Assembly: GCF_005877005.1 (NCBI RefSeq)
Contig: NZ_SSNH01000010.1
Location: forward strand, 1-64,000
Source: Sinomonas susongensis
GTDB lineage: Bacteria > Actinomycetota > Actinomycetes > Actinomycetales > Micrococcaceae
Direction of reading: 5' to 3'
Length of the DNA stretch: 64,000 nucleotides
Position 1 is the first letter of the stretch. The number at the start of each line of letters is the position of its first letter. The position numbers and the translations under genes were made by a program. Positions 1-64,000 of the stretch are shown piece after piece. The notes beneath the pieces were generated by a model that made no database searches, had not been told where the DNA came from, and saw only the letters and a program-made list of their open reading frames with translations.

Positions 1-68
1 GACATCCGCTTTCCAATCCCCGCCTGGATCATCAGCCGATCCTCAGCAGTCAGCTCCCTACGCGCCAT
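1..68 (-). CDS. 5' end of a gene cut by the window edge, possibly IS30-type transposase
   Basis: The first 22 codons of a leftward gene are visible, beginning M-A-R-R-E-L-T-A-E-D-R-L-M-I-Q. A GAGGAG ribosome binding site sits 5 bases before the ATG, so a real gene start is well supported. The pattern 'LTxEDRxxIQxGI' resembles the N-terminal helix-turn-helix of IS30-family transposases, but only a fragment can be seen and no terminal inverted repeat was identified with confidence. It lies about 100 bases beyond the terminator of the neighbouring permease gene. It could equally be another small HTH protein. Confidence 0.4.
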   Translation of the reverse strand, partial: MARRELTAEDRLMIQAGIGKRM

Positions 69-170
69 GCGACTCCTCAGCTCATGCCCCCGAAATCATC
101 GCAAGCGTTGCTTCGAAGTCCTGAACTCAAGGGAGGACCGATCAGATGTTGGGGAACCCGACGGGTAGGC

Positions 171-219
171 GACGACGGCGGCGCTCCCCTTCGCGCGGAA
201 GGTGAGCGCCGCCGTCGTC
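171..219 (-). terminator. Strong hairpin after the permease gene
   Basis: Perfect 16-bp inverted repeat (171-186 with 204-219, built of GACGACGGCGGCGCTC and its complement) around a 17-base loop. It lies 26 bases past the stop codon of the leftward APC permease gene and probably ends the polyamine operon. There is no strong T-run, as is usual for actinobacterial hairpins. Confidence 0.65.
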
Positions 220-244
220 CGGCGCGGGGGGGCGGGTCCGGAGA

Positions 245-1654
245 TCAGGCCGTGACGGACTCGCCGTCGAGCTCGACCGCGTCCTCCTCCCGCATGCTGA
301 CGTTGATCTTCTGGCGGAAGCCCCGCGTCATGACGAGGAGGCACACGATCCCGATGCTGAGCCAGATCGCACCGTACGTGAGCGCATCGGCCTGGAGGTT
401 GGCCCACAGGACCCCGGTGAGCGCCATGCCGACAACAGGCAGCACGAGGTTCCGGAGGACGTCCCGGGGCGAGCGGAACTGCTTCCGTCGGAACACGAAC
501 AGGATGACCACCGTGAGGTTGACGAACGTGAACGCGATGAGGGCGCCGAAATTGATCATCGATGAGATGAACTCGAGCGTGAACGGGATCGCGAGGAGCG
601 AGACCGCGCCGACGAAGAGGACGGCCGAGGTGGGCGTCCGGTACTTCGGGTGGACGAACGAGAAGAAGCGTGAAACGGGACCCCTGCCGTTCCGGCCCAT
701 GACGTAGATCATCCGGGAAACCGAAGCGTGCGAGGAGAGGCTCGAGGCGACCGTCGCGGCGAACGCGGCGGAGGTGAAGAGGATCTTGAAGAACTCGCCG
801 CCGATCTTGAGCGCCATCTCGGGCAGAGTGTCGTCGGTGTTCTGGAAGCCGTCGAGCGTGGGGAAGACCGACTGTCCGAACCAGGCGGCGACGAAGAAGA
901 TCGCGCCGCCGATCAGGAGGGCCAGGACGATCGCCTTCGGCACGGTGCTCGTGTCTTTGGCCTCCTCCGTGTACATGGTGATGGCGTCGAAGCCGATGAA
1001 GGAGAAGCAGACGACCGTTGCGCCGCTGATGACCGCCGACATGTCCACGCCGTCGTGGAAGAGAGGGGTCGTCGAGAAGACGGACGCGTCCCCGGCGCCG
1101 TGGGAGAGAGCGTTCCACGCCAGCACGACGAAGACGCCGATGAGGACCACCTCGAAGACGACGAGGATGCCATTCACCTTCGACGTCGAGTTCATGCTCC
1201 AGAGGTTCATCACCGTGATGAGGAGGACGTAGGCCACAACCCAGATCCAGGCCGGGATGCCGGGGAAGAACGACTCCATGTAGATCCGGATGAGCAGGGC
1301 GTTGACGAGGGGGAGGAGAAGGTAGTCGAGGAGGGACGCCCACCCGACGAGGAACCCGACGTTCGGGTGGATCGTCTCGGACGTGTAGGTGTAGGCGGAA
1401 CCGGCGGACGGGTAGATGCGGGTCATGCGGCCATAGCTCACGGCCGTGAAAATCATGGCGACCAGGGCGACGAGGTACGCGAGGGGGACGACGCCGTTGG
1501 TCTCGCCGGAGACGATGCCGAACGTGTCGAAGACCGTGGTCGGGGTCATGTACCCGAGACCGAGGCCGACGATAGCCCATAGGCCGAGAGACCGCTTGAG
1601 CGCAGTTGAGTTCTTCAGGGTCGTCGAATTCAACGAGGGGGAGTTCTGAGACAT
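245..1654 (-). CDS. APC-family amine/amino-acid permease
   Basis: A 469-residue integral membrane protein of the amino acid-polyamine-organocation superfamily. The N-terminus has the family signature (GLWAIVGLGLGYMTPTTVF, about residues 25-43), followed by about 12 hydrophobic segments and a short acidic cytoplasmic tail. It probably imports putrescine, agmatine or a related amine by proton symport. It is the last gene in the leftward series tetR, aguB, aguA, permease, with a 167-base gap after aguA. That gap shows no copy of the TetR-type operator found upstream of aguB, so it may be read through or have its own promoter. The amine specificity is inferred from context; family members also carry amino acids. 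Confidence 0.85.
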   Translation of the reverse strand: MSQNSPSLNSTTLKNSTALKRSLGLWAIVGLGLGYMTPTTVFDTFGIVSGETNGVVPLAYLVALVAMIFTAVSYGRMTRIYPSAGSAYTYTSETIHPNVGFLVGWASLLDYLLLPLVNALLIRIYMESFFPGIPAWIWVVAYVLLITVMNLWSMNSTSKVNGILVVFEVVLIGVFVVLAWNALSHGAGDASVFSTTPLFHDGVDMSAVISGATVVCFSFIGFDAITMYTEEAKDTSTVPKAIVLALLIGGAIFFVAAWFGQSVFPTLDGFQNTDDTLPEMALKIGGEFFKILFTSAAFAATVASSLSSHASVSRMIYVMGRNGRGPVSRFFSFVHPKYRTPTSAVLFVGAVSLLAIPFTLEFISSMINFGALIAFTFVNLTVVILFVFRRKQFRSPRDVLRNLVLPVVGMALTGVLWANLQADALTYGAIWLSIGIVCLLVMTRGFRQKINVSMREEDAVELDGESVTA

Positions 1655-1821
1655 CAGAGGCCATTCTCTTTCGTGCGATCCGAGGCGACAATGCCTGCGG
1701 ATGGGCGGTGGCCCGAGGACGGCCGGGGTCCGGCCTCGGGCCCAGGGAGTATCACTCCTCGGGTGCGAGTGTTTGAACTTCTGCCAGTGCTTGAACTTCC
1801 GCGGGTGGTGGGCTCGAACGG

Positions 1822-2859
1822 TCAGGCCGGGGTGTGGCCGCCGTCACGAGGCTGCTGCTGGGTGATGCAGTGGATCCCCCCGCCGCGGGCGAAGAGGGGG
1901 CGGGCGTCGACGGCGCAGACCTGCCGCCCGGGGTAGGCATCGGCGAGGAGGCGCAGCGCCTTCTCGTCGTGGGGGTCGGCGAACGAGCAGGCCACGACGC
2001 CACCGTTGACTGCGACGTGGTTGATGTAGCTCCAGTCCACCCAGTCCTCGCCGTCGTGCAGCTGCTGGGGGGCGGGTATCTCGGTGATCCGCCAGGGCTT
2101 GCCGTCCGCGGTCCGCGAGGAGTGGAGGACCTCGAGCAGCTCTTGGCTCACTTCGTGGTCCGGGTGCTCGGGGTTCGCCTGGACATGCACGAGCAGCGTC
2201 CCCGGCGACGGGATCGCCGCCACGAGGTCGACGTGCCCGCGCGTGCCGAACTCCTTCGAGTCGCGGGTCAGCCCGCGGGGGAGCCAGACGGCGTGGCGGG
2301 CGCCGATCGTGCGCTCGAACTCCGCTTCGACGTCGGCCCTCGTGAGGTTCGGGTTGCGGAAGGGGTCGAGCTGGACGGACTCGGTGAGGAGCACGGTGCC
2401 CCGCCCGTCGGTCTGGAACCCGCCGCCCTCATTGACGAGGGGGCTGGCCAGGACCTCCGCTCCGGCGGCGCGGGCGACCGCCGGGCCAACGGCCGAGTCG
2501 TGCTCCCACGAGGCCCAGCTCTGCTGCCCCCAGCCGTTGAAGACCCAGTCGACGGCGCCCAGCCGGCCGGCGTCGTCCGTCACGAAGCTCGGCCCGATGT
2601 CGCGCATCCACGCGTCGTCGAGGGGCGCCTCGACGAGGCTGATCCGAGCGTCGAGGTATCCCGCGGCGATCGCGCGGTCCTCGGGACGGACGACCATGGT
2701 CACCGGCTCGTAGCGGAGCGCGGCGTGGGCGACGGCGGCCCACGTCGCGCGGGCCTCGTGGGCGTCGGCATCTGTCTCGCCGAGCGTGTATCCACCTGAG
2801 GGCCAGGCCATCCAGAGCCGCTCCTGTGGCTCGGTCTCGGCGGGCATTCGCCAGGTCAT
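1822..2859 (-). CDS. aguA: Agmatine deiminase
   Basis: A 345-residue protein of the peptidylarginine-deiminase-type family. It hydrolyses agmatine to N-carbamoylputrescine and ammonia, in the cytoplasm. Visible hallmarks are W-M-R-D-I-G-P-S-F near residue 85, the R-G-H-V-D motif around residue 220, and the C-terminal G-G-G-I-H-C-I-T-Q-Q motif whose Cys (about 331) is the catalytic nucleophile of the family. Length is normal (about 340-370). The start was chosen at the ATG that overlaps the aguB stop by 4 bases (ATGA), so the two are translationally coupled. The frame stays open much further upstream, but that is opposite-frame noise over aguB. Confidence 0.93.
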   Translation of the reverse strand: MTWRMPAETEPQERLWMAWPSGGYTLGETDADAHEARATWAAVAHAALRYEPVTMVVRPEDRAIAAGYLDARISLVEAPLDDAWMRDIGPSFVTDDAGRLGAVDWVFNGWGQQSWASWEHDSAVGPAVARAAGAEVLASPLVNEGGGFQTDGRGTVLLTESVQLDPFRNPNLTRADVEAEFERTIGARHAVWLPRGLTRDSKEFGTRGHVDLVAAIPSPGTLLVHVQANPEHPDHEVSQELLEVLHSSRTADGKPWRITEIPAPQQLHDGEDWVDWSYINHVAVNGGVVACSFADPHDEKALRLLADAYPGRQVCAVDARPLFARGGGIHCITQQQPRDGGHTPA

Positions 2860-3881
2860 GGCCGGGCGTCTTCGAGTTCGGGCGCGGCGCCGAACGGCGC
2901 GGACGGGTCGAGTGGTGCCGTCAGGGCGCCGTAGGTCTCGGGCCGGCGGGTGGTGAGGAATGGGAAGAGGGTGAGCCAGTCGCGGCGCTGGTCGAGGTCG
3001 AGATCGGCGACGACGACGGCGGAGCCTTCGCGCGGAGCACGGGCGAGGATGCGGCCGTACGGGTCGGAGATGAAGGACGACCCGTAGAACGTGACGAGGC
3101 CTTCGCTGCCCCAGCGGTTCGGAACGACCATGAACAGCCCGTTCGCGATGCCGTTGCCCACAATCACCTGGCGCCAGAGCGGCTCGGTGTCGAAGTCGGG
3201 GTGGCCAGGCTCGGACCCGATAGCCGTCGGGTAGGCGAGGATCTCGGCACCGTTGAGGGAGTAGACGCGCGCGAGTTCGGGGAACCACTCGTCCCAGCAC
3301 GTCGGGAGCCCCAGGCGTGCGCCGCCGAGCTCTGCAGGCGTGTGGATGGGGTAGCCCTCGTTGGCGGCCTGCGGCTGACCGGGCTGTGGGCCCTGGCGGA
3401 AGAACTTGTCCTCGTAGTAACCCTCGGTCACTGGGATGTGGAGCTTGTCCGTCGCGGCCAGCAGCGAGCCGTCCGGGCCGACCAGGATTGCGGTGTTGAA
3501 GCCGCGTTCGTCGCCCTCGTCGCCCTTGCGGTAGAGGCTCGCGTGGACGGCGATCCCGTGCTCCTGAGCGGCGCGGCGGGCGAACGCGAGGGTGCGGCCG
3601 GTCTCGAGGTCTTCCGCAATGCTGCTCGGCGTGTAGTCGGGGAGGGTGTCGGCGGGGTAGCGCGAAAGCGTGAGCTCGGGCAGGAAGACGACCTTCGCGC
3701 CCCGTGCCGCGGCGCGGCGGATGCCCTCCTCGAGCTCGCCCTCCGTGGTGGCGGGGTCTTCGTGCCAGCGGTGCTGGACGAGCGCGACGCGCAGCGGTTC
3801 CCTGCGCTGGCTGCGACTGTCGGCCTCTTCGCTCGTGCGGGCCCACGACACCGGGGGCTGCAGGGCAAGGATCTCTTGCAT
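2856..3881 (-). CDS. aguB: N-carbamoylputrescine amidase (nitrilase family)
   Basis: A 341-residue carbon-nitrogen hydrolase. It converts N-carbamoylputrescine to putrescine, CO2 and ammonia, the step after AguA. The catalytic triad is visible: Glu in F-L-P-E-L (about 69), Lys in D-K-L-H-I-P (about 146) and Cys in P-T-C-W-D-E-W-F-P-E (about 195). The CWDxWFPE context is typical of plant/bacterial AguB enzymes. An ATG exists 12 codons upstream (3917), but the ATG at 3881 has AAGGA at ideal spacing and leaves room for the operator, so I prefer it. It is first in the aguBA pair, with an operator 37 bases before the start. Some relatives hydrolyse other omega-amides. Confidence 0.92.
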   Translation of the reverse strand: MQEILALQPPVSWARTSEEADSRSQRREPLRVALVQHRWHEDPATTEGELEEGIRRAAARGAKVVFLPELTLSRYPADTLPDYTPSSIAEDLETGRTLAFARRAAQEHGIAVHASLYRKGDEGDERGFNTAILVGPDGSLLAATDKLHIPVTEGYYEDKFFRQGPQPGQPQAANEGYPIHTPAELGGARLGLPTCWDEWFPELARVYSLNGAEILAYPTAIGSEPGHPDFDTEPLWRQVIVGNGIANGLFMVVPNRWGSEGLVTFYGSSFISDPYGRILARAPREGSAVVVADLDLDQRRDWLTLFPFLTTRRPETYGALTAPLDPSAPFGAAPELEDARP

Positions 3882-3917
3882 GGGGTCCTTCTTGTGGTGA
3901 GGGTCTGGAGGAGTCAT

Positions 3918-3938
3918 TAAATGAATGACGTTCGTTTA
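3918..3938. promoter_or_regulatory. TetR-type operator upstream of aguBA
   Basis: Imperfect inverted repeat with 8-base arms TAAATGAA (3918-3925) and TTCGTTTA (3931-3938) around a 5-base centre. It differs from the copy at 4790-4810 at one arm position and has the same 8-5-8 geometry. It sits just upstream of aguB, consistent with control by the adjacent TetR protein. Confidence 0.75.
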
Positions 3939-4036
3939 TTAGAACAGTGACCCAGCCCACGGTCAAGGGGGTGACCCGGAGGGCTTGCTGCGGCGCCTTC
4001 CCGACATCCCCGGATGCGCCAAGGGCCGCGGAGAAG

Positions 4037-4738
4037 TCAGCGGCGCGTCGCGAGTGTCGCCGCCAGGGTTCCCCGGAGCCCGGCGACAAGGGCATTGAGT
4101 CCGAGCGCGAACGCATCGTCCGCGGCAGTTCGTCCCCGTCCGCGGCGCGCTCCGACTGCCTCCGCGAAGGTGGGCGCAAGGTCCCGCCGCTCCCCGACGT
4201 CGAAGATCCATTCCGGGGCCGAGACGTCCATCGCCGAGCCGAGGATGAACGACTCGACGGCGACGATGGTGTCGATGACGAGGTCCTCGGGCCAGCCCCC
4301 GGCCCGCAGTCCCTCTGCCACCCGCTCGTACATCTCGAGTGTGTGCGGCGCGCCGGTGATGGGCAGGACGGCGATCACCGGGATGAGCGGGGAGTGCTGC
4401 GCGAAGGCCTCGCGGTAGGAATAGGCCCACCTCATGAGGGCGACGTCCCATGGGTCGCGGCCGAAGGCCGACGTGTCGATGGTGTCGTTGACGTCGTCCT
4501 GAACCCAGTTGAGCACCTCGTCCTTCGAGGCGACGTGGTTGTACAGGGCCGACGGCGCGGTCTTGAGTTCGCGGGCGAGGGCAGCCATGGTGAGCCCCTC
4601 GTAGCCGGTCCTTCCGATGATGGCGAGGGCCGCCGTCGTGATCTTCTGACGCGAGAGCACGGGCTGCGACGGCCTTCCGCGTCGGCGCGGGGCTGAAGCG
4701 CCCGGGGTCTCGGGCGTGGCAGGCGGGGCGGACTCCAT
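4037..4738 (-). CDS. TetR-family transcriptional regulator of polyamine genes
   Basis: A 233-residue one-component regulator. After an Ala/Pro-rich N-terminal tail, the TetR helix-turn-helix runs from about residue 35 to 80 (I-T-T-A-A-L-A-I-I-G ... G-L-T-M-A-A-L-A-R-E-L ... S-A-L-Y-N-H-V). A ligand-binding all-helical domain follows. I chose the ATG at 4738; an in-frame start at 4807 would fall inside the operator. It lies between aguB (same strand) and the divergent amine oxidase gene, and each of the two flanking intergenic spaces holds a matching palindrome. The simplest model is a repressor of both transcription units and of itself, released by agmatine, putrescine or a product. The ligand is not deducible. 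Confidence 0.85.
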   Translation of the reverse strand: MESAPPATPETPGASAPRRRGRPSQPVLSRQKITTAALAIIGRTGYEGLTMAALARELKTAPSALYNHVASKDEVLNWVQDDVNDTIDTSAFGRDPWDVALMRWAYSYREAFAQHSPLIPVIAVLPITGAPHTLEMYERVAEGLRAGGWPEDLVIDTIVAVESFILGSAMDVSAPEWIFDVGERRDLAPTFAEAVGARRGRGRTAADDAFALGLNALVAGLRGTLAATLATRR

Positions 4739-4776
4739 GCTCGGGAGTCTAGGGGACCGGCGCCTCGGCACCGGGG

Positions 4777-4810
4777 TTGCAAAGGAGAGTAAATGAACTA
4801 TATTCATTTA
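4777..4810 (+). promoter_or_regulatory. Promoter overlapped by perfect TetR operator
   Basis: Perfect inverted repeat with arms TAAATGAA (4790-4797) and TTCATTTA (4803-4810) around CTATA. A sigma70-like promoter for the amine oxidase gene overlaps it: -35 TTGCAA (4777-4782), 16-base spacer, -10 TATATT (4799-4804). Binding at the palindrome would cover the -10 box. On the minus strand, TATAGT in the same palindrome could serve as the -10 of tetR. Confidence 0.75.
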
Positions 4811-4860
4811 GAGACGTGAACCACATCTGGGTACTGACGCCCATCACGGAAGGAAACACC

Positions 4861-6228
4861 ATGGCGGGTGAGAAGCGAGAGCTCCAGGCCGACGTCGTCG
4901 TCGTCGGAGCGGGACCGGCTGGCCTCATGGCCGCGCGCACGCTGACCAAGGCGGGCGAGCGCGTCGTCGTCCTCGAGGCGCGCGACCGCGTCGGAGGGCG
5001 GACGTGGAGCAACACGGTCGACGGCGCGTGGCTCGAGATCGGCGGCCAATGGATCAGCCCCGATCAGACCGAGCTGCTGGGCCTCGTCGAGGAGCTGGGC
5101 AAGGAGACCTACCAGCGGTATCGGGAGGGACGCAGCGTGTTCGTCGCCGACGACGGCACACGCACCGTCTACGAAGGTTCCGACTTCCCCGTCTCGCCGG
5201 TGACGCTCGCCGAGGTCGAGCGGCTCACCGCCATCCTCGACGGGCTCGCCGCCGAGCTCGGCCCCGAAGAACCCTGGGCCCACCCGAAGGCACGGGAGCT
5301 CGACACCATCTCCTTCCACCACTGGCTCCGCGCCCACTCCGCCGACGAGGACGCGTGCGAGCTCATCGGGATGTTCATCGCCGGAGCCATGCTGACCAAG
5401 CCGGCGCACGCCTTCTCGGCACTGCAGGCGGTCCTCATGGCCGCGTCGGCGGGCTCCTTCAGCAACCTCCTCGACGAGGACTTCATCCTCGACCGCCGGG
5501 TCGTCGGCGGCATGCAGTCCGTGAGCCAGACGATGGCTGCGGAACTGGGCGACGCCGTCGTCCTCAACGCGCCCGTGCGCGCCCTCGCCTGGGGCGGGGA
5601 CGGCGTCCGCGCCGAGGCCGACGGCGCGACTGTGACTGCGCGCCGCGCGATCCTGGCCGTCCCGCCCCCGCTCTACAGCCGCATCTCGTACGAGCCGCCG
5701 CTCCCGCGCCGCCAGCACCAGCTGCACCAGCACCTCTCGATGGGCCTCGTGATCAAGGTCCACGCGGTCTACAGACGCCCCTTCTGGCGCGAGGAAGGCC
5801 TTTCGGGTACGGGCTTCGGCGTGGGCCAGATCGTGCAGGAGGTCTACGACAACACGAACTACGGCGACGAGCGCGGCACCCTCGTCGGCTTCGTCTCGGA
5901 CGAGCACGCCGACGCCATGTTCAAGCTCAGCGCCGAAGAGCGCAAGGCTGCGATCCTCGGCTCGATCGCGAACTACCTCGGCCCCAAGGCCCTCGACGCG
6001 GAGGTCTACTACGAGTCGGACTGGGGCTCCGAGGAGTGGACCCGCGGCGCGTACGCCGCGAGCTTCGACCTCGGCGGCCTCTCCCGCTACGGGGCGGACC
6101 AGCGGACTCCCGTCGGGCCGATCCACTTCGCGTGCTCCGACATCGCCTCGGAGGGGTATCAGCACGTCGACGGCGCGCTCCGGATGGGCCGCCGCGCAGC
6201 CGAGGAGATCCTCGCCGCCCGCGTGTGA
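4861..6228 (+). CDS. FAD-dependent amine oxidase, putrescine-oxidase-like
   Basis: A 455-residue flavin monoamine oxidase. The FAD-binding Rossmann motif (V-V-V-G-A-G-P-A-G-L, about residues 13-22) is followed by L-E-A-R-D-R-V-G-G-R-T. The C-terminal FAD loop reads G-P-I-H-F-A-C-S-D-I-A-S-E-G-Y-Q-H-V-D-G-A, close to what I recall of actinobacterial putrescine oxidases. It probably oxidises putrescine to 4-aminobutanal with H2O2 and ammonia, downstream of AguA/AguB. The start at 4861 has a GGAAA site; the frame is open further upstream, but that part overlaps the promoter and operator. It is divergent from tetR and convergent with the methyltransferase 6 bases away. Substrate could also be another primary amine. 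Confidence 0.85.
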   Translation: MAGEKRELQADVVVVGAGPAGLMAARTLTKAGERVVVLEARDRVGGRTWSNTVDGAWLEIGGQWISPDQTELLGLVEELGKETYQRYREGRSVFVADDGTRTVYEGSDFPVSPVTLAEVERLTAILDGLAAELGPEEPWAHPKARELDTISFHHWLRAHSADEDACELIGMFIAGAMLTKPAHAFSALQAVLMAASAGSFSNLLDEDFILDRRVVGGMQSVSQTMAAELGDAVVLNAPVRALAWGGDGVRAEADGATVTARRAILAVPPPLYSRISYEPPLPRRQHQLHQHLSMGLVIKVHAVYRRPFWREEGLSGTGFGVGQIVQEVYDNTNYGDERGTLVGFVSDEHADAMFKLSAEERKAAILGSIANYLGPKALDAEVYYESDWGSEEWTRGAYAASFDLGGLSRYGADQRTPVGPIHFACSDIASEGYQHVDGALRMGRRAAEEILAARV

Positions 6229-6234
6229 GCCGGA

Positions 6235-6891
6235 TCAGCCCCGTGTGGCCCCCACGAGGTGCCACACGGGGCCGTGCCAGCGATAGGCCGGCTCGAGTCC
6301 GCGGCTGCGCAGGACCTCGACCATCGCCTTCGGCGGGTGGATGTATCCCCGGAATGAACGCCCCGAGGCGTTGAGCATCGCGTTCATTCCCCGGATGAAC
6401 ACGCGCGAGAGCGGGTTCGCGGGCGGATAGCTGAAGACGAGGGCGCGCCGAGCATGGTCCGCGGCGGCCCCGAGCAGGGCCGCGTAGTCCGGGTAGCAGC
6501 ACACCACGCGGTGGAGGACGACGACGTCGGCTGGCTCGACGTCGTCCGGCGCGGCGGCGAGGTCGACTCCGAGGCGGCGGTCGATGCGGCTCTCCAGTCC
6601 CGCGGCCTCCGCGAGCCGCGTCGCGTCCTTCTCATAGCCGGCCGAGAGTTCGAGGTTCACGGCTCGCGCGGCCCCGCGCTTGAGCAGCTCCAGCTGGATC
6701 TCGCCCACTCCGCCGCCGATCTCGAGCACCGATGCGCCCTCGATGCCAGTCGCGGCGAGGAACTCGACGATCCTCAGCTCGGGATGGCGCAGGCCCTTGC
6801 GCCCGTATCGCCGCGCCAGCGCGCCGGAGAAGCGTGAGTCGAAGATCGCGTCATACGGTCCCGGCTCCGTGGGGCCGCAGCAGGGTTCCAT
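6235..6891 (-). CDS. Class I SAM-dependent methyltransferase
   Basis: A 218-residue soluble protein with a Rossmann-type methyltransferase core. Motif I is V-L-E-I-G-G-G-V-G-E-I-Q (about residues 54-65), motif II an acidic strand end near N-L-E-L, and motif IV V-V-V-L-H-R-V-V-C-C-Y-P. The layout is reminiscent of the magnesium-protoporphyrin O-methyltransferase-like subgroup, but there is no photosynthetic context, so the substrate is unknown. It is transcribed toward the amine oxidase gene. The ATG start lies 57 bases from the divergent dehydrogenase start, leaving room for a shared promoter region only. Confidence 0.75.
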   Translation of the reverse strand: MEPCCGPTEPGPYDAIFDSRFSGALARRYGRKGLRHPELRIVEFLAATGIEGASVLEIGGGVGEIQLELLKRGAARAVNLELSAGYEKDATRLAEAAGLESRIDRRLGVDLAAAPDDVEPADVVVLHRVVCCYPDYAALLGAAADHARRALVFSYPPANPLSRVFIRGMNAMLNASGRSFRGYIHPPKAMVEVLRSRGLEPAYRWHGPVWHLVGATRG

Positions 6892-6948
6892 AGCTCGAGT
6901 ATCCCGCTTCCATTGACGCGACGCGCGCCGAGCCGGAAGGCTGAGCCG

Positions 6949-8589
6949 GTGGATGCTGATGTGATCGTGGTCGGCGCTGGGCTCGCAGGGCTGGTTGCCG
7001 CCGTCGAGGCCGCCGACGCCGGGCGGCGCGTAATCGTCGTCGAACAGGAACCGGAACAGTCGCTGGGCGGCCAGGCCTTCTGGTCGCTCGGCGGCCTCTT
7101 CCTCGTCGATTCTCCCGAGCAGCGCCGCATGGGCGTCCGGGACTCGCGCGCGCTCGCGGCGCAGGACTGGTTCGGGAGCGCCCAGTTCGACCGGTCAGAG
7201 GACTATTGGCCCCGACGCTGGGCCGAGGCGTATCTCGACTTCGCCGCGGGGGAGAAGCGCGCGTGGCTGCACGGGCTCGGAGTCCGCTTCTTCCCCGTGG
7301 TCGGCTGGGCCGAGCGCGGCGACGGCCGTGCCGACGGGCACGGGAACTCCGTCCCGCGATTCCATCTCACGTGGGGCACCGGCCCAGGCGTCCTCGAACC
7401 CTTCGTGCGGCGTGTCCGGGCGCATTCCTTCGCTGGCCGCGTCCGGCTCCTATTCCGGCATCGGGTGGTCGGACTGCTGACCGAGGCGGGAGCGGTCGTG
7501 GGGGTCCGCTGCGAGGTGCTCGAGCCCTCGTCGGCGCCGCGCGGCACGGCAAGCTCGCGGGCGGTCGAGGGCGACGTCGAACTCCGGGCCTCCGCCGTCG
7601 TCGTCGCCTCGGGAGGGATCGGCGGGAACCACGACCTCGTCCGCCGGATGTGGCCAGCGCGGCTGGGCACGCCGCCGTCGTCCATGATCGCGGGAGTTCC
7701 CGCCTATGTCGATGGCCGCATGCTCGGGGTGGCCGAGGAGGCCGGGGGGCGTCTCATCAACGGGGACCGCATGTGGCACTACGTCGAGGGGCTGCGGAAC
7801 TGGGACCCGGTATGGGAGAACCACGGGATCCGGATCCTCCCGGGTCCGTCCTCGGTATGGCTCGACGCGACGGGACGACGGCTCCCCCCGCCGCTCTTCC
7901 CGGGCTTCGACACGCTCGGAACACTTCGGCACCTGAGGGGTACGGGATACGACTACTCGTGGTTCGTGCTGACCCAGAAGATCATCGAGAAGGAATTCGC
8001 CCTCTCCGGATCCGAGCAGAATCCTGACCTCACCGGGAAGGACCTGCGGCTGCTCCTCGGGCGTGTCCGCGGCGGTGCGCCGGGGCCCATTGCCGCGTTC
8101 ATGAAGCACGGGGCGGATTTCGTCGTCGCGTCGTCGCTCGGCGAACTTGTGGAGGGCATGAACCGCATCGGGGAGCCAGGGCTGATTTCCGAGGGCGCGC
8201 TCCGGGACGTCCTCGAGGCGCGCGACCGCGAGATCGACAATCCATTCGGGAAGGACGCGCAGGTCATGTTCCTGCGCGGGCACCGGAGGTACCGCGGTGA
8301 CCGGCTCATCCGTGTCGCGGCGCCGCACCGGATCCTCGATCCCGCCGCCGGCCCCCTCATCGCGGTTCGCCTGAATATCCTCACGCGCAAGACGCTCGGC
8401 GGCCTCGAGACGGACCTCTCGGGCCAGTGCATGTCGGTTTCGGGCCAGCGGGTGCCAGGGCTCTTCGCGGCCGGCGAGGCCGCCGGATTCGGGGGCGGCG
8501 GGATGATGGGCTACAACGCCCTCGAGGGAACGTTCCTCGGTGGATGCCTCTTCTCCGGCCGCGTCGCCGGACGGGCCGCGGCGGGTTAG
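6949..8589 (+). CDS. FAD-binding dehydrogenase (fumarate reductase/KSTD-type flavoprotein)
   Basis: A 546-residue flavoprotein with an N-terminal dinucleotide fold (D-V-I-V-V-G-A-G-L-A-G-L, about residues 3-14) and a C-terminal FAD segment (G-L-F-A-A-G-E-A-A-G-F-G-G-G-G-M-M-G-Y-N-A-L-E-G). The architecture fits the predicted oxidoreductase family related to fumarate reductase flavoproteins and 3-ketosteroid dehydrogenases. The exact substrate is not known. I chose the GTG at 6949, which has GGAAGG 8 bases upstream, over a TTG at 6913 without a good site. The last codons and the stop lie in a 15-bp tandem duplication that runs into a minisatellite. Confidence 0.8.
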   Translation: MDADVIVVGAGLAGLVAAVEAADAGRRVIVVEQEPEQSLGGQAFWSLGGLFLVDSPEQRRMGVRDSRALAAQDWFGSAQFDRSEDYWPRRWAEAYLDFAAGEKRAWLHGLGVRFFPVVGWAERGDGRADGHGNSVPRFHLTWGTGPGVLEPFVRRVRAHSFAGRVRLLFRHRVVGLLTEAGAVVGVRCEVLEPSSAPRGTASSRAVEGDVELRASAVVVASGGIGGNHDLVRRMWPARLGTPPSSMIAGVPAYVDGRMLGVAEEAGGRLINGDRMWHYVEGLRNWDPVWENHGIRILPGPSSVWLDATGRRLPPPLFPGFDTLGTLRHLRGTGYDYSWFVLTQKIIEKEFALSGSEQNPDLTGKDLRLLLGRVRGGAPGPIAAFMKHGADFVVASSLGELVEGMNRIGEPGLISEGALRDVLEARDREIDNPFGKDAQVMFLRGHRRYRGDRLIRVAAPHRILDPAAGPLIAVRLNILTRKTLGGLETDLSGQCMSVSGQRVPGLFAAGEAAGFGGGGMMGYNALEGTFLGGCLFSGRVAGRAAAG

Positions 8590-8610
8590 GTCGGGGCGGG
8601 TTAGGTCGGG
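8581..8610. repeat. 15-bp direct duplication covering a stop codon
   Basis: Two identical copies of GCGGGTTAGGTCGGG (8581-8595 and 8596-8610). The first contains the TAG of the upstream flavoprotein gene. Because 15 is a multiple of three, the second copy supplies another in-frame TAG. Confidence 0.95.
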
Positions 8611-8750
8611 CTGTTCAGACCCGGCTGTTCTGACCAGGCCGTTCTGACCGGGCTGTTCTGGCCCGGCTCTTCTGACCCGGCTGTTCAGATCAGGCCGTTC
8701 TGACCGGGCTGTTCTGACCCGGCTGTTCTGACCAGGCTGTTCTGACCGGG
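8611..8750. repeat. 14-bp minisatellite, ten tandem units
   Basis: Ten contiguous 14-base units following the consensus CTGTTCTGACCCGG, with substitutions at a few positions (A for T at position 7, A or G at position 12 and so on). There are no spacers, so this is not a CRISPR array. Three units make 14 codons, so all frames stay open, but no start or ribosome binding site supports translation. It fills most of the gap between the flavoprotein gene and the tRNA. The remainder (8751-8877) shows nothing I can name. Confidence 0.95.
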
Positions 8751-8877
8751 CCGGGCGGCGCTCCCGCCCACTTGTTCGGCGTCGTTGCCGTGAGTCGCGG
8801 AGACACGCCGGCGCCCGGCGCTGTCGGGAGGAACAACTGGGCTGGAAGGCCGGCCTGCGAGAGTAACCGGCATGGCA

Positions 8878-8908
8878 GAGGCCCCGGATCCATCGGATCC
8901 GGGGCCTC
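8878..8908 (-). terminator. Hairpin downstream of tRNA-fMet
   Basis: Perfect 14-bp inverted repeat (8878-8891 with 8895-8908) around a 3-base loop, beginning 4 bases past the tRNA 3' end on the minus strand. It probably terminates the tRNA transcript. Confidence 0.8.
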
Positions 8909-8911
8909 ATG

Positions 8912-8988
8912 TGGTTGCGGGGGCAGGATTTGAACCTACGACCTCTGGGTTATGAGCCCAGCGAGCTACCGAACTGCTCCACCCCGCG
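8912..8988 (-). tRNA. Initiator tRNA-fMet (CAT anticodon)
   Basis: A 77-base cloverleaf with encoded CCA. The anticodon loop is C-T-C-A-T-A-A with anticodon CAT. Initiator hallmarks are present: the first base is C opposite an A at position 72 (mismatch at the acceptor end), and the anticodon stem ends in three consecutive G-C pairs (CTGGG with CCCAG). The T-arm GTAGGTTCAAATCCTGC is normal. It stands alone, next to purB. Confidence 0.97.
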
Positions 8989-8999
8989 GCGCTTGATCT

Positions 9000-9029
9000 A
9001 CTTTACACGCCCGAGACGGTCGGCACCAA
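9000..9029 (-). promoter_or_regulatory. Candidate tRNA-fMet promoter
   Basis: On the minus strand, TTGGTG (9029-9024) and TAAAGT (9005-9000) are separated by 18 bases, and the -10 ends 12 bases before the tRNA 5' end. Composition here is locally AT-richer. Judged by consensus only. Confidence 0.45.
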
Positions 9030-9082
9030 TCCGCGCGGGCCGAGTGGAGCAGATCACTCAAGGGCAGGAACTGCAGGCCAGG

Positions 9083-10513
9083 TCAGCCGAGGTGGTCCAC
9101 GAGCTCGCTGGCGATCCCGTTGTAGGAGGCCGGCGTCAGCGCAAGAAGCCGGGCCTCAGCGTCGGAGGAGAGGCCGAGGCTCGAGACGAACTCCTTCATG
9201 CGTGCGCCGTCGACACGATGGCCACGCGTGAGGTCCTTGAGCCGCTCGTAGGGGTTGTCCATGCCGGGGACGCCCGCGATGGCCTCGGCCCGCATCACCA
9301 TCTGGATCGCCTCGGCGAGGACCTCCCAGTTCTGGTCGAGATCGGAGGCGAGGACGTTCTCGGCGACGTCGAGGCCGCCCAGGCCCCTCGCCACGTTGCT
9401 GATGGCGAGCAGCGAGTGGCCGAACGCGACGCCGATGTTCCGCTGGCTCGAGGAGTCAGTGAGGTCGCGCTGCCAGCGGCTGGTCACGAGCGTCGAACCC
9501 AGGGTGTCGAGGAGGGCCGACGAGATCTCGAGGTTCGCCTCCGCATTCTCGAACCGGATGGGGTTGACCTTGTGCGGCATGGTCGACGAGCCAGTGGCAC
9601 CAGCGACGGGAATCTGCGCGAAATAGCCGATCGAGATGTAGCTCCAGACATCCGTGCACACGTTGTGGAGGATCCGGTTGAAGCGTGCCATGTCCGCGTA
9701 GAGCTCGGCTTGCCAGTCGTGGCTCTCGATCTGCGTGGTCAGGGGATTCCAGGTAAGTCCGAGTCCCTCCACGAACGACTTCGACACCTGCTGCCAGTCC
9801 GCAAGCGGCACCGAGGCGACGTGGGCCGCGAAGTCGCCGGTGGCGCCGTTGAGCTTCCCCAGGAACTCGGTCCGTGCGATGCGGTCGAGCTGACGGCCGA
9901 GCCGGTGCGCCATGACGGCGAGCTCCTTGCCGAGCGTCGTCGGAGTGGCGGGCTGGCCGTGAGTACGCGAGAGCATCGGCACATCCCGGTTCTCGCGTGC
10001 CATGGTGCTGATCTGCTCGACCAGGTTCCGCGCGGCCGGGAGCCACACGTCCTCCACAGCGCCCTTGATGCCGAGGGCGTAGGAGAGGTTGTTGATGTCC
10101 TCCGACGTGCAGCCGAAGTGGACGAGGGCGGTGAGGTCGGCGAGCCCGAGTGCGTCGAGCCGGCGACCGATGTAGTACTCGACGGCCTTGACGTCGTGGA
10201 CCGTGACGGCTTCGATCTCGGCGAGTTCCCTGACCGAGTCGGCATCGAACTCCGTCACGATCTTCCGGAGCCCTTCTTCCTGCTCCGCCGAGAGCGGCTG
10301 GGTGCCGGGCAGCACTGAGTTGCGGGTGAGGTGAATGAACCACTCGACCTCCACGGCGACGCGGTCGCGGTTGAGGGCAGCCTCCGAGAGGTAGTCGACG
10401 AGCGGAGCCACCGCCGGGCGGTACCGACCGTCGAGGGGGCCGAGCGCGATCTGCTCGGACGCGTTCGCGAGGGACAGCCTGCCGGAAGGAATACGTGCGG
10501 GGGTCTCAGCCAT
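9083..10513 (-). CDS. purB: Adenylosuccinate lyase
   Basis: A 476-residue cytosolic enzyme of the fumarase/aspartase superfamily. It catalyses two steps of purine synthesis: SAICAR to AICAR, and adenylosuccinate to AMP, each releasing fumarate. The superfamily signature G-S-S-T-M-P-H-K-V-N-P-I-R-F is clear, as are L-S-R-T-H-G-Q-P-A-T-P (catalytic His region) and the N-terminal L-G-P-L-D-G-R-Y typical of the E. coli-type enzyme. Length fits the family. Start: ATG at 10513 with GGAGG very close by; an ATG three codons upstream is equally possible. It is a single gene, divergent from the WXG-like gene. Confidence 0.96.
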   Translation of the reverse strand: MAETPARIPSGRLSLANASEQIALGPLDGRYRPAVAPLVDYLSEAALNRDRVAVEVEWFIHLTRNSVLPGTQPLSAEQEEGLRKIVTEFDADSVRELAEIEAVTVHDVKAVEYYIGRRLDALGLADLTALVHFGCTSEDINNLSYALGIKGAVEDVWLPAARNLVEQISTMARENRDVPMLSRTHGQPATPTTLGKELAVMAHRLGRQLDRIARTEFLGKLNGATGDFAAHVASVPLADWQQVSKSFVEGLGLTWNPLTTQIESHDWQAELYADMARFNRILHNVCTDVWSYISIGYFAQIPVAGATGSSTMPHKVNPIRFENAEANLEISSALLDTLGSTLVTSRWQRDLTDSSSQRNIGVAFGHSLLAISNVARGLGGLDVAENVLASDLDQNWEVLAEAIQMVMRAEAIAGVPGMDNPYERLKDLTRGHRVDGARMKEFVSSLGLSSDAEARLLALTPASYNGIASELVDHLG

Positions 10514-10656
10514 GGCCTCCATTCTTCCAGATCGGCTCAGCCGCTTGGCCCCGGTTTTCCACATACGACGACGGTGGGCAGCGGAGCGCTGTCCTGCCCG
10601 CCTAACGTCGGGTGAGGGTCGTGCCGGGGGCGCGCGGACCGAGGAGGGGGAGCCAG

Positions 10657-11109
10657 ATGCAGTGCCGGCACGATGAGGCGCTTCTCAGGGCAGGTCGGGA
10701 GAGCCTTGCCCGAGCAGAAGCCGAGGTGGGAGAGGCCGAGGCGGCGCACCGTTGCGCGGGAGACCTCGAGTGGGGCGGGCCCGCTGCGGACTCTTTCAGG
10801 GCCAGGACCGCATTCATCGCGGCTGAGCTCGCCGCCGTCACTGCAGGGATCGCTGCATTGGCCTGTGTCCTCGCCTCTGTGCAGGACGAGCTGCAGGAAT
10901 GCCTAGCCGCCCAGTCCTCCGTGGCGACAACGCCGGATGGGCTGCCGGCGGCCGGGCCGCTTCTTCCGATCACGTCCCATCAGGGTCCTCTCCTCCCGGT
11001 CGGGTGTTCGGGGCCGATCCTTGCGGGGGTGAGGCAGCCACAGATGCTCCCGTACCAGTCCGGTGCTGCGGTTCCTGCCACCCTGGCGGGGCAGGAGCCC
11101 TGCCGGTGA
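10657..11109 (+). CDS. WXG100-like helical protein
   Basis: A 150-residue protein of no named family I can assign. The first 85 residues are strongly helical and heptad-like, with a central L-E-W-G-G-P-A-A-D-S-F-R turn. That pattern (W-x-G followed by A-A-x-x-F) is the hinge of actinobacterial WXG100/ESX-type secreted proteins. The C-terminal 60 residues are Pro/Gly-rich and probably disordered. The ATG at 10657 follows a strong GAGGAGGGGGAG site. The stop overlaps the start of the next gene (GTGA), so both are made together. No ESX secretion genes occur in the window. Secretion by a type VII apparatus is therefore only a suggestion. Confidence 0.6.
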   Translation: MQCRHDEALLRAGRESLARAEAEVGEAEAAHRCAGDLEWGGPAADSFRARTAFIAAELAAVTAGIAALACVLASVQDELQECLAAQSSVATTPDGLPAAGPLLPITSHQGPLLPVGCSGPILAGVRQPQMLPYQSGAAVPATLAGQEPCR

Positions 11110-12464
11110 GGGCGAGGGCTGTCGGGACCGGAAGCGATGGCTTCGTCGTGGCGGGAGGCCCGCGGTTCGTCGTGGCGCTCGAGTCCCTCGAGGCCTCGAC
11201 TGTCGCGCTCAGAGAGGCGTCAGCCGTGCTCGAACGGGCCGGGGGAGCCCTTTACTCGGTTCGGCAGACTGTGCTTGGCGCATCGTGCCGTTCCTCGCTT
11301 GCGGCTCCCCAGTTCGACGACGAGGCGAGGCGGGTCGAGGTACGCGCAAGACGAGCACGCGACGAATCTGCGGCCTGCGCTTCCGCAGTTGCGAGAGCCG
11401 CGGAAGCCTACAGGGGAGAGGAGACGGCGCGTACTCGGGCCATGGACGGTCTTCAGAACTTCCTGCTCCGGACGGACGCGATCGGCGGCCTCCTCGGTCC
11501 CTTGGGCCTCAGCAGCGTAAGTGCTGCGGGCACGCGGGTAGCGCCAGGAAGCACCCTCGCAACCCTTCTCCGGACTCTCCAGCGGGACCGGCTGGCTGGT
11601 TCTCCCGACGATCCTGTCTTGGTCTCACGATCGCCTCTAGCCCCGGGGACCGGCGACCCGAGCCGCTTCTCGTATGCGCTCTCGAGTCTGCGGCAGGCGC
11701 AGGGGCAGGAGCCGCTCGAGGACGGCAGCTTCGTACGGCCGTCGTCGGTCATGGTGGAGAGGGTTCCGCGGCCTGACGGGTCTGTGGCCGTCACCGTGAC
11801 CGTGCCGGGGACGCAGACTTGGGCGATGGACGCGGAAGACGGGAACGTCTTTGACACTGAAGGGATCCTCGACGGCATGGCGTACCGCGACAGCCAGGTG
11901 CGCAGTCTCATCGAGGAGGCCCTCCGAGACCAGGACCTCGGTGCCGACGACGTTGTGCTCTTCAACAGCTACAGCCAAGGCGGAATCCACGTGCTGGGTC
12001 TGCTTGAGGACCGTGAGTTCCTCGAGCGCTACCGGGTCGCTGCCGTCACCACCGTTGGAAGCCCCGCGTCTGCTTTCGCAGCTCCTGAGGGCATTCCTGT
12101 CCTGAGCCTGACGAACGCAGACGACATCGTGCCGACCGCGGGCGGGAGATTGGCGGATCTGAGCGGATCCATTGTGAACGTCCGGTCACCGAGCCGGGCC
12201 GGTTCCGCGGCAATACTCGGCTTTCCCCAAGACGTCATCGCCCAGGCTCACGACTTGGGCAACTACGCACGTGATGCCGAACGGCTGGACGAGTCAGGCA
12301 ACGCGGCTGTCCTTGCCCACCGGACGGCAGTCGGGACTGCGCTCGGGGTGGGGCTCGGGGCAGGTGTTGCCGCCGCAGCGGCCGCAGGAAGCGCGTCCCA
12401 GACGGGGGCCCCGCAGCGCCAGCGCTTCGCGTACACGGCGACGGATCCCAAGACGAAGGGCTGA
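11106..12464 (+). CDS. WXG-like helical domain fused to alpha/beta-hydrolase-like domain
   Basis: A 452-residue protein starting at a GTG that overlaps the upstream stop by 3 bases. Residues about 15-115 form a second Ala-rich helical bundle. From about residue 190 a serine-hydrolase-like domain follows, with strand-turn F-N-S-Y-S-Q-G-G-I-H-V (putative nucleophile elbow S-Y-S-Q-G), then T-V-G-S-P-A-S, then S-L-T-N-A-D-D-I-V-P (likely acid) and a late A-Q-A-H-D-L (likely His). This order fits lipase/cutinase-type folds. The tail carries an Ala/Gly-rich hydrophobic stretch near residues 415-435 that could insert in a membrane. Function unknown: perhaps an exported lipase or toxin paired with the WXG-like partner. 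Confidence 0.65.
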   Translation: MRARAVGTGSDGFVVAGGPRFVVALESLEASTVALREASAVLERAGGALYSVRQTVLGASCRSSLAAPQFDDEARRVEVRARRARDESAACASAVARAAEAYRGEETARTRAMDGLQNFLLRTDAIGGLLGPLGLSSVSAAGTRVAPGSTLATLLRTLQRDRLAGSPDDPVLVSRSPLAPGTGDPSRFSYALSSLRQAQGQEPLEDGSFVRPSSVMVERVPRPDGSVAVTVTVPGTQTWAMDAEDGNVFDTEGILDGMAYRDSQVRSLIEEALRDQDLGADDVVLFNSYSQGGIHVLGLLEDREFLERYRVAAVTTVGSPASAFAAPEGIPVLSLTNADDIVPTAGGRLADLSGSIVNVRSPSRAGSAAILGFPQDVIAQAHDLGNYARDAERLDESGNAAVLAHRTAVGTALGVGLGAGVAAAAAAGSASQTGAPQRQRFAYTATDPKTKG

Positions 12465-12488
12465 TCGTACTCCCGGTTTCCCCGGGGC

Positions 12489-12920
12489 CTAGCGCTTGCG
12501 GTTGGCTCCGAGGATCCAGCCCATGACGGCCGAGACGACGGAGATGATGATGGCGCCGAGGATGGCTGTCCAGAAGAAGGAGTCGATGGTCAAGTGGACA
12601 GGCGTGTAGCCGCTGAGCCAGGCGGTGAGGGCGAGCATCGCGGCGTTGATGACGAGCGCGAAGAGACCGAGGGTCAGGCACGTGACGGGGAGGGAGAGGA
12701 CTTCGATGATCGGGCGCACGAGCGCGTTGACGAGCCCGAAGATGAGGCCGATGAAGAGGTACGCGAGCACGATGCCCACGAGATTGCTGTGCCCTCCCGC
12801 GCCGGAATTCGCGGCGACGTCAGTGACCGCGGTCGAGTTGATCTTGATGCCCGGCAGGATCCAGCTGGCCACCCAGAGTGCGATGGCGTTGACAACGACG
12901 CGGATCAGGAATCGCAGCAT
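12489..12920 (-). CDS. Holin-4-superfamily small membrane protein
   Basis: A 143-residue protein with four hydrophobic segments, beginning M-L-R-F-L-I-R-V-V-V-N-A-I-A-L. The central L-V-N-A-L-V-R-P-I-I-E-V-L-S-L-P-V-T motif is typical of the 'phage holin family' (Phage_holin_4_2), which in actinobacteria is a chromosomal membrane protein with no proven lytic role. No phage genes surround it. It converges with the hydrolase gene and is divergent from the aminotransferase gene. The start lacks a strong ribosome binding site; a GTG slightly upstream cannot be excluded. Confidence 0.85.
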   Translation of the reverse strand: MLRFLIRVVVNAIALWVASWILPGIKINSTAVTDVAANSGAGGHSNLVGIVLAYLFIGLIFGLVNALVRPIIEVLSLPVTCLTLGLFALVINAAMLALTAWLSGYTPVHLTIDSFFWTAILGAIIISVVSAVMGWILGANRKR

Positions 12921-12978
12921 GCGCCCATCGTTCCACACGCCGTCCTCTACGTCTCGGGACCCAGTTACGCTTGAAACC

Positions 12979-14154
12979 ATGACTTCTGCACTCAACAGTC
13001 ACGACAGCGCCGAAGCAGCCGCCGTCGTCGCCGGCACGGAGGGCAAGACCCCACGCTCCCTGGTCGTCGGCCCGCGTTCCGTCATCAACCGTCTCCCGAA
13101 GTACGCGGCAGGAAAGCCTCCCGCCGCCGTCCAAGGGCTCGAAAGCTTCAAGCTGTCCTCCAATGAGAATCCGCTTCCGCCCCTCCCGGCGGTTCTGGAC
13201 GCGATAGCCGCCGAGACCGCCGTCAACCGCTACCCGGATCCCGTTGCAAGCTCGCTCCGTGCCCGCCTCGCCGACTTCCTGGGCGTTCCGGCCGAGGACA
13301 TCGTGACCGGAGGTGGAAGCCTCGGAGCCCTCAACCAGCTGCTCGCGGCGTTCGCAGGCCAGCAGGACGACGGGGTCCAGGACGAGGTCGTGTATGCATG
13401 GCGGTCCTTCGAGGCCTACCCGATCTCGGTTGGGCTCGCGGGCGCCAAGAGCGTTCAGGCCCCGGTGACCGAGGACGGACGGCACGATCTTGAGGCGATG
13501 GCGGCGGCGGTCACCGATCGGACCCGCGTCGTGCTGCTCTGCACCCCTAACAATCCCACCGGACCCGTCCTCGGGACCGCGGAGACCGAACGGTTCATTG
13601 AGTCGCTCCCCTCCGATGTCGTGGTCGTCATCGACGAGGCGTACCAGGAGTTCGTGCGCGACGCCGAGGCCGTCGACGGCCTCGCGCTGTACACGAGATA
13701 CCCGAACGTCGTGGTGCTGCGGACGTTCTCGAAGGCCCACGGCCTAGCCGGGCTTCGGGTCGGCTATTCGATTTCGCGCCCCGAGATCACCGAACACCTG
13801 CGCGTCGCAGCGGTTCCGTTCGCGGTCTCGTCGGTGGCCGAGCGGGCAGCGATCGCGTCGCTCGACCACTATGCCGAGGTTGTAGAAAGAGTACAAAGCC
13901 TCGTGGACGAACGGGATCGAGTGATGAAGGGGCTTCGCGACCTCGGGTGGTCTGTCCCGGATGCACAGGGGAACTTTGTGTGGCTGAATCTGGGAGAGGC
14001 AACGCCCGAATTTGCGGCGCAGGCCGCAGCCCGAGCTCTCTCGGTGAGGGCGTTCGGAACCGAGGGAGTGAGAGTCAGCATCGGCGAGGAAGAGGCCAAC
14101 TCCCGCTTCCTCGAGCTCTGTAGGAGTTTCACAAAGGCCCCTATCGGTTCCTAG
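12979..14154 (+). CDS. pat: Histidinol-phosphate/aromatic aminotransferase (HisC/Pat type)
   Basis: A 391-residue PLP enzyme of fold-type I, class II aminotransferases. Key landmarks: S-S-N-E-N-P-L-P-P near residue 57, C-T-P-N-N-P-T-G-P (about 190), V-I-D-E-A-Y-Q-E-F (PLP Asp, about 218) and T-F-S-K-A-H-G-L-A-G-L-R-V-G-Y with the PLP-binding Lys (about 252). HisC proper and the actinobacterial phenylalanine aminotransferase Pat are close relatives. The S-K-A-H-G-L-A-G form and the absence of other his genes favour Pat, but I cannot separate them by eye. It is followed by a hairpin and the bkd operon. Confidence 0.85.
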   Translation: MTSALNSHDSAEAAAVVAGTEGKTPRSLVVGPRSVINRLPKYAAGKPPAAVQGLESFKLSSNENPLPPLPAVLDAIAAETAVNRYPDPVASSLRARLADFLGVPAEDIVTGGGSLGALNQLLAAFAGQQDDGVQDEVVYAWRSFEAYPISVGLAGAKSVQAPVTEDGRHDLEAMAAAVTDRTRVVLLCTPNNPTGPVLGTAETERFIESLPSDVVVVIDEAYQEFVRDAEAVDGLALYTRYPNVVVLRTFSKAHGLAGLRVGYSISRPEITEHLRVAAVPFAVSSVAERAAIASLDHYAEVVERVQSLVDERDRVMKGLRDLGWSVPDAQGNFVWLNLGEATPEFAAQAAARALSVRAFGTEGVRVSIGEEEANSRFLELCRSFTKAPIGS

Positions 14155-14172
14155 CGGTTAAGCTGAGCAGGC

Positions 14173-14207
14173 GGCCCAGTCGCACTCTGTAGAGTGGCAG
14201 CTGGGCC
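14173..14207. terminator. Two-tier hairpin between pat and bkd genes
   Basis: GGCCCAG (14173-14179) pairs with CTGGGCC (14201-14207), and an inner CACTCT-GT-AGAGTG stem sits in the loop. It lies 18 bases after the pat stop. It could be a terminator or a leader element of the dehydrogenase operon; there is no T-run. The following 100 bases up to 14307 are AT-richer (ATATATTCC, AATATGTAAT) and probably contain the operon promoter. Confidence 0.5.
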
Positions 14208-14307
14208 GAAGGCATATATTCCAAATGCAGTACGTATTCCCTTGGCAGAATATGTAATCCGGCACGCACCGTCCGGCGGAGAGACGATTACGGCAGGAGG
14301 CGGCGGA

Positions 14308-15531
14308 ATGGCAGGAGAACTGCCCACCACCGAGTTCGACGACATCCCTGAGGAATTGCTCGACGAGCTCGAGGCCCTCGCCCAGGAACGAACCGAGGGC
14401 CATGTGAACATGGTCCAGCTCCTCGACGAGGAAGGCCGGTTCCACCATCGCTCCCATTTCGCTGAGCGCGCGTCCGCGTGGAACGGCGACGAACTGCGCG
14501 GGCTGTACCGGGACATGGCGATGATCCGTCGCTTCGACGCCGAGGCGACAGCGCTCCAGCGACAGGGCCAGCTTTCGCTGTGGGTTCCGGTCCGCGGGCA
14601 GGAGGCAGCCCAGATCGGTTCGGGGCGGGCGACGCTTCCGCAGGACTACATCTTCCCCACCTACCGCGAGCATGGCGTTGCGCTGACGCGGGGCGTGGAG
14701 CTGGGCGAGCTCCTCAGGCAGTTCCGGGGCGTCTCGAATGGTGGCTGGGATCCCACTGAGACCAATTTCCACCTCTACACTCTGGTCCTTGCGGCGCAGG
14801 TGCCGCACGCCGTCGGCTACGCGATGGCGCTCCAGCGGGACGCGTCCCGCGCCGCCGGTGCGGGACGGCCGCTGCCCGAGTCGGCCGCCGTCGTCGCCTA
14901 CTTCGGCGATGGTGCGAGCTCGGAAGGCGACATCCACGAGAGCATGGTCTTCGCCGCGAGCTTCAAGGCGCCAGTCGTGTTCTTCTGCCAGAACAACCAG
15001 TGGGCCATCTCGGTGCCCACCCAGGTGCAGTCGCGCATTCCGCTGCACAATCGCGCCAAGGGCTACGGCTTCCCCGGCCTTCGGGTGGACGGCAACGACG
15101 TGCTCGCCGTCCGGGCCGTGACCGAATGGGCCCTGGAGCGCGCACGGAGCGGCAAGGGGCCGGTCCTCATCGAGGCCTACACCTACCGTCAGGGCGCCCA
15201 CACGACGGCCGACGATCCGACGAAGTACCGGCTCACCGCCGAAGAGGAATCGTGGCTCGCGAAGGACCCAGTCACGCGCTTCGAGAAGTTCCTCCGTGCC
15301 GAGGGCCACGCAGACGACGCGTTCTTCGCCGAGGTCGCGGCTGAAGGGGATGCCCTGGCCGCCAAGTCGCGGAAGGACGTCCTCGCGTTCGAGCCACCAA
15401 GCCTTGCTGAAGAGATGCAGAACGTCTACTCCGAGCGGCACCCGCTCGTAGATGAAGAGCTCGCATGGCACCTCCAGTACGAGGCAGGCTTCGCCGACGC
15501 CGACGCGAATGCAGTGGAAGGCGGTCACTGA
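14308..15531 (+). CDS. bkdA: Branched-chain 2-oxoacid dehydrogenase E1 alpha subunit
   Basis: A 407-residue thiamine-diphosphate enzyme subunit. It decarboxylates a 2-oxo acid and passes the acyl group to E2. The ThDP motif begins G-D-G-A-S-S-E-G-D (about 210) and ends Q-N-N-Q-W-A-I-S; the phosphorylatable-loop region Y-R-Q-G-A-H-T-T-A-D-D-P is conserved. N-terminal sequence and length are as in actinobacterial E1 alpha of branched-chain or pyruvate-type complexes. The ATG at 14308 has an AGGAGG site. The stop overlaps the E1 beta start by one base. Branched-chain specificity is the commonest assignment for this E1a-E1b-E2 order; pyruvate or acetoin are alternatives. Confidence 0.9.
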   Translation: MAGELPTTEFDDIPEELLDELEALAQERTEGHVNMVQLLDEEGRFHHRSHFAERASAWNGDELRGLYRDMAMIRRFDAEATALQRQGQLSLWVPVRGQEAAQIGSGRATLPQDYIFPTYREHGVALTRGVELGELLRQFRGVSNGGWDPTETNFHLYTLVLAAQVPHAVGYAMALQRDASRAAGAGRPLPESAAVVAYFGDGASSEGDIHESMVFAASFKAPVVFFCQNNQWAISVPTQVQSRIPLHNRAKGYGFPGLRVDGNDVLAVRAVTEWALERARSGKGPVLIEAYTYRQGAHTTADDPTKYRLTAEEESWLAKDPVTRFEKFLRAEGHADDAFFAEVAAEGDALAAKSRKDVLAFEPPSLAEEMQNVYSERHPLVDEELAWHLQYEAGFADADANAVEGGH

Positions 15532-16511
15532 TGCCCACGATGACTCTGGCGAAGGCCATCAACGCCGGCCTTAGGGATGCGCTCGCGGCGGACGAGATGG
15601 TGATGCTCATGGGCGAGGACATCGGCGCCCTGGGCGGCGTCTACCGGGTGACCGAGGGTCTCAAGGCCGAGTTCGGCGAGGATAGGGTCGTCGACAGCCC
15701 GCTGGCCGAATCCGGGATCGTCGGGACGAGCATCGGCCTGTCGCTGCGCGGGTACCGTCCGGTCGGCGAGATCCAGTTCGATGGGTTCGTCTACCCGGCC
15801 TTCAATCAGATCACCACCCAGCTCGCGAAGCTCCACGCGCGCAGCCGGGGCCAGCTCACCGTTCCGGTGACGATCCGGATTCCCTACGGCGGGGGCATCG
15901 GTTCGGTCGAGCACCACTCGGAATCGCCAGAGGCCCTCTTCGCCCACACCGCGGGGCTCCGGATCCTGACGCCCTCCAACCCGCACGACGCCTACTGGAT
16001 GACGCGCCACGCGATCGAGTGCGAAGACCCGGTCATCGTCCTCGAGCCGAAGCGCCGGTACTGGCTCAAGGGCGAGGTGGACACGGAGGATCCCGGAACC
16101 TCGGCGGACCCGTTCCGGGCGCACGTTGTCCGTCAGGGAGCCGACGCGACCATCGTGGCCTACGGCCCCCTCGTTCCGGTGGCGCTCGCCGCGGCGGAGG
16201 CGGCAGTCGAGGACGGCCGCAGCATCGAGGTCGTCGACCTCCGGTCCCTCTCGCCCATCGACTTCGACACCGTGACGGCGTCGGTGCAGAAGACGGGCCG
16301 GCTCGTGGTCGCCCACGAGGCACCGACCTTCGGCGGGCTGGGCGGCGAGATCGCGGCCCGGGTGTCCGAACGCGCATTCCTCTCCCTCGAGGCGCCGGTG
16401 ATCCGAGTCGGCGGCTTCCACATGCCGTACCCCGTATCGAAGGTCGAGGGCCAGTATCTGCCGGACATCGACCGAATCCTCGAGGCCCTCGACCGGGCGT
16501 TCGCGTACTAG
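15531..16511 (+). CDS. bkdB: Branched-chain 2-oxoacid dehydrogenase E1 beta subunit
   Basis: A 326-residue transketolase-like subunit that completes the E1 heterotetramer. Typical blocks are [12 protein letters not shown] (about 25), [12 protein letters not shown], the [13 protein letters not shown] segment and [14 protein letters not shown] (about 125). The C-terminal domain contains [10 protein letters not shown]. The start overlaps the E1 alpha stop (TGATG). Seven bases separate it from the E2 gene, so the three form one operon. Confidence 0.92.
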
Positions 16512-16518
16512 GAGCCCC

Positions 16519-18069
16519 ATGAGCAAGCAGATCTTCAACCTCCCCGATGTGGGCGAGGGGCTGACCGAGGCCGATATCGTCGCCTGGAAGGTCAAGCCCG
16601 GCGACACCGTCGCGATCAACGACGTCCTGTGCGAGATCGAAACTGCGAAGAGCCTCGTCGAGCTTCCGAGCCCCTTCGAGGGCACCGTTCTCGAACTCCT
16701 GGCCCCGGAACACGAAACCATCGAAGTGGGCTCGCCGATCATCGCGATCGGTGCGGCCACGGACGCCGCTCCTGCCGCACCCGGCCCGGCGCCTGTCTCG
16801 CCGTCTGCCTCCCCGGAAGCGAACGACGGCGGGAGGGCCCCGAGCGCGCCCGCCGTCCCGTCGTCGGCCCCCTCCGTCGCGCTCCCATCGGTGCAGCCGC
16901 CCGCGGGAGCGGATGGCGCCAATGCACCCGTCCCTCAGATGCACGAACCGGGAGTCGAGAGCGGACCCCTCGTTGGCTCGGGGCCGAAGGCGGACGCGGT
17001 GAAGCGTCGTCCCCGCAGGCAGCAGATCACGGCTCCTGGCTCGAGTCTCGGCGACTCCGCCGCTCAGCAGAGCGAGGCGCAGCCTGCTGTCCCCTCGGGA
17101 ACGGCGATGGGGATCAACGGAGGCGCTCCGCAGGCCGCCGCAACCCCGGAGGCGGACAACGCCGTCGCCCGTCTGCTGACGAGGGTCCTCGCCAAGCCCC
17201 CCGTCCGGCGGATAGCGAAGGAACTCGGCATCAATCTCGCGGACGTTCCCGCGACAGGCGCACGCGGCGAGGTGACTCGCGCGGACTTGGAGTCGTACCA
17301 GGTGCAGCGCGAACGCGAGATCGCTGCGGCACCGAAGTTCTGGGAACCCGCGAAGAAGCCGTCGGACCAGCGGATCGAGGTTGTCCCGGTCCGCGGCGTA
17401 CGGAAGGCTACGGCGAAGGCCATGGTCGATTCGGCCTTCACGGCACCCCATGTGAGCATCTTCGTCGATGTCGATGCGTCGCGGACCATGGAATTCGTCC
17501 AGCGGCTCAAGAAGTCGCGCGAGTTCGAGAACATCAAGGTTTCCCCCCTGCTCATCCTCGCGAAGGCGGTCATCTGGGCTGCGGCCCGGAATCCGAGCGT
17601 GAACTCGGAGTGGGTGAGCACTCCGAAGGGCGACGAGATCCACGTCAAGCACTTCATGAATCTCGGGATCGCCGCGGCGACTCCGCGTGGCCTCCTCGTG
17701 CCGAACATCAAGAACGCCCAGGATCTTTCGCTCAAGGACCTCGCGGTTGCGCTCAACGATCTCGCGACGACCGCGCGTGCCGGAAAGACGAAGGCTGCCG
17801 ACATGCAGGGCGGCACACTGACCGTCACCAACATCGGTGCCCTCGGCATTGATATCGGCACCCCGATCATCAACCCCGGCGAGGTGGCGATCGTCGCCTT
17901 CGGCACGATCAAGCAGAAGCCATGGGTGGTCTCCGGTGAGGTGATTCCGCGCTGGATCACGACCCTCGGCGGCTCGTTCGATCACCGCGTCGTCGACGGC
18001 GACCTCTCGGCACGCTTCATGGCCGACGTCGCGGCCATCATGGAGGAGCCTGCGCTCCTGCTCGACTGA
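16519..18069 (+). CDS. bkdC: Dihydrolipoamide acyltransferase E2
   Basis: A 516-residue E2 core enzyme. One lipoyl domain occupies residues 1-78, with the lipoylated Lys in [11 protein letters not shown] long Ala/Pro-rich linker follows (about 80-205), then the peripheral-subunit-binding domain ([16 protein letters not shown], about 225-260), then the trimer-forming acyltransferase domain ending in S-F-D-H-R-V-V-D-G (catalytic His and Asp, about 485). Only one lipoyl domain, as in branched-chain E2. There is no E3 (lpd) gene in the window, so a shared lipoamide dehydrogenase is expected elsewhere. Confidence 0.92.
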
Positions 18070-18111
18070 CCAGCCGACCGCACCGACCGGACGCCAGCCC
18101 GAGATAGCGTA

Positions 18112-18138
18112 CTGCGCCTTGTATCGCCCAAGGCGCAG
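18112..18138 (+). terminator. Hairpin after bkd operon
   Basis: Perfect 10-bp arms CTGCGCCTTG (18112-18121) and CAAGGCGCAG (18129-18138) with a 7-base loop, 43 bases past the E2 stop and before the MFS gene. Confidence 0.65.
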
Positions 18139-18212
18139 GTGCACAATGGCGCCAACAGCCGGGGCAGTCCTGGCACGGATACGCGCCACCCCGGGGTGGG
18201 AGGTCGGTCCAC

Positions 18213-19664
18213 GTGAGTTCATCCATGGACGCTGGTTCCGTCAGTGCCCCCACGGGCCAGCAGGTCGTCGCACGGCTCGAACGCCTTGAGGTCTGGAGCC
18301 TTTCCTACCTCTTCATCGGGATCATCGGGCTCGGGTTCCTCTTCACGTTCTACGACATCTTCGACATCAACGTCTCGTTCATCCAGACGTGCGTGGAGCT
18401 GAACAAGGGCTGCACTCCAGAGAACGCCCTGAGCGCGCTGCCGCTCCCGGTGCTCCTCAATCTCGCCGGCTATGTGGTCGGAACCCTCGTGCTCAGCCCG
18501 ATCGCCGACCGCGTTGGGCGCCGCAACATGCTCATGGTCACGATGCTCATCACGGGTCTCGGTTCCCTCTACAACGCGTTCGTGGGCGACTACGCGAACT
18601 TCAACATTGCACGGATCGTGACAGGCATCGGCATCGGCGCCGACCTCGCGATCGTCAATACGTACGTGAACGAGGTCGCGCCGCGTAGAGCGCGGGCGAA
18701 GTTCACCACCATCATCTTCATCATGTCCGCTCTGGGGGCGCTCGTCGGCATCTGGCTCGGGCTCATCCTGACAACACCGGCCACTCCCTGGCCGCTCGGC
18801 CTCCCGTTCGCCGTTGCCGGCCCTGGATTCGAGATCGGGTGGAGGTGGATGTACGGGATTGGCGCGATCCTCGCCGTCATTGCGGTCCTGCTCAGGATCG
18901 AACTGCCCGAGTCGCCGCGCTGGCTCATCGGTCAGGGACGCTTCGCGGACGCGGACGGCGTCGTCCGCGTCATGGAGGAACGAGCCGCCCGTCACGGGCC
19001 GCTCGCGGAGCCTCTCCTCGCGGACACGTACGGGGCAACCGTGCCGCCGTCGCCCGTGCCGTACCGCGACCTCTTCAGCCGCGCGATGTATGTGCGGCGG
19101 ATCATCCTGCTGTTCCTCATCTGGTTCATCGGCTACATCACGGTCTACTCGTTCGCGTCCGGCTTCACGGCTGTCCTGTCGGCGCTTCGCTACCCGCCGC
19201 CCGAGGCCGGCGTCATCGCTGCCGTCGGGACGCTCGGCTTCGTTGCTGAGGCTGCCGTGATGAGTGCGATCGTGGAGAAGCTCGAGCGGCGCTACTGGTT
19301 GCCCATCGCCGCCGTGGTGACCATCATCGGCTCCCTCGTGGTCGCCTCGGCGGGCACCAATATCTGGGTATCCTTCATCGGCGCGATCCTCATCTTCGCC
19401 GGGTTCAACCTGTGGGTCTCCCCGACGTACGCGCTGACCGCCGAGTGCTTCCCGACTCGTGCCCGCACGACGGGCTTTGCCCTCGTGGACGGCGTCGGCC
19501 ACATCGGAGGGGGCATCGGCGTCATGATCATCGCGCCGATCCTGCCCCAGCTGCCGGTCGTGTGGGCGCTGGGCCTGATTTCGGTGTTCCTCGTCATCGC
19601 AGCCATCCTCGTCCAATTCACCCCTCACACCCGCAACCGGCACTTGGACCACATCTCTCCGTAG
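18213..19664 (+). CDS. MFS metabolite/proton symporter
   Basis: A 483-residue twelve-segment major facilitator. The loop 2-3 signature A-D-R-V-G-R-R-N-M-L (about 100) and the E-S-P-R-W-L-I motif after segment 6 place it in the sugar-porter / metabolite:H+ symporter group. Segments 1-2 are separated by a long exterior loop holding two cysteines (Q-T-C-V-E-L-N-K-G-C-T). The GTG at 18213 has GGGAGG upstream. Substrate unknown: sugars, aromatic acids or organic acids are possible. Its stop is 4 bases from the convergent end of the bacteriocin cluster. Confidence 0.82.
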   Translation: MSSSMDAGSVSAPTGQQVVARLERLEVWSLSYLFIGIIGLGFLFTFYDIFDINVSFIQTCVELNKGCTPENALSALPLPVLLNLAGYVVGTLVLSPIADRVGRRNMLMVTMLITGLGSLYNAFVGDYANFNIARIVTGIGIGADLAIVNTYVNEVAPRRARAKFTTIIFIMSALGALVGIWLGLILTTPATPWPLGLPFAVAGPGFEIGWRWMYGIGAILAVIAVLLRIELPESPRWLIGQGRFADADGVVRVMEERAARHGPLAEPLLADTYGATVPPSPVPYRDLFSRAMYVRRIILLFLIWFIGYITVYSFASGFTAVLSALRYPPPEAGVIAAVGTLGFVAEAAVMSAIVEKLERRYWLPIAAVVTIIGSLVVASAGTNIWVSFIGAILIFAGFNLWVSPTYALTAECFPTRARTTGFALVDGVGHIGGGIGVMIIAPILPQLPVVWALGLISVFLVIAAILVQFTPHTRNRHLDHISP

Positions 19665-19668
19665 CCGC

Positions 19669-20298
19669 CTAGCCCTCGAGCAGGACTGTCTGCCGAGGTT
19701 CAAGTCCCCGGGGCGGCGTGTGGGCGATAAGGAGGACGAGCCCCTCGTCGGACCATTTGGAGAGCTCCGCGATGAGGGTCTCGACGCCATGGTCGTCCAT
19801 GCCGTTGAACGGTTCGTCGAGGATGGTGAGTGGGGTGGGCAACGAGGTGCAGGCGAGGAGCCAGAGCTTGCGCTGGTTCCCGGTCGAGAGCTCGGCGGCC
19901 GGCGCCTCGAGCCACTCCGCCAGGCCGTAGCTTGCGGCTCGCTCGAGAAGCGGGTTCAGGTCCGTGCGGCGACAGCGTGCGGCGAACGCAAGATGGTCCC
20001 TCGTGGTCATCGAGGGATACAGTGCAGGCGCTGTCCGGCAGACACTGCGGAGGAGCCGGGCTTCGGGCGAGTGGGCGAGCGTTCCCGAGATTCGCACCTC
20101 GCCCTCGAAGGGAGCAAGAAATCCAGAGACCAGCTCGAGCAGAGTGGACTTCCCGCTCCCGTTCGGGCCGGCAATCCGGACGAGTCCCGGGCCGCCGAGG
20201 GCGAGGCTCAAGGGGTTGAAGACCGGGTGCTCGCGATCGTAGCCGGCGACGACCGACGCGAATTCGAGGTGTGGCGGCTCAGGCGGTGGCGAAGGCAA
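19669..20298 (-). CDS. ABC transporter ATPase of the putative circular bacteriocin cluster
   Basis: A 209-residue nucleotide-binding subunit. Walker A is G-P-N-G-S-G-K-S-T (about 34-42), Walker B L-T-I-L-D-E-P-F with the catalytic Glu, and the H-loop L-L-I-A-H-T. Two deviations stand out: the signature motif is L-S-T-G-N instead of LSGGQ, and the Q-loop glutamine is not seen (C-R-T-A-P-A-L). The start is unusual. No ATG fits; TTG at 20298, with GGGAG 6 bases before it, is best, and it overlaps the permease gene by 91 bases. The partner membrane protein is directly upstream. It likely powers export of, or self-protection against, the peptide encoded at 23354. Confidence 0.8.
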   Translation of the reverse strand: MPSPPPEPPHLEFASVVAGYDREHPVFNPLSLALGGPGLVRIAGPNGSGKSTLLELVSGFLAPFEGEVRISGTLAHSPEARLLRSVCRTAPALYPSMTTRDHLAFAARCRRTDLNPLLERAASYGLAEWLEAPAAELSTGNQRKLWLLACTSLPTPLTILDEPFNGMDDHGVETLIAELSKWSDEGLVLLIAHTPPRGLEPRQTVLLEG

Positions 20299-20843
20299 AG
20301 GAGGGCTCCCAATGTCAGGACGAGGGCGTACAGGGCGATGAGGACGGCGGCGAGAACAGGATCGACGAGGATGACGAGGAAGCAGGGCGCCATAAGCGCA
20401 TAGGCCGCGACGCTGCTCGCGAGTTCGAAGGGCTTGGTGCCGTCCGTGCTGGGCAGCGGGGCGACGAGCGATTCTCCGGTTGCCTCGGCGGCAGCGACGA
20501 CGACGGCGGCGGCTAGGGGTGCGAGGTAGAGATTGCCCGTCGCGAGCCACGCCGCGGTCGTGACGAAGGCGCCAAGCGGGAGGGTCATGCCGATGTACAA
20601 ACCGAGAAGCGAGGCCGCAACGCGATGGGCGGAGAGGCCATTCTCGATGACGAAGCGGGCATGGTAGATCTTGGCCGTGGGACCGACGCGTTCGAACGCA
20701 ATCGCAAGCACACACGAGCCGAGCAGGACGGTGATGCCCACGACGGCGCGGCTCACGTCCGTCGTCGGCACCGCGGCGAGAGCTGGGAGCGGAAGAAGAG
20801 GAGCGCAGCCGACCAGAATTCCGCACACCGAGATCGGGATCAA
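20208..20843 (-). CDS. ABC permease, C-terminal half after in-frame TAG
   Basis: A 211-residue stretch with about six hydrophobic segments, in the same frame as the upstream 293-residue half and separated from it only by a TAG codon (20844-20846). The first codon after the stop is TTG, which could in principle restart translation, but no ribosome binding site precedes it. Together the two halves would give a 12-segment protein of about 505 residues. The 3' end overlaps the ATPase gene. Either this is a nonsense-mutated single permease, or two six-segment polypeptides are made. Confidence 0.6.
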   Translation of the reverse strand: MIPISVCGILVGCAPLLPLPALAAVPTTDVSRAVVGITVLLGSCVLAIAFERVGPTAKIYHARFVIENGLSAHRVAASLLGLYIGMTLPLGAFVTTAAWLATGNLYLAPLAAAVVVAAAEATGESLVAPLPSTDGTKPFELASSVAAYALMAPCFLVILVDPVLAAVLIALYALVLTLGALLCLRHRLSRHTSNSRRSSPATIASTRSSTP

Positions 20844-21725
20844 CTAGTACATCGATGCCAGCGTTCCGTGCGGGGATGCCGTGAGATCCGCGAGGAAAGC
20901 TGTCGAGAGGCCGCTCCCCGTCGGTCGCTGAGGGGACCGGCGCTCTCGATTCGGTAGCAGGAGCGAGGAGTACCGGGCGCTGCGCAGGCAGACCAGAGTG
21001 CCGACGATCAACGCGACCGTGGCGACTAGCGAGGCCGTGGCGAGCACAGGGATCGCCAGCGGCGGGAGGCCGGGCCAGGAGATGCCAGCGCGCATGGTCC
21101 CTGTTGTTGCGACACCGAGCAGAAAGCCGACGACGGCGCACGCCTCCGCCCGCAGCCAGGTCACGGAAGCCCGGCGCGGCACCCGGATGGCGCACCACGC
21201 GGCGGTGAAGCAAGCCGCAGCCGAGGCGCAGAGGGCGAGAGGAAGAATCCACGCGTAGCGTGCCGCCGTGTTGGGGTCGTCGGGGCCGAAGACGAGGAGG
21301 AAGACGAGGGTCGCGACCGGAAGCGGTGCCGCCGCGACCCCTGCGGGGAGGACCCCGTAGCGCAGTGCGACGTGGGAGAGCGGCAGATCGAGGTCCCGGA
21401 ACAGCTTGAGGTGGGGGTTTGCGGCCACGGCGAGGCGCCGGCCGGTCAGCAGCCCCGAGCCGACGAGGGTGGCTGACGAGTACAGGATCGCGAGGGAGCA
21501 CATCTGCCACGCGAGTTCGCGATCCTGGGCGAAGACAGTGTCGCGGAGAATCCGCAGGAGCAGGAACCACAGCCCGATCGCGATGAGGCCGCCCACGCAA
21601 ACGGCTGTCGTCACCAGCAGCTTGAAGGCCCCGAGGCTCAAAGGAAGTCGAAAGGAGTTGATGATTTCGAAAGCGCGAAAATCCCGCATGAGGCGAAAAT
21701 CGGCGATCCAGGCGGATGAGGCCAT
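20844..21725 (-). CDS. ABC permease, N-terminal half ending at TAG
   Basis: A 293-residue protein. A short cytoplasmic start (F-R-L-M-R-D-F-R-A-F-E) is followed by about six transmembrane segments and a polar tail rich in Arg, Pro and Ser that ends abruptly at TAG. The reading frame continues without a break into another six-segment region. I recognise no named family, but a two-half multi-span membrane protein beside an ATPase gene fits an ABC-2-like exporter. The ATG at 21725 lies 2 bases past the upstream stop, so it is operonic with the 139-residue membrane protein. Confidence 0.65.
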   Translation of the reverse strand: MASSAWIADFRLMRDFRAFEIINSFRLPLSLGAFKLLVTTAVCVGGLIAIGLWFLLLRILRDTVFAQDRELAWQMCSLAILYSSATLVGSGLLTGRRLAVAANPHLKLFRDLDLPLSHVALRYGVLPAGVAAAPLPVATLVFLLVFGPDDPNTAARYAWILPLALCASAAACFTAAWCAIRVPRRASVTWLRAEACAVVGFLLGVATTGTMRAGISWPGLPPLAIPVLATASLVATVALIVGTLVCLRSARYSSLLLPNRERRSPQRPTGSGLSTAFLADLTASPHGTLASMY

Positions 21726-21727
21726 GG

Positions 21728-22147
21728 TCAGAATTTGCTTTTGGGGTCGGCTGAAAGGATCGAACCATGGAGTTCGACGAGCTGGGCCGAGGCCAACAGT
21801 GTGCAGACGACCGTTGCCGCTAGTGAAGCGACAGTCTGGACAGGGGTGGCCAGATATGGACTAAGACTGAATCCATGTGAGACTCCTGCGAGGAGGTAGA
21901 CGATGATCTTCAGTGCAGAGAATGCATTGACCTTTGTAAACGTCAAGACGAAAGGGACCAGTACGCCAAATGCGGTCACCCCTCCTAGTGCAACATACTT
22001 TGCTGCAAGCGGATCGAGGTTTTTAAGATCCGTTGGCAAGGGGGCCGCCCACAGCCCGATTGCAGCGACGATGGAGAGGAGAATCAGGCCGACGAGTTGA
22101 ATCCGGTGGAGTATTGGGAAGTAGCGAACATATAAGCGTCCCAGCAT
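21728..22147 (-). CDS. Small membrane protein of the bacteriocin cluster (candidate immunity)
   Basis: A 139-residue, four-span membrane protein (segments near residues 17-35, 52-70, 80-100 and 107-125), starting M-L-G-R-L-Y-V-R-Y-F. No family recognised. Composition is clearly AT-richer than the surroundings: in the 60 bases from 21901, 27 are G or C, against about two thirds in flanking genes. This suggests horizontal origin. In studied circular bacteriocin clusters, small hydrophobic proteins give immunity or assist secretion; either is possible here. It starts 15 bases after the 204-residue gene and ends 2 bases before the permease. Confidence 0.65.
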   Translation of the reverse strand: MLGRLYVRYFPILHRIQLVGLILLSIVAAIGLWAAPLPTDLKNLDPLAAKYVALGGVTAFGVLVPFVLTFTKVNAFSALKIIVYLLAGVSHGFSLSPYLATPVQTVASLAATVVCTLLASAQLVELHGSILSADPKSKF

Positions 22148-22162
22148 GGCGCCCCTGCCTTT

Positions 22163-22777
22163 TTAGCCGAAGCTGATGAGTAGCGGGAGAGCCCCGGCGG
22201 TCGCGATGACGAGGACCCTTTTCCCAGCTGCTAGTCCCCGCCAATAGTGGCGGTAGGCCAAGAGGGCGGAGACCGCGACCAGGGGAAAGTAGGCGTAGTA
22301 GCCGGGCACGCCGTGCAGATCGGGGAGTTGAGACACGATGCTGGCGAGGTGCACGGGAATGGTGCTCAGTACAGCGATAACGAAATACATGCCGACTCTC
22401 CATTTCCCATGAAGCAGCGGCTTTGTGGGAATGATTCGTCGATCGAGGAACGCTGCCAAGAGCAGATACAGCAGCATGACGACTGCGTACACGAGTACGA
22501 ACATGACCCCACCCACCGTGGTAGAGAAGGTCATCAGCCGTTCGTCGCCTAGCTCCGCTTTGGCATCGGCAGGTATCTGCGAGGCGACCGCCTGGAGCAC
22601 AAGGGGAAGCCGGGCGAGTACAAGCCCCATGATGACCAGATAGGCGATGACCCAGAAGAATCGGGGAGTTTTCTGTTTGCCCTCGTCCGAGGAATTCTCG
22701 GGTTTCATGTGACCGACGCGGGCAACGCTGATCAGGGGCTCGTCGGGTCGGGGAGGTTCTGGGGCTGAGATGCTCAT
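22163..22777 (-). CDS. Membrane protein of the bacteriocin cluster
   Basis: A 204-residue protein with a polar N-terminal region of about 40 residues and five hydrophobic segments (about 41-62, 85-112, 128-150, 162-180 and 187-203). Between segments 2 and 3 is the motif F-L-D-R-R-I-I-P-T-K-P-L-L-H-G-K. I do not recognise the family with certainty. It lies 5 bases after the SpoIIM-like gene. By position and topology it could play the part of the extra multi-span proteins (AS-48C/CclC type) needed for maturation or export of circular bacteriocins; that is inference. Confidence 0.65.
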   Translation of the reverse strand: MSISAPEPPRPDEPLISVARVGHMKPENSSDEGKQKTPRFFWVIAYLVIMGLVLARLPLVLQAVASQIPADAKAELGDERLMTFSTTVGGVMFVLVYAVVMLLYLLLAAFLDRRIIPTKPLLHGKWRVGMYFVIAVLSTIPVHLASIVSQLPDLHGVPGYYAYFPLVAVSALLAYRHYWRGLAAGKRVLVIATAGALPLLISFG

Positions 22778-22782
22778 GGTTC

Positions 22783-23349
22783 CTAAGGTGATCGGAGGGA
22801 AATGAGGGTGCTCTCGATTACCGCGGCCACCGTGATGAGGGCCAGGGCGAGGGCGACGGTGCGAAGCGAGGCGGCGACGTCGCGATACAGCGAGGTGAGC
22901 GAGATCCTGCCCTTGTCGAGCAGGACCTGCCGCACCGCACCGGAAGTTGGCTGGAGTCCAGCCGTTGCAGCAAGGACGAGCCCGCCGAATTCAAGGGGGG
23001 CGTACCAAATGACGTCAGCCAAGAGTTGGGCCACGCCGACTGAATGGACGCCCAAGGAGACGGTCGCGCCGACATAAAGGGCGAGGATGCCGCCCGCGAT
23101 CAGCGTGGTGAGTCCGAGAGTGACGACGCCGGAGTACAGAACTAGTGCGGCGCCTACGTTCCTCAGGAGTATCTGACCGAGGCCGCCCGCGAACCATGCG
23201 CCTTCGCCGAAGACCTTGTTGTCGGCGATCCAGGAAACGTCGAGAGCTGTGTATCCCGTGCACGCGACAAGGATCATCCCGGCCGCCGTGCTGAGGAGCA
23301 GGCCCGGGGGCACGCCCCTCAGCACAGCACGTGGACCGCGAGCGAACAC
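22783..23349 (-). CDS. SpoIIM/DUF95 family membrane protein (circular bacteriocin maturation type)
   Basis: A 188-residue protein with five or six hydrophobic segments. Family features visible: Q-I-L-L-R-N-V-G-A-A-L in the second segment, the Gly-rich L-I-A-G-G-I-L-A-L-Y-V-G-A-T-V-S-L-G, and W-Y-A-P-L-E-F-G-G-L-V-L-A-A-T-A-G-L, which matches the conserved Glu segment of stage II sporulation protein M relatives. DUF95 proteins occur in the known circular bacteriocin clusters and are needed for production. The GTG at 23349, 4 bases past the precursor stop, is preferred; an earlier in-frame start at 23433 would overlap the precursor. There is no sporulation context. This is the strongest partner evidence for the precursor call. 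Confidence 0.75.
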   Translation of the reverse strand: MFARGPRAVLRGVPPGLLLSTAAGMILVACTGYTALDVSWIADNKVFGEGAWFAGGLGQILLRNVGAALVLYSGVVTLGLTTLIAGGILALYVGATVSLGVHSVGVAQLLADVIWYAPLEFGGLVLAATAGLQPTSGAVRQVLLDKGRISLTSLYRDVAASLRTVALALALITVAAVIESTLISLRSP

Positions 23350-23353
23350 TCGG

Positions 23354-23635
23354 CTATGCCACGGCCTGAGCCCGGCCCCACCGCAGCGCGACCGCGCGCG
23401 CAGTCGCGATGAGCGCGCCCGTGATGCCCGCACCGAAGACGGTGCCGATGACGACGAGGGCCCACCCTCCTACCTCGACTGCCTGCATGATCTGGCTCGC
23501 CGCAGCGGCAGAGATGCCGAGCGAACCCGCGATCCACGAGACGGCCAGCGAAGCGCCGAGCAGTCCTAGGGTGCCGAGGGCGACGGCGGCGGCCACGGTG
23601 AGTACGGGGCCTCGCTTCATGCGCGTAGTTTCCAT
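23354..23635 (-). CDS. Circular bacteriocin (AS-48-like) precursor
   Basis: A 93-residue hydrophobic peptide precursor with an excellent AAGGAGAGG site 6 bases before the ATG. Residues 39-58 align without gaps to residues 5-24 of enterocin AS-48 as I recall it, with 10 of 20 identical, including G-I, A-A, and V-E-x-G-G-W (residues 53-58). The remaining core continues as helical hydrophobic segments and ends with three Arg and a hydrophobic A-V-A terminus. The leader would be about 34 residues and hydrophobic, as in AS-48 (35). Cleavage near W34/I35 would give a 59-residue ring with net positive charge. The following SpoIIM, membrane and ABC genes match the usual cluster content. The cleavage site and activity are inference. 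Confidence 0.75.
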   Translation of the reverse strand: METTRMKRGPVLTVAAAVALGTLGLLGASLAVSWIAGSLGISAAAASQIMQAVEVGGWALVVIGTVFGAGITGALIATARAVALRWGRAQAVA

Positions 23636-23677
23636 GAGAAACCTCTCCTTTACGTATTGAGGAATGACAATCGGCAG

Positions 23678-23706
23678 AGTAGCAATGCGTGCTTCTGCGG
23701 TGTCAA
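23678..23706 (-). promoter_or_regulatory. Candidate promoter of the bacteriocin operon
   Basis: Minus-strand TTGACA (23706-23701), 17-base spacer, then GCTACT (23683-23678) as a weak -10, about 43 bases before the precursor start codon. The -35 is perfect; the -10 matches only three of six bases. Confidence 0.5.
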
Positions 23707-23824
23707 TGGGAGGGGCCCAGGACGTCGGCTCTGCGCAGCCGTAAGCCGGATTTGGGGGGCCCAACCGGTCCCGGCCGGAGGTAGCAGTTGGGACTGACAG
23801 CATTCAGGACATGGCGTCAGCCGC

Positions 23825-24982
23825 TCAGCGGAACGCTCCAACCCCGGTCAGCCGCTCACCCAGAATGAGGGTGTGCACCTCGTCGGTCCCCTCGTAGGTG
23901 CGCACGGACTCGAGGTTGTTGGCGTGCCGCATCGGCGAATACTCGAGGGTGATGCCGTTGCCGCCGAGGATGGTGCGGGCTTCGCGGCAGATCTCGATCG
24001 CCTCGCGGCAGTTGTTGAGCTTGCCGACGCTGATCTGGTGCGGCTCGAGCCGGCCCGCGTCCTTGAGCCGGCCGAGGTGCAGGGCGAGGAGGAAGCCCTT
24101 GTTGATCTCGAGGGCCATGTCGACGAGCTTCTGCTGGGTCAGCTGGTACCCGGCGAGGGGCTTGCCGAACTGGAGGCGCTCCTTCGAGTAGGCGAGCGCG
24201 TCCTCGAACGCATCCCGTGCTGCCCCCATCGCCCCCCACACGATGCCGTATCTGGCCTCATTCAGGCAGGAGAACGGTCCGCGCAGACCTACGGCGCCGG
24301 GCAGGACCCCGTCCTCGGGCAGGCGCACGTCGTCGAGCGTCACCTCGCACTGGATCGAAGCCCGCATCGAAAGCTTCGGCTCGATCGGTGTTGCCGCATA
24401 GCCGGCAGTAGAGGTCGGGACGACGAAGCCGCGCACGCCGTCGTCCGTCTGGGCCCAGACGACGGCGACATCCGCGACGTTGGCGAGGCCGATCCAGCGC
24501 TTGGTCCCCGAGATGACCCAGTCGGAGCCGTCGCGGCGGGCGAAGGTGCGCATCGAGCCGGGGTCGGACCCGGCGGTGGGCTCGGTGAGCCCGAAACAGC
24601 CGATCGCCTCGCCCGTCGCCATCCGAGGCAGCCATTCCTGCTTCTGCTCCTCCGAGCCGTGCTTCCAGATCGCGCTCATCACGAGCGACCCCTGGACCGA
24701 GACGAACGTGCGCAGCCCCGAGTCTCCAGCCTCGAGCTCAGCTGCGGCGAGGCCGTATTCGACCGCCGAGCGGCCGTCGCACCCGTAGCCGGACAGGTGC
24801 ATGCCCAACAGGCCCTGGCGGGCAAGCTCCGGCACGAGCTCGAGCGGGAAGCGCGCCTCCTCGTACCAGCGCGCGATGTTCGGCCTGATCTCGGCGCGGA
24901 CGAACGCCCGGACGCGGGCGCGGAGGGCCAGTTCATCCTCGCTGAGCAGGGAGTCGAACGAGACGAGGTCAGAGGGGTCCAT
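23825..24982 (-). CDS. Acyl-CoA dehydrogenase, glutaryl-CoA-dehydrogenase-like
   Basis: A 385-residue flavoenzyme. FAD/substrate motifs are clear: C-F-G-L-T-E-P-T-A-G-S-D-P (about 130), W-I-G-L-A-N (about 168), N-E-A-R-Y-G-I-V-W-G (about 250) and the C-terminal R-T-Y-E-G-T-D-E-V-H-T-L-I-L-G with the catalytic Glu (about 367). The N-E-A-R-Y-G-I-x-W-G-A and Y-E-G-T blocks resemble glutaryl-CoA dehydrogenases, which oxidise and decarboxylate glutaryl-CoA to crotonyl-CoA in lysine/tryptophan breakdown. An isovaleryl- or other acyl-CoA enzyme is possible. The ATG at 24982 is 49 bases from the divergent GH31 gene. Confidence 0.85.
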   Translation of the reverse strand: MDPSDLVSFDSLLSEDELALRARVRAFVRAEIRPNIARWYEEARFPLELVPELARQGLLGMHLSGYGCDGRSAVEYGLAAAELEAGDSGLRTFVSVQGSLVMSAIWKHGSEEQKQEWLPRMATGEAIGCFGLTEPTAGSDPGSMRTFARRDGSDWVISGTKRWIGLANVADVAVVWAQTDDGVRGFVVPTSTAGYAATPIEPKLSMRASIQCEVTLDDVRLPEDGVLPGAVGLRGPFSCLNEARYGIVWGAMGAARDAFEDALAYSKERLQFGKPLAGYQLTQQKLVDMALEINKGFLLALHLGRLKDAGRLEPHQISVGKLNNCREAIEICREARTILGGNGITLEYSPMRHANNLESVRTYEGTDEVHTLILGERLTGVGAFR

Positions 24983-25031
24983 GGCGCAAGAGTAGCGGTG
25001 CTTCCCGGGCCGGCTGAGTAGGGTAGAGAGC

Positions 25032-27455
25032 GTGACTGAGACCACTCGCACGGCTTCCCTCCCCGAACATCTCCGCCTCGAGACCTCTCCCCGGGCCCGG
25101 CCAGGCGCCGTCGTCCAAGGCCCGAACTACCGCTTCACTGTCTTGACGTCCCAGCTGCTCCGCCTCGAATACAGCCCGGACGGGGAGTTCGAGGACAGGC
25201 CTTCCCAGGTCGCGCTCCACCGGGACCTCGAGGTTCCCGAGTTCCGCGTCTTCGACAAGCCGGAAGCGCTCGAGGTCATCACGGAGCACGTGCACCTCGT
25301 GTACGACAAGCGCGAGTTCACGCCGCACGGTCTCTCGGTCAAGGTCCTCGGCAACGTCAGCAATTACCACAGCGTGTGGCACTACGGCGAAGTCGGCGAG
25401 AAGAACCTGGGCGGAACGGCCCGGACGCTCGACGGCGTGGACGGACCCTGCGAGCTCGAGCCCGGCCTCCTGTCCCGCTACGGCTTCTCCGTGCTCGACG
25501 ACAGCGAGACCCTCGTCTTCGACGATGAGGGGTGGCTCGACGCGCGGCCGGGGGGAAGAACTGATCTGTACTTCTTCGGCTACGGACGTGACTATCGCAA
25601 ATGCCTCCGGGACTTCTACCGCATCTCCGGCCCGACCCCGCTCGTGCCCCGCTTCACGCTCGGCAACTGGTGGAGCCGCTACCACCGGTATGACGAGGAC
25701 GAATACCGAGGCGTGATCGAGCGTTTCGCCGCCGAGCGGATCCCGCTCTCGGTCGCCGTGCTCGACATGGACTGGCACCTCACCGACATCGATCCCGCCC
25801 ACGGGAGCGGCTGGACCGGCTACACCTGGAACCGCGAACTGTTCCCGGATCCTGAAGGCTTCGCGCGCTGGCTCCACGATTGCGGGCTGGGCCTCACGCT
25901 CAACGTCCACCCAGCAGACGGGATCGCCGCGCACGAGGAGGTCTACGCCAAGACCGCGGAAGTGCTTGGCCTCGACCCCGCGGCGGGCGACGCCATCTCA
26001 TTCGACCCGACCGACCCCGAATTCCTCCGCGCGTACCTCGAGGAGGTCCATCACCCGCTCGAGGACGCGGGTGTGGATTTCTGGTGGCTCGACTGGCAGT
26101 CGGGACCCTACTCCCGCATCGAGGGCCTCGACCCACTGTGGGTGCTGAACCACATCCACTTCCTCGACTCGGCCCGGAAGGGCCGGCTGCCGCTCACCTT
26201 TTCGCGCTATGCCGGGCCGGGAAGCCACCGCTACCCGATCGGCTTCTCGGGCGACACGATCGTGACGTGGGAGTCCCTTGCGTTCCAGCCGTACTTCACC
26301 GCGACCGCCTCGAACATCGGCTACGGCTGGTGGAGCCACGACATCGGCGGCCACATGTGGGGCTACAAGGACGACGACCTGGCGACGCGTTGGGTCCAGC
26401 TGGGCGTCTTCTCGCCCATCAATCGGCTCCACAGCTCGTCTTTGCCGTTCACGGGAAAGGAGCCGTGGCGGTTCCGGGCTGACGCCGAGGAAGTCATGGG
26501 CGAGTTCCTCCGCCTGCGCCATCGCCTCGTCCCGTACCTCCACACTATGAACCACCGCGCCGCGTCCGGAGGCCGGCCGCTCGTCGAGCCGATGTACTAC
26601 GAGTACCCCGAGGTCGCCGAGGCCTACGAGGTGCCGAACCAGTACCTGTTCGGCAGTGAGCTCATGGTTGCGCCGATCGTCTCGCCCCGGACGCGCGCGC
26701 TCAACCGGGCAAGTGTCGACGCGTGGCTCCCGCCGGGCCAGTGGATCGACTTCTTCACGGGCACGCGCTACGAGGGCGGCCGGCATGCGCGCCTGTTCCG
26801 CACCCTCGATTCGATCCCGGTGCTTGCGAAGGCCGGCGCGATCGTCCCCTTGGACCACGGGGAGGCGCTCCGAAACGGCGTCGCGGCTCCGCAGCGGCTT
26901 GAGCTGCGCGTCTTCGCGGGCGCCTCGGGCGCGTTCACGCTCATAGAGGACGACGGCGGAGCGGCGGCGGGGGAGCGGGAGCACCAGGTCCGCACGAGGA
27001 TCGAATTCGAGTGGGGCGTCGGCGAGCTTCGCGTCCACCCATGCGACGGAGCGGCCGACGGCGTCCCCGCCGTCCGTTCGTACGACGTCGCCATCGTCGG
27101 GGTCGAGGAGCCTTCGGGCGTTCGGGTGCGGTCCGGCGACAGGGAAGATCCGGGTTCCGTCTCCTACGACGCGGCGGCGAGGACGCTGCACGTGCGGGTG
27201 GACGACGTCGACGCGAACCGGGGCTTGACCCTTGCCGTGGACGGCACGCTGACCTTGGCACCCAACCGGACGGTCGACGCCGTCGAGCGCCTCCTCGAGG
27301 ACGTCCACGAGAAGTTCACGGTGAAGGGCGACATCTTTGCCCGCGTCGCCGCAGGGGAGTCGCCGGCCGCCGTCGTCGCCGCGCTCGCGGGCATGGGCCT
27401 CGACCCGGACCTCTTCGGTGCGCTCGTGGAGCTCGTCCTCGCGGACGCCAGGTAG
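25032..27455 (+). CDS. Glycoside hydrolase family 31 (alpha-glucosidase/xylosidase)
   Basis: An 807-residue retaining glycosidase. An N-terminal galactose-mutarotase-like domain (residues 30-240) leads to the TIM barrel with V-L-D-M-D-W-H (about 247, substrate-binding Asp) and D-F-W-W-L-D-W-Q-S-G (about 355, catalytic nucleophile Asp), plus F-S-G-D-T and S-H-D-I-G-G-H-M-W-G (about 438). The C-terminal beta domains and about 50 extra residues follow. There is no signal peptide, so it is intracellular. The GTG start has a weak site. Substrate may be maltose, isomaltose or related alpha-glucosides; a cytosolic oligosaccharide-trimming role is inferred. Confidence 0.9.
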   Translation: MTETTRTASLPEHLRLETSPRARPGAVVQGPNYRFTVLTSQLLRLEYSPDGEFEDRPSQVALHRDLEVPEFRVFDKPEALEVITEHVHLVYDKREFTPHGLSVKVLGNVSNYHSVWHYGEVGEKNLGGTARTLDGVDGPCELEPGLLSRYGFSVLDDSETLVFDDEGWLDARPGGRTDLYFFGYGRDYRKCLRDFYRISGPTPLVPRFTLGNWWSRYHRYDEDEYRGVIERFAAERIPLSVAVLDMDWHLTDIDPAHGSGWTGYTWNRELFPDPEGFARWLHDCGLGLTLNVHPADGIAAHEEVYAKTAEVLGLDPAAGDAISFDPTDPEFLRAYLEEVHHPLEDAGVDFWWLDWQSGPYSRIEGLDPLWVLNHIHFLDSARKGRLPLTFSRYAGPGSHRYPIGFSGDTIVTWESLAFQPYFTATASNIGYGWWSHDIGGHMWGYKDDDLATRWVQLGVFSPINRLHSSSLPFTGKEPWRFRADAEEVMGEFLRLRHRLVPYLHTMNHRAASGGRPLVEPMYYEYPEVAEAYEVPNQYLFGSELMVAPIVSPRTRALNRASVDAWLPPGQWIDFFTGTRYEGGRHARLFRTLDSIPVLAKAGAIVPLDHGEALRNGVAAPQRLELRVFAGASGAFTLIEDDGGAAAGEREHQVRTRIEFEWGVGELRVHPCDGAADGVPAVRSYDVAIVGVEEPSGVRVRSGDREDPGSVSYDAAARTLHVRVDDVDANRGLTLAVDGTLTLAPNRTVDAVERLLEDVHEKFTVKGDIFARVAAGESPAAVVAALAGMGLDPDLFGALVELVLADAR

Positions 27456-27460
27456 CCAGG

Positions 27461-28069
27461 GTGGCCGTCTCCTTGCCTGCCAGGCGGTTCGCCTTCGCGC
27501 GCGTCGTGACCGAGGCGCTCCAGCCGCCGATTGTCACGGCCGTCCTCATGCTGCTGAGCCCGGCCGGGAGCCCTGGGTTCCCGGGGACACTCTGGTACGG
27601 CTTGGTCGCCGCCGCCTTCACGTGCCTCCTGCCGTTCGGTCTGCTGCTCGCGCTGGTGCGGGCAGGAAAGGTGACCGATCACCACGTGAGCGACCGTCGG
27701 CAGCGCGTGCCCGTGCTTGCGGCCTCGATCGCGTGCGTCCTGGTCGGCCTGGGGTTGCTCCTGCTGCTGCGGGCTCCGGCGAGTGTGATTGCGATGGTGC
27801 TCGCGCTCATCGGTGGCCTCGCGCTGCTGGCCCTCGTGAGCCTTGTCTGGAAGATCAGCGGGCACGCCGCGGCGATCACGTCTGCGGCCGTCTCCGTGAT
27901 GTTTCTTTTCGGCGCCAGCTGGTGGCCCGTGCTGCTGCTCGTGCCTGTGGTCATCTGGTCGCGGCTCGTCCTTCGCGCGCACACTCCCTCGCAGACGATC
28001 GCCGGGGCAGTTTTCGGTGGAGCGGTCATCGTCGGGCTTTGGCGAGGGCTTCTGGCCTGGATCGGCTGA
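27461..28069 (+). CDS. PAP2-like phosphatase family membrane protein
   Basis: A 202-residue membrane protein with about six segments. The three phosphatase blocks are recognisable: K-V-T-D-H-H-V-S-D-R-R-Q-R (variant of KX6RP, about 69), I-S-G-H-A-A-A (variant of PSGH, about 130) and S-R-L-V-L-R-A-H-T-P-S-Q (SRX5HX3D with the last Asp replaced by Gln, about 165). The altered first and third motifs raise doubt about full activity. The GTG lies 5 bases after the GH31 stop, so it is probably co-transcribed. Likely acts on a lipid phosphate or pyrophosphate. Confidence 0.75.
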   Translation: MAVSLPARRFAFARVVTEALQPPIVTAVLMLLSPAGSPGFPGTLWYGLVAAAFTCLLPFGLLLALVRAGKVTDHHVSDRRQRVPVLAASIACVLVGLGLLLLLRAPASVIAMVLALIGGLALLALVSLVWKISGHAAAITSAAVSVMFLFGASWWPVLLLVPVVIWSRLVLRAHTPSQTIAGAVFGGAVIVGLWRGLLAWIG

Positions 28070-28099
28070 CCCCCAGGGAGTACGGTTCGGCTGGCGGGG

Positions 28100-28333
28100 T
28101 CACCAGAACCGATGGCTTGCGTTCCCCGAAGCGCTCCACGCCGCGTCGCGCAGCCCGTCCACGATCTGGGACATCTCGCCTCCGCGGCGCCATGCCGCAC
28201 GGAACCTCATGAGGGCGCTGCGCGCCGGTTGGGCGGGATGTACCGTGTTCCGCTCCGGCGGAGCAGACAGCGTCCATGCGTGCTTCCGGACATGGGTGGC
28301 GGATGGCGAGCGCTGCCCTGCAATGGTAGACAT
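28100..28333 (-). CDS. Small basic hypothetical protein divergent from the WYL regulator
   Basis: A 77-residue Arg/Trp-rich protein (begins M-S-T-I-A-G-Q-R, contains A-A-W-R-R-G-G-E-M-S-Q-I-V-D-G-L-R-D-A-A-W) of unknown function, with no membrane segment. Support comes from a GAGGGG site 7 bases before the ATG and from a perfect palindrome between it and the divergent regulator. The opposite-strand frames here are shadows. It is a plausible target of that regulator. Confidence 0.5.
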   Translation of the reverse strand: MSTIAGQRSPSATHVRKHAWTLSAPPERNTVHPAQPARSALMRFRAAWRRGGEMSQIVDGLRDAAWSASGNASHRFW

Positions 28334-28461
28334 GACGGTCCCCTCTTGGTCGTTCCGGGTGCTGTTCCTGGCTCGCGGGGAGACCCTCCCTCCCCTCGTT
28401 TCAAGTCTGCTCGTCAAGCAGGACAGCTTCGGTCCGCTGAAAGGGAAGACCTCAAGGACAA

Positions 28462-28492
28462 CGTCACTAGGACACATCTTGTCCTAGTGACG
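28462..28492. promoter_or_regulatory. Perfect 31-bp palindrome, probable operator
   Basis: Arms CGTCACTAGGACA (28462-28474) and its exact complement (28480-28492) around a 5-base centre CATCT. An additional AGGACA half-site lies at 28455-28460. The palindrome ends 15 bases before the ATG of the WYL regulator, which probably binds it to control itself and the divergent small gene. It could instead form a hairpin in the leader RNA. Confidence 0.75.
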
Positions 28493-28507
28493 GGGGATCA
28501 TGGATCC

Positions 28508-29455
28508 ATGGGAGACACGACCCACCGAGTGCTGAGCCTGCTCAACCTGCTCCAGCAGCGCCCAGTCTGGACCGGGACCGAGCTCGCCGAGCGTCTGGGG
28601 GTCACGACCCGCAGCGTCCGCCGCGATGTGGAGCGTCTGCGCGCCCTCGGCTATCCCGTGCGGGCTGAGCACGGGACGGGGGGCGGGTACCAGCTCGGGG
28701 CGGGCAAGGCCCTGCCGCCGCTCCTGCTCGACGACGAGGAGGCGGTCGCTGTCGCCGTGAGCCTGCGCCTTGCGGCCGGTGGGACCGTCGCTGGTCTCGG
28801 TGAGGCCGCCGTGCGGTCCCTCGCGAAGCTCGACCAGGTGCTGCCGGCCCGGCTGCGCGCCGAGGTCAAGGGCGTCATCGACGCGACCGTGAGCCTGGAC
28901 AGCCCCGTCACGGCGGTCGATGCCGACGTCCTCGTCGCCCTCGCGCGCGCCATCCGCACCCCTGAACGCGCCTCGTTCGACTACACGAAGGCGGACGGCG
29001 ATCACGGAGAGCGGCGCGTCGAGCCCTACCGCCTCGTGGCGGCCGCCCGACGCTGGTACCTCATGGCGTGGGACCTCGACCGGGACGACTGGCGGACGTT
29101 CCGCCTGGACCGGATGACGGCGGCCCGGGGGACGGGCTGGCGGTTCAAGCAGCGCGAGGCCCCCGACGCCGTCGAATTCGTCCGCGCCTCGATCACACAG
29201 GCCCCGTATCGCTTCGTCGCGAAGGTCAGGATCGAGGCGTCGGCGCAGGAGGTCGCGCAGTTCGTGACCCCGACCATGGCGGTCGTCGAGCCCGACGGGG
29301 ACGGCGGAGCCATTCTCACCACCGGAGCCGACGACCTCGATTACATCGCCTATCACGTCGTGCGGCTCGGCTGGCCGGTCACGGTCATCGACCCGCCGGA
29401 ACTCCGGGACGCAATGCGGAAGCTGGGGGAGAGGCTCACGGCGGCAAGCAGCTGA
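28508..29455 (+). CDS. WYL-domain helix-turn-helix regulator
   Basis: A 315-residue transcription factor. The N-terminal HTH_11-type domain has L-A-E-R-L-G-V-T-T-R-S-V-R-R-D-V-E-R-L (about 25-45) followed by the wing G-T-G-G-G-Y-Q-L-G. The WYL domain carries the diagnostic R-R-W-Y-L-M-A-W-D (about 178) and the C-terminal extension follows (V-E-P-D-G-D-G ... L-R-L-G). Such proteins sense small nucleic acids or other ligands and act as repressors or activators. The ATG at 28508 lies right after the palindrome. Target genes beyond its own promoter region are unknown. Confidence 0.88.
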   Translation: MGDTTHRVLSLLNLLQQRPVWTGTELAERLGVTTRSVRRDVERLRALGYPVRAEHGTGGGYQLGAGKALPPLLLDDEEAVAVAVSLRLAAGGTVAGLGEAAVRSLAKLDQVLPARLRAEVKGVIDATVSLDSPVTAVDADVLVALARAIRTPERASFDYTKADGDHGERRVEPYRLVAAARRWYLMAWDLDRDDWRTFRLDRMTAARGTGWRFKQREAPDAVEFVRASITQAPYRFVAKVRIEASAQEVAQFVTPTMAVVEPDGDGGAILTTGADDLDYIAYHVVRLGWPVTVIDPPELRDAMRKLGERLTAASS

Positions 29456-29513
29456 GCTCTTGCCGTCGCCTTCGCGAGCGGGTGCAATGGAGCCACAACG
29501 CGAAGGAGCCCAC

Positions 29514-31106
29514 ATGTTCACCAGCCCCCTGCCGGACGCCGACATCCCCGAGTGCACCCTCTACGACTATCTGTTCGGGGGCCTGAGCGATGCGGACTTC
29601 GACCGCGTCGCCATAGTCGAGGGAGGGAGCGGCGGGGAACTGAGCTACCGGGAGCTGGTGGGCCGGATCGACGCCCTTGCCGGTTGGCTTGCGAGCCGCG
29701 GTGCTGGCCCTGGTACCACGGCCGCACTGTTCAGCCCGAACATCCCGGCGTTCGCCGTCGTCTTCCACGGCATCCTCCGGGCGGGGTGCGCCGTCACGAC
29801 CGTGAACGCGCTCTACACGGCCGAGGAGACGGCGAGACAGCTCATCGATGCCAAGGCCGAGTGGCTCTTCACCATCTCCCCATTCCTTGAGCGCGCCCGG
29901 GCGGCCGCGGAGGAGGCGGGGATCCCGGCCGAACGGCTCGTGCTGCTCGACGGCGGCGGGGAGGCCACGGCCGCCGTCCACCCCCGGCTCGCGGACGCGC
30001 TCGCGGCGGGGCTCTCCGCGCCGGCCGTCAGCCTCGATCCGCATGCGGCGGCCGTCATTCCCTACTCCTCGGGCACGAGCGGGTCGCCCAAGGGCGTCAT
30101 GCTGAGCCAGTACAACCTCGCGGCGAACGTCGCGCAGGCTCACGCCCTCGTCGGGGTCACGCGGGACGACGTCCTCCTCGCGGTGCTTCCCTTCTTCCAC
30201 ATCTACGGGATGACCGTCCTGCTGAATCTTGCGCTGCGGGAGCGTGCCAGGCTCGTGACGATGCCCAAGTTCGACTTGTCCGAATTCCTCCGGATCGTCC
30301 AGGACTACCGCTGCACCTATCTGTTCATCGCACCGCCCATCGCCGTCGCCCTCGCCAAGCACCCGATGGTCGAACAGTACGACCTCTCGTCAGTCCGCGC
30401 CGCGCTCTCGGGCGCTGCTCCTCTCGACGGGGAGCTGGGCCACGCCGTCGCCCGTCGGCTCGGCTGCATCATGCTCCAGGGCTACGGCATGACAGAGCTG
30501 AGCCCTATGTCCCATGCGATACCGCTCGACGCCGCGGACCGGTTCCCGCTCGACTCGGTGGGGGTCACCGCGCCGAACACGGAGTGCAAGCTCCTCGACC
30601 CCCTCACGGATGAGGAAGTCCCCGTGCCCGAGGAAGGCCAGAGCGCCCCGGGGCAGCTTCTCGTGCGAGGACCACAGGTCATGCTCGGCTACCTCAACCG
30701 GCCCGACGCCACGGCCGCAACGATCGACCCGGACGGCTTCCTCCGCACCGGAGACATCGCCACGGTCTCTGCCGACGGCGCCGTCACCATCGTCGACCGA
30801 CTCAAGGAGCTCATCAAGTACAAGGGCTACCAGATCGCCCCCGCAGAGCTCGAGGCGCTGCTCCTCACCCACCCGCAGGTCGCCGACGCTGCGGTGATCG
30901 GGGTCCAGGCGGACGACGGCGAAGAGGTCCCGAAGGCTTTCGTCGTCCGGCAGCCCGGTGCGCAATTGGGTGACGAGGACATCATGGGGTTCGTCGCCGA
31001 GCACGCGGCGCCCTTCAAGCGTGTGCGGTTCGTCGAATTCGTGGATGCCATCCCGAAGTCCTCTTCGGGCAAGATCCTGCGACGCGAGCTGAGGTCGCGG
31101 ACCTAG
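29514..31106 (+). CDS. AMP-dependent acyl-CoA ligase, 4-coumarate-CoA-ligase-like
   Basis: A 530-residue adenylate-forming enzyme: acid plus ATP gives acyl-AMP, then acyl-CoA. The P-loop-like motif I-P-Y-S-S-G-T-S-G-S-P-K-G-V (about 180-193), Y-G-M-T-E-L (about 325), G-F-L-R-T-G-D-I-A (about 410) and the C-terminal lysine motif P-K-S-S-S-G-K-I-L-R-R (about 515-525) are all intact. Similarity of layout is with the 4CL/long-chain subgroup. The start has AAGGAG 6 bases upstream. The substrate, an aromatic or medium-chain acid, is not deducible. It converges with the AraC gene. Confidence 0.9.
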   Translation: MFTSPLPDADIPECTLYDYLFGGLSDADFDRVAIVEGGSGGELSYRELVGRIDALAGWLASRGAGPGTTAALFSPNIPAFAVVFHGILRAGCAVTTVNALYTAEETARQLIDAKAEWLFTISPFLERARAAAEEAGIPAERLVLLDGGGEATAAVHPRLADALAAGLSAPAVSLDPHAAAVIPYSSGTSGSPKGVMLSQYNLAANVAQAHALVGVTRDDVLLAVLPFFHIYGMTVLLNLALRERARLVTMPKFDLSEFLRIVQDYRCTYLFIAPPIAVALAKHPMVEQYDLSSVRAALSGAAPLDGELGHAVARRLGCIMLQGYGMTELSPMSHAIPLDAADRFPLDSVGVTAPNTECKLLDPLTDEEVPVPEEGQSAPGQLLVRGPQVMLGYLNRPDATAATIDPDGFLRTGDIATVSADGAVTIVDRLKELIKYKGYQIAPAELEALLLTHPQVADAAVIGVQADDGEEVPKAFVVRQPGAQLGDEDIMGFVAEHAAPFKRVRFVEFVDAIPKSSSGKILRRELRSRT

Positions 31107-31109
31107 CCC

Positions 31110-31904
31110 TCAGCCCTCGACGAGCAGGCGGTACTCACCGGGAGTCATGCCCAGGACGGCGCGGAAGTCCCTGCTGAGATGTGCCTGGTCGGAGTAGCCC
31201 AGAGTGTGGGCGAGCTCCGCGAGCGGCCCGTCCGGGTCCGAACGGAGGCGTTCGGCAGCGAGCTGGATGCGCCGTCGCCGCATGAGCGCCGCGGGCGTCG
31301 GGCCGAGGAAGTCGGCGGCGAGCCGCTCGATGGTGCGCTCGGAGGTCCCCATCGCGGCCGCAAGGTCGGGAACGCGGAGCAGCCCCGGTTCTGCATCCGC
31401 CAGATCGGCCATCCGGTTGGCTTCGAGCCCGCGCGCGTCGGCTTGCGGAAGCCGTTCGGCGATCCACCCCGCGACGGCGGCCGCCGCCTCCGCGAACCGG
31501 GCCTCCGCCGACGCCGGGCGGCTCATCGCGCGGGCGACGGCGGACGCCAGCCCCGGTTCGTCGAGGTCCCGTTCTCCGTCTGCGAACTCCCCCGGGCAAT
31601 CAGTGAAGAGCGGAGTCGCGGCGGGCCGCAGCAGTGCCCCGACGGCCCAGCCGGTGCCCTCGAGAAGCCGGCTTCCCGCCGTCGTCGACGGACCGTAGAC
31701 AGCAAGCCGTCCCGGTTCGACCACCAGGTTGATGACCGGGTAGCCGAGCGCGAGCTGGCGGGTCTGCTCTCCCTCGGGGAGGGACCACTCGACGACCCAG
31801 AAGTGCTTGATCGCGTGCGCTGCCGTGGTCGGCGGCGCGATCCGGGCGATTGGCGCACGCGGGTCGGGCGTCAGCTGACCGCGCGACTTCGGCTCCACGC
31901 GCAC
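31110..31904 (-). CDS. AraC-family regulator
   Basis: A 264-residue regulator (GTG start chosen at 31904; the frame is open 20 codons further). The N-terminal 110 residues form a cupin-like domain of the type found in one group of AraC proteins (F-W-V-V-E-W-S-L-P ... V-I-N-L-V-V-E-P-G). The C-terminal double HTH has L-A-A-A-M-G-T-S-E-R-T-I-E-R-L (first helix pair) and L-A-H-T-L-G-Y-S-D-Q-A-H-L-S-R-D-F-R, a strong AraC signature. Divergent from the VOC protein gene 73 bases away, which is a likely target. Confidence 0.85.
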   Translation of the reverse strand: MRVEPKSRGQLTPDPRAPIARIAPPTTAAHAIKHFWVVEWSLPEGEQTRQLALGYPVINLVVEPGRLAVYGPSTTAGSRLLEGTGWAVGALLRPAATPLFTDCPGEFADGERDLDEPGLASAVARAMSRPASAEARFAEAAAAVAGWIAERLPQADARGLEANRMADLADAEPGLLRVPDLAAAMGTSERTIERLAADFLGPTPAALMRRRRIQLAAERLRSDPDGPLAELAHTLGYSDQAHLSRDFRAVLGMTPGEYRLLVEG

Positions 31905-31977
31905 AATCGTAGTGTTGCGGCCCCTCCTGTCGCGTTTCTTCAAGAGCGTCGGCGCCCTCTCCACTTACGGTGGCGGA

Positions 31978-32520
31978 ATGAGCGAACCGAACAATGTGTC
32001 GAGTGCCACCGCCGCGAATGGCGAGCACACGGTCAACGGAACCCCGAAGGGATCAACCTCCCTTACGCCCTTCATCGTGGTCGATGGCGCAGACCGCGCG
32101 ATCAGCTTCTATGAGTCGGTGTTCGGCGCAAGGCTCCTCAGCCGCACGGACTTCCCCGGACCCGATGGCACCCCGATCGTGGCCCATGCTGTCCTCGACT
32201 TCGGCAACGGCCGCCTCGAGCTCGGCGACCCCAACCCCGCTTACCACCTCGTCCTCCCACCTGCTGGTGAAGACGACTGTCTTTCCCTCGGCGTGTATCT
32301 GCCCGACGTCGACGCCGCCGTCGAGCGCGCCCTCGACGCCGGAGCAACGCTGCGCGAACCGGCCGCAACGTTCGTCACGGGGGACCGATACGCGAGCGTC
32401 CGCGATCCCTTCGGTATCCGCTGGTCGGTGATGACCCGGGTCGAGGACGTCTCCGACGAAGAGGCGGCGCGACGCGTGGCCGAGTGGGCGGAATCCATGC
32501 AGGCCGGAGAGTCGTCCTGA
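31978..32520 (+). CDS. VOC-superfamily (glyoxalase/PhnB-like) protein
   Basis: A 180-residue protein. A disordered N-terminal 30 residues precedes the betaalphabetabetabeta modules: T-P-F-I-V-V-D-G-A-D-R-A-I-S-F-Y-E-S-V-F-G-A and D-R-Y-A-S-V-R-D-P-F-G-I-R-W-S-V, typical of the PhnB-like VOC group. The D-P-F-G-x-x-W signature is complete. Possible roles are binding or modifying a small toxic compound, such as resistance to bleomycin-like or glyoxal-like molecules. The AraC gene is divergent; the SDR gene converges 3 bases downstream. Confidence 0.8.
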   Translation: MSEPNNVSSATAANGEHTVNGTPKGSTSLTPFIVVDGADRAISFYESVFGARLLSRTDFPGPDGTPIVAHAVLDFGNGRLELGDPNPAYHLVLPPAGEDDCLSLGVYLPDVDAAVERALDAGATLREPAATFVTGDRYASVRDPFGIRWSVMTRVEDVSDEEAARRVAEWAESMQAGESS

Positions 32521-32523
32521 CTC

Positions 32524-33369
32524 TCAGGCGTCGAATCCTGTTCCCGAGCTCACCGTCTCCCAGGCCTCGACGTCGGCCGCCTGCGCCTCTGCAACCGCTC
32601 GATAGCCAGCGAGCGCGTCCTGCCCGAGCAGGAGGAAGTGAGGGACCTTCTCGGCTTCGATCGCCGCAATGATCGCCTCCGCCGCCTTTACCGGGTCGCC
32701 GGGCTGGTTGCCGTGCGCGGTGTCGCGTTCCTTGCGCCGTTTGCCAGCAGTCTCGGCGTAGTCGCCGATCGGCTCCGCGGACTGGGCCAGCGATCGGCCG
32801 GCGAAATCGGTCCGGAAGCCACCGGGTTCGACGACCGTGACAGTGATGCCGAGCGGCTCGAGTTCCTTCTGAGCCGACCCGGAGAGGCCCTCGAGCGCAG
32901 CCTTGCTCGCCGCGTAGTAGCCCGAGCCTGGCGGGCATATGCGGGCGCCGATCGAGGAGATGTTCACGATCGCGCCGCTCCGCTTCGCACGCATGCCCGG
33001 GAGCACGGCCTTCATCATGGTGACCGGCCCGAAAACGTTGGTGGCGAACAAGCGCTGCACGTCGGCGTCGTCCCCTTCCTCAAGCGCAGCCCGGTACCCA
33101 TACCCGGCATTGTTGACAAGGACGTCCACGTTGCCGAAGCGCTCCTCTGCCGCGCGAACCGTTTCGGCAACCTGCGATGGCTCGGTGACGTCGAGGGCGA
33201 GTGCGAGTGCCGTGTCGGGGTAGGCGGCAGCGAGGTCCTTGACCGCATCCGCGTCACGCGCGGTGACGACGGCGCGGTGCCCCTTGGCGAGGACGGCCTC
33301 CGCGAGGGCGCGGCCAAGACCCGTCGAGCAGCCGGTGATGAGCCAGGTGGTTGAGTTGTGCGAGGGCAT
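32524..33369 (-). CDS. Short-chain dehydrogenase/reductase
   Basis: A 281-residue classical SDR. The cofactor motif is T-G-C-S-T-G-L-G (about 13-20), followed by N-N-A-G-Y-G (about 88), the catalytic Ser region N-I-S-S-I-G and Y-Y-A-A-S-K (about 155-160). The F-L-L-L-G-Q-D-A C-terminus and overall length resemble the subgroup of actinobacterial SDRs annotated as oxidoreductases with unknown substrate. Start ATG with GGAAG upstream. The 304-base stretch to the next gene (33370-33673) has three imperfect GGCCTGTTG copies near 33405-33450 and otherwise nothing I can identify. Confidence 0.85.
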   Translation of the reverse strand: MPSHNSTTWLITGCSTGLGRALAEAVLAKGHRAVVTARDADAVKDLAAAYPDTALALALDVTEPSQVAETVRAAEERFGNVDVLVNNAGYGYRAALEEGDDADVQRLFATNVFGPVTMMKAVLPGMRAKRSGAIVNISSIGARICPPGSGYYAASKAALEGLSGSAQKELEPLGITVTVVEPGGFRTDFAGRSLAQSAEPIGDYAETAGKRRKERDTAHGNQPGDPVKAAEAIIAAIEAEKVPHFLLLGQDALAGYRAVAEAQAADVEAWETVSSGTGFDA

Positions 33370-33673
33370 GCGCTTCCTTCGGTTGATTGGCTTGCTGTTG
33401 GACGCGGCCTGTTGGTCGCGGCCTGTTGTTGGCGGGCCTGTCGTTGATTCGAGCCTGTCGCTCGGGTGGCTTTCTTCCCCCACGCTATGGCCACACCACC
33501 GTTTGAGGGAGGCCCTGCCAGTACATGGATGCGTGAGCCAAATATCCGGCATAGTGAGCTCGCAGCTACGTCTCGCGCCCATCGTGTGCAGGCGGGCGAC
33601 TGTGATGCGCCCACGGACGGCGCAAGCGACCGATCGCGTCCCTCCTGCGGCAGCTTCAAGCCCAGTCGGGGCC

Positions 33674-35608
33674 TCAGAACGGTGGTGGGTCCGGTTGAGA
33701 TGACCTCGGCAGGTTCGGGTCTCGTTGAGGTAGCACCTGCTCAGGAGGATCGGGGACAGGTACCGCTGAGTGCTTGCGCCGCGCCCCGGCTTGCTCGGCG
33801 GCGTCCACCTCGGCGGCGTCCACCTCGGCGGCGTCAACGTCGGCGGCGTCCACGAGGTGAGCAGACGCTTCCACCATGTAGGTGCGTCCGAGGGGTGATG
33901 TCCATTCGAGCAGCCTGGGTTGCGGGATTCCGCCCGGCTCCTTGGCTGTGGTGTGGTGGTAGGTCCAGGCGCCGATGGATTTGATGGCGTGGTGTCTTGG
34001 GCACAGGAGGGCGAGGTTCTCGGGGTCCGTTCTTCCGCCGTCCTGCCATTCGACGGTGTGGTCTGGCTCGCAGGCCCGGGGTGTGCGGGTGCAGCCCGGG
34101 AAGGTGCAGCCGCCGTCGCGGTGGGCGAGGTAGCTGCGCAGGGCCTTGGGCGGGCGGTACGCCCTGCGCCCGATGCCCAGGGCGACCCCGGTGTCCCAGT
34201 CGGTGTAGAGCCGGTCCCAGTTCGGGGCGAGGGAGGCGAGGCGGCGGGCCGTGGGCGCGTCGATCGGCCCGTAGCCTTCGAGCTCCGCGAACCCCGACCC
34301 CGCAGGCGAGACCTCATGGGAATCATCCTCGGCCGCGCCGTTCCCGGTCTCCCTGCGCTCCGCCGCGCCCTGCTCCACAGTGCTGCCCTCACCCGCACGG
34401 GTCTCGGCCGAACGGTTCTCCGCCGCGCGGTCATCGGCCGCGGGGTTCGGGGTGGCGGGGTTCTCGGTGGGCAGGACTGCGCAGACGGGGATGGTGAGGG
34501 TGATGTGGGGGCGGAAGGATCCGGGGAAGGCGGGGTCGGGGCTTCCGAGGAGGCGATGGACGAGGGCGTCGGCGCGCAGCTGGGACAGGGTCCGCTCCTC
34601 TGCGGCCAGCCCCCGGGCACCGGACGGCTCGGCCCCGTGCCCCCGGGCACCGGACGGCTCGGCCCCGGCGGCGACCTCATCGGCGCGCGCACCAACGCTG
34701 GCGGCGGTTGCGCTGCGGGCCGCGGTGTGGGCGGCGCGGGCGGCGCGGGCATCGGCGTCGAGGCCGTTGTAGAGGGCGAGGCCGGCCTCGGCGGGCAGGA
34801 GGGCGGAGAGGGTGCACATCCCGTCGGGCTCGGGGGCGAACCAGACCCCCCGTTCCCTGGTCGCCGCCTTCTTCCGGGCCTGGATGCTCTCCGGGTGCGA
34901 CCGCTCCCGGAAAGTGCGCAGGTTCGAGCGCAGCTCCGCCGGGGTCCGCCGCCGCCCTGCGCGGGTCACCGTCCGGCCGAGGGCCTCGCGGGCGAACCCT
35001 GCGGTCTGCCCGGGCGGGAGGGTGCGGGCCTGGTCGAGGATGACCCTGGCATGCTGGAAGGAGATCTGCCCGTCCTGGAGGGCCGTCAGGACCTGCGCGC
35101 CGGGGCCGGTGAGGTCGGCGGCGTCGTGCAGGAGCCGGGCGGCGGCGGCCTCGGAGACGGCGGCGGAGGCGGCGGTCTCGGCCACGGCCAGGGCGTGGGC
35201 CTCATCCCCGCCCAGACGCACGGGCTGGCAGGCCCTGCGCGGGACGGGCTCGTGCGCGAGGGCATGCTCGAGGCGGGCCAGGGCCCGGAGTCTGATCGCG
35301 GTGGCCCAGCCGACCACGCGCTCGGCGCACTCCGCGACGGCTAGGGCAGCCTCGGCGGAGAGCGACTCGGTCGCGGGCAGGGCCACCGAGCCGAACAGGG
35401 GCGAGTCGGGCCCGTCGCCGAAGACCACCACCGGATTCCACAGCCCTGCGCAGGTCCCGGCAGCGGCGCCGGCGTCGTCGGGAAGTGCATCGTCGGGCGG
35501 GGCGCTGTCGGTCCAGCCTCCGATCTCCCGCCAGCCGCTGTCCTGCTCCCAGCTGTCCTCAACCGGTCTGGTCTGGCCGGTCGCGTGCGGCTCGGCGCTC
35601 ATCCCCAT
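33674..35608 (-). CDS. DUF222 and HNH endonuclease protein
   Basis: A 644-residue protein of the DUF222-HNH (13E12-like) family common in several copies in Micrococcaceae. DUF222 spans about residues 60-420. The HNH domain near residue 530 reads C-T-F-P-G-C-x-x-x-P-x-x-C-E-P-D-H-T-V-E-W ... N-L-A-L-L-C-P-R-H-H, with the Zn-binding cysteines and catalytic His intact. Low-complexity parts are an A-E-P-S-G-A-R-G duplication near residue 330 and a V-D-A-A-E repeat near the C-terminus. Its role is uncertain; such genes behave like dispersed nuclease elements. The start at 35608 is followed by a second in-frame ATG at 35602. Confidence 0.85.
   Translation of the reverse strand: MGMSAEPHATGQTRPVEDSWEQDSGWREIGGWTDSAPPDDALPDDAGAAAGTCAGLWNPVVVFGDGPDSPLFGSVALPATESLSAEAALAVAECAERVVGWATAIRLRALARLEHALAHEPVPRRACQPVRLGGDEAHALAVAETAASAAVSEAAAARLLHDAADLTGPGAQVLTALQDGQISFQHARVILDQARTLPPGQTAGFAREALGRTVTRAGRRRTPAELRSNLRTFRERSHPESIQARKKAATRERGVWFAPEPDGMCTLSALLPAEAGLALYNGLDADARAARAAHTAARSATAASVGARADEVAAGAEPSGARGHGAEPSGARGLAAEERTLSQLRADALVHRLLGSPDPAFPGSFRPHITLTIPVCAVLPTENPATPNPAADDRAAENRSAETRAGEGSTVEQGAAERRETGNGAAEDDSHEVSPAGSGFAELEGYGPIDAPTARRLASLAPNWDRLYTDWDTGVALGIGRRAYRPPKALRSYLAHRDGGCTFPGCTRTPRACEPDHTVEWQDGGRTDPENLALLCPRHHAIKSIGAWTYHHTTAKEPGGIPQPRLLEWTSPLGRTYMVEASAHLVDAADVDAAEVDAAEVDAAEQAGARRKHSAVPVPDPPEQVLPQRDPNLPRSSQPDPPPF
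33794..33853. repeat. 15-bp coding repeat, four units
   Basis: Four 15-base units close to CTCGGCGGCGTCCAC inside the HNH gene. They encode four consecutive V-D-A-A-E/D pentapeptides near the C-terminus. Because the unit is a multiple of three, copy number can change without breaking the frame. Confidence 0.9.
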
Positions 35609-35771
35609 CACCCCCGTCCATAAAAGGAGCCGTCCCCTAAAGCTCTGATCCGAGCCTACGGAGGTGGTCCGACAAAATAAGGCCGGTGCCAAAGTGGGGC
35701 GACTGCAGCCTTGCTCCGGATGGCTTCCAGCCGAGAAAATTCGACTTGCTTCCCCTAGAGAAGGCAGGTAC

Positions 35772-36242
35772 TCAAGGAAGCGCTGGCCTGAGGAGGCGCA
35801 CAACCGTCGTCTCGGTGAGGGCAGAATCAGGCGCCGGATCTCCATAGATCTCCCAGGAGTGCCCGGTGAGCTCCCGTCGATTCGCCGCCGTCCACTCGTC
35901 GATTGCGTCGTACGCCTCCTTCAGCCGGTCGTAGGGTCCACGGTGGACTGCAACAGCAGCCTCGCCGTCAGGCGTTTCGCTCGGGTACACCTCGCCTGCC
36001 CCTTCGAACGACCGCGTGATCTCGACGCCGAACTCGCACAGAACTGTCCCGCCCGGCTCGTTTGAGTGGTAGACGAAGACGTTGTGGCCGCCCGCCCACA
36101 AGCCCGGCTCGCTGCGAATGAAGTCCCAGACCCTGTCCAAAGCGGGGCCCCATGCCGCGCCAACCTCATCGCGCGCAATCTCTCGCCGAACGGCGGCAAG
36201 CTGACGGCGCTGAACAGTCTGTAGGCTGACCGAGACCGTCAT
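35772..36242 (-). CDS. GyrI-like small-molecule-binding protein
   Basis: A 156-residue stand-alone protein starting M-T-V-S-V-S-L-Q-T-V, with the GyrI/AraC-effector-binding layout: L-A-A-V-R-R-E near the start, a central G-H-N-V-F-V-Y-H strand, and the C-terminal A-V-A-V-H-R-G-P-Y-D-R-L-K-E-A-Y ... W-E-I-Y-G-D-P motif, which is characteristic. These domains bind hydrophobic compounds or DNA gyrase and can act as drug sensors or cyclopropane hydrolases. The gap to 35609 shows nothing notable. It lies tail-to-head with the 2'-5' RNA ligase-like gene on the same strand. Confidence 0.8.
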   Translation of the reverse strand: MTVSVSLQTVQRRQLAAVRREIARDEVGAAWGPALDRVWDFIRSEPGLWAGGHNVFVYHSNEPGGTVLCEFGVEITRSFEGAGEVYPSETPDGEAAVAVHRGPYDRLKEAYDAIDEWTAANRRELTGHSWEIYGDPAPDSALTETTVVRLLRPALP

Positions 36243-36297
36243 GACGTGATTGTAGATCGCACGGCCCGAGCGACGAGGTTCGGAGGGGGGCAGGCGC

Positions 36298-36783
36298 CTA
36301 GAGGAGCGCCTGGAGCAGGGCTGCCACCGCCACGACCTGCGGTCTGCCCGGCCCGGGGCCCGGCTCCATGTCGACGAGCGCGAGCTGAGTGAGGCGAAGC
36401 CTCGCGCCCTCCTCGGCGGCGCCGCGCGTCGTCGTCGTGATGTGCGGGCGGAAGCCCTCGCCCGCGTAATGGGGCGAATCGAATGACGGCCCAAGAGGGG
36501 CGAGGGCATCGATCAGAGCGTCGTGCAGGACGTGGACGGCAGCCGAGTCGATGAGCGCCGCCGGGGTGTCGTGACGCGGCCCGAAGAGCTCGCCGGGACC
36601 GACGACGACGTCGATGGCGGCGTGGGCGGAGGCGACCTCGCCCATGCGGGCGGCCAGCATCGGCGTCGTCGCCTCCGTCGAGAAGACCGGGACCACCGTG
36701 ATGTGCAGGGGCCAGCTGCGCACCGCGTAGCGCTCGCCGACCTCCATGGGGTCCAGCGGGAGGACGACGGCGAAGCGGTGCAC
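36298..36783 (-). CDS. 2'-5' RNA ligase / cyclic phosphodiesterase family protein
   Basis: A 161-residue protein with the two H-x-T/S motifs that define the 2H phosphoesterase superfamily: P-L-H-I-T-V-V (about 25-31) and F-R-P-H-I-T-T-T (about 111-118). The symmetric two-lobed structure fits the expected length. Members hydrolyse 2',3'-cyclic nucleotides or phosphodiesters; the biological substrate is unknown. The start, M-H-R-F-A-V-V-L-P, is 49 bases from the divergent hydroxyacid dehydrogenase gene. Confidence 0.8.
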   Translation of the reverse strand: MHRFAVVLPLDPMEVGERYAVRSWPLHITVVPVFSTEATTPMLAARMGEVASAHAAIDVVVGPGELFGPRHDTPAALIDSAAVHVLHDALIDALAPLGPSFDSPHYAGEGFRPHITTTTRGAAEEGARLRLTQLALVDMEPGPGPGRPQVVAVAALLQALL

Positions 36784-36832
36784 CCCCCGATCCTACGGTC
36801 CGGGCCGGAGGGTGGTCGCTAGGCTGAGCAAT

Positions 36833-37756
36833 ATGACCACGACACCCCGCATCGCGATCCACGGCGAGCCTCTGCCCTACCTGACCGGCGCCATCACCGC
36901 GGGAGGGGGCGCCGTCGTCGGCGTCCGGGAGCAGCCCGAGGGCCTCGTCCTCGACCACGGCAACGACAAGCGCGCGCTCCTGGAGATCCTCGACGCGACC
37001 CCTTCGATCCGGTGGGTGCAGCTGCCCTCGGCGGGGATCGAGTCGTACGCGCAGTCCCTCGCCGCGCACCCGGACAAGATCTGGACCAGCGCGAAAGGCG
37101 CCTACGCGAAGCCCGTCGCGGAGCACGCGCTCGCCCTCACCCTCGCGCTGTTCCGCCATCTGCCGGAGCGGGTCCGCGCGCGGAGCTGGGGCGAGGCCGC
37201 CGGGACCTCCCTGCACGGGCTCACCGCCCTCGTCATCGGGGCTGGCGGAATCGGGCTCGAGCTTCTTCGGCTCTTCTCCGCGTTCGACATGGAGGTGGAC
37301 ATCGTGCGCCGGACCGACGCTCCGGTCCCCGGCGCGCGGCGGACGGCAACGGCGGAACACCTCGGCGAGCTGCTCCCTGAGGCCGACGTCGTCGTCGTGG
37401 CCGCGGCCCTCACCCCGGGGACGACAAAACTCATCGGCGAGCCGGAACTCGCCGCGATGAAGCCCGGCTCGGTGCTCGTGAACATCGCCCGCGGAGGCCT
37501 CGTCGACACTGACGCCCTCGCGGCCGAGCTCGCCGAGGGGCGCATCCTCGGCGCCGGCCTCGACGTCACCGACCCCGAGCCGCTGCCCGACGGCCACCCG
37601 CTGTGGGACGAGCCGCGGGCCCTTATCACCCCGCACACCGCGGACACGATCGAGATGATCCGTCCCCTCCTCGGCGAGCGCGTCGAGATCAACGTCCGCC
37701 ACCTCGCGATGGGGCTTCCGCTCGAGGGAAACGTGGATCCGGAGGCCGGGTACTGA
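36833..37756 (+). CDS. D-isomer 2-hydroxyacid dehydrogenase
   Basis: A 307-residue NAD(P)-dependent oxidoreductase. The Rossmann motif is V-I-G-A-G-G-I-G-L-E-L-L (about 138-149). The substrate Arg is in V-N-I-A-R-G-G-L-V-D (about 220), the Glu in D-V-T-D-P-E-P-L-P, and the catalytic His in I-T-P-H-T-A-D-T (about 277). It is somewhat shorter than the usual 315-330, as in the actinobacterial 'phosphoglycerate dehydrogenase-like' group. The stop overlaps the start of the epimerase gene by one base. Substrate unknown. Confidence 0.87.
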   Translation: MTTTPRIAIHGEPLPYLTGAITAGGGAVVGVREQPEGLVLDHGNDKRALLEILDATPSIRWVQLPSAGIESYAQSLAAHPDKIWTSAKGAYAKPVAEHALALTLALFRHLPERVRARSWGEAAGTSLHGLTALVIGAGGIGLELLRLFSAFDMEVDIVRRTDAPVPGARRTATAEHLGELLPEADVVVVAAALTPGTTKLIGEPELAAMKPGSVLVNIARGGLVDTDALAAELAEGRILGAGLDVTDPEPLPDGHPLWDEPRALITPHTADTIEMIRPLLGERVEINVRHLAMGLPLEGNVDPEAGY

Positions 37757-38703
37757 TGATCCGGCCGGAATTGAGGAGGACTGTGGAATACACCATCCGC
37801 TCGGGAGGCTACACGGCCACCGTCAGCGCCCGCGCTGGCGCCCTGCGGAAGCTGGCATACGAAGGCCGAGACCTCGTGGTTCCGTTCTCGGAAGGCGGTC
37901 CGATTCCGGACTACCGGGGCATCATTGCGGCACCCTGGCCCAATCGCATCGCCGACGGGCACTACACGTTCGACGGCGCCGCGTTCAGTGTCCCGGTGAA
38001 CGAGACTGAGCGCGGCTGCGCGCTGCACGGGTTCGCCTTCGCGTTCGACTGGGACCTCGTCGCCTCAACGGAGGATTCCGTGACGCTCGCCGTCGAGATT
38101 CCCGGCGGGGACGGCTACCCTTCTTCGCTCCGGCTCGAGTCCACCTACTCCCTGGCCCAAAACCGCGGCGCCTCGGACGGCGAGGACGGGCTCTCCTGGT
38201 CGGTCCGCGCCGTCAACACGGGCGAAGCCACAGCCCCGTACGGCGTCTGCCCGCATCCGTATCTCGTGGCGGGCGAGTCGCCGCTCGACTCCTGGGAGTT
38301 GGAGCTGCCGGCCGAACAGTTCCTCGAGGTCACCCCGGACCGCCTCCTGCCCCTCGCGGAGCGTGCGGTGGAGGGGCACGAGTTCGACTTCCGACGGCCG
38401 CGCCGGATCGGCGGCACCGAGATCGACCATGCCTTCACCGGAATTGCCTTCGACGCGCAGGGCACGGCCCGGATGGCGGTGCGCGACCTCGAACGCGGCA
38501 CAGGTGTCGGGATGGCGTGGGACCGTACGTGCCCATGGCTCCAGGTCCACACCGCGGACAAGAAGCCGCCCCTGCCCAATCGGCTCGGGCTCGCCGTCGA
38601 ACCTATGACGTGCCCGCCCGACGCCTTCAACTCGGGCAAGGACCTCATCCGCCTCGAGCCCGGTGCCGAGCATATGGCCGAGTGGAGGATCTACGCCCTC
38701 TGA
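37756..38703 (+). CDS. Aldose 1-epimerase family protein
   Basis: A 315-residue galactose-mutarotase-fold protein. Landmarks: P-W-P-N-R-I-A-D-G (about 62-70), L-H-G-F-A-F (catalytic-region His about 95), H-P-Y-L-V (about 172) with the second His, and a C-terminal V-E-P-M-T-C-P-P-D-A-F-N-S-G motif whose Glu is the catalytic base in the family. It interconverts anomers of a hexose or a hexose phosphate. Coupled to the preceding dehydrogenase gene (TGATG overlap). Confidence 0.88.
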   Translation: MIRPELRRTVEYTIRSGGYTATVSARAGALRKLAYEGRDLVVPFSEGGPIPDYRGIIAAPWPNRIADGHYTFDGAAFSVPVNETERGCALHGFAFAFDWDLVASTEDSVTLAVEIPGGDGYPSSLRLESTYSLAQNRGASDGEDGLSWSVRAVNTGEATAPYGVCPHPYLVAGESPLDSWELELPAEQFLEVTPDRLLPLAERAVEGHEFDFRRPRRIGGTEIDHAFTGIAFDAQGTARMAVRDLERGTGVGMAWDRTCPWLQVHTADKKPPLPNRLGLAVEPMTCPPDAFNSGKDLIRLEPGAEHMAEWRIYAL

Positions 38704-38778
38704 GTGCCCGAGCTCGGGTACTTGGCGCGGTGCATACTTGATAGCGACGCCGATGGGGGTTAGCTGGGAGGAACCTAA

Positions 38779-39108
38779 ATGATTGCGGTCTCGGTCGAAG
38801 AACGCGAGGGTTACTCGGAGATCGTGGTCAAGGGGCGGCTCACCATGACGGGTGTCGGCCACCTCAAGAGTGCGGTCGCGGACGTGATTGCACGGGGCCA
38901 CCGTCTCCTTGTCCTCAACCTGCGGGAGACGGAGTTCATGGATTCGTCGGGGCTGGGCGCGATCGTCGGCTGCCTCAAGGTGGCCCGTGAGGCAGGTGGG
39001 GACCTGCGCCTGGGCCATGTGAGCGAACGGGTCGGCGCCGTCCTCAAGAGGACGAGCATGGACAAGGTGCTCGCCCCGAACGGCGCCGACCTCGGCGACG
39101 ACGCCTAG
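38779..39108 (+). CDS. STAS-domain anti-sigma-factor antagonist
   Basis: A 109-residue single-domain protein. The phosphorylatable Ser sits in E-F-M-D-S-S-G-L-G-A-I-V-G-C-L (about 52-66), the signature of SpoIIAA/RsbV relatives. These proteins, when unphosphorylated, bind an anti-sigma factor and free a sigma factor. No anti-sigma kinase is adjacent; a SigB/SigF-like sigma gene lies 4 kb away. The GGGAGG ribosome binding site precedes the ATG at 7 bases. The stop codon lies in a 12-bp triplication that repeats the in-frame TAG. Confidence 0.9.
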   Translation: MIAVSVEEREGYSEIVVKGRLTMTGVGHLKSAVADVIARGHRLLVLNLRETEFMDSSGLGAIVGCLKVAREAGGDLRLGHVSERVGAVLKRTSMDKVLAPNGADLGDDA

Positions 39109-39135
39109 CAGGACGCCTAGCAGGACGCCTAGCAG
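39100..39135. repeat. 12-bp triplication with repeated in-frame stop
   Basis: Three identical copies of GACGCCTAGCAG at 39100-39111, 39112-39123 and 39124-39135. Each carries TAG in the frame of the STAS gene, giving three consecutive in-frame stops. It directly abuts the stop codon of the convergent monooxygenase-like gene. Confidence 0.95.
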
Positions 39136-39447
39136 CTAGAGCAGTCCCCGCTCGCCGTCTCCCGCGGCGATCGGCGTCATCGTCGTGACGGTCGTCGGCT
39201 CGGAGATGAACGGATCGACCGCCTTTCCGAGGGCCTGGACCGCCGAGCCCTGCGAGTGCGCCTTGAGGTCTTCTGCGGATGCCCACTTCTCGATCATGGT
39301 GACGGTGGCGTCATGGGCGTCGTGGATGGCGTAGAGGAGACAGCCGTCCTCCTCGTGTACGGCGCCCATCGTGCCCTGGAGGGCCTCGATGAGCTGATCC
39401 TTCTTGCCCTCAGCGGGATGGAAGATGGCGGTGACGACGACGGGCAT
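39136..39447 (-). CDS. Antibiotic-biosynthesis-monooxygenase-type (ABM) protein
   Basis: A 103-residue ferredoxin-like dimeric barrel protein: M-P-V-V-V-T-A-I-F-H-P-A-E-G ... H-E-E-D-G-C-L-L-Y-A-I-H ... M-I-E-K-W-A-S-A-E-D-L-K-A-H. This matches the ABM domain (cofactor-free monooxygenase or heme-degrading fold) found in many small stress or quinone-metabolism proteins. Substrate unknown. Followed on the same strand by, and probably cotranscribed with, the YciI-like gene 30 bases upstream. Confidence 0.85.
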   Translation of the reverse strand: MPVVVTAIFHPAEGKKDQLIEALQGTMGAVHEEDGCLLYAIHDAHDATVTMIEKWASAEDLKAHSQGSAVQALGKAVDPFISEPTTVTTMTPIAAGDGERGLL

Positions 39448-39477
39448 GCTGCTCCTTCTCTGGTGCCTGTTCTGGAA

Positions 39478-39753
39478 TCAGTCGAACCTGACGGGATCCC
39501 ACGCGAGGATCCGCGGTGAAGCGAGGCCTTCGGTGACGAACGGGTCGCTCGTGACGAACCGCTCGGCGTCCTCGCGGGACGTGAACAGCCCCATCGATCC
39601 GTTGACCATCGGGTTCTCGAAGGTCCCGAGGGCCTTCACGCCCCCGCCCGCCGCGTGGAATGCCTCGTAGTACGCCTTGTGCCGAGGGAAGACCTCGGGC
39701 AGGCGCGAGACATCGGCGCCCGGGGGGATGTCATAGAGGACCACGAACTCCAT
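39478..39753 (-). CDS. YciI-family small protein
   Basis: A 91-residue protein of the YciI/YCII fold: M-E-F-V-V-L-Y-D-I-P-P-G-A, a central R-H-K-A-Y-Y-E-A-F-H-A-A-G-G and F-T-S-R-E-D-A-E-R-F-V-T-S-D-P-F-V. The D-P-F motif with nearby His is typical. Members act on small organic molecules (for example muconolactone-like isomerisation or dechlorination) but no function is proven for this subgroup. Sits upstream of the ABM gene; together they may form a small detoxification pair. Confidence 0.8.
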   Translation of the reverse strand: MEFVVLYDIPPGADVSRLPEVFPRHKAYYEAFHAAGGGVKALGTFENPMVNGSMGLFTSREDAERFVTSDPFVTEGLASPRILAWDPVRFD

Positions 39754-39809
39754 GAGGGGATCCTATCCGCGCGGGCAGGGGCGATGCTGCACAGGGAGAT
39801 ACTGGGGGC

Positions 39810-40540
39810 ATGCCTGAGAACATCGTGGGCGACGCCGCGACCGTCGTCATCCTTCGCGACAGTTTCGGACCCGGGGGAGAGGCCAGGGTCGAGGTGCTCC
39901 TCCTCGAGCGGCCCGTCCGCGGCTCCTTCGCGGGCGCGTGGGCCTTTCCGGGAGGACGGGTGGACCCCGAGGACACGCTCCCGGAGGGTGCCGAGCCCGC
40001 TCCGGGGGACGACGGCGCGGCCGAACCAGCTCCCGGCCGCGCACCTCTCGCCGTCCGCCGGGCAGCGGTGCGGGAGACGTTCGAGGAGACCAGCCTCGAG
40101 CTCGAGGCCGACGCCCTGGTCGACCTCTCCTGCTGGGTGCCGCCGCAGGAGGCGCAGAAGCGGCTCCGCACGTGGTTCTTCCTCGCCGCGGATCCGGGCG
40201 GCGACGTCGTGCTCAACGTCGGCGAGCACGTCGCGTTCGTATGGATGTCCCCGGCCGTCGCCCTTGCGCGGCACGCGGCGGGGGAGATGACACTCTTCCC
40301 GCCCACGTGGGTCACGCTCCACGGGCTCGTGGGCGCGGAGGGCACGGCGTTCGCGATCGCCGAGGCGGCATCGCGTTCGCCCGAGCTCTACGAGAGCGTC
40401 CAGCTCTACGCCCAGGACGGGCAGATCGAGGCAGTCCTGTGGGCCGGCGACGCCCAGTACGGCAAGGAAGCCGCAGGGGGACGGGGCGCCACCGACTGCA
40501 TCTGCGCTCGCTCCCGTGGGCCTACGAGCGTCGCGGCTGA
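39810..40540 (+). pseudogene. NUDIX hydrolase with a 3' frameshift
   Basis: NUDIX domain protein of about 243 residues in the reconstructed reading. The NUDIX box is dispersed: G-G-R-V-D-P-E-D ... A-A-V-R-E-T-F-E-E-T-S. From codon 1 the frame runs through A-Q-Y-G-K-E-A-A and then does not stop where expected; it continues antisense over the next gene. In the -1 frame the same DNA reads R-H-R-L-H-L-R-S-L-P-W-A-Y-E-R-R-G-stop (stop at 40538-40540), a normal end for such proteins and 4 bases from the convergent aminotransferase. The shift point falls in a run of five G (40476-40480). A lost G, real or from assembly, is the likely cause. Confidence 0.75.
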
Positions 40541-40544
40541 AGGG

Positions 40545-41846
40545 CTAGTCGACGGCTGCCGAGTTTGCCTCGACCGCAGCGCGGATCACGGGTGCGAGGC
40601 GGCGGACGCCTTCGTGGATCTGCTCCGGGGCAACTCCGCTGAAGGCGAGGCGGAGCTTGCTGCTCGGCACGTCCGACGGCGTGAACGCGGCCCCCGGAAT
40701 GAAGACGACGCCGGCGTCGATCGCCTGGTACAGGAGCGGGTAGGTGTCGATGCCCTCGGGGAGGGTGACCCACACGAAGAAGCCGCCGTCCGGCGTCGTC
40801 CACGTCGCCTCGGCCGGGAAGTGCTCCGCGAGCGCCTCGAGCATCGCCTCACAGCGTTCGGCGTAGACGGCCCGGGATTCGGCGAGGTAGCCACGCCAGT
40901 CGAAGTTCCGGAAGAACTCGGTGACGATGAGCTGCGAGAGCGTCGAGGGGCAGAGGACGACGGCCTCTGCAGCCAGGTAGAAGCGGCGGTAGAGGTGCCG
41001 CGGCACGAGGGCCCAGCCGAGCCGCACGCCGGGGGAGAAGATCTTGGAGAACGAGCCGCAGTAGATGACGTCGTCGGGGTTGTCGGCGCGGAGCGGCGTG
41101 AGGGGGTGGCCGTCGAAGCGGAGCATCCCGTAGGGGTTGTCCTCGAGGACGAGGATGTTGTGGTCTCGGCAGATGTCCACGACTCGCTGGCGGCGCTCGG
41201 CCGTGAGGGTGATGCCCGAGGGGTTGTTGAAGCTCGGGATCGTGTAGAGGAGCTTGATCCGCTTTCCCTCGGCCTCGAGCGCCTCGATGCGGCTCTCCAG
41301 GTGCTCCGGGACGAGGCCCTGCTCGTCCATGAAGATCGGCTCGACCTGTACCTGGTACGCCTCGAACGTGTTGAGCGCTCCCACGTACGTCGGGTCCTCG
41401 ACGAGCACGACGTCGCCGGGGTTGCAGAAGACCTTCGCGGCGATGTCCTGGGCCGACTGCGAGCCGGTGGTGACGACGACGTCGTCGGGGGAGGCTCCGA
41501 GGATGCCCTCCTCCGCCATGATCTCGCAGATGAGCTCCCGGAGTTCCTCCGTGCCCTTGCCGCCGCCGTAGTGCAGGGCCGTCATGCCATGCTCGCGGAT
41601 GACGCGCGACGCCGTCTCGGCCACGAGGTCGAGAGGCAGCTTGGACAGGCTGGGCGAGCCGCCGGCAAGGGAGACCAGGCCCGGGCGGATCGAGATGTCG
41701 AAGACGTCGCGGACGGCAGACTGCTTGATGTTGTGGGCGCGTTCGGAGAACAGCGCCTCGTGCCGGTGGCTTGCCTCGGCGCGCTCGAGGGCGGTCTGCG
41801 TTTCGGCGGTCAGTTCCACGGTGGTGTCCTGTGATGTCACCCACAC
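40545..41846 (-). CDS. PLP-dependent aminotransferase (2-aminoadipate transaminase/LysN-like)
   Basis: A 433-residue class I/II aminotransferase. It starts at GTG (41846 or 41840) with no clear ribosome binding site, possibly leaderless. Typical motifs: Y-G-G-G-K-G-T-E-E-L-R (about 92), T-G-S-Q-S-A-Q-D (about 125), S-F-N-N-P-S-G (about 215), L-E-D-N-P-Y-G (about 247) and C-G-S-F-S-K-I-F-S-P-G-V-R-L-G-W with the PLP Lys (about 280). This resembles LysN/ARO8-type enzymes that transaminate 2-aminoadipate, aromatic or branched amino acids. Substrate not fixed by context. Confidence 0.87.
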   Translation of the reverse strand: MWVTSQDTTVELTAETQTALERAEASHRHEALFSERAHNIKQSAVRDVFDISIRPGLVSLAGGSPSLSKLPLDLVAETASRVIREHGMTALHYGGGKGTEELRELICEIMAEEGILGASPDDVVVTTGSQSAQDIAAKVFCNPGDVVLVEDPTYVGALNTFEAYQVQVEPIFMDEQGLVPEHLESRIEALEAEGKRIKLLYTIPSFNNPSGITLTAERRQRVVDICRDHNILVLEDNPYGMLRFDGHPLTPLRADNPDDVIYCGSFSKIFSPGVRLGWALVPRHLYRRFYLAAEAVVLCPSTLSQLIVTEFFRNFDWRGYLAESRAVYAERCEAMLEALAEHFPAEATWTTPDGGFFVWVTLPEGIDTYPLLYQAIDAGVVFIPGAAFTPSDVPSSKLRLAFSGVAPEQIHEGVRRLAPVIRAAVEANSAAVD

Positions 41847-41957
41847 AGGGTATCGCGAGGTTTCCGAATATGCACCCTTTGTTGTTCCAGCTCACTTATC
41901 GAATCTGGGCGGCCGCAGATGCGGTGCAGGTCACAGGAGCGCGCCTACCATTCTGGT

Positions 41958-42419
41958 ATGTCTGCCTACACCGTCACGCGCAGCGCCTTCATCCCCGCCC
42001 CGCCCGACCAGGTCTTCCCGCACGTGAACAGCTTCCGCAGATGGAGCACGTGGTCTCCGTGGGAGGAACTCGACCCACAGATGGAACGTGTGTACACCGG
42101 TCCCGAGGAGGGGCCCGGAGCCCAGTACGCGTGGATGGGCAATCGGAGGGCGGGCTCCGGCCGGATGGAGATCGTGGAATCCGTCGAACCGAGGAGCATC
42201 CGCATCCGGCTCGAGTTCCTCAAGCCGTTCAAGTCGCTGAGCCCCACGGGCTTCACGTTCGAAGCGCAGTCAGGCGGTACCCGCGTGACCTGGTCGCTCG
42301 CGGGGGAGATTCGGGGCGCGGCGAAGCTCTTCGCCCCGTTCATCAACATGGACAAGATGGTCGGCAAGGACTTCGAAAAGGGCCTGGCGCGCCTCTCGCA
42401 GGTCGCAGCGCCGCGCTAG
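41958..42419 (+). CDS. SRPBCC-fold (polyketide cyclase-like) protein
   Basis: A 153-residue START/Bet v1-type protein: F-I-P-A-P-P-D-Q-V-F-P-H-V-N-S-F-R-R-W-S-T-W-S-P-W at the N-terminus and a C-terminal helix M-V-G-K-D-F-E-K-G-L-A-R-L. This is the common actinobacterial 'SRPBCC family' type, which binds hydrophobic ligands. Function unknown. The ATG at 41958 has only a weak site. It converges with the small acidic gene 6 bases away. Confidence 0.8.
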   Translation: MSAYTVTRSAFIPAPPDQVFPHVNSFRRWSTWSPWEELDPQMERVYTGPEEGPGAQYAWMGNRRAGSGRMEIVESVEPRSIRIRLEFLKPFKSLSPTGFTFEAQSGGTRVTWSLAGEIRGAAKLFAPFINMDKMVGKDFEKGLARLSQVAAPR

Positions 42420-42425
42420 GACGCC

Positions 42426-42596
42426 CTAGTCGTCGTCGGCGCCCTCTGCCGGGTCCTCCGAATGCGCGCGGATCTCCGTGGCGTCCAGTTCGTCGTCGCC
42501 CTCGGCCGGAGCCTCCGTGTGGATGCGGTCTTCGTCGCCGTCGGTGCGTGGCATCTCAGCGTCGCCTCGATTCTGTCTCTGTCCTTGATCCCCCAT
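42426..42596 (-). CDS. Small acidic hypothetical protein
   Basis: A 56-residue Asp/Glu-rich peptide beginning M-G-D-Q-G-Q-R-Q-N-R and ending E-G-A-D-D-D. It has no hydrophobic segment and is probably disordered. No ribosome binding site is seen, though a TACGCT box just upstream would allow leaderless translation. Acidic codon use in this frame looks better than in the other frames. Function unknown; too short for most gene callers. Confidence 0.45.
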   Translation of the reverse strand: MGDQGQRQNRGDAEMPRTDGDEDRIHTEAPAEGDDELDATEIRAHSEDPAEGADDD

Positions 42597-42707
42597 CCAG
42601 CGTAGGCGCGTCCGTCACCGGGAGCCATGGCAGGAAGAGGCGCAGACCGTATAGAAGAACCGCCGCCGGCCCCAAAGGGGACCGACGGCGGCCTGTGCTT
42701 CAGAGGC

Positions 42708-42890
42708 TCAGTAGTCCTTGCCCTTGAAGGAATCCTTCACGTGCTCGCCAGCCTGCTTGAGGCCCGCCTTGGCCTGGTCGCCGTGGCCCTCGGCCTCGAG
42801 GCTTTCGTTGCCCGTCACCTTGCCGGTAGCTTCCTTGGCCTTGCCCTTGAGCTCCTCGGCCTTGTTCTCGATCTTGTCGTCGGCACCCAT
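42708..42890 (-). CDS. CsbD-family stress protein
   Basis: A 60-residue, highly charged helical protein: M-G-A-D-D-K-I-E-N-K-A-E-E-L-K-G-K-A-K-E, then T-G-K-V-T-G-N-E-S-L-E-A-E-G. This is the CsbD signature; in Bacillus, csbD belongs to the sigma-B general stress regulon. A strong AGGAG site precedes the ATG. The upstream region contains a GTTT-15-GGGGAA sigma-B/F-like promoter, and a SigB/SigF-type gene is divergent next to it. Confidence 0.9.
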   Translation of the reverse strand: MGADDKIENKAEELKGKAKEATGKVTGNESLEAEGHGDQAKAGLKQAGEHVKDSFKGKDY

Positions 42891-42929
42891 TGCTGCTCCT
42901 TCCGTCGAGACTTGTCGGTCTGAACACCG

Positions 42930-42954
42930 TTCCCCCCTGGGCGCCGCTTCAAAC
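42930..42954 (-). promoter_or_regulatory. Candidate SigB/SigF-type promoter of csbD
   Basis: Minus-strand GTTT (42954-42951), 15-base spacer, GGGGAA (42935-42930), about 40 bases before the csbD ATG. Alternative-sigma promoters of this group follow GTTT...GGGTAA/T. One base differs at the -10. Confidence 0.45.
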
Positions 42955-42978
42955 ATGGCCTCGGAAGCGCTTCCGACT

Positions 42979-43007
42979 TTGATTGGACATGTCGGTCTGC
43001 CTACTCT
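42979..43007 (+). promoter_or_regulatory. Candidate vegetative promoter of the sigma factor gene
   Basis: TTGATT (42979-42984), 17-base spacer, TACTCT (43002-43007), 47 bases before the ATG at 43055. Preceded by a 12-bp palindrome GGAAGCGCTTCC (42963-42974), which may be an operator. Confidence 0.45.
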
Positions 43008-43054
43008 GAGCGGAGTCGAGCAGCGGCACCCCTCCTTCCTACGGAGAAGCCGCT

Positions 43055-43831
43055 ATGCCCTCAGCCCGAGCCGGGGACGGCCCGGGGCCCGAATGTGCGC
43101 CCGATCTGACACATGCCGACCGAGCCGAGCTCGTCCTCCGGCACATCGGCCTCGCCGATTCCCTTGCGCGTCGCCATGCTGTCCGGGGCCACGACCTCGC
43201 GGACCTCGTCCAAGTCGCCCGGCTCGGTCTCCTCAGCGCTGCCGCCCGCTACGACGCCGGCGAGGGGGAGTTCGTGAGCTTCGCCGTGCCGACGATCCTC
43301 GGCGAGATCCGGCACTATGTCCGGGACTATTCGTGGGTGGTCCGGCCGCCGCGGGGCATCCAGGAACTCCGCCTGCGCGTCAATTCGGCGCGCGTGGACC
43401 TCGAGCAGTCGCTGGGCCGTGAGCCGAGCATGGCTGAGCTCGCCGAAGAGCTCGGCCTCACCCTTGCGGAAGTCGCCGAGGGCATCGTTGCGGACGCTGC
43501 GCTCGTGCCCCACCCCCTCGTGGGCGGTGATGAGGACGAGGCCGGTCCCGAGCTCGGCGCCCTCGACCCCGGGTTCCGCGAAGCGGAGCTCCGCGTCATG
43601 ATCGAGAACCTCCTCCGGGACGTCTCGACCCTCGAACGGCAGCTGCTCCACCTGCGCTTCGTGCGCGAGATGAGCCAGAAGGAGATCGCCGGGGAGCTCG
43701 GCGTGAGCCAGATGCAGGTCTCGCGTCTGCTCCGCAAGCTCCTGCAGCGCCTCCGCGAACGCCTCGACGAGGAGCCTCGCCTTGACGGCGAGCCTTGGGG
43801 GGTCCAGCCCGAGGAGCAAGGCCGCAGCTGA
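43055..43831 (+). CDS. SigB/SigF/SigG-family RNA polymerase sigma factor
   Basis: A 258-residue sigma-70 group 3 protein. Region 2 contains D-L-A-D-L-V-Q-V-A-R-L-G-L-L-S-A-A-A-R-Y-D and F-V-S-F-A-V-P-T-I-L-G-E-I-R-H-Y-V-R-D-Y-S-W-V-V-R-P-P-R, the classical SigB/F motif. Region 3 is E-P-S-M-A-E-L-A-E-E-L-G. Region 4 has M-S-Q-K-E-I-A-G-E-L-G-V-S-Q-M-Q-V-S-R-L-L. Its activity would normally be held by an anti-sigma kinase, but none is adjacent; the STAS protein at 38779 is a conceivable part of the switch. csbD, divergent, is a probable target. Confidence 0.92.
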   Translation: MPSARAGDGPGPECAPDLTHADRAELVLRHIGLADSLARRHAVRGHDLADLVQVARLGLLSAAARYDAGEGEFVSFAVPTILGEIRHYVRDYSWVVRPPRGIQELRLRVNSARVDLEQSLGREPSMAELAEELGLTLAEVAEGIVADAALVPHPLVGGDEDEAGPELGALDPGFREAELRVMIENLLRDVSTLERQLLHLRFVREMSQKEIAGELGVSQMQVSRLLRKLLQRLRERLDEEPRLDGEPWGVQPEEQGRS

Positions 43832-43835
43832 GGAG

Positions 43836-43913
43836 GGCGGCCGGCAAGGTCGGAGGCGGTGAGGTGACGACGTCGTTCGACGCCTCGCCTCGCCGCCTCC
43901 GACGTGGCCGCCC
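43836..43913 (+). terminator. Long hairpin after the sigma gene
   Basis: GTCGGAGGCGG (43849-43859) pairs with its complement (43893-43903), and the outer GGGCGGCC block near 43836 pairs with GGCCGCCC near 43907. Loop about 33 bases. Lies directly after the sigma factor stop. Confidence 0.6.
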
Positions 43914-43926
43914 CAGGGGCGCTGAG

Positions 43927-43958
43927 CCCAGCCGGCTCTGCCTGCAGGGCCGGCTGGG
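43927..43958 (-). terminator. Hairpin after alanine dehydrogenase
   Basis: Perfect 10-bp arms CCCAGCCGGC (43927-43936) and GCCGGCTGGG (43949-43958), 12-base loop, 9 bases past the leftward ald stop. Confidence 0.65.
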
Positions 43959-43966
43959 CCTGCAGA

Positions 43967-45097
43967 TCAGGCGGAGACGAGCCCGTGCCAGTCCTCGGCG
44001 AGCGGAAGGCCGTGCGCCTCGGAGACCGAGCGGTTGGTCACGTAGCCGCCCGCGACGTTCAGGCCCGCGGCGAGCGCCGCGTTCTTCTCGAGCGCCGCCT
44101 CGACGCCGAGGTCTGCGAGGAGGGCCGCGTAGCGCAGCGTGACGTTGGTGAGCGCGTACGTCGACGTGTTCGGGACGGCGCCAGGCATGTTCGCGACGCA
44201 GTAGAAGGTCGAGTGGTGGACCGTGAACGTCGGGTCCTGGTGGGTGGTCGGGTGGGAGTCCTCGAAGCAGCCGCCCTGGTCGATCGCGATGTCGACGAGC
44301 ACTGAGCCGGGCTTCATGCGCGAGACGAGCTCGTTGGAGACGAGCTTCGGCGCCTTGGCCCCGGGGATGAGCACCGAGCCGATCACGAGGTCCGCCTCGA
44401 CGAGCGACCTCTCGATCTCGTACTTGTTCGACGCGAGGGTCTTGATCCGGCCGGCGTAGAGCGCGTCGATGTCCTGGAGCCGCGCGATGTTGATGTCGAG
44501 GATCGTCACGTCCGCGCCCAGTCCCATCGCGACGACGGCTGCGTTCGTCCCTGCGACGCCCGCCCCGAGCACGACGACCTTCGCCGGGCGCACGCCCGGT
44601 ACGCCGCCGAGGAGGATTCCTTTGCCCCCGTTGGGGGTCAGCATCGATTGTGCGCCGACCTGGACCGACAGCCGCCCGGCGACCTCGGACATGGGGGCGA
44701 GGAGCGGCAGCGAACGGCCTTCCTGCACGGTCTCGTACGCGAGGGCGGTGACGCCCGCATCGATGAGCGCACGCGTGAGCGCGGGCTCGGCCGCGAGGTG
44801 GAGGTAGGTGAAGAGGATCAGGCCCTGCCGGAAGAAGCCGTACTCGGAGGCAACGGGCTCCTTGACCTTCATGACCATGTTGGAGCGCGCCCAGACTTCG
44901 GCTGCGTCGGCGACGATCTCTGCGCCGGCTACGCGGTATTCGTCGTCGGCGATGCCCGAGCCGAGTCCCGCACCGCCCTCGACGAGGACGGTATGTCCGC
45001 GCGACACGAACTCGTGCACTCCAGCAGCCGTGATGGCTACCCGGAACTCGTTGTTCTTGATCTCCTTGGGGACTCCGATGATCACTTTCGTCTCCAT
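43967..45097 (-). CDS. ald: Alanine dehydrogenase
   Basis: A 376-residue NAD enzyme that interconverts L-alanine and pyruvate plus ammonia. N-terminal G-V-P-K-E-I-K-N-N-E-F-R-V (about 8-20) carries the pyruvate-binding Arg. K-V-K-E-P (about 75) and Y-L-H-L-A (catalytic His, about 95) are typical. The NAD fold has V-L-G-A-G-V-A-G-T-N-A-A (about 175) and D-I-A-I-D-Q-G-G-C is conserved. Length is normal. The start at 45097 is preferred over in-frame codons further upstream. A PucR-type regulator is divergent, and a CycA-like permease lies 2 kb on. Confidence 0.95.
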   Translation of the reverse strand: METKVIIGVPKEIKNNEFRVAITAAGVHEFVSRGHTVLVEGGAGLGSGIADDEYRVAGAEIVADAAEVWARSNMVMKVKEPVASEYGFFRQGLILFTYLHLAAEPALTRALIDAGVTALAYETVQEGRSLPLLAPMSEVAGRLSVQVGAQSMLTPNGGKGILLGGVPGVRPAKVVVLGAGVAGTNAAVVAMGLGADVTILDINIARLQDIDALYAGRIKTLASNKYEIERSLVEADLVIGSVLIPGAKAPKLVSNELVSRMKPGSVLVDIAIDQGGCFEDSHPTTHQDPTFTVHHSTFYCVANMPGAVPNTSTYALTNVTLRYAALLADLGVEAALEKNAALAAGLNVAGGYVTNRSVSEAHGLPLAEDWHGLVSA

Positions 45098-45295
45098 AGT
45101 CCAGGGCCTTGCCGGCCGTCTGAGAGGTTCTTCCGCGGTGGTTCCAGCGTAGGCACGGTGTGAGATGAACGACACTGTCAGGCGACTCGGAGGGAAGGCG
45201 GCTTCCGCGGAATCACGCCGATCCCGCCGCCAGTGGTCCGACACCTGTTGAATGTTGCAGCGGCAATTGTCGCCTCATGTGGGTCTCTTCCCCCT

Positions 45296-46504
45296 ATGCT
45301 GGAAGGCATGCGTGAAGGCGTCGAGGAACTGGTGGAGAAGGCTGCCCGCAGGCTCGGGAGGGGCCTTTCGGTCGAGGACCTCGACGGGCTGCTCGTGGCC
45401 TACTCCTCGAACCAGGCCCACGCCGATCCGGTGCGCGTGAACTTCCTCCTGAGCAAGCGCGTCCCCGCAGATGTCAGCGCATGGCAGCTCTCGCACGGCA
45501 TTGCGACGGCGGTGCGCCCCGTCGCGGTGCCGCCGAACCCAGGCCTCGGCATGTACGGCCGCGTGTGCGTGCCGCTCCTGGTCCGGGGATTCCGGGTCGG
45601 CTACCTGTGGGTGCAGCAGGAGCCAGAGGAGGAGAGCGCTACGACGATCCTTGCCGCGCTGCCGAGCGTCCGCCTCGAGATCGAGCTCATCGCGGGGCTC
45701 CTGCTCGACTCGAACACGGCAGCCTCGGCGCATCGTCGCCAGCGCGAGTCGAGGTTCCTCGCCGCGGCCTCCGGTGACAAGTCTGCGCAGGCCGAGATCG
45801 CGGGCTGGCGCGAGGTTCAGGGCCACGCCCCGTGGCAGGTGGTGACCCTGCTCGATCCGGACGGAGTGGATCCCGAGGACCCGCAGGCCGCCGTCGTCGC
45901 CACGAGCACGGCGGCGATGCTCGCTACGGCCGGCATCGACCCGGCCCTCTTCACGGCTGGGACCGAGACCCACGCCGTCGTCCTCTTCGTGCACTCGACC
46001 GGGCGCGCCAACCACGCCGCTGTCCTGACGCACTACGAGCGGGAGCTCGCGAAGCGCTCGGGAAGGCCCGCCGGCCGCGTGCTCGTGGGCATCAGCGAGC
46101 CGTTCGCGAGCCTTCGCGCCCTTCCCGATGCGTATGCGCAGGCGAAGACCGCGGCGCAGGCAGCGGCCGTGGACCCTGCGCTCGGGGAGCTCGTCGACGT
46201 GCGCTCCGTGGGGGTCTACCAGCTCATGGGGTCGCTGGCGTCCGAGCCGTCGAGCGTGTTCGCCGACGTGCTGGTGGAAGAGGACCGCGACGGGGAACTG
46301 CTGCCGGTGCTCGAGCAGCTCTACGACAGCGACGGCGCCGTCCAGCTCGTTGCCGACAGCCTCCACGTACACCGCTCGACCGTGTACCACCGGCTGGCGC
46401 GGGTTCGGAAGCTCCTCGGCGCCGACCCCCTCGGAGGCAGGGTGCGGCAGGAGCTGCACCTCGCCCTCAAGGCCCGGCGCTGGGCCGGGCGGCCTCGGAT
46501 CTAG
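45296..46504 (+). CDS. PucR/CdaR-family regulator, probably of ald
   Basis: A 402-residue regulator. The N-terminal region is a GAF-like/CdaR sensor; the C-terminal PucR HTH_30 motif is L-Y-D-S-D-G-A-V-Q-L-V-A-D-S-L-H-V-H-R-S-T-V-Y-H-R-L-A-R-V (about 342-370). The gene is divergent from ald with 198 bases between starts, matching the arrangement of AdeR and ald in Bacillus, so it likely activates ald in response to alanine. ATG at 45296; another in-frame ATG follows at 45308. Confidence 0.85.
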   Translation: MLEGMREGVEELVEKAARRLGRGLSVEDLDGLLVAYSSNQAHADPVRVNFLLSKRVPADVSAWQLSHGIATAVRPVAVPPNPGLGMYGRVCVPLLVRGFRVGYLWVQQEPEEESATTILAALPSVRLEIELIAGLLLDSNTAASAHRRQRESRFLAAASGDKSAQAEIAGWREVQGHAPWQVVTLLDPDGVDPEDPQAAVVATSTAAMLATAGIDPALFTAGTETHAVVLFVHSTGRANHAAVLTHYERELAKRSGRPAGRVLVGISEPFASLRALPDAYAQAKTAAQAAAVDPALGELVDVRSVGVYQLMGSLASEPSSVFADVLVEEDRDGELLPVLEQLYDSDGAVQLVADSLHVHRSTVYHRLARVRKLLGADPLGGRVRQELHLALKARRWAGRPRI

Positions 46505-46543
46505 CGCTCCGTGCCCCGGCCTGCCGGCTCGCCCTCCCCGGGT

Positions 46544-46930
46544 CTAGGCGCCAGCGTCCTTCTCGGCTGCACCCTTCTGCCCCGCGACCCACCCGAGCAC
46601 GTCCTCCCGCCGGATGCGCCGGTGCGTCCCCCGGTACTCGACGGGCCAGACCCCCAGATCGGTCAGCTTGCGGACGTAGCTGTGGCTGATCCCTGCGAGC
46701 TCCGCGGCCTGGGCGACCGTGAGGACGTCCTCGGCGCTGCTGACCGTCACAGACTCTCCTCGGGCGAGCCGCGCGAGGAGGTCCAGGACAGCGGCCCGTG
46801 CGTCCTCCGGGAGACGGTAGGCGGTGCCGTCGGCGAAGACGGTGACATCATCGGCGTCGAGTGCCCGGCCGAGGGCTGTGGCGTCGTGAGGGTCGAGTGC
46901 CGGCGCGGTGCGCGGGGCGAAGCGGCTCAT
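46544..46930 (-). CDS. Helix-turn-helix (excisionase/antitoxin-like) protein
   Basis: A 128-residue protein. The N-terminal half is acidic, with D-V-T-V-F-A-D-G-T-A-Y-R-L-P-E-D. The C-terminal half carries a MerR/excisionase-type HTH: L-T-V-A-Q-A-A-E-L-A-G-I-S-H-S-Y-V-R-K-L-T-D-L-G-V-W-P-V-E-Y-R-G-T-H-R-R-I-R. This organisation is common in antitoxins of PIN-type toxin pairs, but no toxin gene is adjacent, so it may be an orphan or solitary regulator. ATG at 46930 selected; an upstream in-frame ATG at 46948 is an alternative. Confidence 0.7.
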   Translation of the reverse strand: MSRFAPRTAPALDPHDATALGRALDADDVTVFADGTAYRLPEDARAAVLDLLARLARGESVTVSSAEDVLTVAQAAELAGISHSYVRKLTDLGVWPVEYRGTHRRIRREDVLGWVAGQKGAAEKDAGA

Positions 46931-47038
46931 GTGGTTCAGCGTAGCCAACCCGCTCCCTGACGCAGTGATCTCCGGCGGTGCAATAGCTGTACCAGAGACG
47001 GCCGGGAAGGTGAGTTGGTGTACCCGAGACAGGTGGGG

Positions 47039-48478
47039 CTAGGCGATGCGCGCCTCGTCTGACTCGCGGAGCGCGTCCGCGTGCGCAGCGATCCGTGCCT
47101 GGTGGAGGGGGGAGCGCCGCAGGATGAGCCATGCGACGAGCAGGACAGCGAACCAGATCGGCGTCACGAGGAGCGCGACGAGGGTATCCGGCTGGGTCGT
47201 GAGGGCCCACACGAGGAACAGGAAGAACGCATAGACCACCCAGACCATCGCGGGCCCGCCGGGCATCCGGTAGCTCGAGGCCGAGTGCTGCTCGGGGCGC
47301 CGTTTCCGGAACACCAGGTAGCTCGCGAGGATGATCGACCACACGAACATGAAGCACACGGCGGAAACCGTGGTCACCATGTCGAAGGCCGTGCCGATGT
47401 CCTTCCCCGCGTACAGGAGCACGACGCCGGCGAGCAGCAGCGTGCACGAGAGGAACAGTGCGTTCTGGGGAACCTTGCGGGAGGAGAGGCGCCCGAACAC
47501 CGAGGGTGCGTCGCCTTCCTGGGCGAGGCCGAACACCATGCGCGACGTCGAGTAGATGCCCGAATTCGCACTCGACATGGCGGACGTCAGGACCACGAGG
47601 TTCACGAGGGTCGCGGCGGCCCCGAGGCCCGCAAGGGAGAACATCCCGATGAACGGCGAGTGCCCCGCCTGGAACGCCGTCCAGGGCGTGACCGACATGA
47701 GGATGATGAGCGCCCCGACGTAGAACAGCCCCACGCGGACGGGAATCGCGTTGATGGCCTTGGGCAGGTTCTTCTCGGGGTTCTTCGTCTCGGCGGCGGC
47801 GGTGCCGACGAGCTCGATCCCCACGAAGGCGAAGACGGCGATCTGGAAGCCGGCGACGAAGCCCATGAACTCCTTCGGGAAGAAGCCGCCGTGCTGCCAC
47901 AGGTTCGTGAAGGAGGCCGTTCCAGTGGAGGAGGTGAACCCTGAGAAAACCATCACGAGCCCGGTCACGATGAGGGCGAGGATCGCCACGATCTTGATGA
48001 GCGCGAACCAGAACTCGACCTCTCCGAACGCCTTGACCGTTGGCAGGTTGAGGGCGAGGAGGATGAGGATCGTCGCGATCCCGGGGATCCAGAGGGGGAT
48101 TCCGGGCCACAGGGTGTCCGCATATCCGGCGATCGCGACGACGTCGGCGACGCCCGTCACGACCCAGCAGAACCAGTACGTCCAGCCAGTGAAGAAGCCT
48201 GCCCAGGGGCCGAGCAGGTCGCCGGCGAAGTCGCTGAAGGTCTTGTACGCGAGGTTGCTGAGGAGGAGTTCGCCCATGGCCCGCATGACGAAGAAGAGCA
48301 TGAAGCCGATGATCATGTAGACGAAGATCACCGAGGGGCCAGCCACCGAGATCGTCTTCCCCGAGCCCATGAAGAGCCCTGTGCCGATCGCGCCTCCGAT
48401 GGCGAGGAGCTGGATGTGGCGGTTGGAGAGACCGCGGCTCAGCCCCTCTCCAGCCCTGTCTTCCGTGACGTAACTCAT
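47039..48478 (-). CDS. CycA-like amino acid permease
   Basis: A 479-residue amino acid transporter (AAT family of the APC superfamily). The N-terminal R-H-I-Q-L-L-A-I-G-G-A-I-G-T-G-L-F-M-G-S-G (about 20-40) is the family signature; twelve segments follow, with G-I-E-L-V-G-T-A-A-A-E-T (about 222). The closest functional types are D-alanine/D-serine/glycine (CycA) or GABA permeases. Proximity to ald suggests alanine uptake. The start lies just upstream of a region with an inverted repeat shared with the small divergent gene. Confidence 0.87.
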   Translation of the reverse strand: MSYVTEDRAGEGLSRGLSNRHIQLLAIGGAIGTGLFMGSGKTISVAGPSVIFVYMIIGFMLFFVMRAMGELLLSNLAYKTFSDFAGDLLGPWAGFFTGWTYWFCWVVTGVADVVAIAGYADTLWPGIPLWIPGIATILILLALNLPTVKAFGEVEFWFALIKIVAILALIVTGLVMVFSGFTSSTGTASFTNLWQHGGFFPKEFMGFVAGFQIAVFAFVGIELVGTAAAETKNPEKNLPKAINAIPVRVGLFYVGALIILMSVTPWTAFQAGHSPFIGMFSLAGLGAAATLVNLVVLTSAMSSANSGIYSTSRMVFGLAQEGDAPSVFGRLSSRKVPQNALFLSCTLLLAGVVLLYAGKDIGTAFDMVTTVSAVCFMFVWSIILASYLVFRKRRPEQHSASSYRMPGGPAMVWVVYAFFLFLVWALTTQPDTLVALLVTPIWFAVLLVAWLILRRSPLHQARIAAHADALRESDEARIA

Positions 48479-48609
48479 ACTGCAAAAGCCTCTTCGTGAT
48501 AGCCGAAAATGTGATCCCTATAACAGGATTCAACCTACATTACCGCTACCCATCGAGGTCAAAGGCCGTGCAACCTGCCGAAGGGGATATATCCAGTTGC
48601 ATGAAATAG

Positions 48610-48631
48610 GTCCAGTTACCCTAGACTGGAC
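48610..48631. promoter_or_regulatory. Inverted repeat in the permease/small-gene intergenic region
   Basis: GTCCAGT (48610-48616) and ACTGGAC (48625-48631) with an 8-base centre; a further TCCAGTT lies at 48594-48600. It lies between the divergent CycA-like permease and the small gene at 48671, where it could bind a regulator. Confidence 0.4.
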
Positions 48632-48670
48632 GATCTGAAACACCCCTTTGTATTCGGAAGGAGCGTGCGC

Positions 48671-48889
48671 ATGTCCCCCGATGTGCACAACCACCGCAGC
48701 CTGAGCGTTGTCGTCGACCATGCCCATGAGATCGACGCAGCGCTCGGCGGCGCAATCGAGACGCTTCAGCGGACCGCTGTGGCCAACCCCTGCTGCGGGA
48801 TCCTCGTGACCCGCGAGGCCGCCGGCCAGTACACGGTTGCCCACGACACGAGCGTCCCGTTCGGCGTCACGCAGCAGCGCCTCGCCTGA
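48671..48889 (+). CDS. Small hypothetical protein
   Basis: A 72-residue protein starting M-S-P-D-V-H-N-H-R-S-L-S and containing a C-C-G-I-L-V-T-R pair and V-P-F-G-V-T-Q-Q-R near the end. No membrane segment or known domain. A GGAAGGAG site 8 bases from the ATG and a perfect terminator 44 bases past the stop argue for a real gene. Function unknown. Confidence 0.65.
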   Translation: MSPDVHNHRSLSVVVDHAHEIDAALGGAIETLQRTAVANPCCGILVTREAAGQYTVAHDTSVPFGVTQQRLA

Positions 48890-48933
48890 GGCGCGGCGGG
48901 CGGCCTCCAGCGGCTGCCTCGACCGCAGAGCTT

Positions 48934-48981
48934 ACGACGACGCGCGGCGCCTTCCCGATGGAAGGCGCCGCGCGTCGTCGT
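48934..48981. terminator. Perfect 22-bp hairpin
   Basis: Arms 48934-48955 and 48960-48981 are exactly complementary around a 4-base CGAT loop, followed by TCTC. It lies 44 bases past the small gene and 67 bases before the convergent propeller gene stop, so it probably ends transcription from both sides. Confidence 0.8.
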
Positions 48982-49048
48982 TCTCGGCAGCGGTCGGCCA
49001 GACTGTTGTCAGCCGCGTCCCCTGCAGATCAACTTGGGCGGTTGCCGA

Positions 49049-50107
49049 TCAGCGTGAGCCGGCGAAGAGCAGTCCCTTCGGATGGATCGATGCAAGCTGG
49101 GGGATCGCCGTGAGCGAGCCGTCCGAGAGGTTGAGCGAGGCGAGGTAGTCGTGGCTTCCGTTGGGGGTCACGGACGTGACCGCCTGGCCCGCGCGGAAGC
49201 TTCCGCTGACCGCGTACACGGTGTTGTGGTCGGGGTCCGTGATCCAGAGGGTCTGCGCGTGCTGGGTGGCGAAGGCCGTGTCGTCGACCGGGGCCGCGAG
49301 GTTGAGGACTTCGAGCTGCTGCTGCGACCTGCCGGCCTGCCGGGCGAAGACGAGCTGCTGGTCAGCCTGCGCGTCGAGCATGAAGTCGTGCGCGAACCGG
49401 GGGCTCTGGGACGGGACTGTCGTGCTCGAGTCCGGGTCGGTGAGTGCGAGCGTCGTCGTGGTTCCGGCCTGCGGGCCGTTGGCCAGCACCGCCTTCGCGT
49501 TGTCGGTGAAGACCGGGGTGAGCGCCGCCGTCGAGCCCGAGAGCGTTGCCCGATAGAGCGCGGGCCCCGTGGTGTCGGCCGGGTTCGAGGCGGTGACGAG
49601 GATCTTGCCCTCGTACACCTTGACGGAGTCGGTGCCGCCGCCGTGGGTGAGGCCCGTGTACGTGTAGTCCTTGACGGCGTTGGCGCCGGCTGACGGCGAC
49701 ACGGTGTGGAACGAAGAGTTGCCGTCCTCGTTCGTCGTGACGAGCAGGCGTCGGCCCGCCGCGTCCGTGCCCATCCCGTCAATCCGCCCCTTGATGTTCC
49801 ACGAGGCTCCGGGAGTGCCGTCGAGCGAGTACTGCTGGATGGTGCTTGCGGTGGCCCCGGTCGTGGAGGCCTCGCCCATCGGGCCGACGCCGTTCTGGTA
49901 GGCGACGTAGATGCTGTCGCCGAGACGGGTGATGTCGTCCGGCGCGGACTCGCCCGCCTTCGCGGGGAAGGCCTTGACCGTGTAGGGCGAGGTGTGGCCG
50001 GATGCTTCGTCCGACGGTGCGGCGAGCGCAGGGGAGGCCGAGAAGGCGAGTGCTGCAGAGGCGGCGACCGCGGCCGCGGGCAGGAAAGTCTTGCGGGAGA
50101 TGTTCAT
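49049..50107 (-). CDS. Secreted beta-propeller-like protein
   Basis: A 352-residue exported protein. The signal peptide covers residues 1-29 (M-N-I-S-R-K-T-F-L-P, then an Ala-rich core, then S-P-A-L-A-A before P-S-D-E). The mature part is a series of strand-rich repeats (D-S-I-Y-V-A-Y-Q-N-G, R-L-L-V-T-T-N-E-D-G-N, K-I-L-V-T-A-S-N-P-A-D, L-W-I-T-D-P-D-H-N-T-V-Y-A-V) typical of six-bladed propellers in the SMP-30/YVTN style. There is no catalytic motif I can be sure of. It could be a periplasmic-side binding or lactonase-like protein. Confidence 0.75.
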   Translation of the reverse strand: MNISRKTFLPAAAVAASAALAFSASPALAAPSDEASGHTSPYTVKAFPAKAGESAPDDITRLGDSIYVAYQNGVGPMGEASTTGATASTIQQYSLDGTPGASWNIKGRIDGMGTDAAGRRLLVTTNEDGNSSFHTVSPSAGANAVKDYTYTGLTHGGGTDSVKVYEGKILVTASNPADTTGPALYRATLSGSTAALTPVFTDNAKAVLANGPQAGTTTTLALTDPDSSTTVPSQSPRFAHDFMLDAQADQQLVFARQAGRSQQQLEVLNLAAPVDDTAFATQHAQTLWITDPDHNTVYAVSGSFRAGQAVTSVTPNGSHDYLASLNLSDGSLTAIPQLASIHPKGLLFAGSR

Positions 50108-50258
50108 GGCGTGATCCTCCGTGGTGTCGACGTTGGTCCCCCACCAAGGGGAATACTTCGCCCTTGCGGAGGCGGGAGGATGTCACGAGCGTGAACTCCC
50201 GGTGGACAGCCGGTGGGAGCTTCCTGAGGCGATCCCTGCGCCGCGGCGCCTGATGGCG

Positions 50259-51923
50259 TCAAGTCGCCGCGGGTTCCCTGGATGCTGCCTTGGGATCCCG
50301 GAGCTTGGCGTTGGGGAGGGCCAGGGTGACAAGGAACGCGAGGACCATGAGGCCCCCCGCCGTGAGCATCACGATGTCCACCGACTGGGAGAACCCGTCC
50401 TTGATCGGATGCGTGAGCACGGCGTTTGCCTTGGAGAGCCAGCTAGTGTCATTGAGGCTGTCCGCGCCCAGGCCCCCGCCCGAGGTGCCGCCTTTGAGCA
50501 GGTCGAAGAGCGGCTTGTTGGCGGGGTCGGCCAGGACGGCCGGGTTGTGGAGGGTCCTGAGGAAGTCGGCCTGCGTCGCGGCGGTCTTCATAGCCGAGCT
50601 GACCCTGTCGGCCGCGAGGCTGAACAGCATCGAGATGAAGACTGCGGTACCGAGGGCGCCACCCATGGAGCGGAAGAAGGCCGCCGTGGAGGTGCCGACC
50701 CCCATGTCCTTGAGCGGGACGGAGGTCTGCATCGCCAGCACGAGCGGCTGCATGCAGCATCCGAGGCCCATGCCGAAGAAGACTGCGATGGCGGCGGGAA
50801 CCCACAGCGGCGCGTCGGCCGTGAGGACGAAGCCCATGGTTGCGGAGGACGCGGCAAGCAGGAGCGTGCCGATGACCGGGAAGATCTTGAACTTGGACGT
50901 CCGTGAGATGGTGCGGCCCGCCGTGATCGACGCGGTCATGATGCCCAGGGTGAACGTGATCATGAGGAGCCCCGCCTGGGTCGGCGTGAGACCCTGCACG
51001 AGCTGGAGGTACAGCGGCAGCATGGCGATTGCGCCGAACATGCCGATGCCGATGAGGAAGTTCAGGAGGGCGGAGAGGCTGAACTGGGGACTTTTGAACA
51101 GGCGGAGGGGAATGAGGGCGTAGTCGCCGGCCCGCTTCTCGAAGAGCACGAACGCGGCCAGTCCGATGGCCCCGACGATGTAGCACGCGAAGGAGTTGAC
51201 CGAGGTCCAGCCCCAGCCGCGGCCCTGCTCCGCCACGAGGAGCAGCGGCACGAGGCCGACGGTGATCGCCGCGGCTCCGGGGTAGTCGATGCGCTGCCGC
51301 GTGTGCCGCGACGGCAGGTGGAGGAAGAAGAAGACGGTCACGAGGGCCGCGATCCCGACCGGGACGTTGACGTAGAAGACCCATCGCCATCCGGTGATCC
51401 AGAGGATCTGGTTTGCTCCCGCGAACGCACCGCCGACGACGGGCCCGAGCACCGACGAGACCCCGAAGACGGACATGAAGTAGCCCTGGAACTTCGCGCG
51501 GTCCTCGAGCGGCACAATGTCGCCGATGACGGCGAGCGCGAGGGCCATGAGCCCGCCCGCGCCGAGGCCCTGGATCCCGCGGGCGACGGCCAGCTCGCCC
51601 ATGGAATGGACGGAGCCGGAGAAGATCGACCCGCCGAGGAAGATCGCGATCGCCGCGATGTACAGCGGGCGTCTGCCGAATATGTCCGAGAGCTTGCCGT
51701 AGAGCGGCGTGCTGACGGTCGAGGTGATGAGGTACGCGGTTGTTGCCCAGGCCTGGAGGCTCAGGCCGTCCAGGTCGTTGGCGATCGTGTAGATCGATGT
51801 GGCGACGATCGTCTGGTCGAGCGAGGCGAGGAACATGCCGAGCATGAGGCCCACCATGACGCCGGTGATCTGGCGGCGGCTCAGCGCACCTTGGGATGTG
51901 GAGGGGGTTGCGACGTGGGACAC
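50259..51923 (-). CDS. MFS multidrug transporter, DHA2 (14-segment) type
   Basis: A 554-residue drug/proton antiporter. The N-terminal D-Q-T-I-V-A-T-S (motif D1, about 38-45), the G-K-L-S-D-I-F-G-R-R-P loop motif A (about 78-88) and motif C-like G-P-V-V-G-G-A-F-A-G (about 155) are clear. About fourteen segments, with an extracytoplasmic loop near residues 455-495 (G-G-T-S-G-G-G-L-G-A). No regulator is adjacent. The upstream MFS sugar porter gene is on the same strand 96 bases away. Substrate unknown, possibly a toxic amphiphile or the cell's own product. Confidence 0.88.
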   Translation of the reverse strand: MSHVATPSTSQGALSRRQITGVMVGLMLGMFLASLDQTIVATSIYTIANDLDGLSLQAWATTAYLITSTVSTPLYGKLSDIFGRRPLYIAAIAIFLGGSIFSGSVHSMGELAVARGIQGLGAGGLMALALAVIGDIVPLEDRAKFQGYFMSVFGVSSVLGPVVGGAFAGANQILWITGWRWVFYVNVPVGIAALVTVFFFLHLPSRHTRQRIDYPGAAAITVGLVPLLLVAEQGRGWGWTSVNSFACYIVGAIGLAAFVLFEKRAGDYALIPLRLFKSPQFSLSALLNFLIGIGMFGAIAMLPLYLQLVQGLTPTQAGLLMITFTLGIMTASITAGRTISRTSKFKIFPVIGTLLLAASSATMGFVLTADAPLWVPAAIAVFFGMGLGCCMQPLVLAMQTSVPLKDMGVGTSTAAFFRSMGGALGTAVFISMLFSLAADRVSSAMKTAATQADFLRTLHNPAVLADPANKPLFDLLKGGTSGGGLGADSLNDTSWLSKANAVLTHPIKDGFSQSVDIVMLTAGGLMVLAFLVTLALPNAKLRDPKAASREPAAT

Positions 51924-52019
51924 GGGAGGCTCCCGAAGGACGAAGGGGAGGAGGGGGTGGGGGGAGAAGGAGATCGTTGCCTACCTTCTCCCCCCTTTCC
52001 GTCTCGGGAAGCAGATCGC

Positions 52020-53480
52020 TCAGTCCGCGGCGGCCTTCCCAGGCCGTACGAACAGAGTCTCCGCCTGCTCGAGCGACATGCCGTTCGTCTCGGGCACCTT
52101 CGTGAGCACGAAGAAGAACGAGAGGGCGGCGAACGCGGCATACATGCCATAGGTGAGCGGGAGCGACCACGCCGCCATGGGCGGGAACGAGACGGTGATG
52201 AGGAAGTTCGCGATCCACTGGGCCGCGGCCGCGATGCCGAGCCCGCGCGCGCGGATCGACGGCGGGAAGATCTCACCGAGCAGCACCCACACAAGGGGGC
52301 CCCACGAGGCGCCGAAGCACACCACGAACACGTTGGCCGCGACGAGGGCGACAGGTCCCCACGCCCCCGTGAGGGCCGGCTCGCCGTTCACGAGCCTCGC
52401 CGTCGAGAACGCGAGGGCCATTGTCCCGAGGGAGACGGCCATGCCGACGGACCCGACGAGCAGGATCGGCCGCCGGCCGACGCGGTCGACGAGCGCGATC
52501 GCGATGAGGGTGACCAGGATGTTGGTGATCGACGTGGCGACCGAGATCGTCAGCGAATCCTCCTCGCGGAAGCCGACCGACTTCCACAGGGTGGTCGAGT
52601 AGTAGAAGATCACGTTGATGCCGACGAACTGCTGGAACACCGACAGGGCGATGCCGACCCACAGGACCGGCTTGAGGCCGAGGGCGTGGCCGCGGAGGGC
52701 ACCCCTGCGCTCGGAGAGGCGGTCCTCCTCGATTGCCTTGCGGATGTCCCGGATCTCACGGTCGATGTCGTCGTCAGGAGCGATCGAGCGGAAGACGTTG
52801 CGGGCGCCCTCGTCGTTGCCGCGGAGCACGAGGAACCGCGGCGATTCCGGGAGGACGAACGCGATCCAGCCGTAGACGACGGCGGGCACTGCTCCCGCGA
52901 TGAACATCCAGCGCCATGCGTCGACGCCCCACCACAGGGTGTGGGTGGCGCCGCCGGCACCGTTCGCGAGGAGGGCGTCGCTCAGGAGCGCTGCGAAGAT
53001 GCCGCTCGTGATGGCAAGCTGCTGGAGGGAAGCGAGGCGGCCGCGCATCTGCCGAGGCGATATCTCCGAGATGTAGGCCGGCGCGATCACGGACGCAAGG
53101 CCGATGCCCAGGCCGCCGACGAGGCGCCACAGGATCAGGTCCCAGAGGCCCACCGAGAACCCGGTGCCGATCGCGCTCGCGAGGAAGAGGAGCGCGCCGA
53201 GCTTCATGGCCGGGATGCGGCCGAAGCGGTCGCCGACCGCGCCGGCGAGCCAGGAGCCGACGGCGCACCCCAGCAGTGCAACCGCGACGGCAAAACCTGT
53301 GACAGCGTGGGAGAGGGAGAAACTGCCCTGGATGGCGTCGACCGCACCGTTGACGACCGATGAGTCGAAGCCGAAGAGGAAGCCGCCGACGGCTCCCGCA
53401 ACGGCCAGACCGATGACTTTTCCGTGTGAGGCCTTCGGCGCCGCCGGGGCGGCGGCGTGTTCTTGAGGTTCCTGCACCAC
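52020..53480 (-). CDS. MFS sugar porter
   Basis: A 486-residue sugar/H+ symporter. G-G-F-L-F-G-F-D-S-S-V-V-N-G (about 32-45), D-R-F-G-R-I-P (motif A, about 84-90), P-E-S-P-R-F-L (about 203-209), the D-R-V-G-R-R-P block (about 335) and the C-terminal V-P-E-T-N-G (about 460) are all in place. Q-Q-F-V-G-I-N (about 275-281) is the sugar-binding motif of the family. It probably imports a monosaccharide such as xylose, arabinose, galactose or inositol. The 273 bases to the next gene (53481-53753) show no clear feature. Confidence 0.9.
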   Translation of the reverse strand: MVQEPQEHAAAPAAPKASHGKVIGLAVAGAVGGFLFGFDSSVVNGAVDAIQGSFSLSHAVTGFAVAVALLGCAVGSWLAGAVGDRFGRIPAMKLGALLFLASAIGTGFSVGLWDLILWRLVGGLGIGLASVIAPAYISEISPRQMRGRLASLQQLAITSGIFAALLSDALLANGAGGATHTLWWGVDAWRWMFIAGAVPAVVYGWIAFVLPESPRFLVLRGNDEGARNVFRSIAPDDDIDREIRDIRKAIEEDRLSERRGALRGHALGLKPVLWVGIALSVFQQFVGINVIFYYSTTLWKSVGFREEDSLTISVATSITNILVTLIAIALVDRVGRRPILLVGSVGMAVSLGTMALAFSTARLVNGEPALTGAWGPVALVAANVFVVCFGASWGPLVWVLLGEIFPPSIRARGLGIAAAAQWIANFLITVSFPPMAAWSLPLTYGMYAAFAALSFFFVLTKVPETNGMSLEQAETLFVRPGKAAAD

Positions 53481-53753
53481 AGTGGGCCCTGCCTTCGCAT
53501 GTTCGTCTTCACCTGCCTGGATGGGCAGGTGTGCGCGCTGGACCCACCAGCGGGCGCCAGAGCGCCGTGCCAGTCTGCCACTCCTCGCCGTCGACCACCA
53601 CGCGGGGAGACGAGACGTATCCGTTCTGTGATCCGGCCGCGAGACGTGTCGGCGAGTTCCGGCTCATGCTCGACGTGAACCCTTGGCTATGCGTGGTTCG
53701 GCGTTGCGCGGGGTAGCTAGAACGCACGTCACCTAGCTGAAAGGCGCCACGAC

Positions 53754-54842
53754 ATGCCGCAGCCCAAGCCGCCGCGCCCGACCCTCGCAGCCCTCTGGAC
53801 CGACGGGCTGGGCCGGGCGAGCATCCGCTCGGTTCAGGTCCTCGCGGTCGCCGCGCTCGTCGTCGTCCTCCTCTGGGCGATCACCAGAGTCCCGCTCGTC
53901 CTCATCCCGGTGACCCTCGCCCTCATCCTCGCGTCGGCCATCTCGCCGCTTGTGCACTTCCTCGCGCGCCGCCACTGGCCCCAGGCGCTCGCCGTCGCCG
54001 CGTCGTTCCTCGCGATCCTCATCGTCTTCGGCGGGGTCGTCACGGGCGTCGTCTTCCTGATCCGCGCTGAGGCGAAGGAACTCGCAGTCCGGTTCACGAA
54101 CGGGATCCAGCAGCTCCACGAATTCCTCAACAACGGGCCAGTCAAAGTGAGCGACGCCGAGCTCAACAACGCCCGCGACTCCATCCAGCGGTTCTTCACC
54201 AACGGCAGCATCGGCGCGGAGGCGCTGAGCGGGGCAAGGACCGTGGGGGAGATCTTCGCCGGGGTCGTGCTCATGGTCGTCATCCTGTTCTTCTTCCTCA
54301 AGGACGGCGCGAAGATCCGCGGCTTCTTCATCGGCTTCATGCCGGCCCAGCACCAGCCGACGGCGCACCGCGCCCTCGAGCGCAGCGCCCACGTCCTCGG
54401 CGGGTACGTGCGGGGCACGGCGCTCGTGGCGCTCACGGACGCCGTGATCGTCGGCGTCGCGCTGCTGATCCTCCACGTTCCGCTCGCCCTTCCGCTCGCC
54501 GTCTTCGTCTTCATCGGGGGCTTCATCCCGATCATCGGCGCCACGGTCGCCGGACTCCTCGCAGTCGCCGTGGCGCTCGTCTCGAACGGGCCCGTCGCGG
54601 CGATCGTAGTGCTCGCGGTGATCGTCGGCGTCAACCAGCTCGAGCACCACGTTCTCCAGCCTGCGTTCATGGGCCGCGTCCTCAGCATCCACGGCCTCGC
54701 GATCGTCCTCTCGCTCGCGGCCGGGACGATGCTCGCCGGCATCGTGGGCGCGCTGCTCGCGGTGCCCGTCACGGCCGTCTCCTGGACGATCATCAAGACG
54801 TGGATGGGGCGGGACGAGGTCGAGGGCTCCTCACCGGCCTGA
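53754..54842 (+). CDS. AI-2E-family membrane transporter
   Basis: A 362-residue UPF0118 protein with about eight membrane segments: V-L-I-P-V-T-L-A-L-I-L-A-S-A-I-S-P-L near residue 55, G-F-I-P-I-I-G-A-T-V-A-G near 260 and the N-Q-L-E-H-H-V-L-Q-P motif near 300, all typical. The family includes autoinducer-2 exporters and sodium/proton antiporters; a specific role is not deducible. Its stop lies in a 20-bp tandem repeat shared with the next, convergent gene. Confidence 0.87.
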   Translation: MPQPKPPRPTLAALWTDGLGRASIRSVQVLAVAALVVVLLWAITRVPLVLIPVTLALILASAISPLVHFLARRHWPQALAVAASFLAILIVFGGVVTGVVFLIRAEAKELAVRFTNGIQQLHEFLNNGPVKVSDAELNNARDSIQRFFTNGSIGAEALSGARTVGEIFAGVVLMVVILFFFLKDGAKIRGFFIGFMPAQHQPTAHRALERSAHVLGGYVRGTALVALTDAVIVGVALLILHVPLALPLAVFVFIGGFIPIIGATVAGLLAVAVALVSNGPVAAIVVLAVIVGVNQLEHHVLQPAFMGRVLSIHGLAIVLSLAAGTMLAGIVGALLAVPVTAVSWTIIKTWMGRDEVEGSSPA

Positions 54843-54900
54843 CGGGCTCCTCACCGGCCTGACCGGCTCCTCACCGGCGAGACGGGCTCCTCACCGGCGA
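54821..54900. repeat. 20-bp tandem repeat, four units, holding two stop codons
   Basis: Four 20-base units of the type GACGGGCTCCTCACCGGCCT at 54821-54840, 54841-54860, 54861-54880 and 54881-54900. The stop of the rightward AI-2E gene (54840-54842) and the stop of the leftward amidotransferase gene (54891-54893) both fall inside it. Confidence 0.95.
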
Positions 54901-55622
54901 GCGGCCAGCGCGCTCCTCCGCTCGCTCGCCGCGCGAACCAGGCCCTCGAAGAGCCCCGCGTCGCTTGCGGTCTCGGGGTGCCATTGGACTCCGACGGCGA
55001 ACCGCTCGCCGGGGGCCTCCATCGCCTGCAGGACCCCGTCGTCGTCGTACGCTGTGGCCTCGTAGGACGGGTGGGTCGCCACCGCCTGATGGTGGTGGCA
55101 GGGGGCGAGGACGGTGCTGCCGATGAGGCCCGATATCCGGTGGCCGGGCTCGACGTGCACCTCGGTCGCTCCGTATCCGCCGGGAGTGCCGGCGTGGCGG
55201 TCGTGGCCGACGACGTCAGGCAGATGCTGCACGAGGGAACCGCCCGCTGCAACCGCCATGAGCTGCATGCCACGGCAGATGCCGAGCACCGGGAGCTCCA
55301 GTCCATGGGCGGCCTCGAGGAGCCAGAGCTCCGAAGCGTCGCGCTGGTCGTACCAGCGGACGACATCAGGGTGAGGCGACTGTCCGTAGCGCTCGGGATT
55401 GATGTCCGAGCCCCCCGCAAGGAGGAGGCCGTCGAGGCGTTCGACGGCGCCTTCCGCAGCCTGCCGGGTGGCGAACGGCGGCAGCAGCACGGGAATCCCT
55501 CCCGACCGCTCGACCGATCGGGCGTAGTCGGAGGGAAGGAGGTCGGCATCGACCCCCCGCCAGGCGGACCAGTCGGCCGCCTGGCGGTAGGTCGAGATGC
55601 CGATGACGACGGCGTCACTCAA
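54891..55622 (-). CDS. Class I glutamine-amidotransferase-like gamma-glutamyl hydrolase (PuuD-like)
   Basis: A 243-residue hydrolase. The nucleophile elbow G-I-C-R-G-M-Q (about 105), preceded by L-L-L-A-G-G-S-D-I-N-P-E-R-Y-G-Q (about 68-83), and the C-terminal Q-W-H-P-E motif supply Cys, His and Glu. The combination is that of gamma-glutamyl-GABA hydrolases, which release glutamate from a gamma-glutamylated product. The TTG at 55622 (T-T-G-A-G-T-G-A overlap with the upstream SDR stop) is the best start; the overlapping frame on 54851-55618 is a shadow. Last gene of the gamma-glutamyl-amine operon. Confidence 0.85.
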   Translation of the reverse strand: MSDAVVIGISTYRQAADWSAWRGVDADLLPSDYARSVERSGGIPVLLPPFATRQAAEGAVERLDGLLLAGGSDINPERYGQSPHPDVVRWYDQRDASELWLLEAAHGLELPVLGICRGMQLMAVAAGGSLVQHLPDVVGHDRHAGTPGGYGATEVHVEPGHRISGLIGSTVLAPCHHHQAVATHPSYEATAYDDDGVLQAMEAPGERFAVGVQWHPETASDAGLFEGLVRAASERRSALAARR

Positions 55623-56394
55623 AGTCGGACTCCAGCGGGGTGACGTACGCGTTCGAGAGCCCGCCGTCGACGAGGAAGTCCGTGGCGGTGATGAAGCTGG
55701 ACTCGTCGCTCCCCAGGAAGGCGACCGCATTGGCGATCTCCTCCGGCTCGGCGAAGCGGCCCATGGGGACGTGGACGAGCCGCCGTGCGGCCCGCTCGGG
55801 GTCCTTGGCGAAGAGCTCCTGGAGGAGCGGCGTATTGACCGGGCCCGGGCAGAGCGAGTTGACCCGGATTCCCTTGCGCGCGAACTGCACGCCGAGTTCG
55901 CGGGTCATGGCGAGCACGCCGCCCTTCGAGGCCGTGTAGGAGATCTGGGAGGTGGCAGCACCCATGATCGCGACGAATGAAGCCGTATTGATGATGGAAC
56001 CGCTCCCCTGCTCGAGCATGTACGGGAGGACCGCCTTGCAGCAGAGATAGACGCTCGTCAGGTTCACCTCCTGCACCTTGCGCCACGCGTCGATCCCGGT
56101 CTTCAGGATCGAATCGTCGTCGGCGGGGGAGATGCCCGCGTTGTTGAAGGCGATGTCAATGCGCCCGTAGGTCTCCTTCGCGTGGGCGAACATCGCGGCG
56201 ACGTCTTCGGCGTCAGTGACATCCGCCCGCACGAAGGAGCCGTCGATCTCGTCGGCGATCTCCTTGCCCCGGGCCTCGTCGAGGTCGCCGATCACCACTT
56301 TCGCGCCCTCGGCCGCGAACTTCCTGACCGTCGCGAGGCCGATCCCGCTGGAACCGCCGGTGATGACGCCGACCTTGCCGTCGAGCTTTCCCAT
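55615..56394 (-). CDS. Short-chain dehydrogenase/reductase of the gamma-glutamyl-amine operon
   Basis: A 259-residue classical SDR. Cofactor motif T-G-G-S-S-G-I-G (about 11-18), D-L-D-E-A-R (about 37), N-N-A-G-I-S (about 85), N-T-A-S-F-V catalytic Ser region, Y-T-A-S-K (about 155) and P-G-P-V-N-T-P (about 185). All catalytic residues are present. In this operon it occupies the position where an amine-oxidising PuuB would be expected; an alcohol dehydrogenase role on a gamma-glutamylated amino alcohol is a reasonable guess. ATG at 56394 with AAAGGCACGG upstream; an upstream in-frame start at 56445 would read through a repeat. Confidence 0.87.
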   Translation of the reverse strand: MGKLDGKVGVITGGSSGIGLATVRKFAAEGAKVVIGDLDEARGKEIADEIDGSFVRADVTDAEDVAAMFAHAKETYGRIDIAFNNAGISPADDDSILKTGIDAWRKVQEVNLTSVYLCCKAVLPYMLEQGSGSIINTASFVAIMGAATSQISYTASKGGVLAMTRELGVQFARKGIRVNSLCPGPVNTPLLQELFAKDPERAARRLVHVPMGRFAEPEEIANAVAFLGSDESSFITATDFLVDGGLSNAYVTPLESDFE

Positions 56395-56410
56395 GTCCGT
56401 GCCTTTCGTT

Positions 56411-56479
56411 GAGGAGCTTCTGTCCAATGAGGAGCTTCTGTCCAATGAGGAGCTTTTGAGTGAGGAGCTTTTGTCAGAT
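56411..56479. repeat. 18/15-bp tandem repeat in the SDR leader
   Basis: Four units of GAGGAGCTTCTGTCCAAT (two full 18-base copies 56411-56428 and 56429-56446), a 15-base variant (56447-56461) and an 18-base variant (56462-56479). The last copy includes the stop codon of the aldehyde dehydrogenase gene (56474-56476). On the minus strand it forms the leader before the SDR start and could change mRNA spacing when copy number varies. Confidence 0.9.
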
Positions 56480-57868
56480 GTCGGTGGAAATGAAGACGTT
56501 CTTCACTTCTGAGAAGGAATCCGGCGCGTCAGGTCCCAGTTCGCGGCCGAGGCCGGACTGCTTGAAGCCCCCGAAAGGGGTCCAATAGCGGACGGAGGAA
56601 TGCGAATTGACGGACAGGTTTCCGGATTCGACGCTCCGGGCCACGCGCAGCGCCCGCCCCAGGTCCCGGGTGAAGATCGACCCGGAGAGCCCGTACTCCG
56701 TGTCGTTGGCCTTGGCGATGGCGTCCGCTTCGTCCGTGAAGGGCAGGACGGCGACGACCGGGCCGAACAACTCGTGCCGCCACACGTCGTCGTCCGTGCC
56801 GCGCGGGAGGACGACGCGGGGTGGGAGCCAGAAGCCGGAGGACGCGTCGACCGTCTGGCCAGTGATGGCGACGTCGGCATTCTTGAGGTAGGCGGCGACG
56901 GAATCGCGCTGGCGGGCCGAGATCAGCGGGCCCATCTCAGCGTCGGGCCGCGAGGGATCCGTGACCTTGAAGCGCTCGACGGCTGGCTGGAGCAGTTCGA
57001 GGAACCGCTCGTACACGGTGTGCTCGACGAGGATCCTGGACCGCGCGCAGCAATCCTGCCCCGCGTTGTCGAAGGCGCCACCAGGGGCACTCGCCGCGGC
57101 CTTCTCGAGATCGGCGTCCGCGAAGACGATGTTGGCGCTCTTGCCCCCGAGTTCGAGGGTGAGCCGCTTGACCTGGTCCGCGCAGCCCCGCATGATGCCC
57201 TTGCCCACGGCCGTGGACCCCGTGAAGCACACCTTCCGCACGAGCGGATGCGTGACGAAGCGCTCTCCCACCACGGAGCCCTTGCCCGGGATGACGGTGA
57301 AGACACCCTCGGGGAGGCCCGCCTCGAGCGCGAGCTCCGCGAGCCGCATCGCCGTGAGGGGGGTGAGCTCGGCGGGCTTGAGGACGACCGTGTTCCCGGC
57401 TGCGAGGGCTGGCGCGAACCCCCAGCCGGCGATGGGCATCGGGAAGTTCCACGGCACGATGACCCCGACGACGCCGAGGGCCTCGTGGAACGTGACGTCG
57501 ATCCCCCCGGGTACGGGAATCTGCTTTCCGAAGTGGCGCTCGGGAGCCGCCGCGTAGTAGTTCAGGACGTCGCGGACGTTGCCGGCCTCCCAGCGGGCAT
57601 TGCCGATCGTGTGGCCAGCGTTGGCGACCTCGAGCAACGCGAGTTCCTCGAGGTGTTCCTCGACGACGGCGGCAAAGTTCCGCAGGAGCCGGGCGCGGTC
57701 GGCGGGGGCGACGGCGCGCCAGGCGGGAAACGCCCTGTGGGCCGCCTCGATCGCGGCGTCGGTCTCGGCGAGGTCGGCGAGGGGCACGTCGGCGATCGGG
57801 TCCGCCGTCGCAGGGTTCAGCACGGTGACCGTCCCGCCTGCGCCGAAGGCGGTGGTGGGGATGCGCAT
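56474..57868 (-). CDS. Aldehyde dehydrogenase (PuuC-like)
   Basis: A 464-residue NAD(P) aldehyde dehydrogenase. Motifs: V-G-V-I-V-P-W-N-F-P (about 140), L-E-L-G-G-K-S-A (catalytic Glu, about 238), D-N-A-G-Q-D-C-C-A-R-S-R (catalytic Cys in G-Q-D-C, about 275) and H-E-L-F-G-P-V (about 370). One odd feature is the second Cys directly after the catalytic one. It most likely oxidises the aldehyde of a gamma-glutamylated intermediate to the acid. ATG at 57868, one base after the upstream stop, so coupled to the ligase gene. Confidence 0.9.
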   Translation of the reverse strand: MRIPTTAFGAGGTVTVLNPATADPIADVPLADLAETDAAIEAAHRAFPAWRAVAPADRARLLRNFAAVVEEHLEELALLEVANAGHTIGNARWEAGNVRDVLNYYAAAPERHFGKQIPVPGGIDVTFHEALGVVGVIVPWNFPMPIAGWGFAPALAAGNTVVLKPAELTPLTAMRLAELALEAGLPEGVFTVIPGKGSVVGERFVTHPLVRKVCFTGSTAVGKGIMRGCADQVKRLTLELGGKSANIVFADADLEKAAASAPGGAFDNAGQDCCARSRILVEHTVYERFLELLQPAVERFKVTDPSRPDAEMGPLISARQRDSVAAYLKNADVAITGQTVDASSGFWLPPRVVLPRGTDDDVWRHELFGPVVAVLPFTDEADAIAKANDTEYGLSGSIFTRDLGRALRVARSVESGNLSVNSHSSVRYWTPFGGFKQSGLGRELGPDAPDSFSEVKNVFISTDI

Positions 57869-57869
57869 G

Positions 57870-59267
57870 TCAGAGCCTTTCGAAGCCGCGGCGGAGTTCC
57901 CAGTCGGTGATCGCGGCGTCGAAGGCTGCCAGCTCGACATCCGCGTAGTTGAGGTAGTGCTTGACGACATCCTCGCCGAACGCCTCGGCGGCGATGGCCG
58001 AGGCCGCGAGGGCGTCCCGCGCCTCGCGCATGGTGGAGGGTACCGTGGGCGCGCCTGAGGTGTAGGCGTTCCCGACCGTCTGGGGCTCGAGAGGAAGCTC
58101 GTTCTCGATTCCGTAGAGGCCGCCCGCGAGCATGGCCGAGAGCGCGAGGTAGGGGTTCACGTCTCCGCCCGGAAGACGGTTCTCGAGCCGTGCGCTCTGG
58201 CCCTGTCCCACAAGGCGGACGGAGCACGTCCGGTTGTCGAGGCCCCACGCGACCGCGGTCGGGGCGAAGGAGCCCTTGACGAAGCGCTTGTAGGAATTGA
58301 TGTTGGGCGCGTAGAAGAGCGAGAACTCGCGCATCGTGGCGAGGACACCCGCGATGAAGTGGTCGTAGAGCGGTGTCCGCCTGTGCGCCGACTGGTCCCA
58401 GAAGACGAGGGAATCGTCGAGGCCCCTGAGCGAGAGGTGGATATGGCAGGAATTTCCTTCTCGCTCGTTGGGCTTCGCCATGAACGTGATGGACTTCCCG
58501 GCCTGGTGCGCTATGTCCTTCGCGGCGGTCTTGTAGACGGAATGGTTGTCCGCGGTGGTGATCACGTCGTCGTATTTGAAGGCGATTTCGTGCTGCCCCA
58601 AATTGCATTCGCCCTTGGCGGACTCCACGTTCATCCCGGCGCCGTACATCGCATTGCGGATCTCGCGGAGGAGCGGCTCGACCCTCGCCGAGCCCAGGAT
58701 CGAATAGTCGACGTTGTACTGGTTGGCGGGGGTGAGGCTGCGGTAGCCGCTTGCCCATGCCTCCTCGTAGCTCGTGTCGAAGACGATGAATTCGAGTTCG
58801 GTTCCGGCGAGGGCCTTCCAGCCGTGCTCGGCCGCGCGGTCCGCCTGCGCTCGGAGGATCGAACGGGGCGAGACCCGCACCGGCGTTCCGTCCTCGAGGG
58901 CGAGGTCGCACTGGATCATGACGCTTCCGGGGCGGTGGGGGAGGCGCCGGATGGTCGCGAGGTCCAGTTCGAAGACCATGTCCCCGTAGCCCTTCTCCCA
59001 CGACGTGATGTCGTATCCGTCCACCGTGTTCATGTCGACGTCGACGGCAAGAAGGTAGTTGCACCCTTCGGTTCCATGGTCGAGGACCGAATCGAGGAAG
59101 AACCGCGCATGCAGGAGCTTGCCCTGCAGCCTGCCCTGCATGTCGGTGAAGGCCAGGGTCACCGTGTCGATCTCGCCGCCTTCGATGGCGGTCCGGAGTT
59201 CTTCGACGGTGAGCATGCGCTCGTTGCGTGTGGTGAGAGTGGACAGATTCATGGCGAGGGAACTCAT
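57870..59267 (-). CDS. Glutamine-synthetase-like gamma-glutamyl amine ligase
   Basis: A 465-residue protein of the glutamine synthetase superfamily. The ATP/Mg motifs G-T-E-L-E-F-I-V-F-D (about 150), E-C-N-L-G-Q-H-E-I (about 225), G-N-S-C-H-I-H-L-S-L (about 280) and L-E-N-R-L-P-G-G-D-V-N-P-Y-L-A (about 395) are intact. The adenylylation Tyr motif of GlnA (N-L-Y-D-L-P) is absent. This points to the PuuA/GlnA3/GlnA4/IpuC group, which ligates glutamate to putrescine, polyamines, ethanolamine or isopropylamine using ATP. ATG overlaps the GntR stop (ATGA). Exact amine uncertain. Confidence 0.9.
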   Translation of the reverse strand: MSSLAMNLSTLTTRNERMLTVEELRTAIEGGEIDTVTLAFTDMQGRLQGKLLHARFFLDSVLDHGTEGCNYLLAVDVDMNTVDGYDITSWEKGYGDMVFELDLATIRRLPHRPGSVMIQCDLALEDGTPVRVSPRSILRAQADRAAEHGWKALAGTELEFIVFDTSYEEAWASGYRSLTPANQYNVDYSILGSARVEPLLREIRNAMYGAGMNVESAKGECNLGQHEIAFKYDDVITTADNHSVYKTAAKDIAHQAGKSITFMAKPNEREGNSCHIHLSLRGLDDSLVFWDQSAHRRTPLYDHFIAGVLATMREFSLFYAPNINSYKRFVKGSFAPTAVAWGLDNRTCSVRLVGQGQSARLENRLPGGDVNPYLALSAMLAGGLYGIENELPLEPQTVGNAYTSGAPTVPSTMREARDALAASAIAAEAFGEDVVKHYLNYADVELAAFDAAITDWELRRGFERL

Positions 59268-59992
59268 TTCAATAGACCCTTGAGGAGAGCAGCGGTCGCG
59301 TCGCAGTGCTCGTGCATCACGAAGCGGGCGCGTTCGGCGTCGCCGTCGAGAATTCCGTGCACGATCGTGTAGTGCTGCTCGTCCGAATTCGCGATGTTCT
59401 TCTGGAGGAAGGGGATTTCCGCCAGGAACTGGTGCACCTTGGCCTGGACGAGGCTGCATGCCTTGGACAGTTCGTCGGAGCCGCAGACCGAGGCGATGGC
59501 AAGGTGGAGACGGGCATCGGCCTGACGGTAGTCGGCTGGGCTCGTGACCTGGTTGAAATCGTTGAGGCAGTCCGTGAGGAGAGCACGCTGCTCGTGGTCG
59601 AGCGGGCTCTTCGCGGCGCGGTAGGCCGCCCCGGGCTCGATCACGGAGCGGAACACGACGATGTCCTCGATCTCGGCGTGCCGTTCGCCGGCCGGATGGG
59701 CCCCGCCGGGCCATTCGCTCGCAATCGACTCGACGATGGTTCCGCCCCCGCGTCCGCGGGTGGTCGAGACGAACCCCGCGGCGCGGAGAGCGCTGATGGC
59801 CTCGCGGAGCGTCGCGCGGGAGACGTTGAGGCGCTCCGCGAGGTCCCGCTCGTTGGGCAGCTTGGACCCCGGCCTGAAGATTCCCAGCTGGATCGCCGAA
59901 CCGAGCTGTTCGACGCACGATTCGAAGGCCATGTGGCCCCGAACGGGGTGGAGCATCGCGTCGATGAGGGGTGCATCAGTCGTGCTGGTCAT
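59264..59992 (-). CDS. GntR/FadR-family regulator
   Basis: A 242-residue regulator. The winged HTH contains L-P-N-E-R-D-L-A-E-R-L-N-V-S-R-A-T-L-R-E-A-I-S-A-L (about 45-70) followed by R-G-R-G-G-G-T wing. The C-terminal FCD all-helical domain has V-I-E-P-G-A-A-Y-R-A-A (about 117) and metal-type His residues. Inserted in the operon it presumably regulates, between permease and ligase. A palindrome over the operon -35 at 61620-61647 is a plausible binding site; the effector may be an amine or gamma-glutamylamine. Confidence 0.88.
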   Translation of the reverse strand: MTSTTDAPLIDAMLHPVRGHMAFESCVEQLGSAIQLGIFRPGSKLPNERDLAERLNVSRATLREAISALRAAGFVSTTRGRGGGTIVESIASEWPGGAHPAGERHAEIEDIVVFRSVIEPGAAYRAAKSPLDHEQRALLTDCLNDFNQVTSPADYRQADARLHLAIASVCGSDELSKACSLVQAKVHQFLAEIPFLQKNIANSDEQHYTIVHGILDGDAERARFVMHEHCDATAALLKGLLK

Positions 59993-60001
59993 GGCGTCAG
60001 G

Positions 60002-61549
60002 CTATTCCTCGAGGAGCTGCTCGGCTTGGACGGTCAGGTGCGGGGCCTCTTCCGGGCTCATGAAGTGCTTCCGTCCACGGGAGAGCCAGAGGATCCCGGC
60101 GAGCGCGGCGACTGCGACGACGGCGATCGGTGCGTAGTTGAACGTGTCGACGGTGATCGGGTACACGGGCGGGAGGACGAACAGCACGACGATGAAGATG
60201 ACCCAGACGACGGCGATCCAGCCGATGACCGGGCTCCACTTCCCGAGGTTCCACGGCCCCGGCTTGAAGTCCTTGTCGAGGCGCCGGAGCAGGACCGGTG
60301 TCACGTAGGCGATGTAGAGGCCGATGACGGCGATGGACGTCACCGCGAGGTACGCCGTGTAGTTGAAGAGGGCCGGTGCCGCGAGGACGATCGAGATGCC
60401 GACGCAGAGCCAGATCGAGTTGGTCGGGGCTCCCACACGCGGGTTCACCTTGGCCCAGAGCCGAGAGCCCGGGATGGCGTTGTCGCGCGAGAACGCGTAG
60501 CTCATCCGGGAGTTCGCCGTGACGGAGGCCATGCCGCAGAAGAACTGCGCACCGCACACGAGGAAGAGCAGGAACTTCGCGACCGTCGGGTTGTTGAGCG
60601 CGTCGAGGAAGACCTGGGCCGGGGGCAGGCCGGTTGCTGTTCCGGCGAGCTTGGTGAGGCCCGCGTCGCTCCCGTCCTGGATGGATGCCGTGATCGAGTA
60701 CAGCAGGATCCAGCCGCCGATGATCGAGATGAGCACGCTCATCACGATGCCGCGCGGGGCTGCCGTGGACGCGTTCTTGGTCTCCTCGGCGACGTGGGCC
60801 GAGGCGTCATAGCCCGTGTAGGTGTACTGCGCCATGAGGAGCCCCATGCAGAAGACGTAGGGGCTGAACGACCAGCCGGTCTGGTTGTGCCACGCCGTGA
60901 ATGTCCACGCCGCCGACTGATGCGCGGTGGGCAGGATCCAGAGCGCGCCCACGATGACCGCCGCGCCGACGATGTGCCACCAGGCCGAGACGTTGGAGAG
61001 GAAGCTCACGAGCTTCACGCCGAAGGTGTTCAGGAGGCCGTGGATCACGATGAGGACGACGAAGAGGACGAACGTGCCGACGGGAGTGGGCTCGACGCCC
61101 CAGGTGAGGTTCGCGAACGCCAGCATGGTCACGGCGGCGCCGTAGTAGATGGCCGCCGTCACGGCAACTTCCCCGAGGAAGTTGAACCAGCCGACGAACC
61201 AGGCCCACTCTCGCTTGTTCTTCTTCGCGAGCCGGCCAGCCCAGAAGTAGAGGCCTCCGGCCGTGGGGTATTTCGAGCAGACCTCGGCCATCGCAAGGGC
61301 CACGCAGAGCACGAAGGCCCCGGCGAGGGGCCAGCCGACATTGATGGCCGCCGGCCCACCGGACGTCAACGCGATTCCGTAGGAGGTCACGCACCCGGCG
61401 AGGATCGAGATGATCGAAAACGAAACGGCGAAGTTGGAGAACCCCGACATGCCGCGGTGGAGTTCCTGTTTGTAGCCAAGCTCCGCGAGCACAGCCGCGT
61501 CGCCGTCGACAGCGGGCGTGGCGGAAGCGAGGGTTTCTTCTTCTCTCAT
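60002..61549 (-). CDS. APC-family amine/amino acid permease of the gamma-glutamyl operon
   Basis: A 515-residue, 12-segment transporter of the amino acid-choline (ACT) subgroup: E-L-H-R-G-M-S-G-F-S-N-F-A-V-S-F-S-I-I-S-I-L (about 30-51), then Y-F-W-A-G-R-L-A-K-K-N (about 101-111) and Y-T-G-Y-D-A-S-A-H-V-A-E-E-T (about 245-258). This subgroup carries GABA, choline, ethanolamine or similar amines. It is first gene of the operon, with 9 bases to gntR, so presumably it imports the amine that the ligase then glutamylates. Confidence 0.88.
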   Translation of the reverse strand: MREEETLASATPAVDGDAAVLAELGYKQELHRGMSGFSNFAVSFSIISILAGCVTSYGIALTSGGPAAINVGWPLAGAFVLCVALAMAEVCSKYPTAGGLYFWAGRLAKKNKREWAWFVGWFNFLGEVAVTAAIYYGAAVTMLAFANLTWGVEPTPVGTFVLFVVLIVIHGLLNTFGVKLVSFLSNVSAWWHIVGAAVIVGALWILPTAHQSAAWTFTAWHNQTGWSFSPYVFCMGLLMAQYTYTGYDASAHVAEETKNASTAAPRGIVMSVLISIIGGWILLYSITASIQDGSDAGLTKLAGTATGLPPAQVFLDALNNPTVAKFLLFLVCGAQFFCGMASVTANSRMSYAFSRDNAIPGSRLWAKVNPRVGAPTNSIWLCVGISIVLAAPALFNYTAYLAVTSIAVIGLYIAYVTPVLLRRLDKDFKPGPWNLGKWSPVIGWIAVVWVIFIVVLFVLPPVYPITVDTFNYAPIAVVAVAALAGILWLSRGRKHFMSPEEAPHLTVQAEQLLEE

Positions 61550-61619
61550 GGGTCTTGCTGCCTATCTCGAGGAGGGAGCAGAACGCGATGGAGCAATGGT
61601 GGTCTGCATCACAGATAAA

Positions 61620-61647
61620 TGTCAATGGCCTGACTCTAGGCCTTTGA
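61620..61647 (-). promoter_or_regulatory. Operator-promoter region of the gamma-glutamyl-amine operon
   Basis: Inverted repeat TCAATGGCCT (61622-61631) and AGGCCTTTGA (61638-61647), one mismatch, 6-base centre. The minus-strand -35 TTGACA (61625-61620) lies in its edge, so binding would block the operon promoter. A good -10 at 17 bases is not obvious. Candidate site of the operon's GntR protein. Confidence 0.45.
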
Positions 61648-61701
61648 CCTTTTGCGTCCTCGAGACGGCAGCTGGCCCCTCCTGGGAACCCGGGGGAAGC
61701 T

Positions 61702-63912
61702 CTAGTCCCGGCCTCCTCCCGCTGCTTCTGGGGTCTCCCCGTCGAGCAGCGCGTCGCGCACCGTTCCGAGCAGCGAGGTGAAGCGCTCGTTGCGGGGGAG
61801 CTCGTCGAGCAGGATCGCCTCTCCGTCGGGTCCGGCGAGGGGGATCCGCCAGTTCGGGTACTCGGTGTCGGTGCCGGGCTGATTCTGAGTGCGCCGCTCT
61901 CCCACGGCGTCCACGAGCGCGACGCCGAGGAGGGCGGAGGGGGTGAGGGCGGTGAACGCGTAGAGCGCCTCGACGGTGCGCTGGACATCATCCCCAGCCA
62001 CCGAGGCGGCGGCGCCCTGGTTCCCGACGGCTGGCAGGAGGCCGCGCTCGCGGACGCGTTCGAGGACGGACTCCTGCTCCGCCGCGTCCGCGGCGCGCTC
62101 CTCCTCGACGGGTCGGCGCAGGAGCCCGAGCGACTCGCGCAGGGTGACGTGTTCGCCGGCCAGATAGCCCGCGGTCGGGGGCAGGTCGTGCGTGTTGACG
62201 CTCGTCAGGCACGCCCGCCGGTACCGCTCGGGTTCGAGCGGGCCGTCGTCGTCGCGCTCGAACCACAGGATCGACGTGCCGAAGACGACCCGTTCGGCAA
62301 GGTAGTCGCGCACCCACGGCTCGAACACGCCCAGGTCCTCGCCGACGACGATGGCGCCCGCGCGCTGCGCCTCGAGGGCGAGGATCCCGATGAGGGCCTC
62401 GTGGTCGTAGTAGACGTACGTGCCCTCCTCGGGGCCGCGGCCCTCGGGGATCCACCACAGGCGGAAGAGGCCGAGGATGTGGTCCACCCGGATCCCGCCC
62501 GCGTGCCGGAGGATCGTGCGGAGCATGTCCCGGTACGGCGCGTAGCCCGCCGCGGCGAGGCGCGAGGGGTGCCAGGGCGGCTGATTCCAGTTCTGGCCCT
62601 GCTGATTGAACACGTCCGGCGGCGCGCCCACCGTGACGCCCTTGGCCAGGACGTCGGAGAGCATCCAAGCGTCCGCGCCGTCAAGCTTGACCCCCACCGC
62701 GAGGTCATGGACGATCCCGATCTCCATGCCGGACTGCTTCGCACTCCGCTGCGCCCGTTCGAGCTGCTCGTCGCAGAGCCACTGGAGCCAGCGGTGGAAT
62801 TCGATGCGGTCGGCGTGCTCTTCGCGCAGCTCGTCGGCCCGGGGCGAAGAGGGCGACGACGCCGCGGCCCAATCCGGGGAGGACGGAGGCAGGGTCTCGG
62901 CGAGCGCGCACCACAGGGCGAAGTCGTCGAGGCCGCGGCCCAGCTCGGCGCGGAACCGCTCGTACTGCAGCTCCCGGGACGGGCTTCTCGGGACAGCGAA
63001 GACGAGGCGGAGGGCGGCGAGCTTGGCGTCGAAGGCCGTGGTCCGGTCGAGCAGGTCCGCAACGCGGTTGGCGGCGTGCAGCCTCGCGGCGAGCCGCTCG
63101 ACCTCCTCGCGGGCCGCGGACTCGAGATAGCCGTATTCGGGGATGTCCTCGATCCGGAGATAGAGCGGATTGAAGAACCGGCGGGTCGCGGGCAGGTAGG
63201 GGGAGTCCTCGACGGGAGGCTTGGGCTCGGCCGCGTGCAGCGGGTTGACGAGGACGAAGCTCGCACCCTCGGCCCCCGAGATCGCGGCGAGGTCGTCGAG
63301 GTCGGCGAAGTCGCCGATGCCCCACGAGCGCGAGGACCGCACGGAGTAGAGCTGCGCCATGAGGCCCCAGCGGCGGCGGTCCTGGAGCTGCACGGTGGTC
63401 GCGAGCCGTGCCGGGGTCACGATGAGCGGGCACTCCGCGACCTTGCCGTCGCTCTCCGCATGCAGGGTGTGCCAGCCGAGCGGGAGCTCGCGGGGGAGGG
63501 CAAAGGCTAAGCGGTCCGTCAGGACGCCGTCGACCTCTCGAGGGCGCTCCGGGTCATCCTCCTGCGCGGCGTCGAAATCCCGGCCGTCCTCCGCCGAGAT
63601 CCAGACGCGGACCCCGCTTGCGTGGGGGACGTGAAGGTGAACGGTGTTCGCCTGGCCTTCGCGTACGACGACGACGGGCGGCAGGATCCGGCGCCACGGC
63701 TCGAGGGCGGCTTCGGCCAGGGCGCTCTCGACCTCCTCGGGCGTGTTCGCCTGCACCCCGAGCGCGCCGAGGACTATGCGCAGGGTCCTGGGCGAAACTG
63801 CTCGTTCGGCACCGTCGAAGCCATGGAAGGAGGTGGCCACGCGATATGCGGAGGCGAGCTCGCGGAGGAGGGTGTCGGTACGGTCGTCCTGGATCTGCTC
63901 TGTTCCGGCCAT
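61702..63912 (-). CDS. malQ: 4-alpha-glucanotransferase (amylomaltase)
   Basis: A 736-residue GH77 enzyme that transfers glucan segments between maltodextrins. An N-terminal 160-residue extension precedes the barrel, as in actinobacterial MalQ. Catalytic elements: R-V-D-H-I-L-G-L-F-R-L-W-W-I-P (nucleophile Asp, about 475), V-V-G-E-D-L-G-V-F (acid/base Glu, about 525) and N-T-H-D-L-P-P-T-A-G (about 580). The protein is cytoplasmic. ATG at 63912; the region to the window end has only a 14-bp duplication. It may act with the GH31 enzyme at 25 kb in glycogen or maltose use. Confidence 0.93.
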   Translation of the reverse strand: MAGTEQIQDDRTDTLLRELASAYRVATSFHGFDGAERAVSPRTLRIVLGALGVQANTPEEVESALAEAALEPWRRILPPVVVVREGQANTVHLHVPHASGVRVWISAEDGRDFDAAQEDDPERPREVDGVLTDRLAFALPRELPLGWHTLHAESDGKVAECPLIVTPARLATTVQLQDRRRWGLMAQLYSVRSSRSWGIGDFADLDDLAAISGAEGASFVLVNPLHAAEPKPPVEDSPYLPATRRFFNPLYLRIEDIPEYGYLESAAREEVERLAARLHAANRVADLLDRTTAFDAKLAALRLVFAVPRSPSRELQYERFRAELGRGLDDFALWCALAETLPPSSPDWAAASSPSSPRADELREEHADRIEFHRWLQWLCDEQLERAQRSAKQSGMEIGIVHDLAVGVKLDGADAWMLSDVLAKGVTVGAPPDVFNQQGQNWNQPPWHPSRLAAAGYAPYRDMLRTILRHAGGIRVDHILGLFRLWWIPEGRGPEEGTYVYYDHEALIGILALEAQRAGAIVVGEDLGVFEPWVRDYLAERVVFGTSILWFERDDDGPLEPERYRRACLTSVNTHDLPPTAGYLAGEHVTLRESLGLLRRPVEEERAADAAEQESVLERVRERGLLPAVGNQGAAASVAGDDVQRTVEALYAFTALTPSALLGVALVDAVGERRTQNQPGTDTEYPNWRIPLAGPDGEAILLDELPRNERFTSLLGTVRDALLDGETPEAAGGGRD

Positions 63913-63950
63913 GGCCCCACTCTAGGCTGCGCGCGCTCCACGGAACGAGG

Positions 63951-63978
63951 ACGACGCAACCGGGACGACGCAACCGGG
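63951..63978. repeat. 14-bp direct duplication near the right edge
   Basis: Two identical copies of ACGACGCAACCGGG (63951-63964 and 63965-63978) upstream of malQ, in otherwise featureless sequence. Confidence 0.9.
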
Positions 63979-64000
63979 GGGCGCGCAACTGAGGAGAGTA

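Follow-up and report, generated by a model that had tools for sequence, protein, structure and literature searches.

A segment of the minus strand of the window, the 64,000-nucleotide stretch of Sinomonas susongensis DNA analysed here, is very probably an operon for the synthesis of a head-to-tail circular bacteriocin within the PF09221 superfamily, belonging to a branch concentrated in the window's own family (Micrococcaceae-like). At the level of sequence, the initial annotation's proposal of a circular bacteriocin cluster is supported, and the genes probably encode a small ring-shaped antibacterial peptide. The branch is divergent and distinct from AS-48. It makes plain that some actinobacterial members escape the curated models.

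The cluster begins with a 93-aa precursor gene (23354..23635, minus strand, as are all genes below), present as originally annotated, with an ATG start preceded by AAAGGAG. It is followed by a SpoIIM (DUF95) membrane protein, two small membrane proteins (orfA and orfB), an ABC permease in two pieces and an ABC ATPase, separated by 4, 5, 15, 2 and 0 bases and then an overlap, in agreement with the earlier description of 15 bases or fewer between most genes. Contig C32 of the same genome carries another, divergent cluster, in which the frames are uninterrupted.

The precursor and its relatives

The window precursor matches PF09221 with E=1.9e-4, but its 22.0 bits fall just below the curated cut-off of 23.6. 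Among five relatives tested, two pass this cut-off (P0010, 24.9 bits; P0011, 26.0 bits), while P0007, the precursor of the closest relative (22.6 bits), and P0009 (20.2 bits) score under it, and for P0008 no PF09221 match was found. Similarly, the match to TIGR03651 (circularin A/uberolysin) reaches 18.1 bits (E=0.0026) against a curated cut-off of 30.7. That the window copy scores below the Pfam cut-offs, for precursor and SpoIIM protein alike, is counted against the circular bacteriocin reading.

A phmmer search of the PDB with the precursor retrieved AS-48 (4rgd/1e68, E=0.003-0.006) and NKR-5-3B (2mp8, E=0.03), and the family profile, searched up to E=10, retrieved three sequences, all of them circular bacteriocins (2mp8, 2.7e-5; AS-48, 3e-4 and 2.3e-3). 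When the family precursor profile was compared with AS-48 precursors, both leader and core were covered (probability 88, E=3e-6). The ungapped AS-48 match noted earlier is real, with 10 identities over about 20 residues up to GGW, as counted by hand; the AS-48 alignment scores 76, where shuffled sequences average 33 (sd 6.3) and none of 5000 did as well. The raffinocyclicin-like peptide L111, on the other hand, has no similarity to the window peptide (z -0.8). Residues 35-93 are free of Cys and net positive, as had been claimed, with three K+R and one D+E; the net charge is only +2, which, like the lack of similarity to L111, weighs against a circular bacteriocin. The precursor is under purifying selection, as judged from a pN/pS of 0.14 relative to L011.

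The branch precursor occurs in 19 of 395 genomes of the window's family and is nearly absent from phylum-wide samples. Within those 395 genomes, 17 carry both precursor and orfA, two the precursor only, one orfA only and 375 neither, three weak precursor matches lacking SpoIIM being counted as absent (Fisher p about 1e-26, kinship ignored). These three matches (G234, G352 and G389) were dropped as chance, with no SpoIIM gene in their flanks of about 1.5 kb; the one in G234 adjoins an ABC-ATPase frame and was interpreted as a sequence resembling a permease. A partial match was also seen in G721. No relative was found in viral contigs (queries P0001, an L047 precursor and an E. faecium precursor), and plasmids gave no match to the window precursor or the window SpoIIM.

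The initial annotation also spoke of a new lineage in the Micrococcaceae, which is too strong, since circular bacteriocin clusters from two genera have been published before: AS-48-like ones are described in silico for Arthrobacter sp. APC 3897 (PMC10456417) and for Micrococcus luteus (PMC5695211). What stands is a branch set apart from AS-48 and occurring here and there in the family, of which searches of the open-licence literature gave no report.

Neighbouring genes and the interrupted permease

The SpoIIM protein (188 aa, 22783..23349, GTG start) matches PF01944 with E=0.0013, as anticipated in the initial annotation, but at 19.2 bits it does not reach the cut-off of 26.9. All four relatives' SpoIIM proteins that were scanned outscore it (E 2e-9 to 2.5e-4), those of L011 and L013 lying above the cut-off and those of L012 and L009 below. 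In the 23 loci examined for gene content, with the window counted as its own reference, a same-strand SpoIIM gene is invariably present, and in 21 it lies directly next to the precursor (the exceptions being L048 and L050). The ATPase family is matched in 22 of the loci, the sequence of L044 ending too soon, orfA in 21, and the permease family in 20, a count that rises to 21 when the profile is broadened to one that also contains sequences from the set.

The two small membrane proteins and the ATPase lie downstream of SpoIIM, as first described. No meaningful Pfam match was found for the window's orfA (204 aa, 22163..22777); of six relatives scanned, three weakly match PF04893 (Yip1-like) below its cut-off (E 5e-4 to 9e-5) and three have no match. 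By comparison, orfB (139 aa, 21728..22147) is clearly kept in close relatives only. The ATPase (19669..20298; ABC_tran, E=3e-17) probably starts at the TTG at 20298, as residue 1 of the L013 ATPase aligns with residue 5 of the frame 19669-20310.

In the case of the permease, the gene is in place, as had been stated, but it is not one intact ORF: a single in-frame TAG at 20844-20846 separates an N-terminal piece of 293 codons (20844..21725) from a C-terminal piece in the same frame (20208..20843), with a TTG immediately after the TAG. In relatives the permease is a single ORF of 506-511 aa (L011, 506; L014, L009 and L039, 509; L038, 511), L009 being the cluster of Arthrobacter alkaliphilus, and Pfam scans of four intact permeases gave no meaningful match. 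Because of the TAG, peptide production from the window copy is uncertain.

Two other explanations bear on the cluster as a whole. The TAG may have inactivated the permease in a decaying cluster, in which case this copy would yield no peptide and its other genes would be on their way out, a reading to which we assign a little less than an even chance. At the same chromosomal site, most of the precursor and SpoIIM genes have been lost in G008, and only an intact, orphan orfA is left in G007. Against decay, change is not in excess after the stop, where 15 of 211 columns are unique to the window as opposed to 25 of 291 before it; moreover, the TTG could restart translation, and the TAG itself could be an assembly error. 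The decayed copies at this one site single out orfA, the sole intact gene left in G007, as the immunity candidate. A very improbable explanation is that the product is no bacteriocin and instead serves as a membrane-active signal or as a small transporter subunit in the membrane. The peptide is indeed very hydrophobic (GRAVY 1.15), and SpoIIM-type proteins are also known outside bacteriocin clusters; however, the significant PDB matches of the family are circular bacteriocins, and the tandem, diverged precursors in G014, the patchy distribution and the loss of the precursor before orfA would all be expected of bacteriocins.

Where the predicted ring would be cut and closed

The core was initially placed at residues 35-93. 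This is doubtful, and a start further upstream is indicated, because in an alignment of 21 precursors a W or Y is conserved at position 34, just before the supposed core start, in 19, and a C-terminal aromatic is found in none. Three precursors (L038, L039 and L049) were left out of the alignment as near-copies of retained rows, and all three likewise have W before the motif and A at the end; L010 and L039 were treated as one contig, since both are 410263 in length. The missing C-terminal aromatic is not decisive by itself, since garvicin ML and carnocyclin A, both members of subgroup i, also lack one. The Pfam match of the precursor stops at model position 66 of 67.

Leader residues 29 and 31 are small in all 21 aligned precursors, creating a small-x-small arrangement before V32, and a looser signal-peptidase rule is satisfied by a cut after residue 31 in 20 of the 21 and after 28 or 29 in 18. 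Membrane helix packing (G24, A28, A31) may be an alternative cause of these small residues. The leader end and core start of gassericin A align with the window precursor without gaps. The preferred cut lies between A31 and V32, which would give a leader of residues 1-31 (23543..23635) and a ring peptide of residues 32-93 (62 aa, 23357..23542); the alternatives are a leader of residues 1-33, with a cut before W34 (ring start at 23536), or of residues 1-34, as originally annotated (ring start at I35, 23533). Computed ring masses are 6046.0 Da for V32-A93, 5946.9 Da for S33-A93, 5859.8 Da for W34-A93 and 5673.6 Da for I35-A93.

It is unlikely that the branch instead keeps the register of subgroup i, with a cut between W34 and I35, a 59-aa ring of the lowest of these masses, and W34 as a leader recognition residue. 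For this register, I35 lies opposite residue 1 of AS-48 (M1) and of NKR-5-3B in the Pfam and PDB alignments, aromatics near the leader end, often at -2, are described for short-leader circular bacteriocins, and the AS-48 W70A variant still yields some circular, active peptide, so that an aromatic is not needed everywhere (PMC10028692). Yet the ring would be without the C-terminal aromatic, which is W in 73% of subgroup i peptides and is needed for maturation of circularin A (PMC10028692); the W or Y would be kept one step outside it; acidocin B retains its W inside the mature ring, at position 3 before I-A; and for a cut after residue 34, a small residue at -1 is found in 0 of 21 precursors. 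A wholly new ligation shift was considered and rejected, as the literature already regards subgroup ii as a permutation, by three residues, of family i (PMC7452424). The ring probably includes W34, rather than starting at residue 35, because the termini of the branch resemble those of subgroup ii, as in gassericin A.

By sequence, the precursor carries a hydrophobic leader. Its removal would take place directly ahead of V32 or, at the furthest, of W34, and by family precedent the new N-terminus would be joined to A93 to form a ring of 60-62 residues. By analogy to circularin A and leucocyclicin Q, SpoIIM, permease and ATPase may perform or escort maturation and export, and the producer would be protected by orfA, with a contribution perhaps from orfB and the transporter, judging from the genes that survive at decayed loci. 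Circular bacteriocins are known to act by disturbing membranes, and the mature peptide may likewise kill related Gram-positive bacteria.

Whether the branch links two circular bacteriocin families we consider evenly balanced. In such a link, the ring sequence would be that of subgroup i and the chain ends those of subgroup ii, with a ring motif common to both (aromatic, I/V/L, A, xxx-G-I), the point of opening and closing moved by 1-3 residues, W34 inside the ring near the new ligation site, the small-x-small arrangement marking a signal-peptidase-like cut, and orfA representing a new type of immunity protein. The mechanism of cutting and closure of circular bacteriocins is described as still unknown (PMC10028692, PMC6131525); if the ring was kept and the chain ends moved, the branch would tell whether it is the ring sequence or the termini that the machinery recognises.

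Comparison with known systems

The known precursors compared are part of the matches (2 of 2, 1 of 111 and 3 of 8, plus 2 of the 4 Firmicute records among the matches listed, H51 and H53 being left out), and 42 more records lie beyond the matches listed. Subgroup i (AS-48, NKR-5-3B, circularin A; PF09221, TIGR03651) shares with the branch a leader plus core, a SpoIIM protein and an ABC ATPase. The branch core is most similar to AS-48 (z 7.4) and to an E. faecium NKR-like peptide (z 6.8), and less so to an Anoxybacillus precursor (z 4.3). However, the five subgroup i precursors fetched all end in W, whereas none of the 21 branch precursors has a C-terminal aromatic, the W or Y lying before the core start instead.

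The label 'AS-48-type' holds for the precursor and the ATPase, which are clearly AS-48-like, and weakly for SpoIIM, but not for the remainder of the AS-48 cluster. The branch ATPase profile scores 105-114 bits on As-48D, above the 93 bits on As-48G, and SpoIIM bears a weak resemblance to As-48C (22 and 5 bits for the two sequences; a probability of 2 by profile comparison). Profile comparison gave no counterpart of As-48B, D1, E or H, including no detectable similarity between the permease and As-48B, and profile search gave none of As-48F; to As-48 EFGH the branch cluster has only general ABC-ATPase similarity. For orfA and orfB, no similarity to As-48 proteins was found; like the permease result and the weak SpoIIM match, this counts against the circular bacteriocin reading.

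Subgroup ii (gassericin A, acidocin B, plantaricyclin A) shares with the branch the aromatic-I-A-x-x-x-G-I/V start, the alanine end and a leader of about 31-33 aa, and SpoIIM directly follows the precursor in the gassericin A and plantaricyclin A records. By eye, subgroup ii lacks the V-x-V-G-G motif and basic C-terminal stretch of the branch, and its similarity to the window peptide is weak, for acidocin B (z 2.6; 16 of 1000 shuffles as good) and plantacyclin (z 2.0; 47 of 1000), as it is between whole precursors for gassericin A (z 2.1; 19 of 500) and plantaricyclin A (z 1.1; 73 of 500).

The cluster of Arthrobacter sp. APC 3897, a strain of the same genus as two relatives of the window cluster, is reported to combine precursor, DUF95 and ABC genes, as does the window, but its precursor, in a cluster of ten reported genes, shares 71.3% identity with AS-48, a much nearer match than the window precursor gives (PMC10456417).

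Precursor identity and gene organization

The initial annotation described a same-strand cluster of tightly packed genes, and this arrangement holds. On the minus strand, from 23635 to 19669, the precursor is followed by SpoIIM, by orfA and orfB (both small membrane proteins), by a permease split into two pieces and finally by an ABC ATPase, with successive gaps of 4, 5, 15, 2 and 0 bases and an overlap at the last junction. An AAAGGAG motif is found upstream of the precursor ATG codon. The cluster lies between an MFS-type transporter on the plus strand (18213-19664) and an acyl-CoA dehydrogenase on the minus strand (23825-24979 or longer), both names being readings of the sequence itself.

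The expected match of the 93-residue precursor to PF09221 was found at E=1.9e-4, but the score of 22.0 bits is below the cut-off of 23.6; TIGR03651 was matched at E=0.0026, far under its curated cut-off. Among five relatives scanned with Pfam, 86 to 38% identical to the window precursor, two pass the PF09221 cut-off (24.9 and 26.0 bits), two miss it (the closest relative at 22.6 bits and another at 20.2), and the second precursor of genome G014 has no match. The predicted likeness of the core to AS-48 is borne out by an alignment score of 76, as compared to a shuffle mean of 33, with none of 5000 shuffles as good. In a PDB search with the window protein alone, the top matches are two AS-48 sequences (E 0.003 and 0.006) and NKR-5-3B (E 0.03), followed by a protease at E 5.7, and a family profile searched up to E 10 retrieves only those AS-48 and NKR-5-3B sequences (E 2.7e-5 to 2.3e-3). 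Moreover, a profile of 20 family precursors aligns with two AS-48 precursors over both leader and core (probability 88, E=3e-6).

In the case of the predicted ABC permease and ATPase, both are present, but the permease frame is split. The two pieces share one frame, interrupted by a TAG at codon 294 of 506, and relatives carry intact copies; for instance, the permeases of loci L011 and L014 are stop-free until codons 507 and 510. Because window-specific changes are no denser in the 211 columns downstream of the stop (15) than in the 291 upstream of it (25), the TAG is recent, tolerated or an assembly error.

Recurrence of the cluster and persistence of orfA

A precursor match occurs in three of 15 genomes of the genus and, in a search of 395 family genomes with the first precursor alignment, in 22 genomes from 9 of 32 genera. 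For 19 of these 22 the locus includes a same-strand SpoIIM-family gene, with no SpoIIM in the fetched flanks of the match in G234, G352 and G389. The order-wide search matched two of 347 genomes, one of them from another family and with the cluster present, and the phylum-wide search matched only the window's own genome among 396, or two with a broader alignment, the second match being weak and partial.

Twenty-three loci were compared (the window, L009, L011-L013, L038-L054 and L058), using profiles built from members of the same set and with the window as its own reference. A same-strand SpoIIM is present in all 23, and is directly the next gene in 21; independent Pfam support for SpoIIM is drawn from the window, L009 and L011-L013 only. 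The ATPase is matched in 22 loci and orfA in 21; permease-family matches number 20, rising to 21 with a broader profile. The two exceptions to SpoIIM adjacency differ in gene order, namely precursor, permease, ATPase, SpoIIM (L048) and precursor, ATPase, SpoIIM, orfA, permease (L050).

Contig C32 of the genome that contains the window carries another, divergent cluster (L012:5200-9116), with uninterrupted frames for a precursor (89 aa, ~40% identical to that of the window), SpoIIM, an orfA-like protein, a permease (499 aa) and an ATPase. In G014, two diverged precursors lie in tandem. The second (L011:8420-8728), with 102 aa and 43% identity to the window precursor, has R rather than A at its C-terminus and could be either a partner peptide or a duplicate that is diverging.

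The site between the MFS and acyl-CoA dehydrogenase genes holds a complete cluster in G014. In G008, most of the precursor and SpoIIM are gone, and orfA, orfB, permease and ATPase remain open frames, whereas in G007 the sole remnant is an intact 187-aa orfA (L074:6841-7404), adjoining a gene that, from a reading of its sequence, is adenylate-kinase-like. As an immunity gene does, orfA thus survives precursor loss, making it a candidate immunity gene, although the G007 copy could instead have been acquired independently. Among the 395 family genomes, 18 have an orfA match, and 17 of these also have the precursor, a count from a profile built mostly on cluster members that could miss distant orphan copies. 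Selection figures are pairwise counts, with synonymous sites near saturation for several genes. In ten other same-genus genomes (L075-L084), the ~7 kb beyond the dehydrogenase contain no precursor, SpoIIM, orfA, orfB or permease; these do not constitute an empty-site test, because the MFS gene is also not beside the dehydrogenase there. The last same-genus genome, G009, has no strong dehydrogenase match.

Predicted ring ends and ligation point

In the 21-row precursor alignment, position 34 is occupied by W in 14 rows, by Y in five and by V in two; 20 rows end in A and one in R, none in an aromatic residue. Pfam matches of family precursors end at model position 66 of 67, and aligning the family profile with NKR-5-3B (64 residues) pairs the C-terminal A with A63, leaving the final residue of NKR-5-3B unpaired. 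All five fetched subgroup-i precursors (L055, L056, L106, L111 and L112) end in W; of these, L055 is closely related to L056, and the label given to L111 was assigned here. W is reported at the C-terminus of 73% of subgroup-i peptides (PMC10028692). In all three fetched subgroup-ii precursors (L109, L110 and L113), I-A is immediately preceded by an aromatic residue and the chain finishes in A; mature acidocin B starts I-Y-W-I-A. Circularin A maturation is reported to require an aromatic C-terminus, but AS-48 W70A still yields some circular active peptide (PMC10028692). Because of the W or Y at residue 34, the non-aromatic C-terminus, the end patterns of the two subgroups and the circularin A requirement, W34 is most likely inside the predicted ring, judging from these sequence comparisons.

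Where the predicted ring starts was ranked by judgement. All 21 precursors have small residues at 29 and 31, which fits a cut before V32, and this start is tentatively placed first. The same small-small rule fits a cut before W34 in 15 of 21, a start that is possible and ranked next. It fits a cut before I35 in none, and the core of 35-93 initially proposed, in the subgroup-i register, is also rendered doubtful by the W or Y at residue 34 in 19 of 21 precursors and by the missing C-terminal aromatic; a start at I35 is unlikely. When the signal-peptidase rule is relaxed, 18 of 21 precursors also allow a cut after residue 28 or 29, and 20 allow one after 31; a start at any residue other than these three candidates is improbable.

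Another actinobacterial precursor type, beginning GVLAAALGGN and with neither an upstream nor a C-terminal aromatic, adjoins SpoIIM at L053:3828-4085 and L054:7726-7992; a possible second precursor in L054 was flagged by the broader profile.

Relationship to known circular bacteriocins

A 2020 mSystems survey found two actinobacterial precursors, and related literature includes PMC10456417, PMC5695211, PMC7132975, PMC8659200, PMC6131525 and PMC8534725; the word bacteriocin is absent from PMC13347742. Among the matches listed in open-licence literature there is no report of this precursor branch, which is not proof of absence.

The window core is closer to AS-48 (z 7.4, family median 6.1) and an E. 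faecium peptide (z 6.8, median 5.8) than to acidocin B (z 2.6, median 2.6) or plantacyclin (z 2.0, median 2.2). With the precursor, an Anoxybacillus subgroup-i sequence gives z 4.3, an L. paracasei peptide z 4.0 with the alignment out of register, plantaricyclin A z 1.1, and the raffinocyclicin-like precursor L111 z -0.8. Gassericin A aligns gap-free from the leader end through W-I-A-x-x-x-G-I; over its full length, however, this alignment scores weakly, at z 2.1, and 19 of 500 shuffles do as well. That family ii is permuted by 3 residues relative to family i is already known (PMC7452424); the addition made here is a branch that combines the sequence of one circular-bacteriocin family with the ends of the other.
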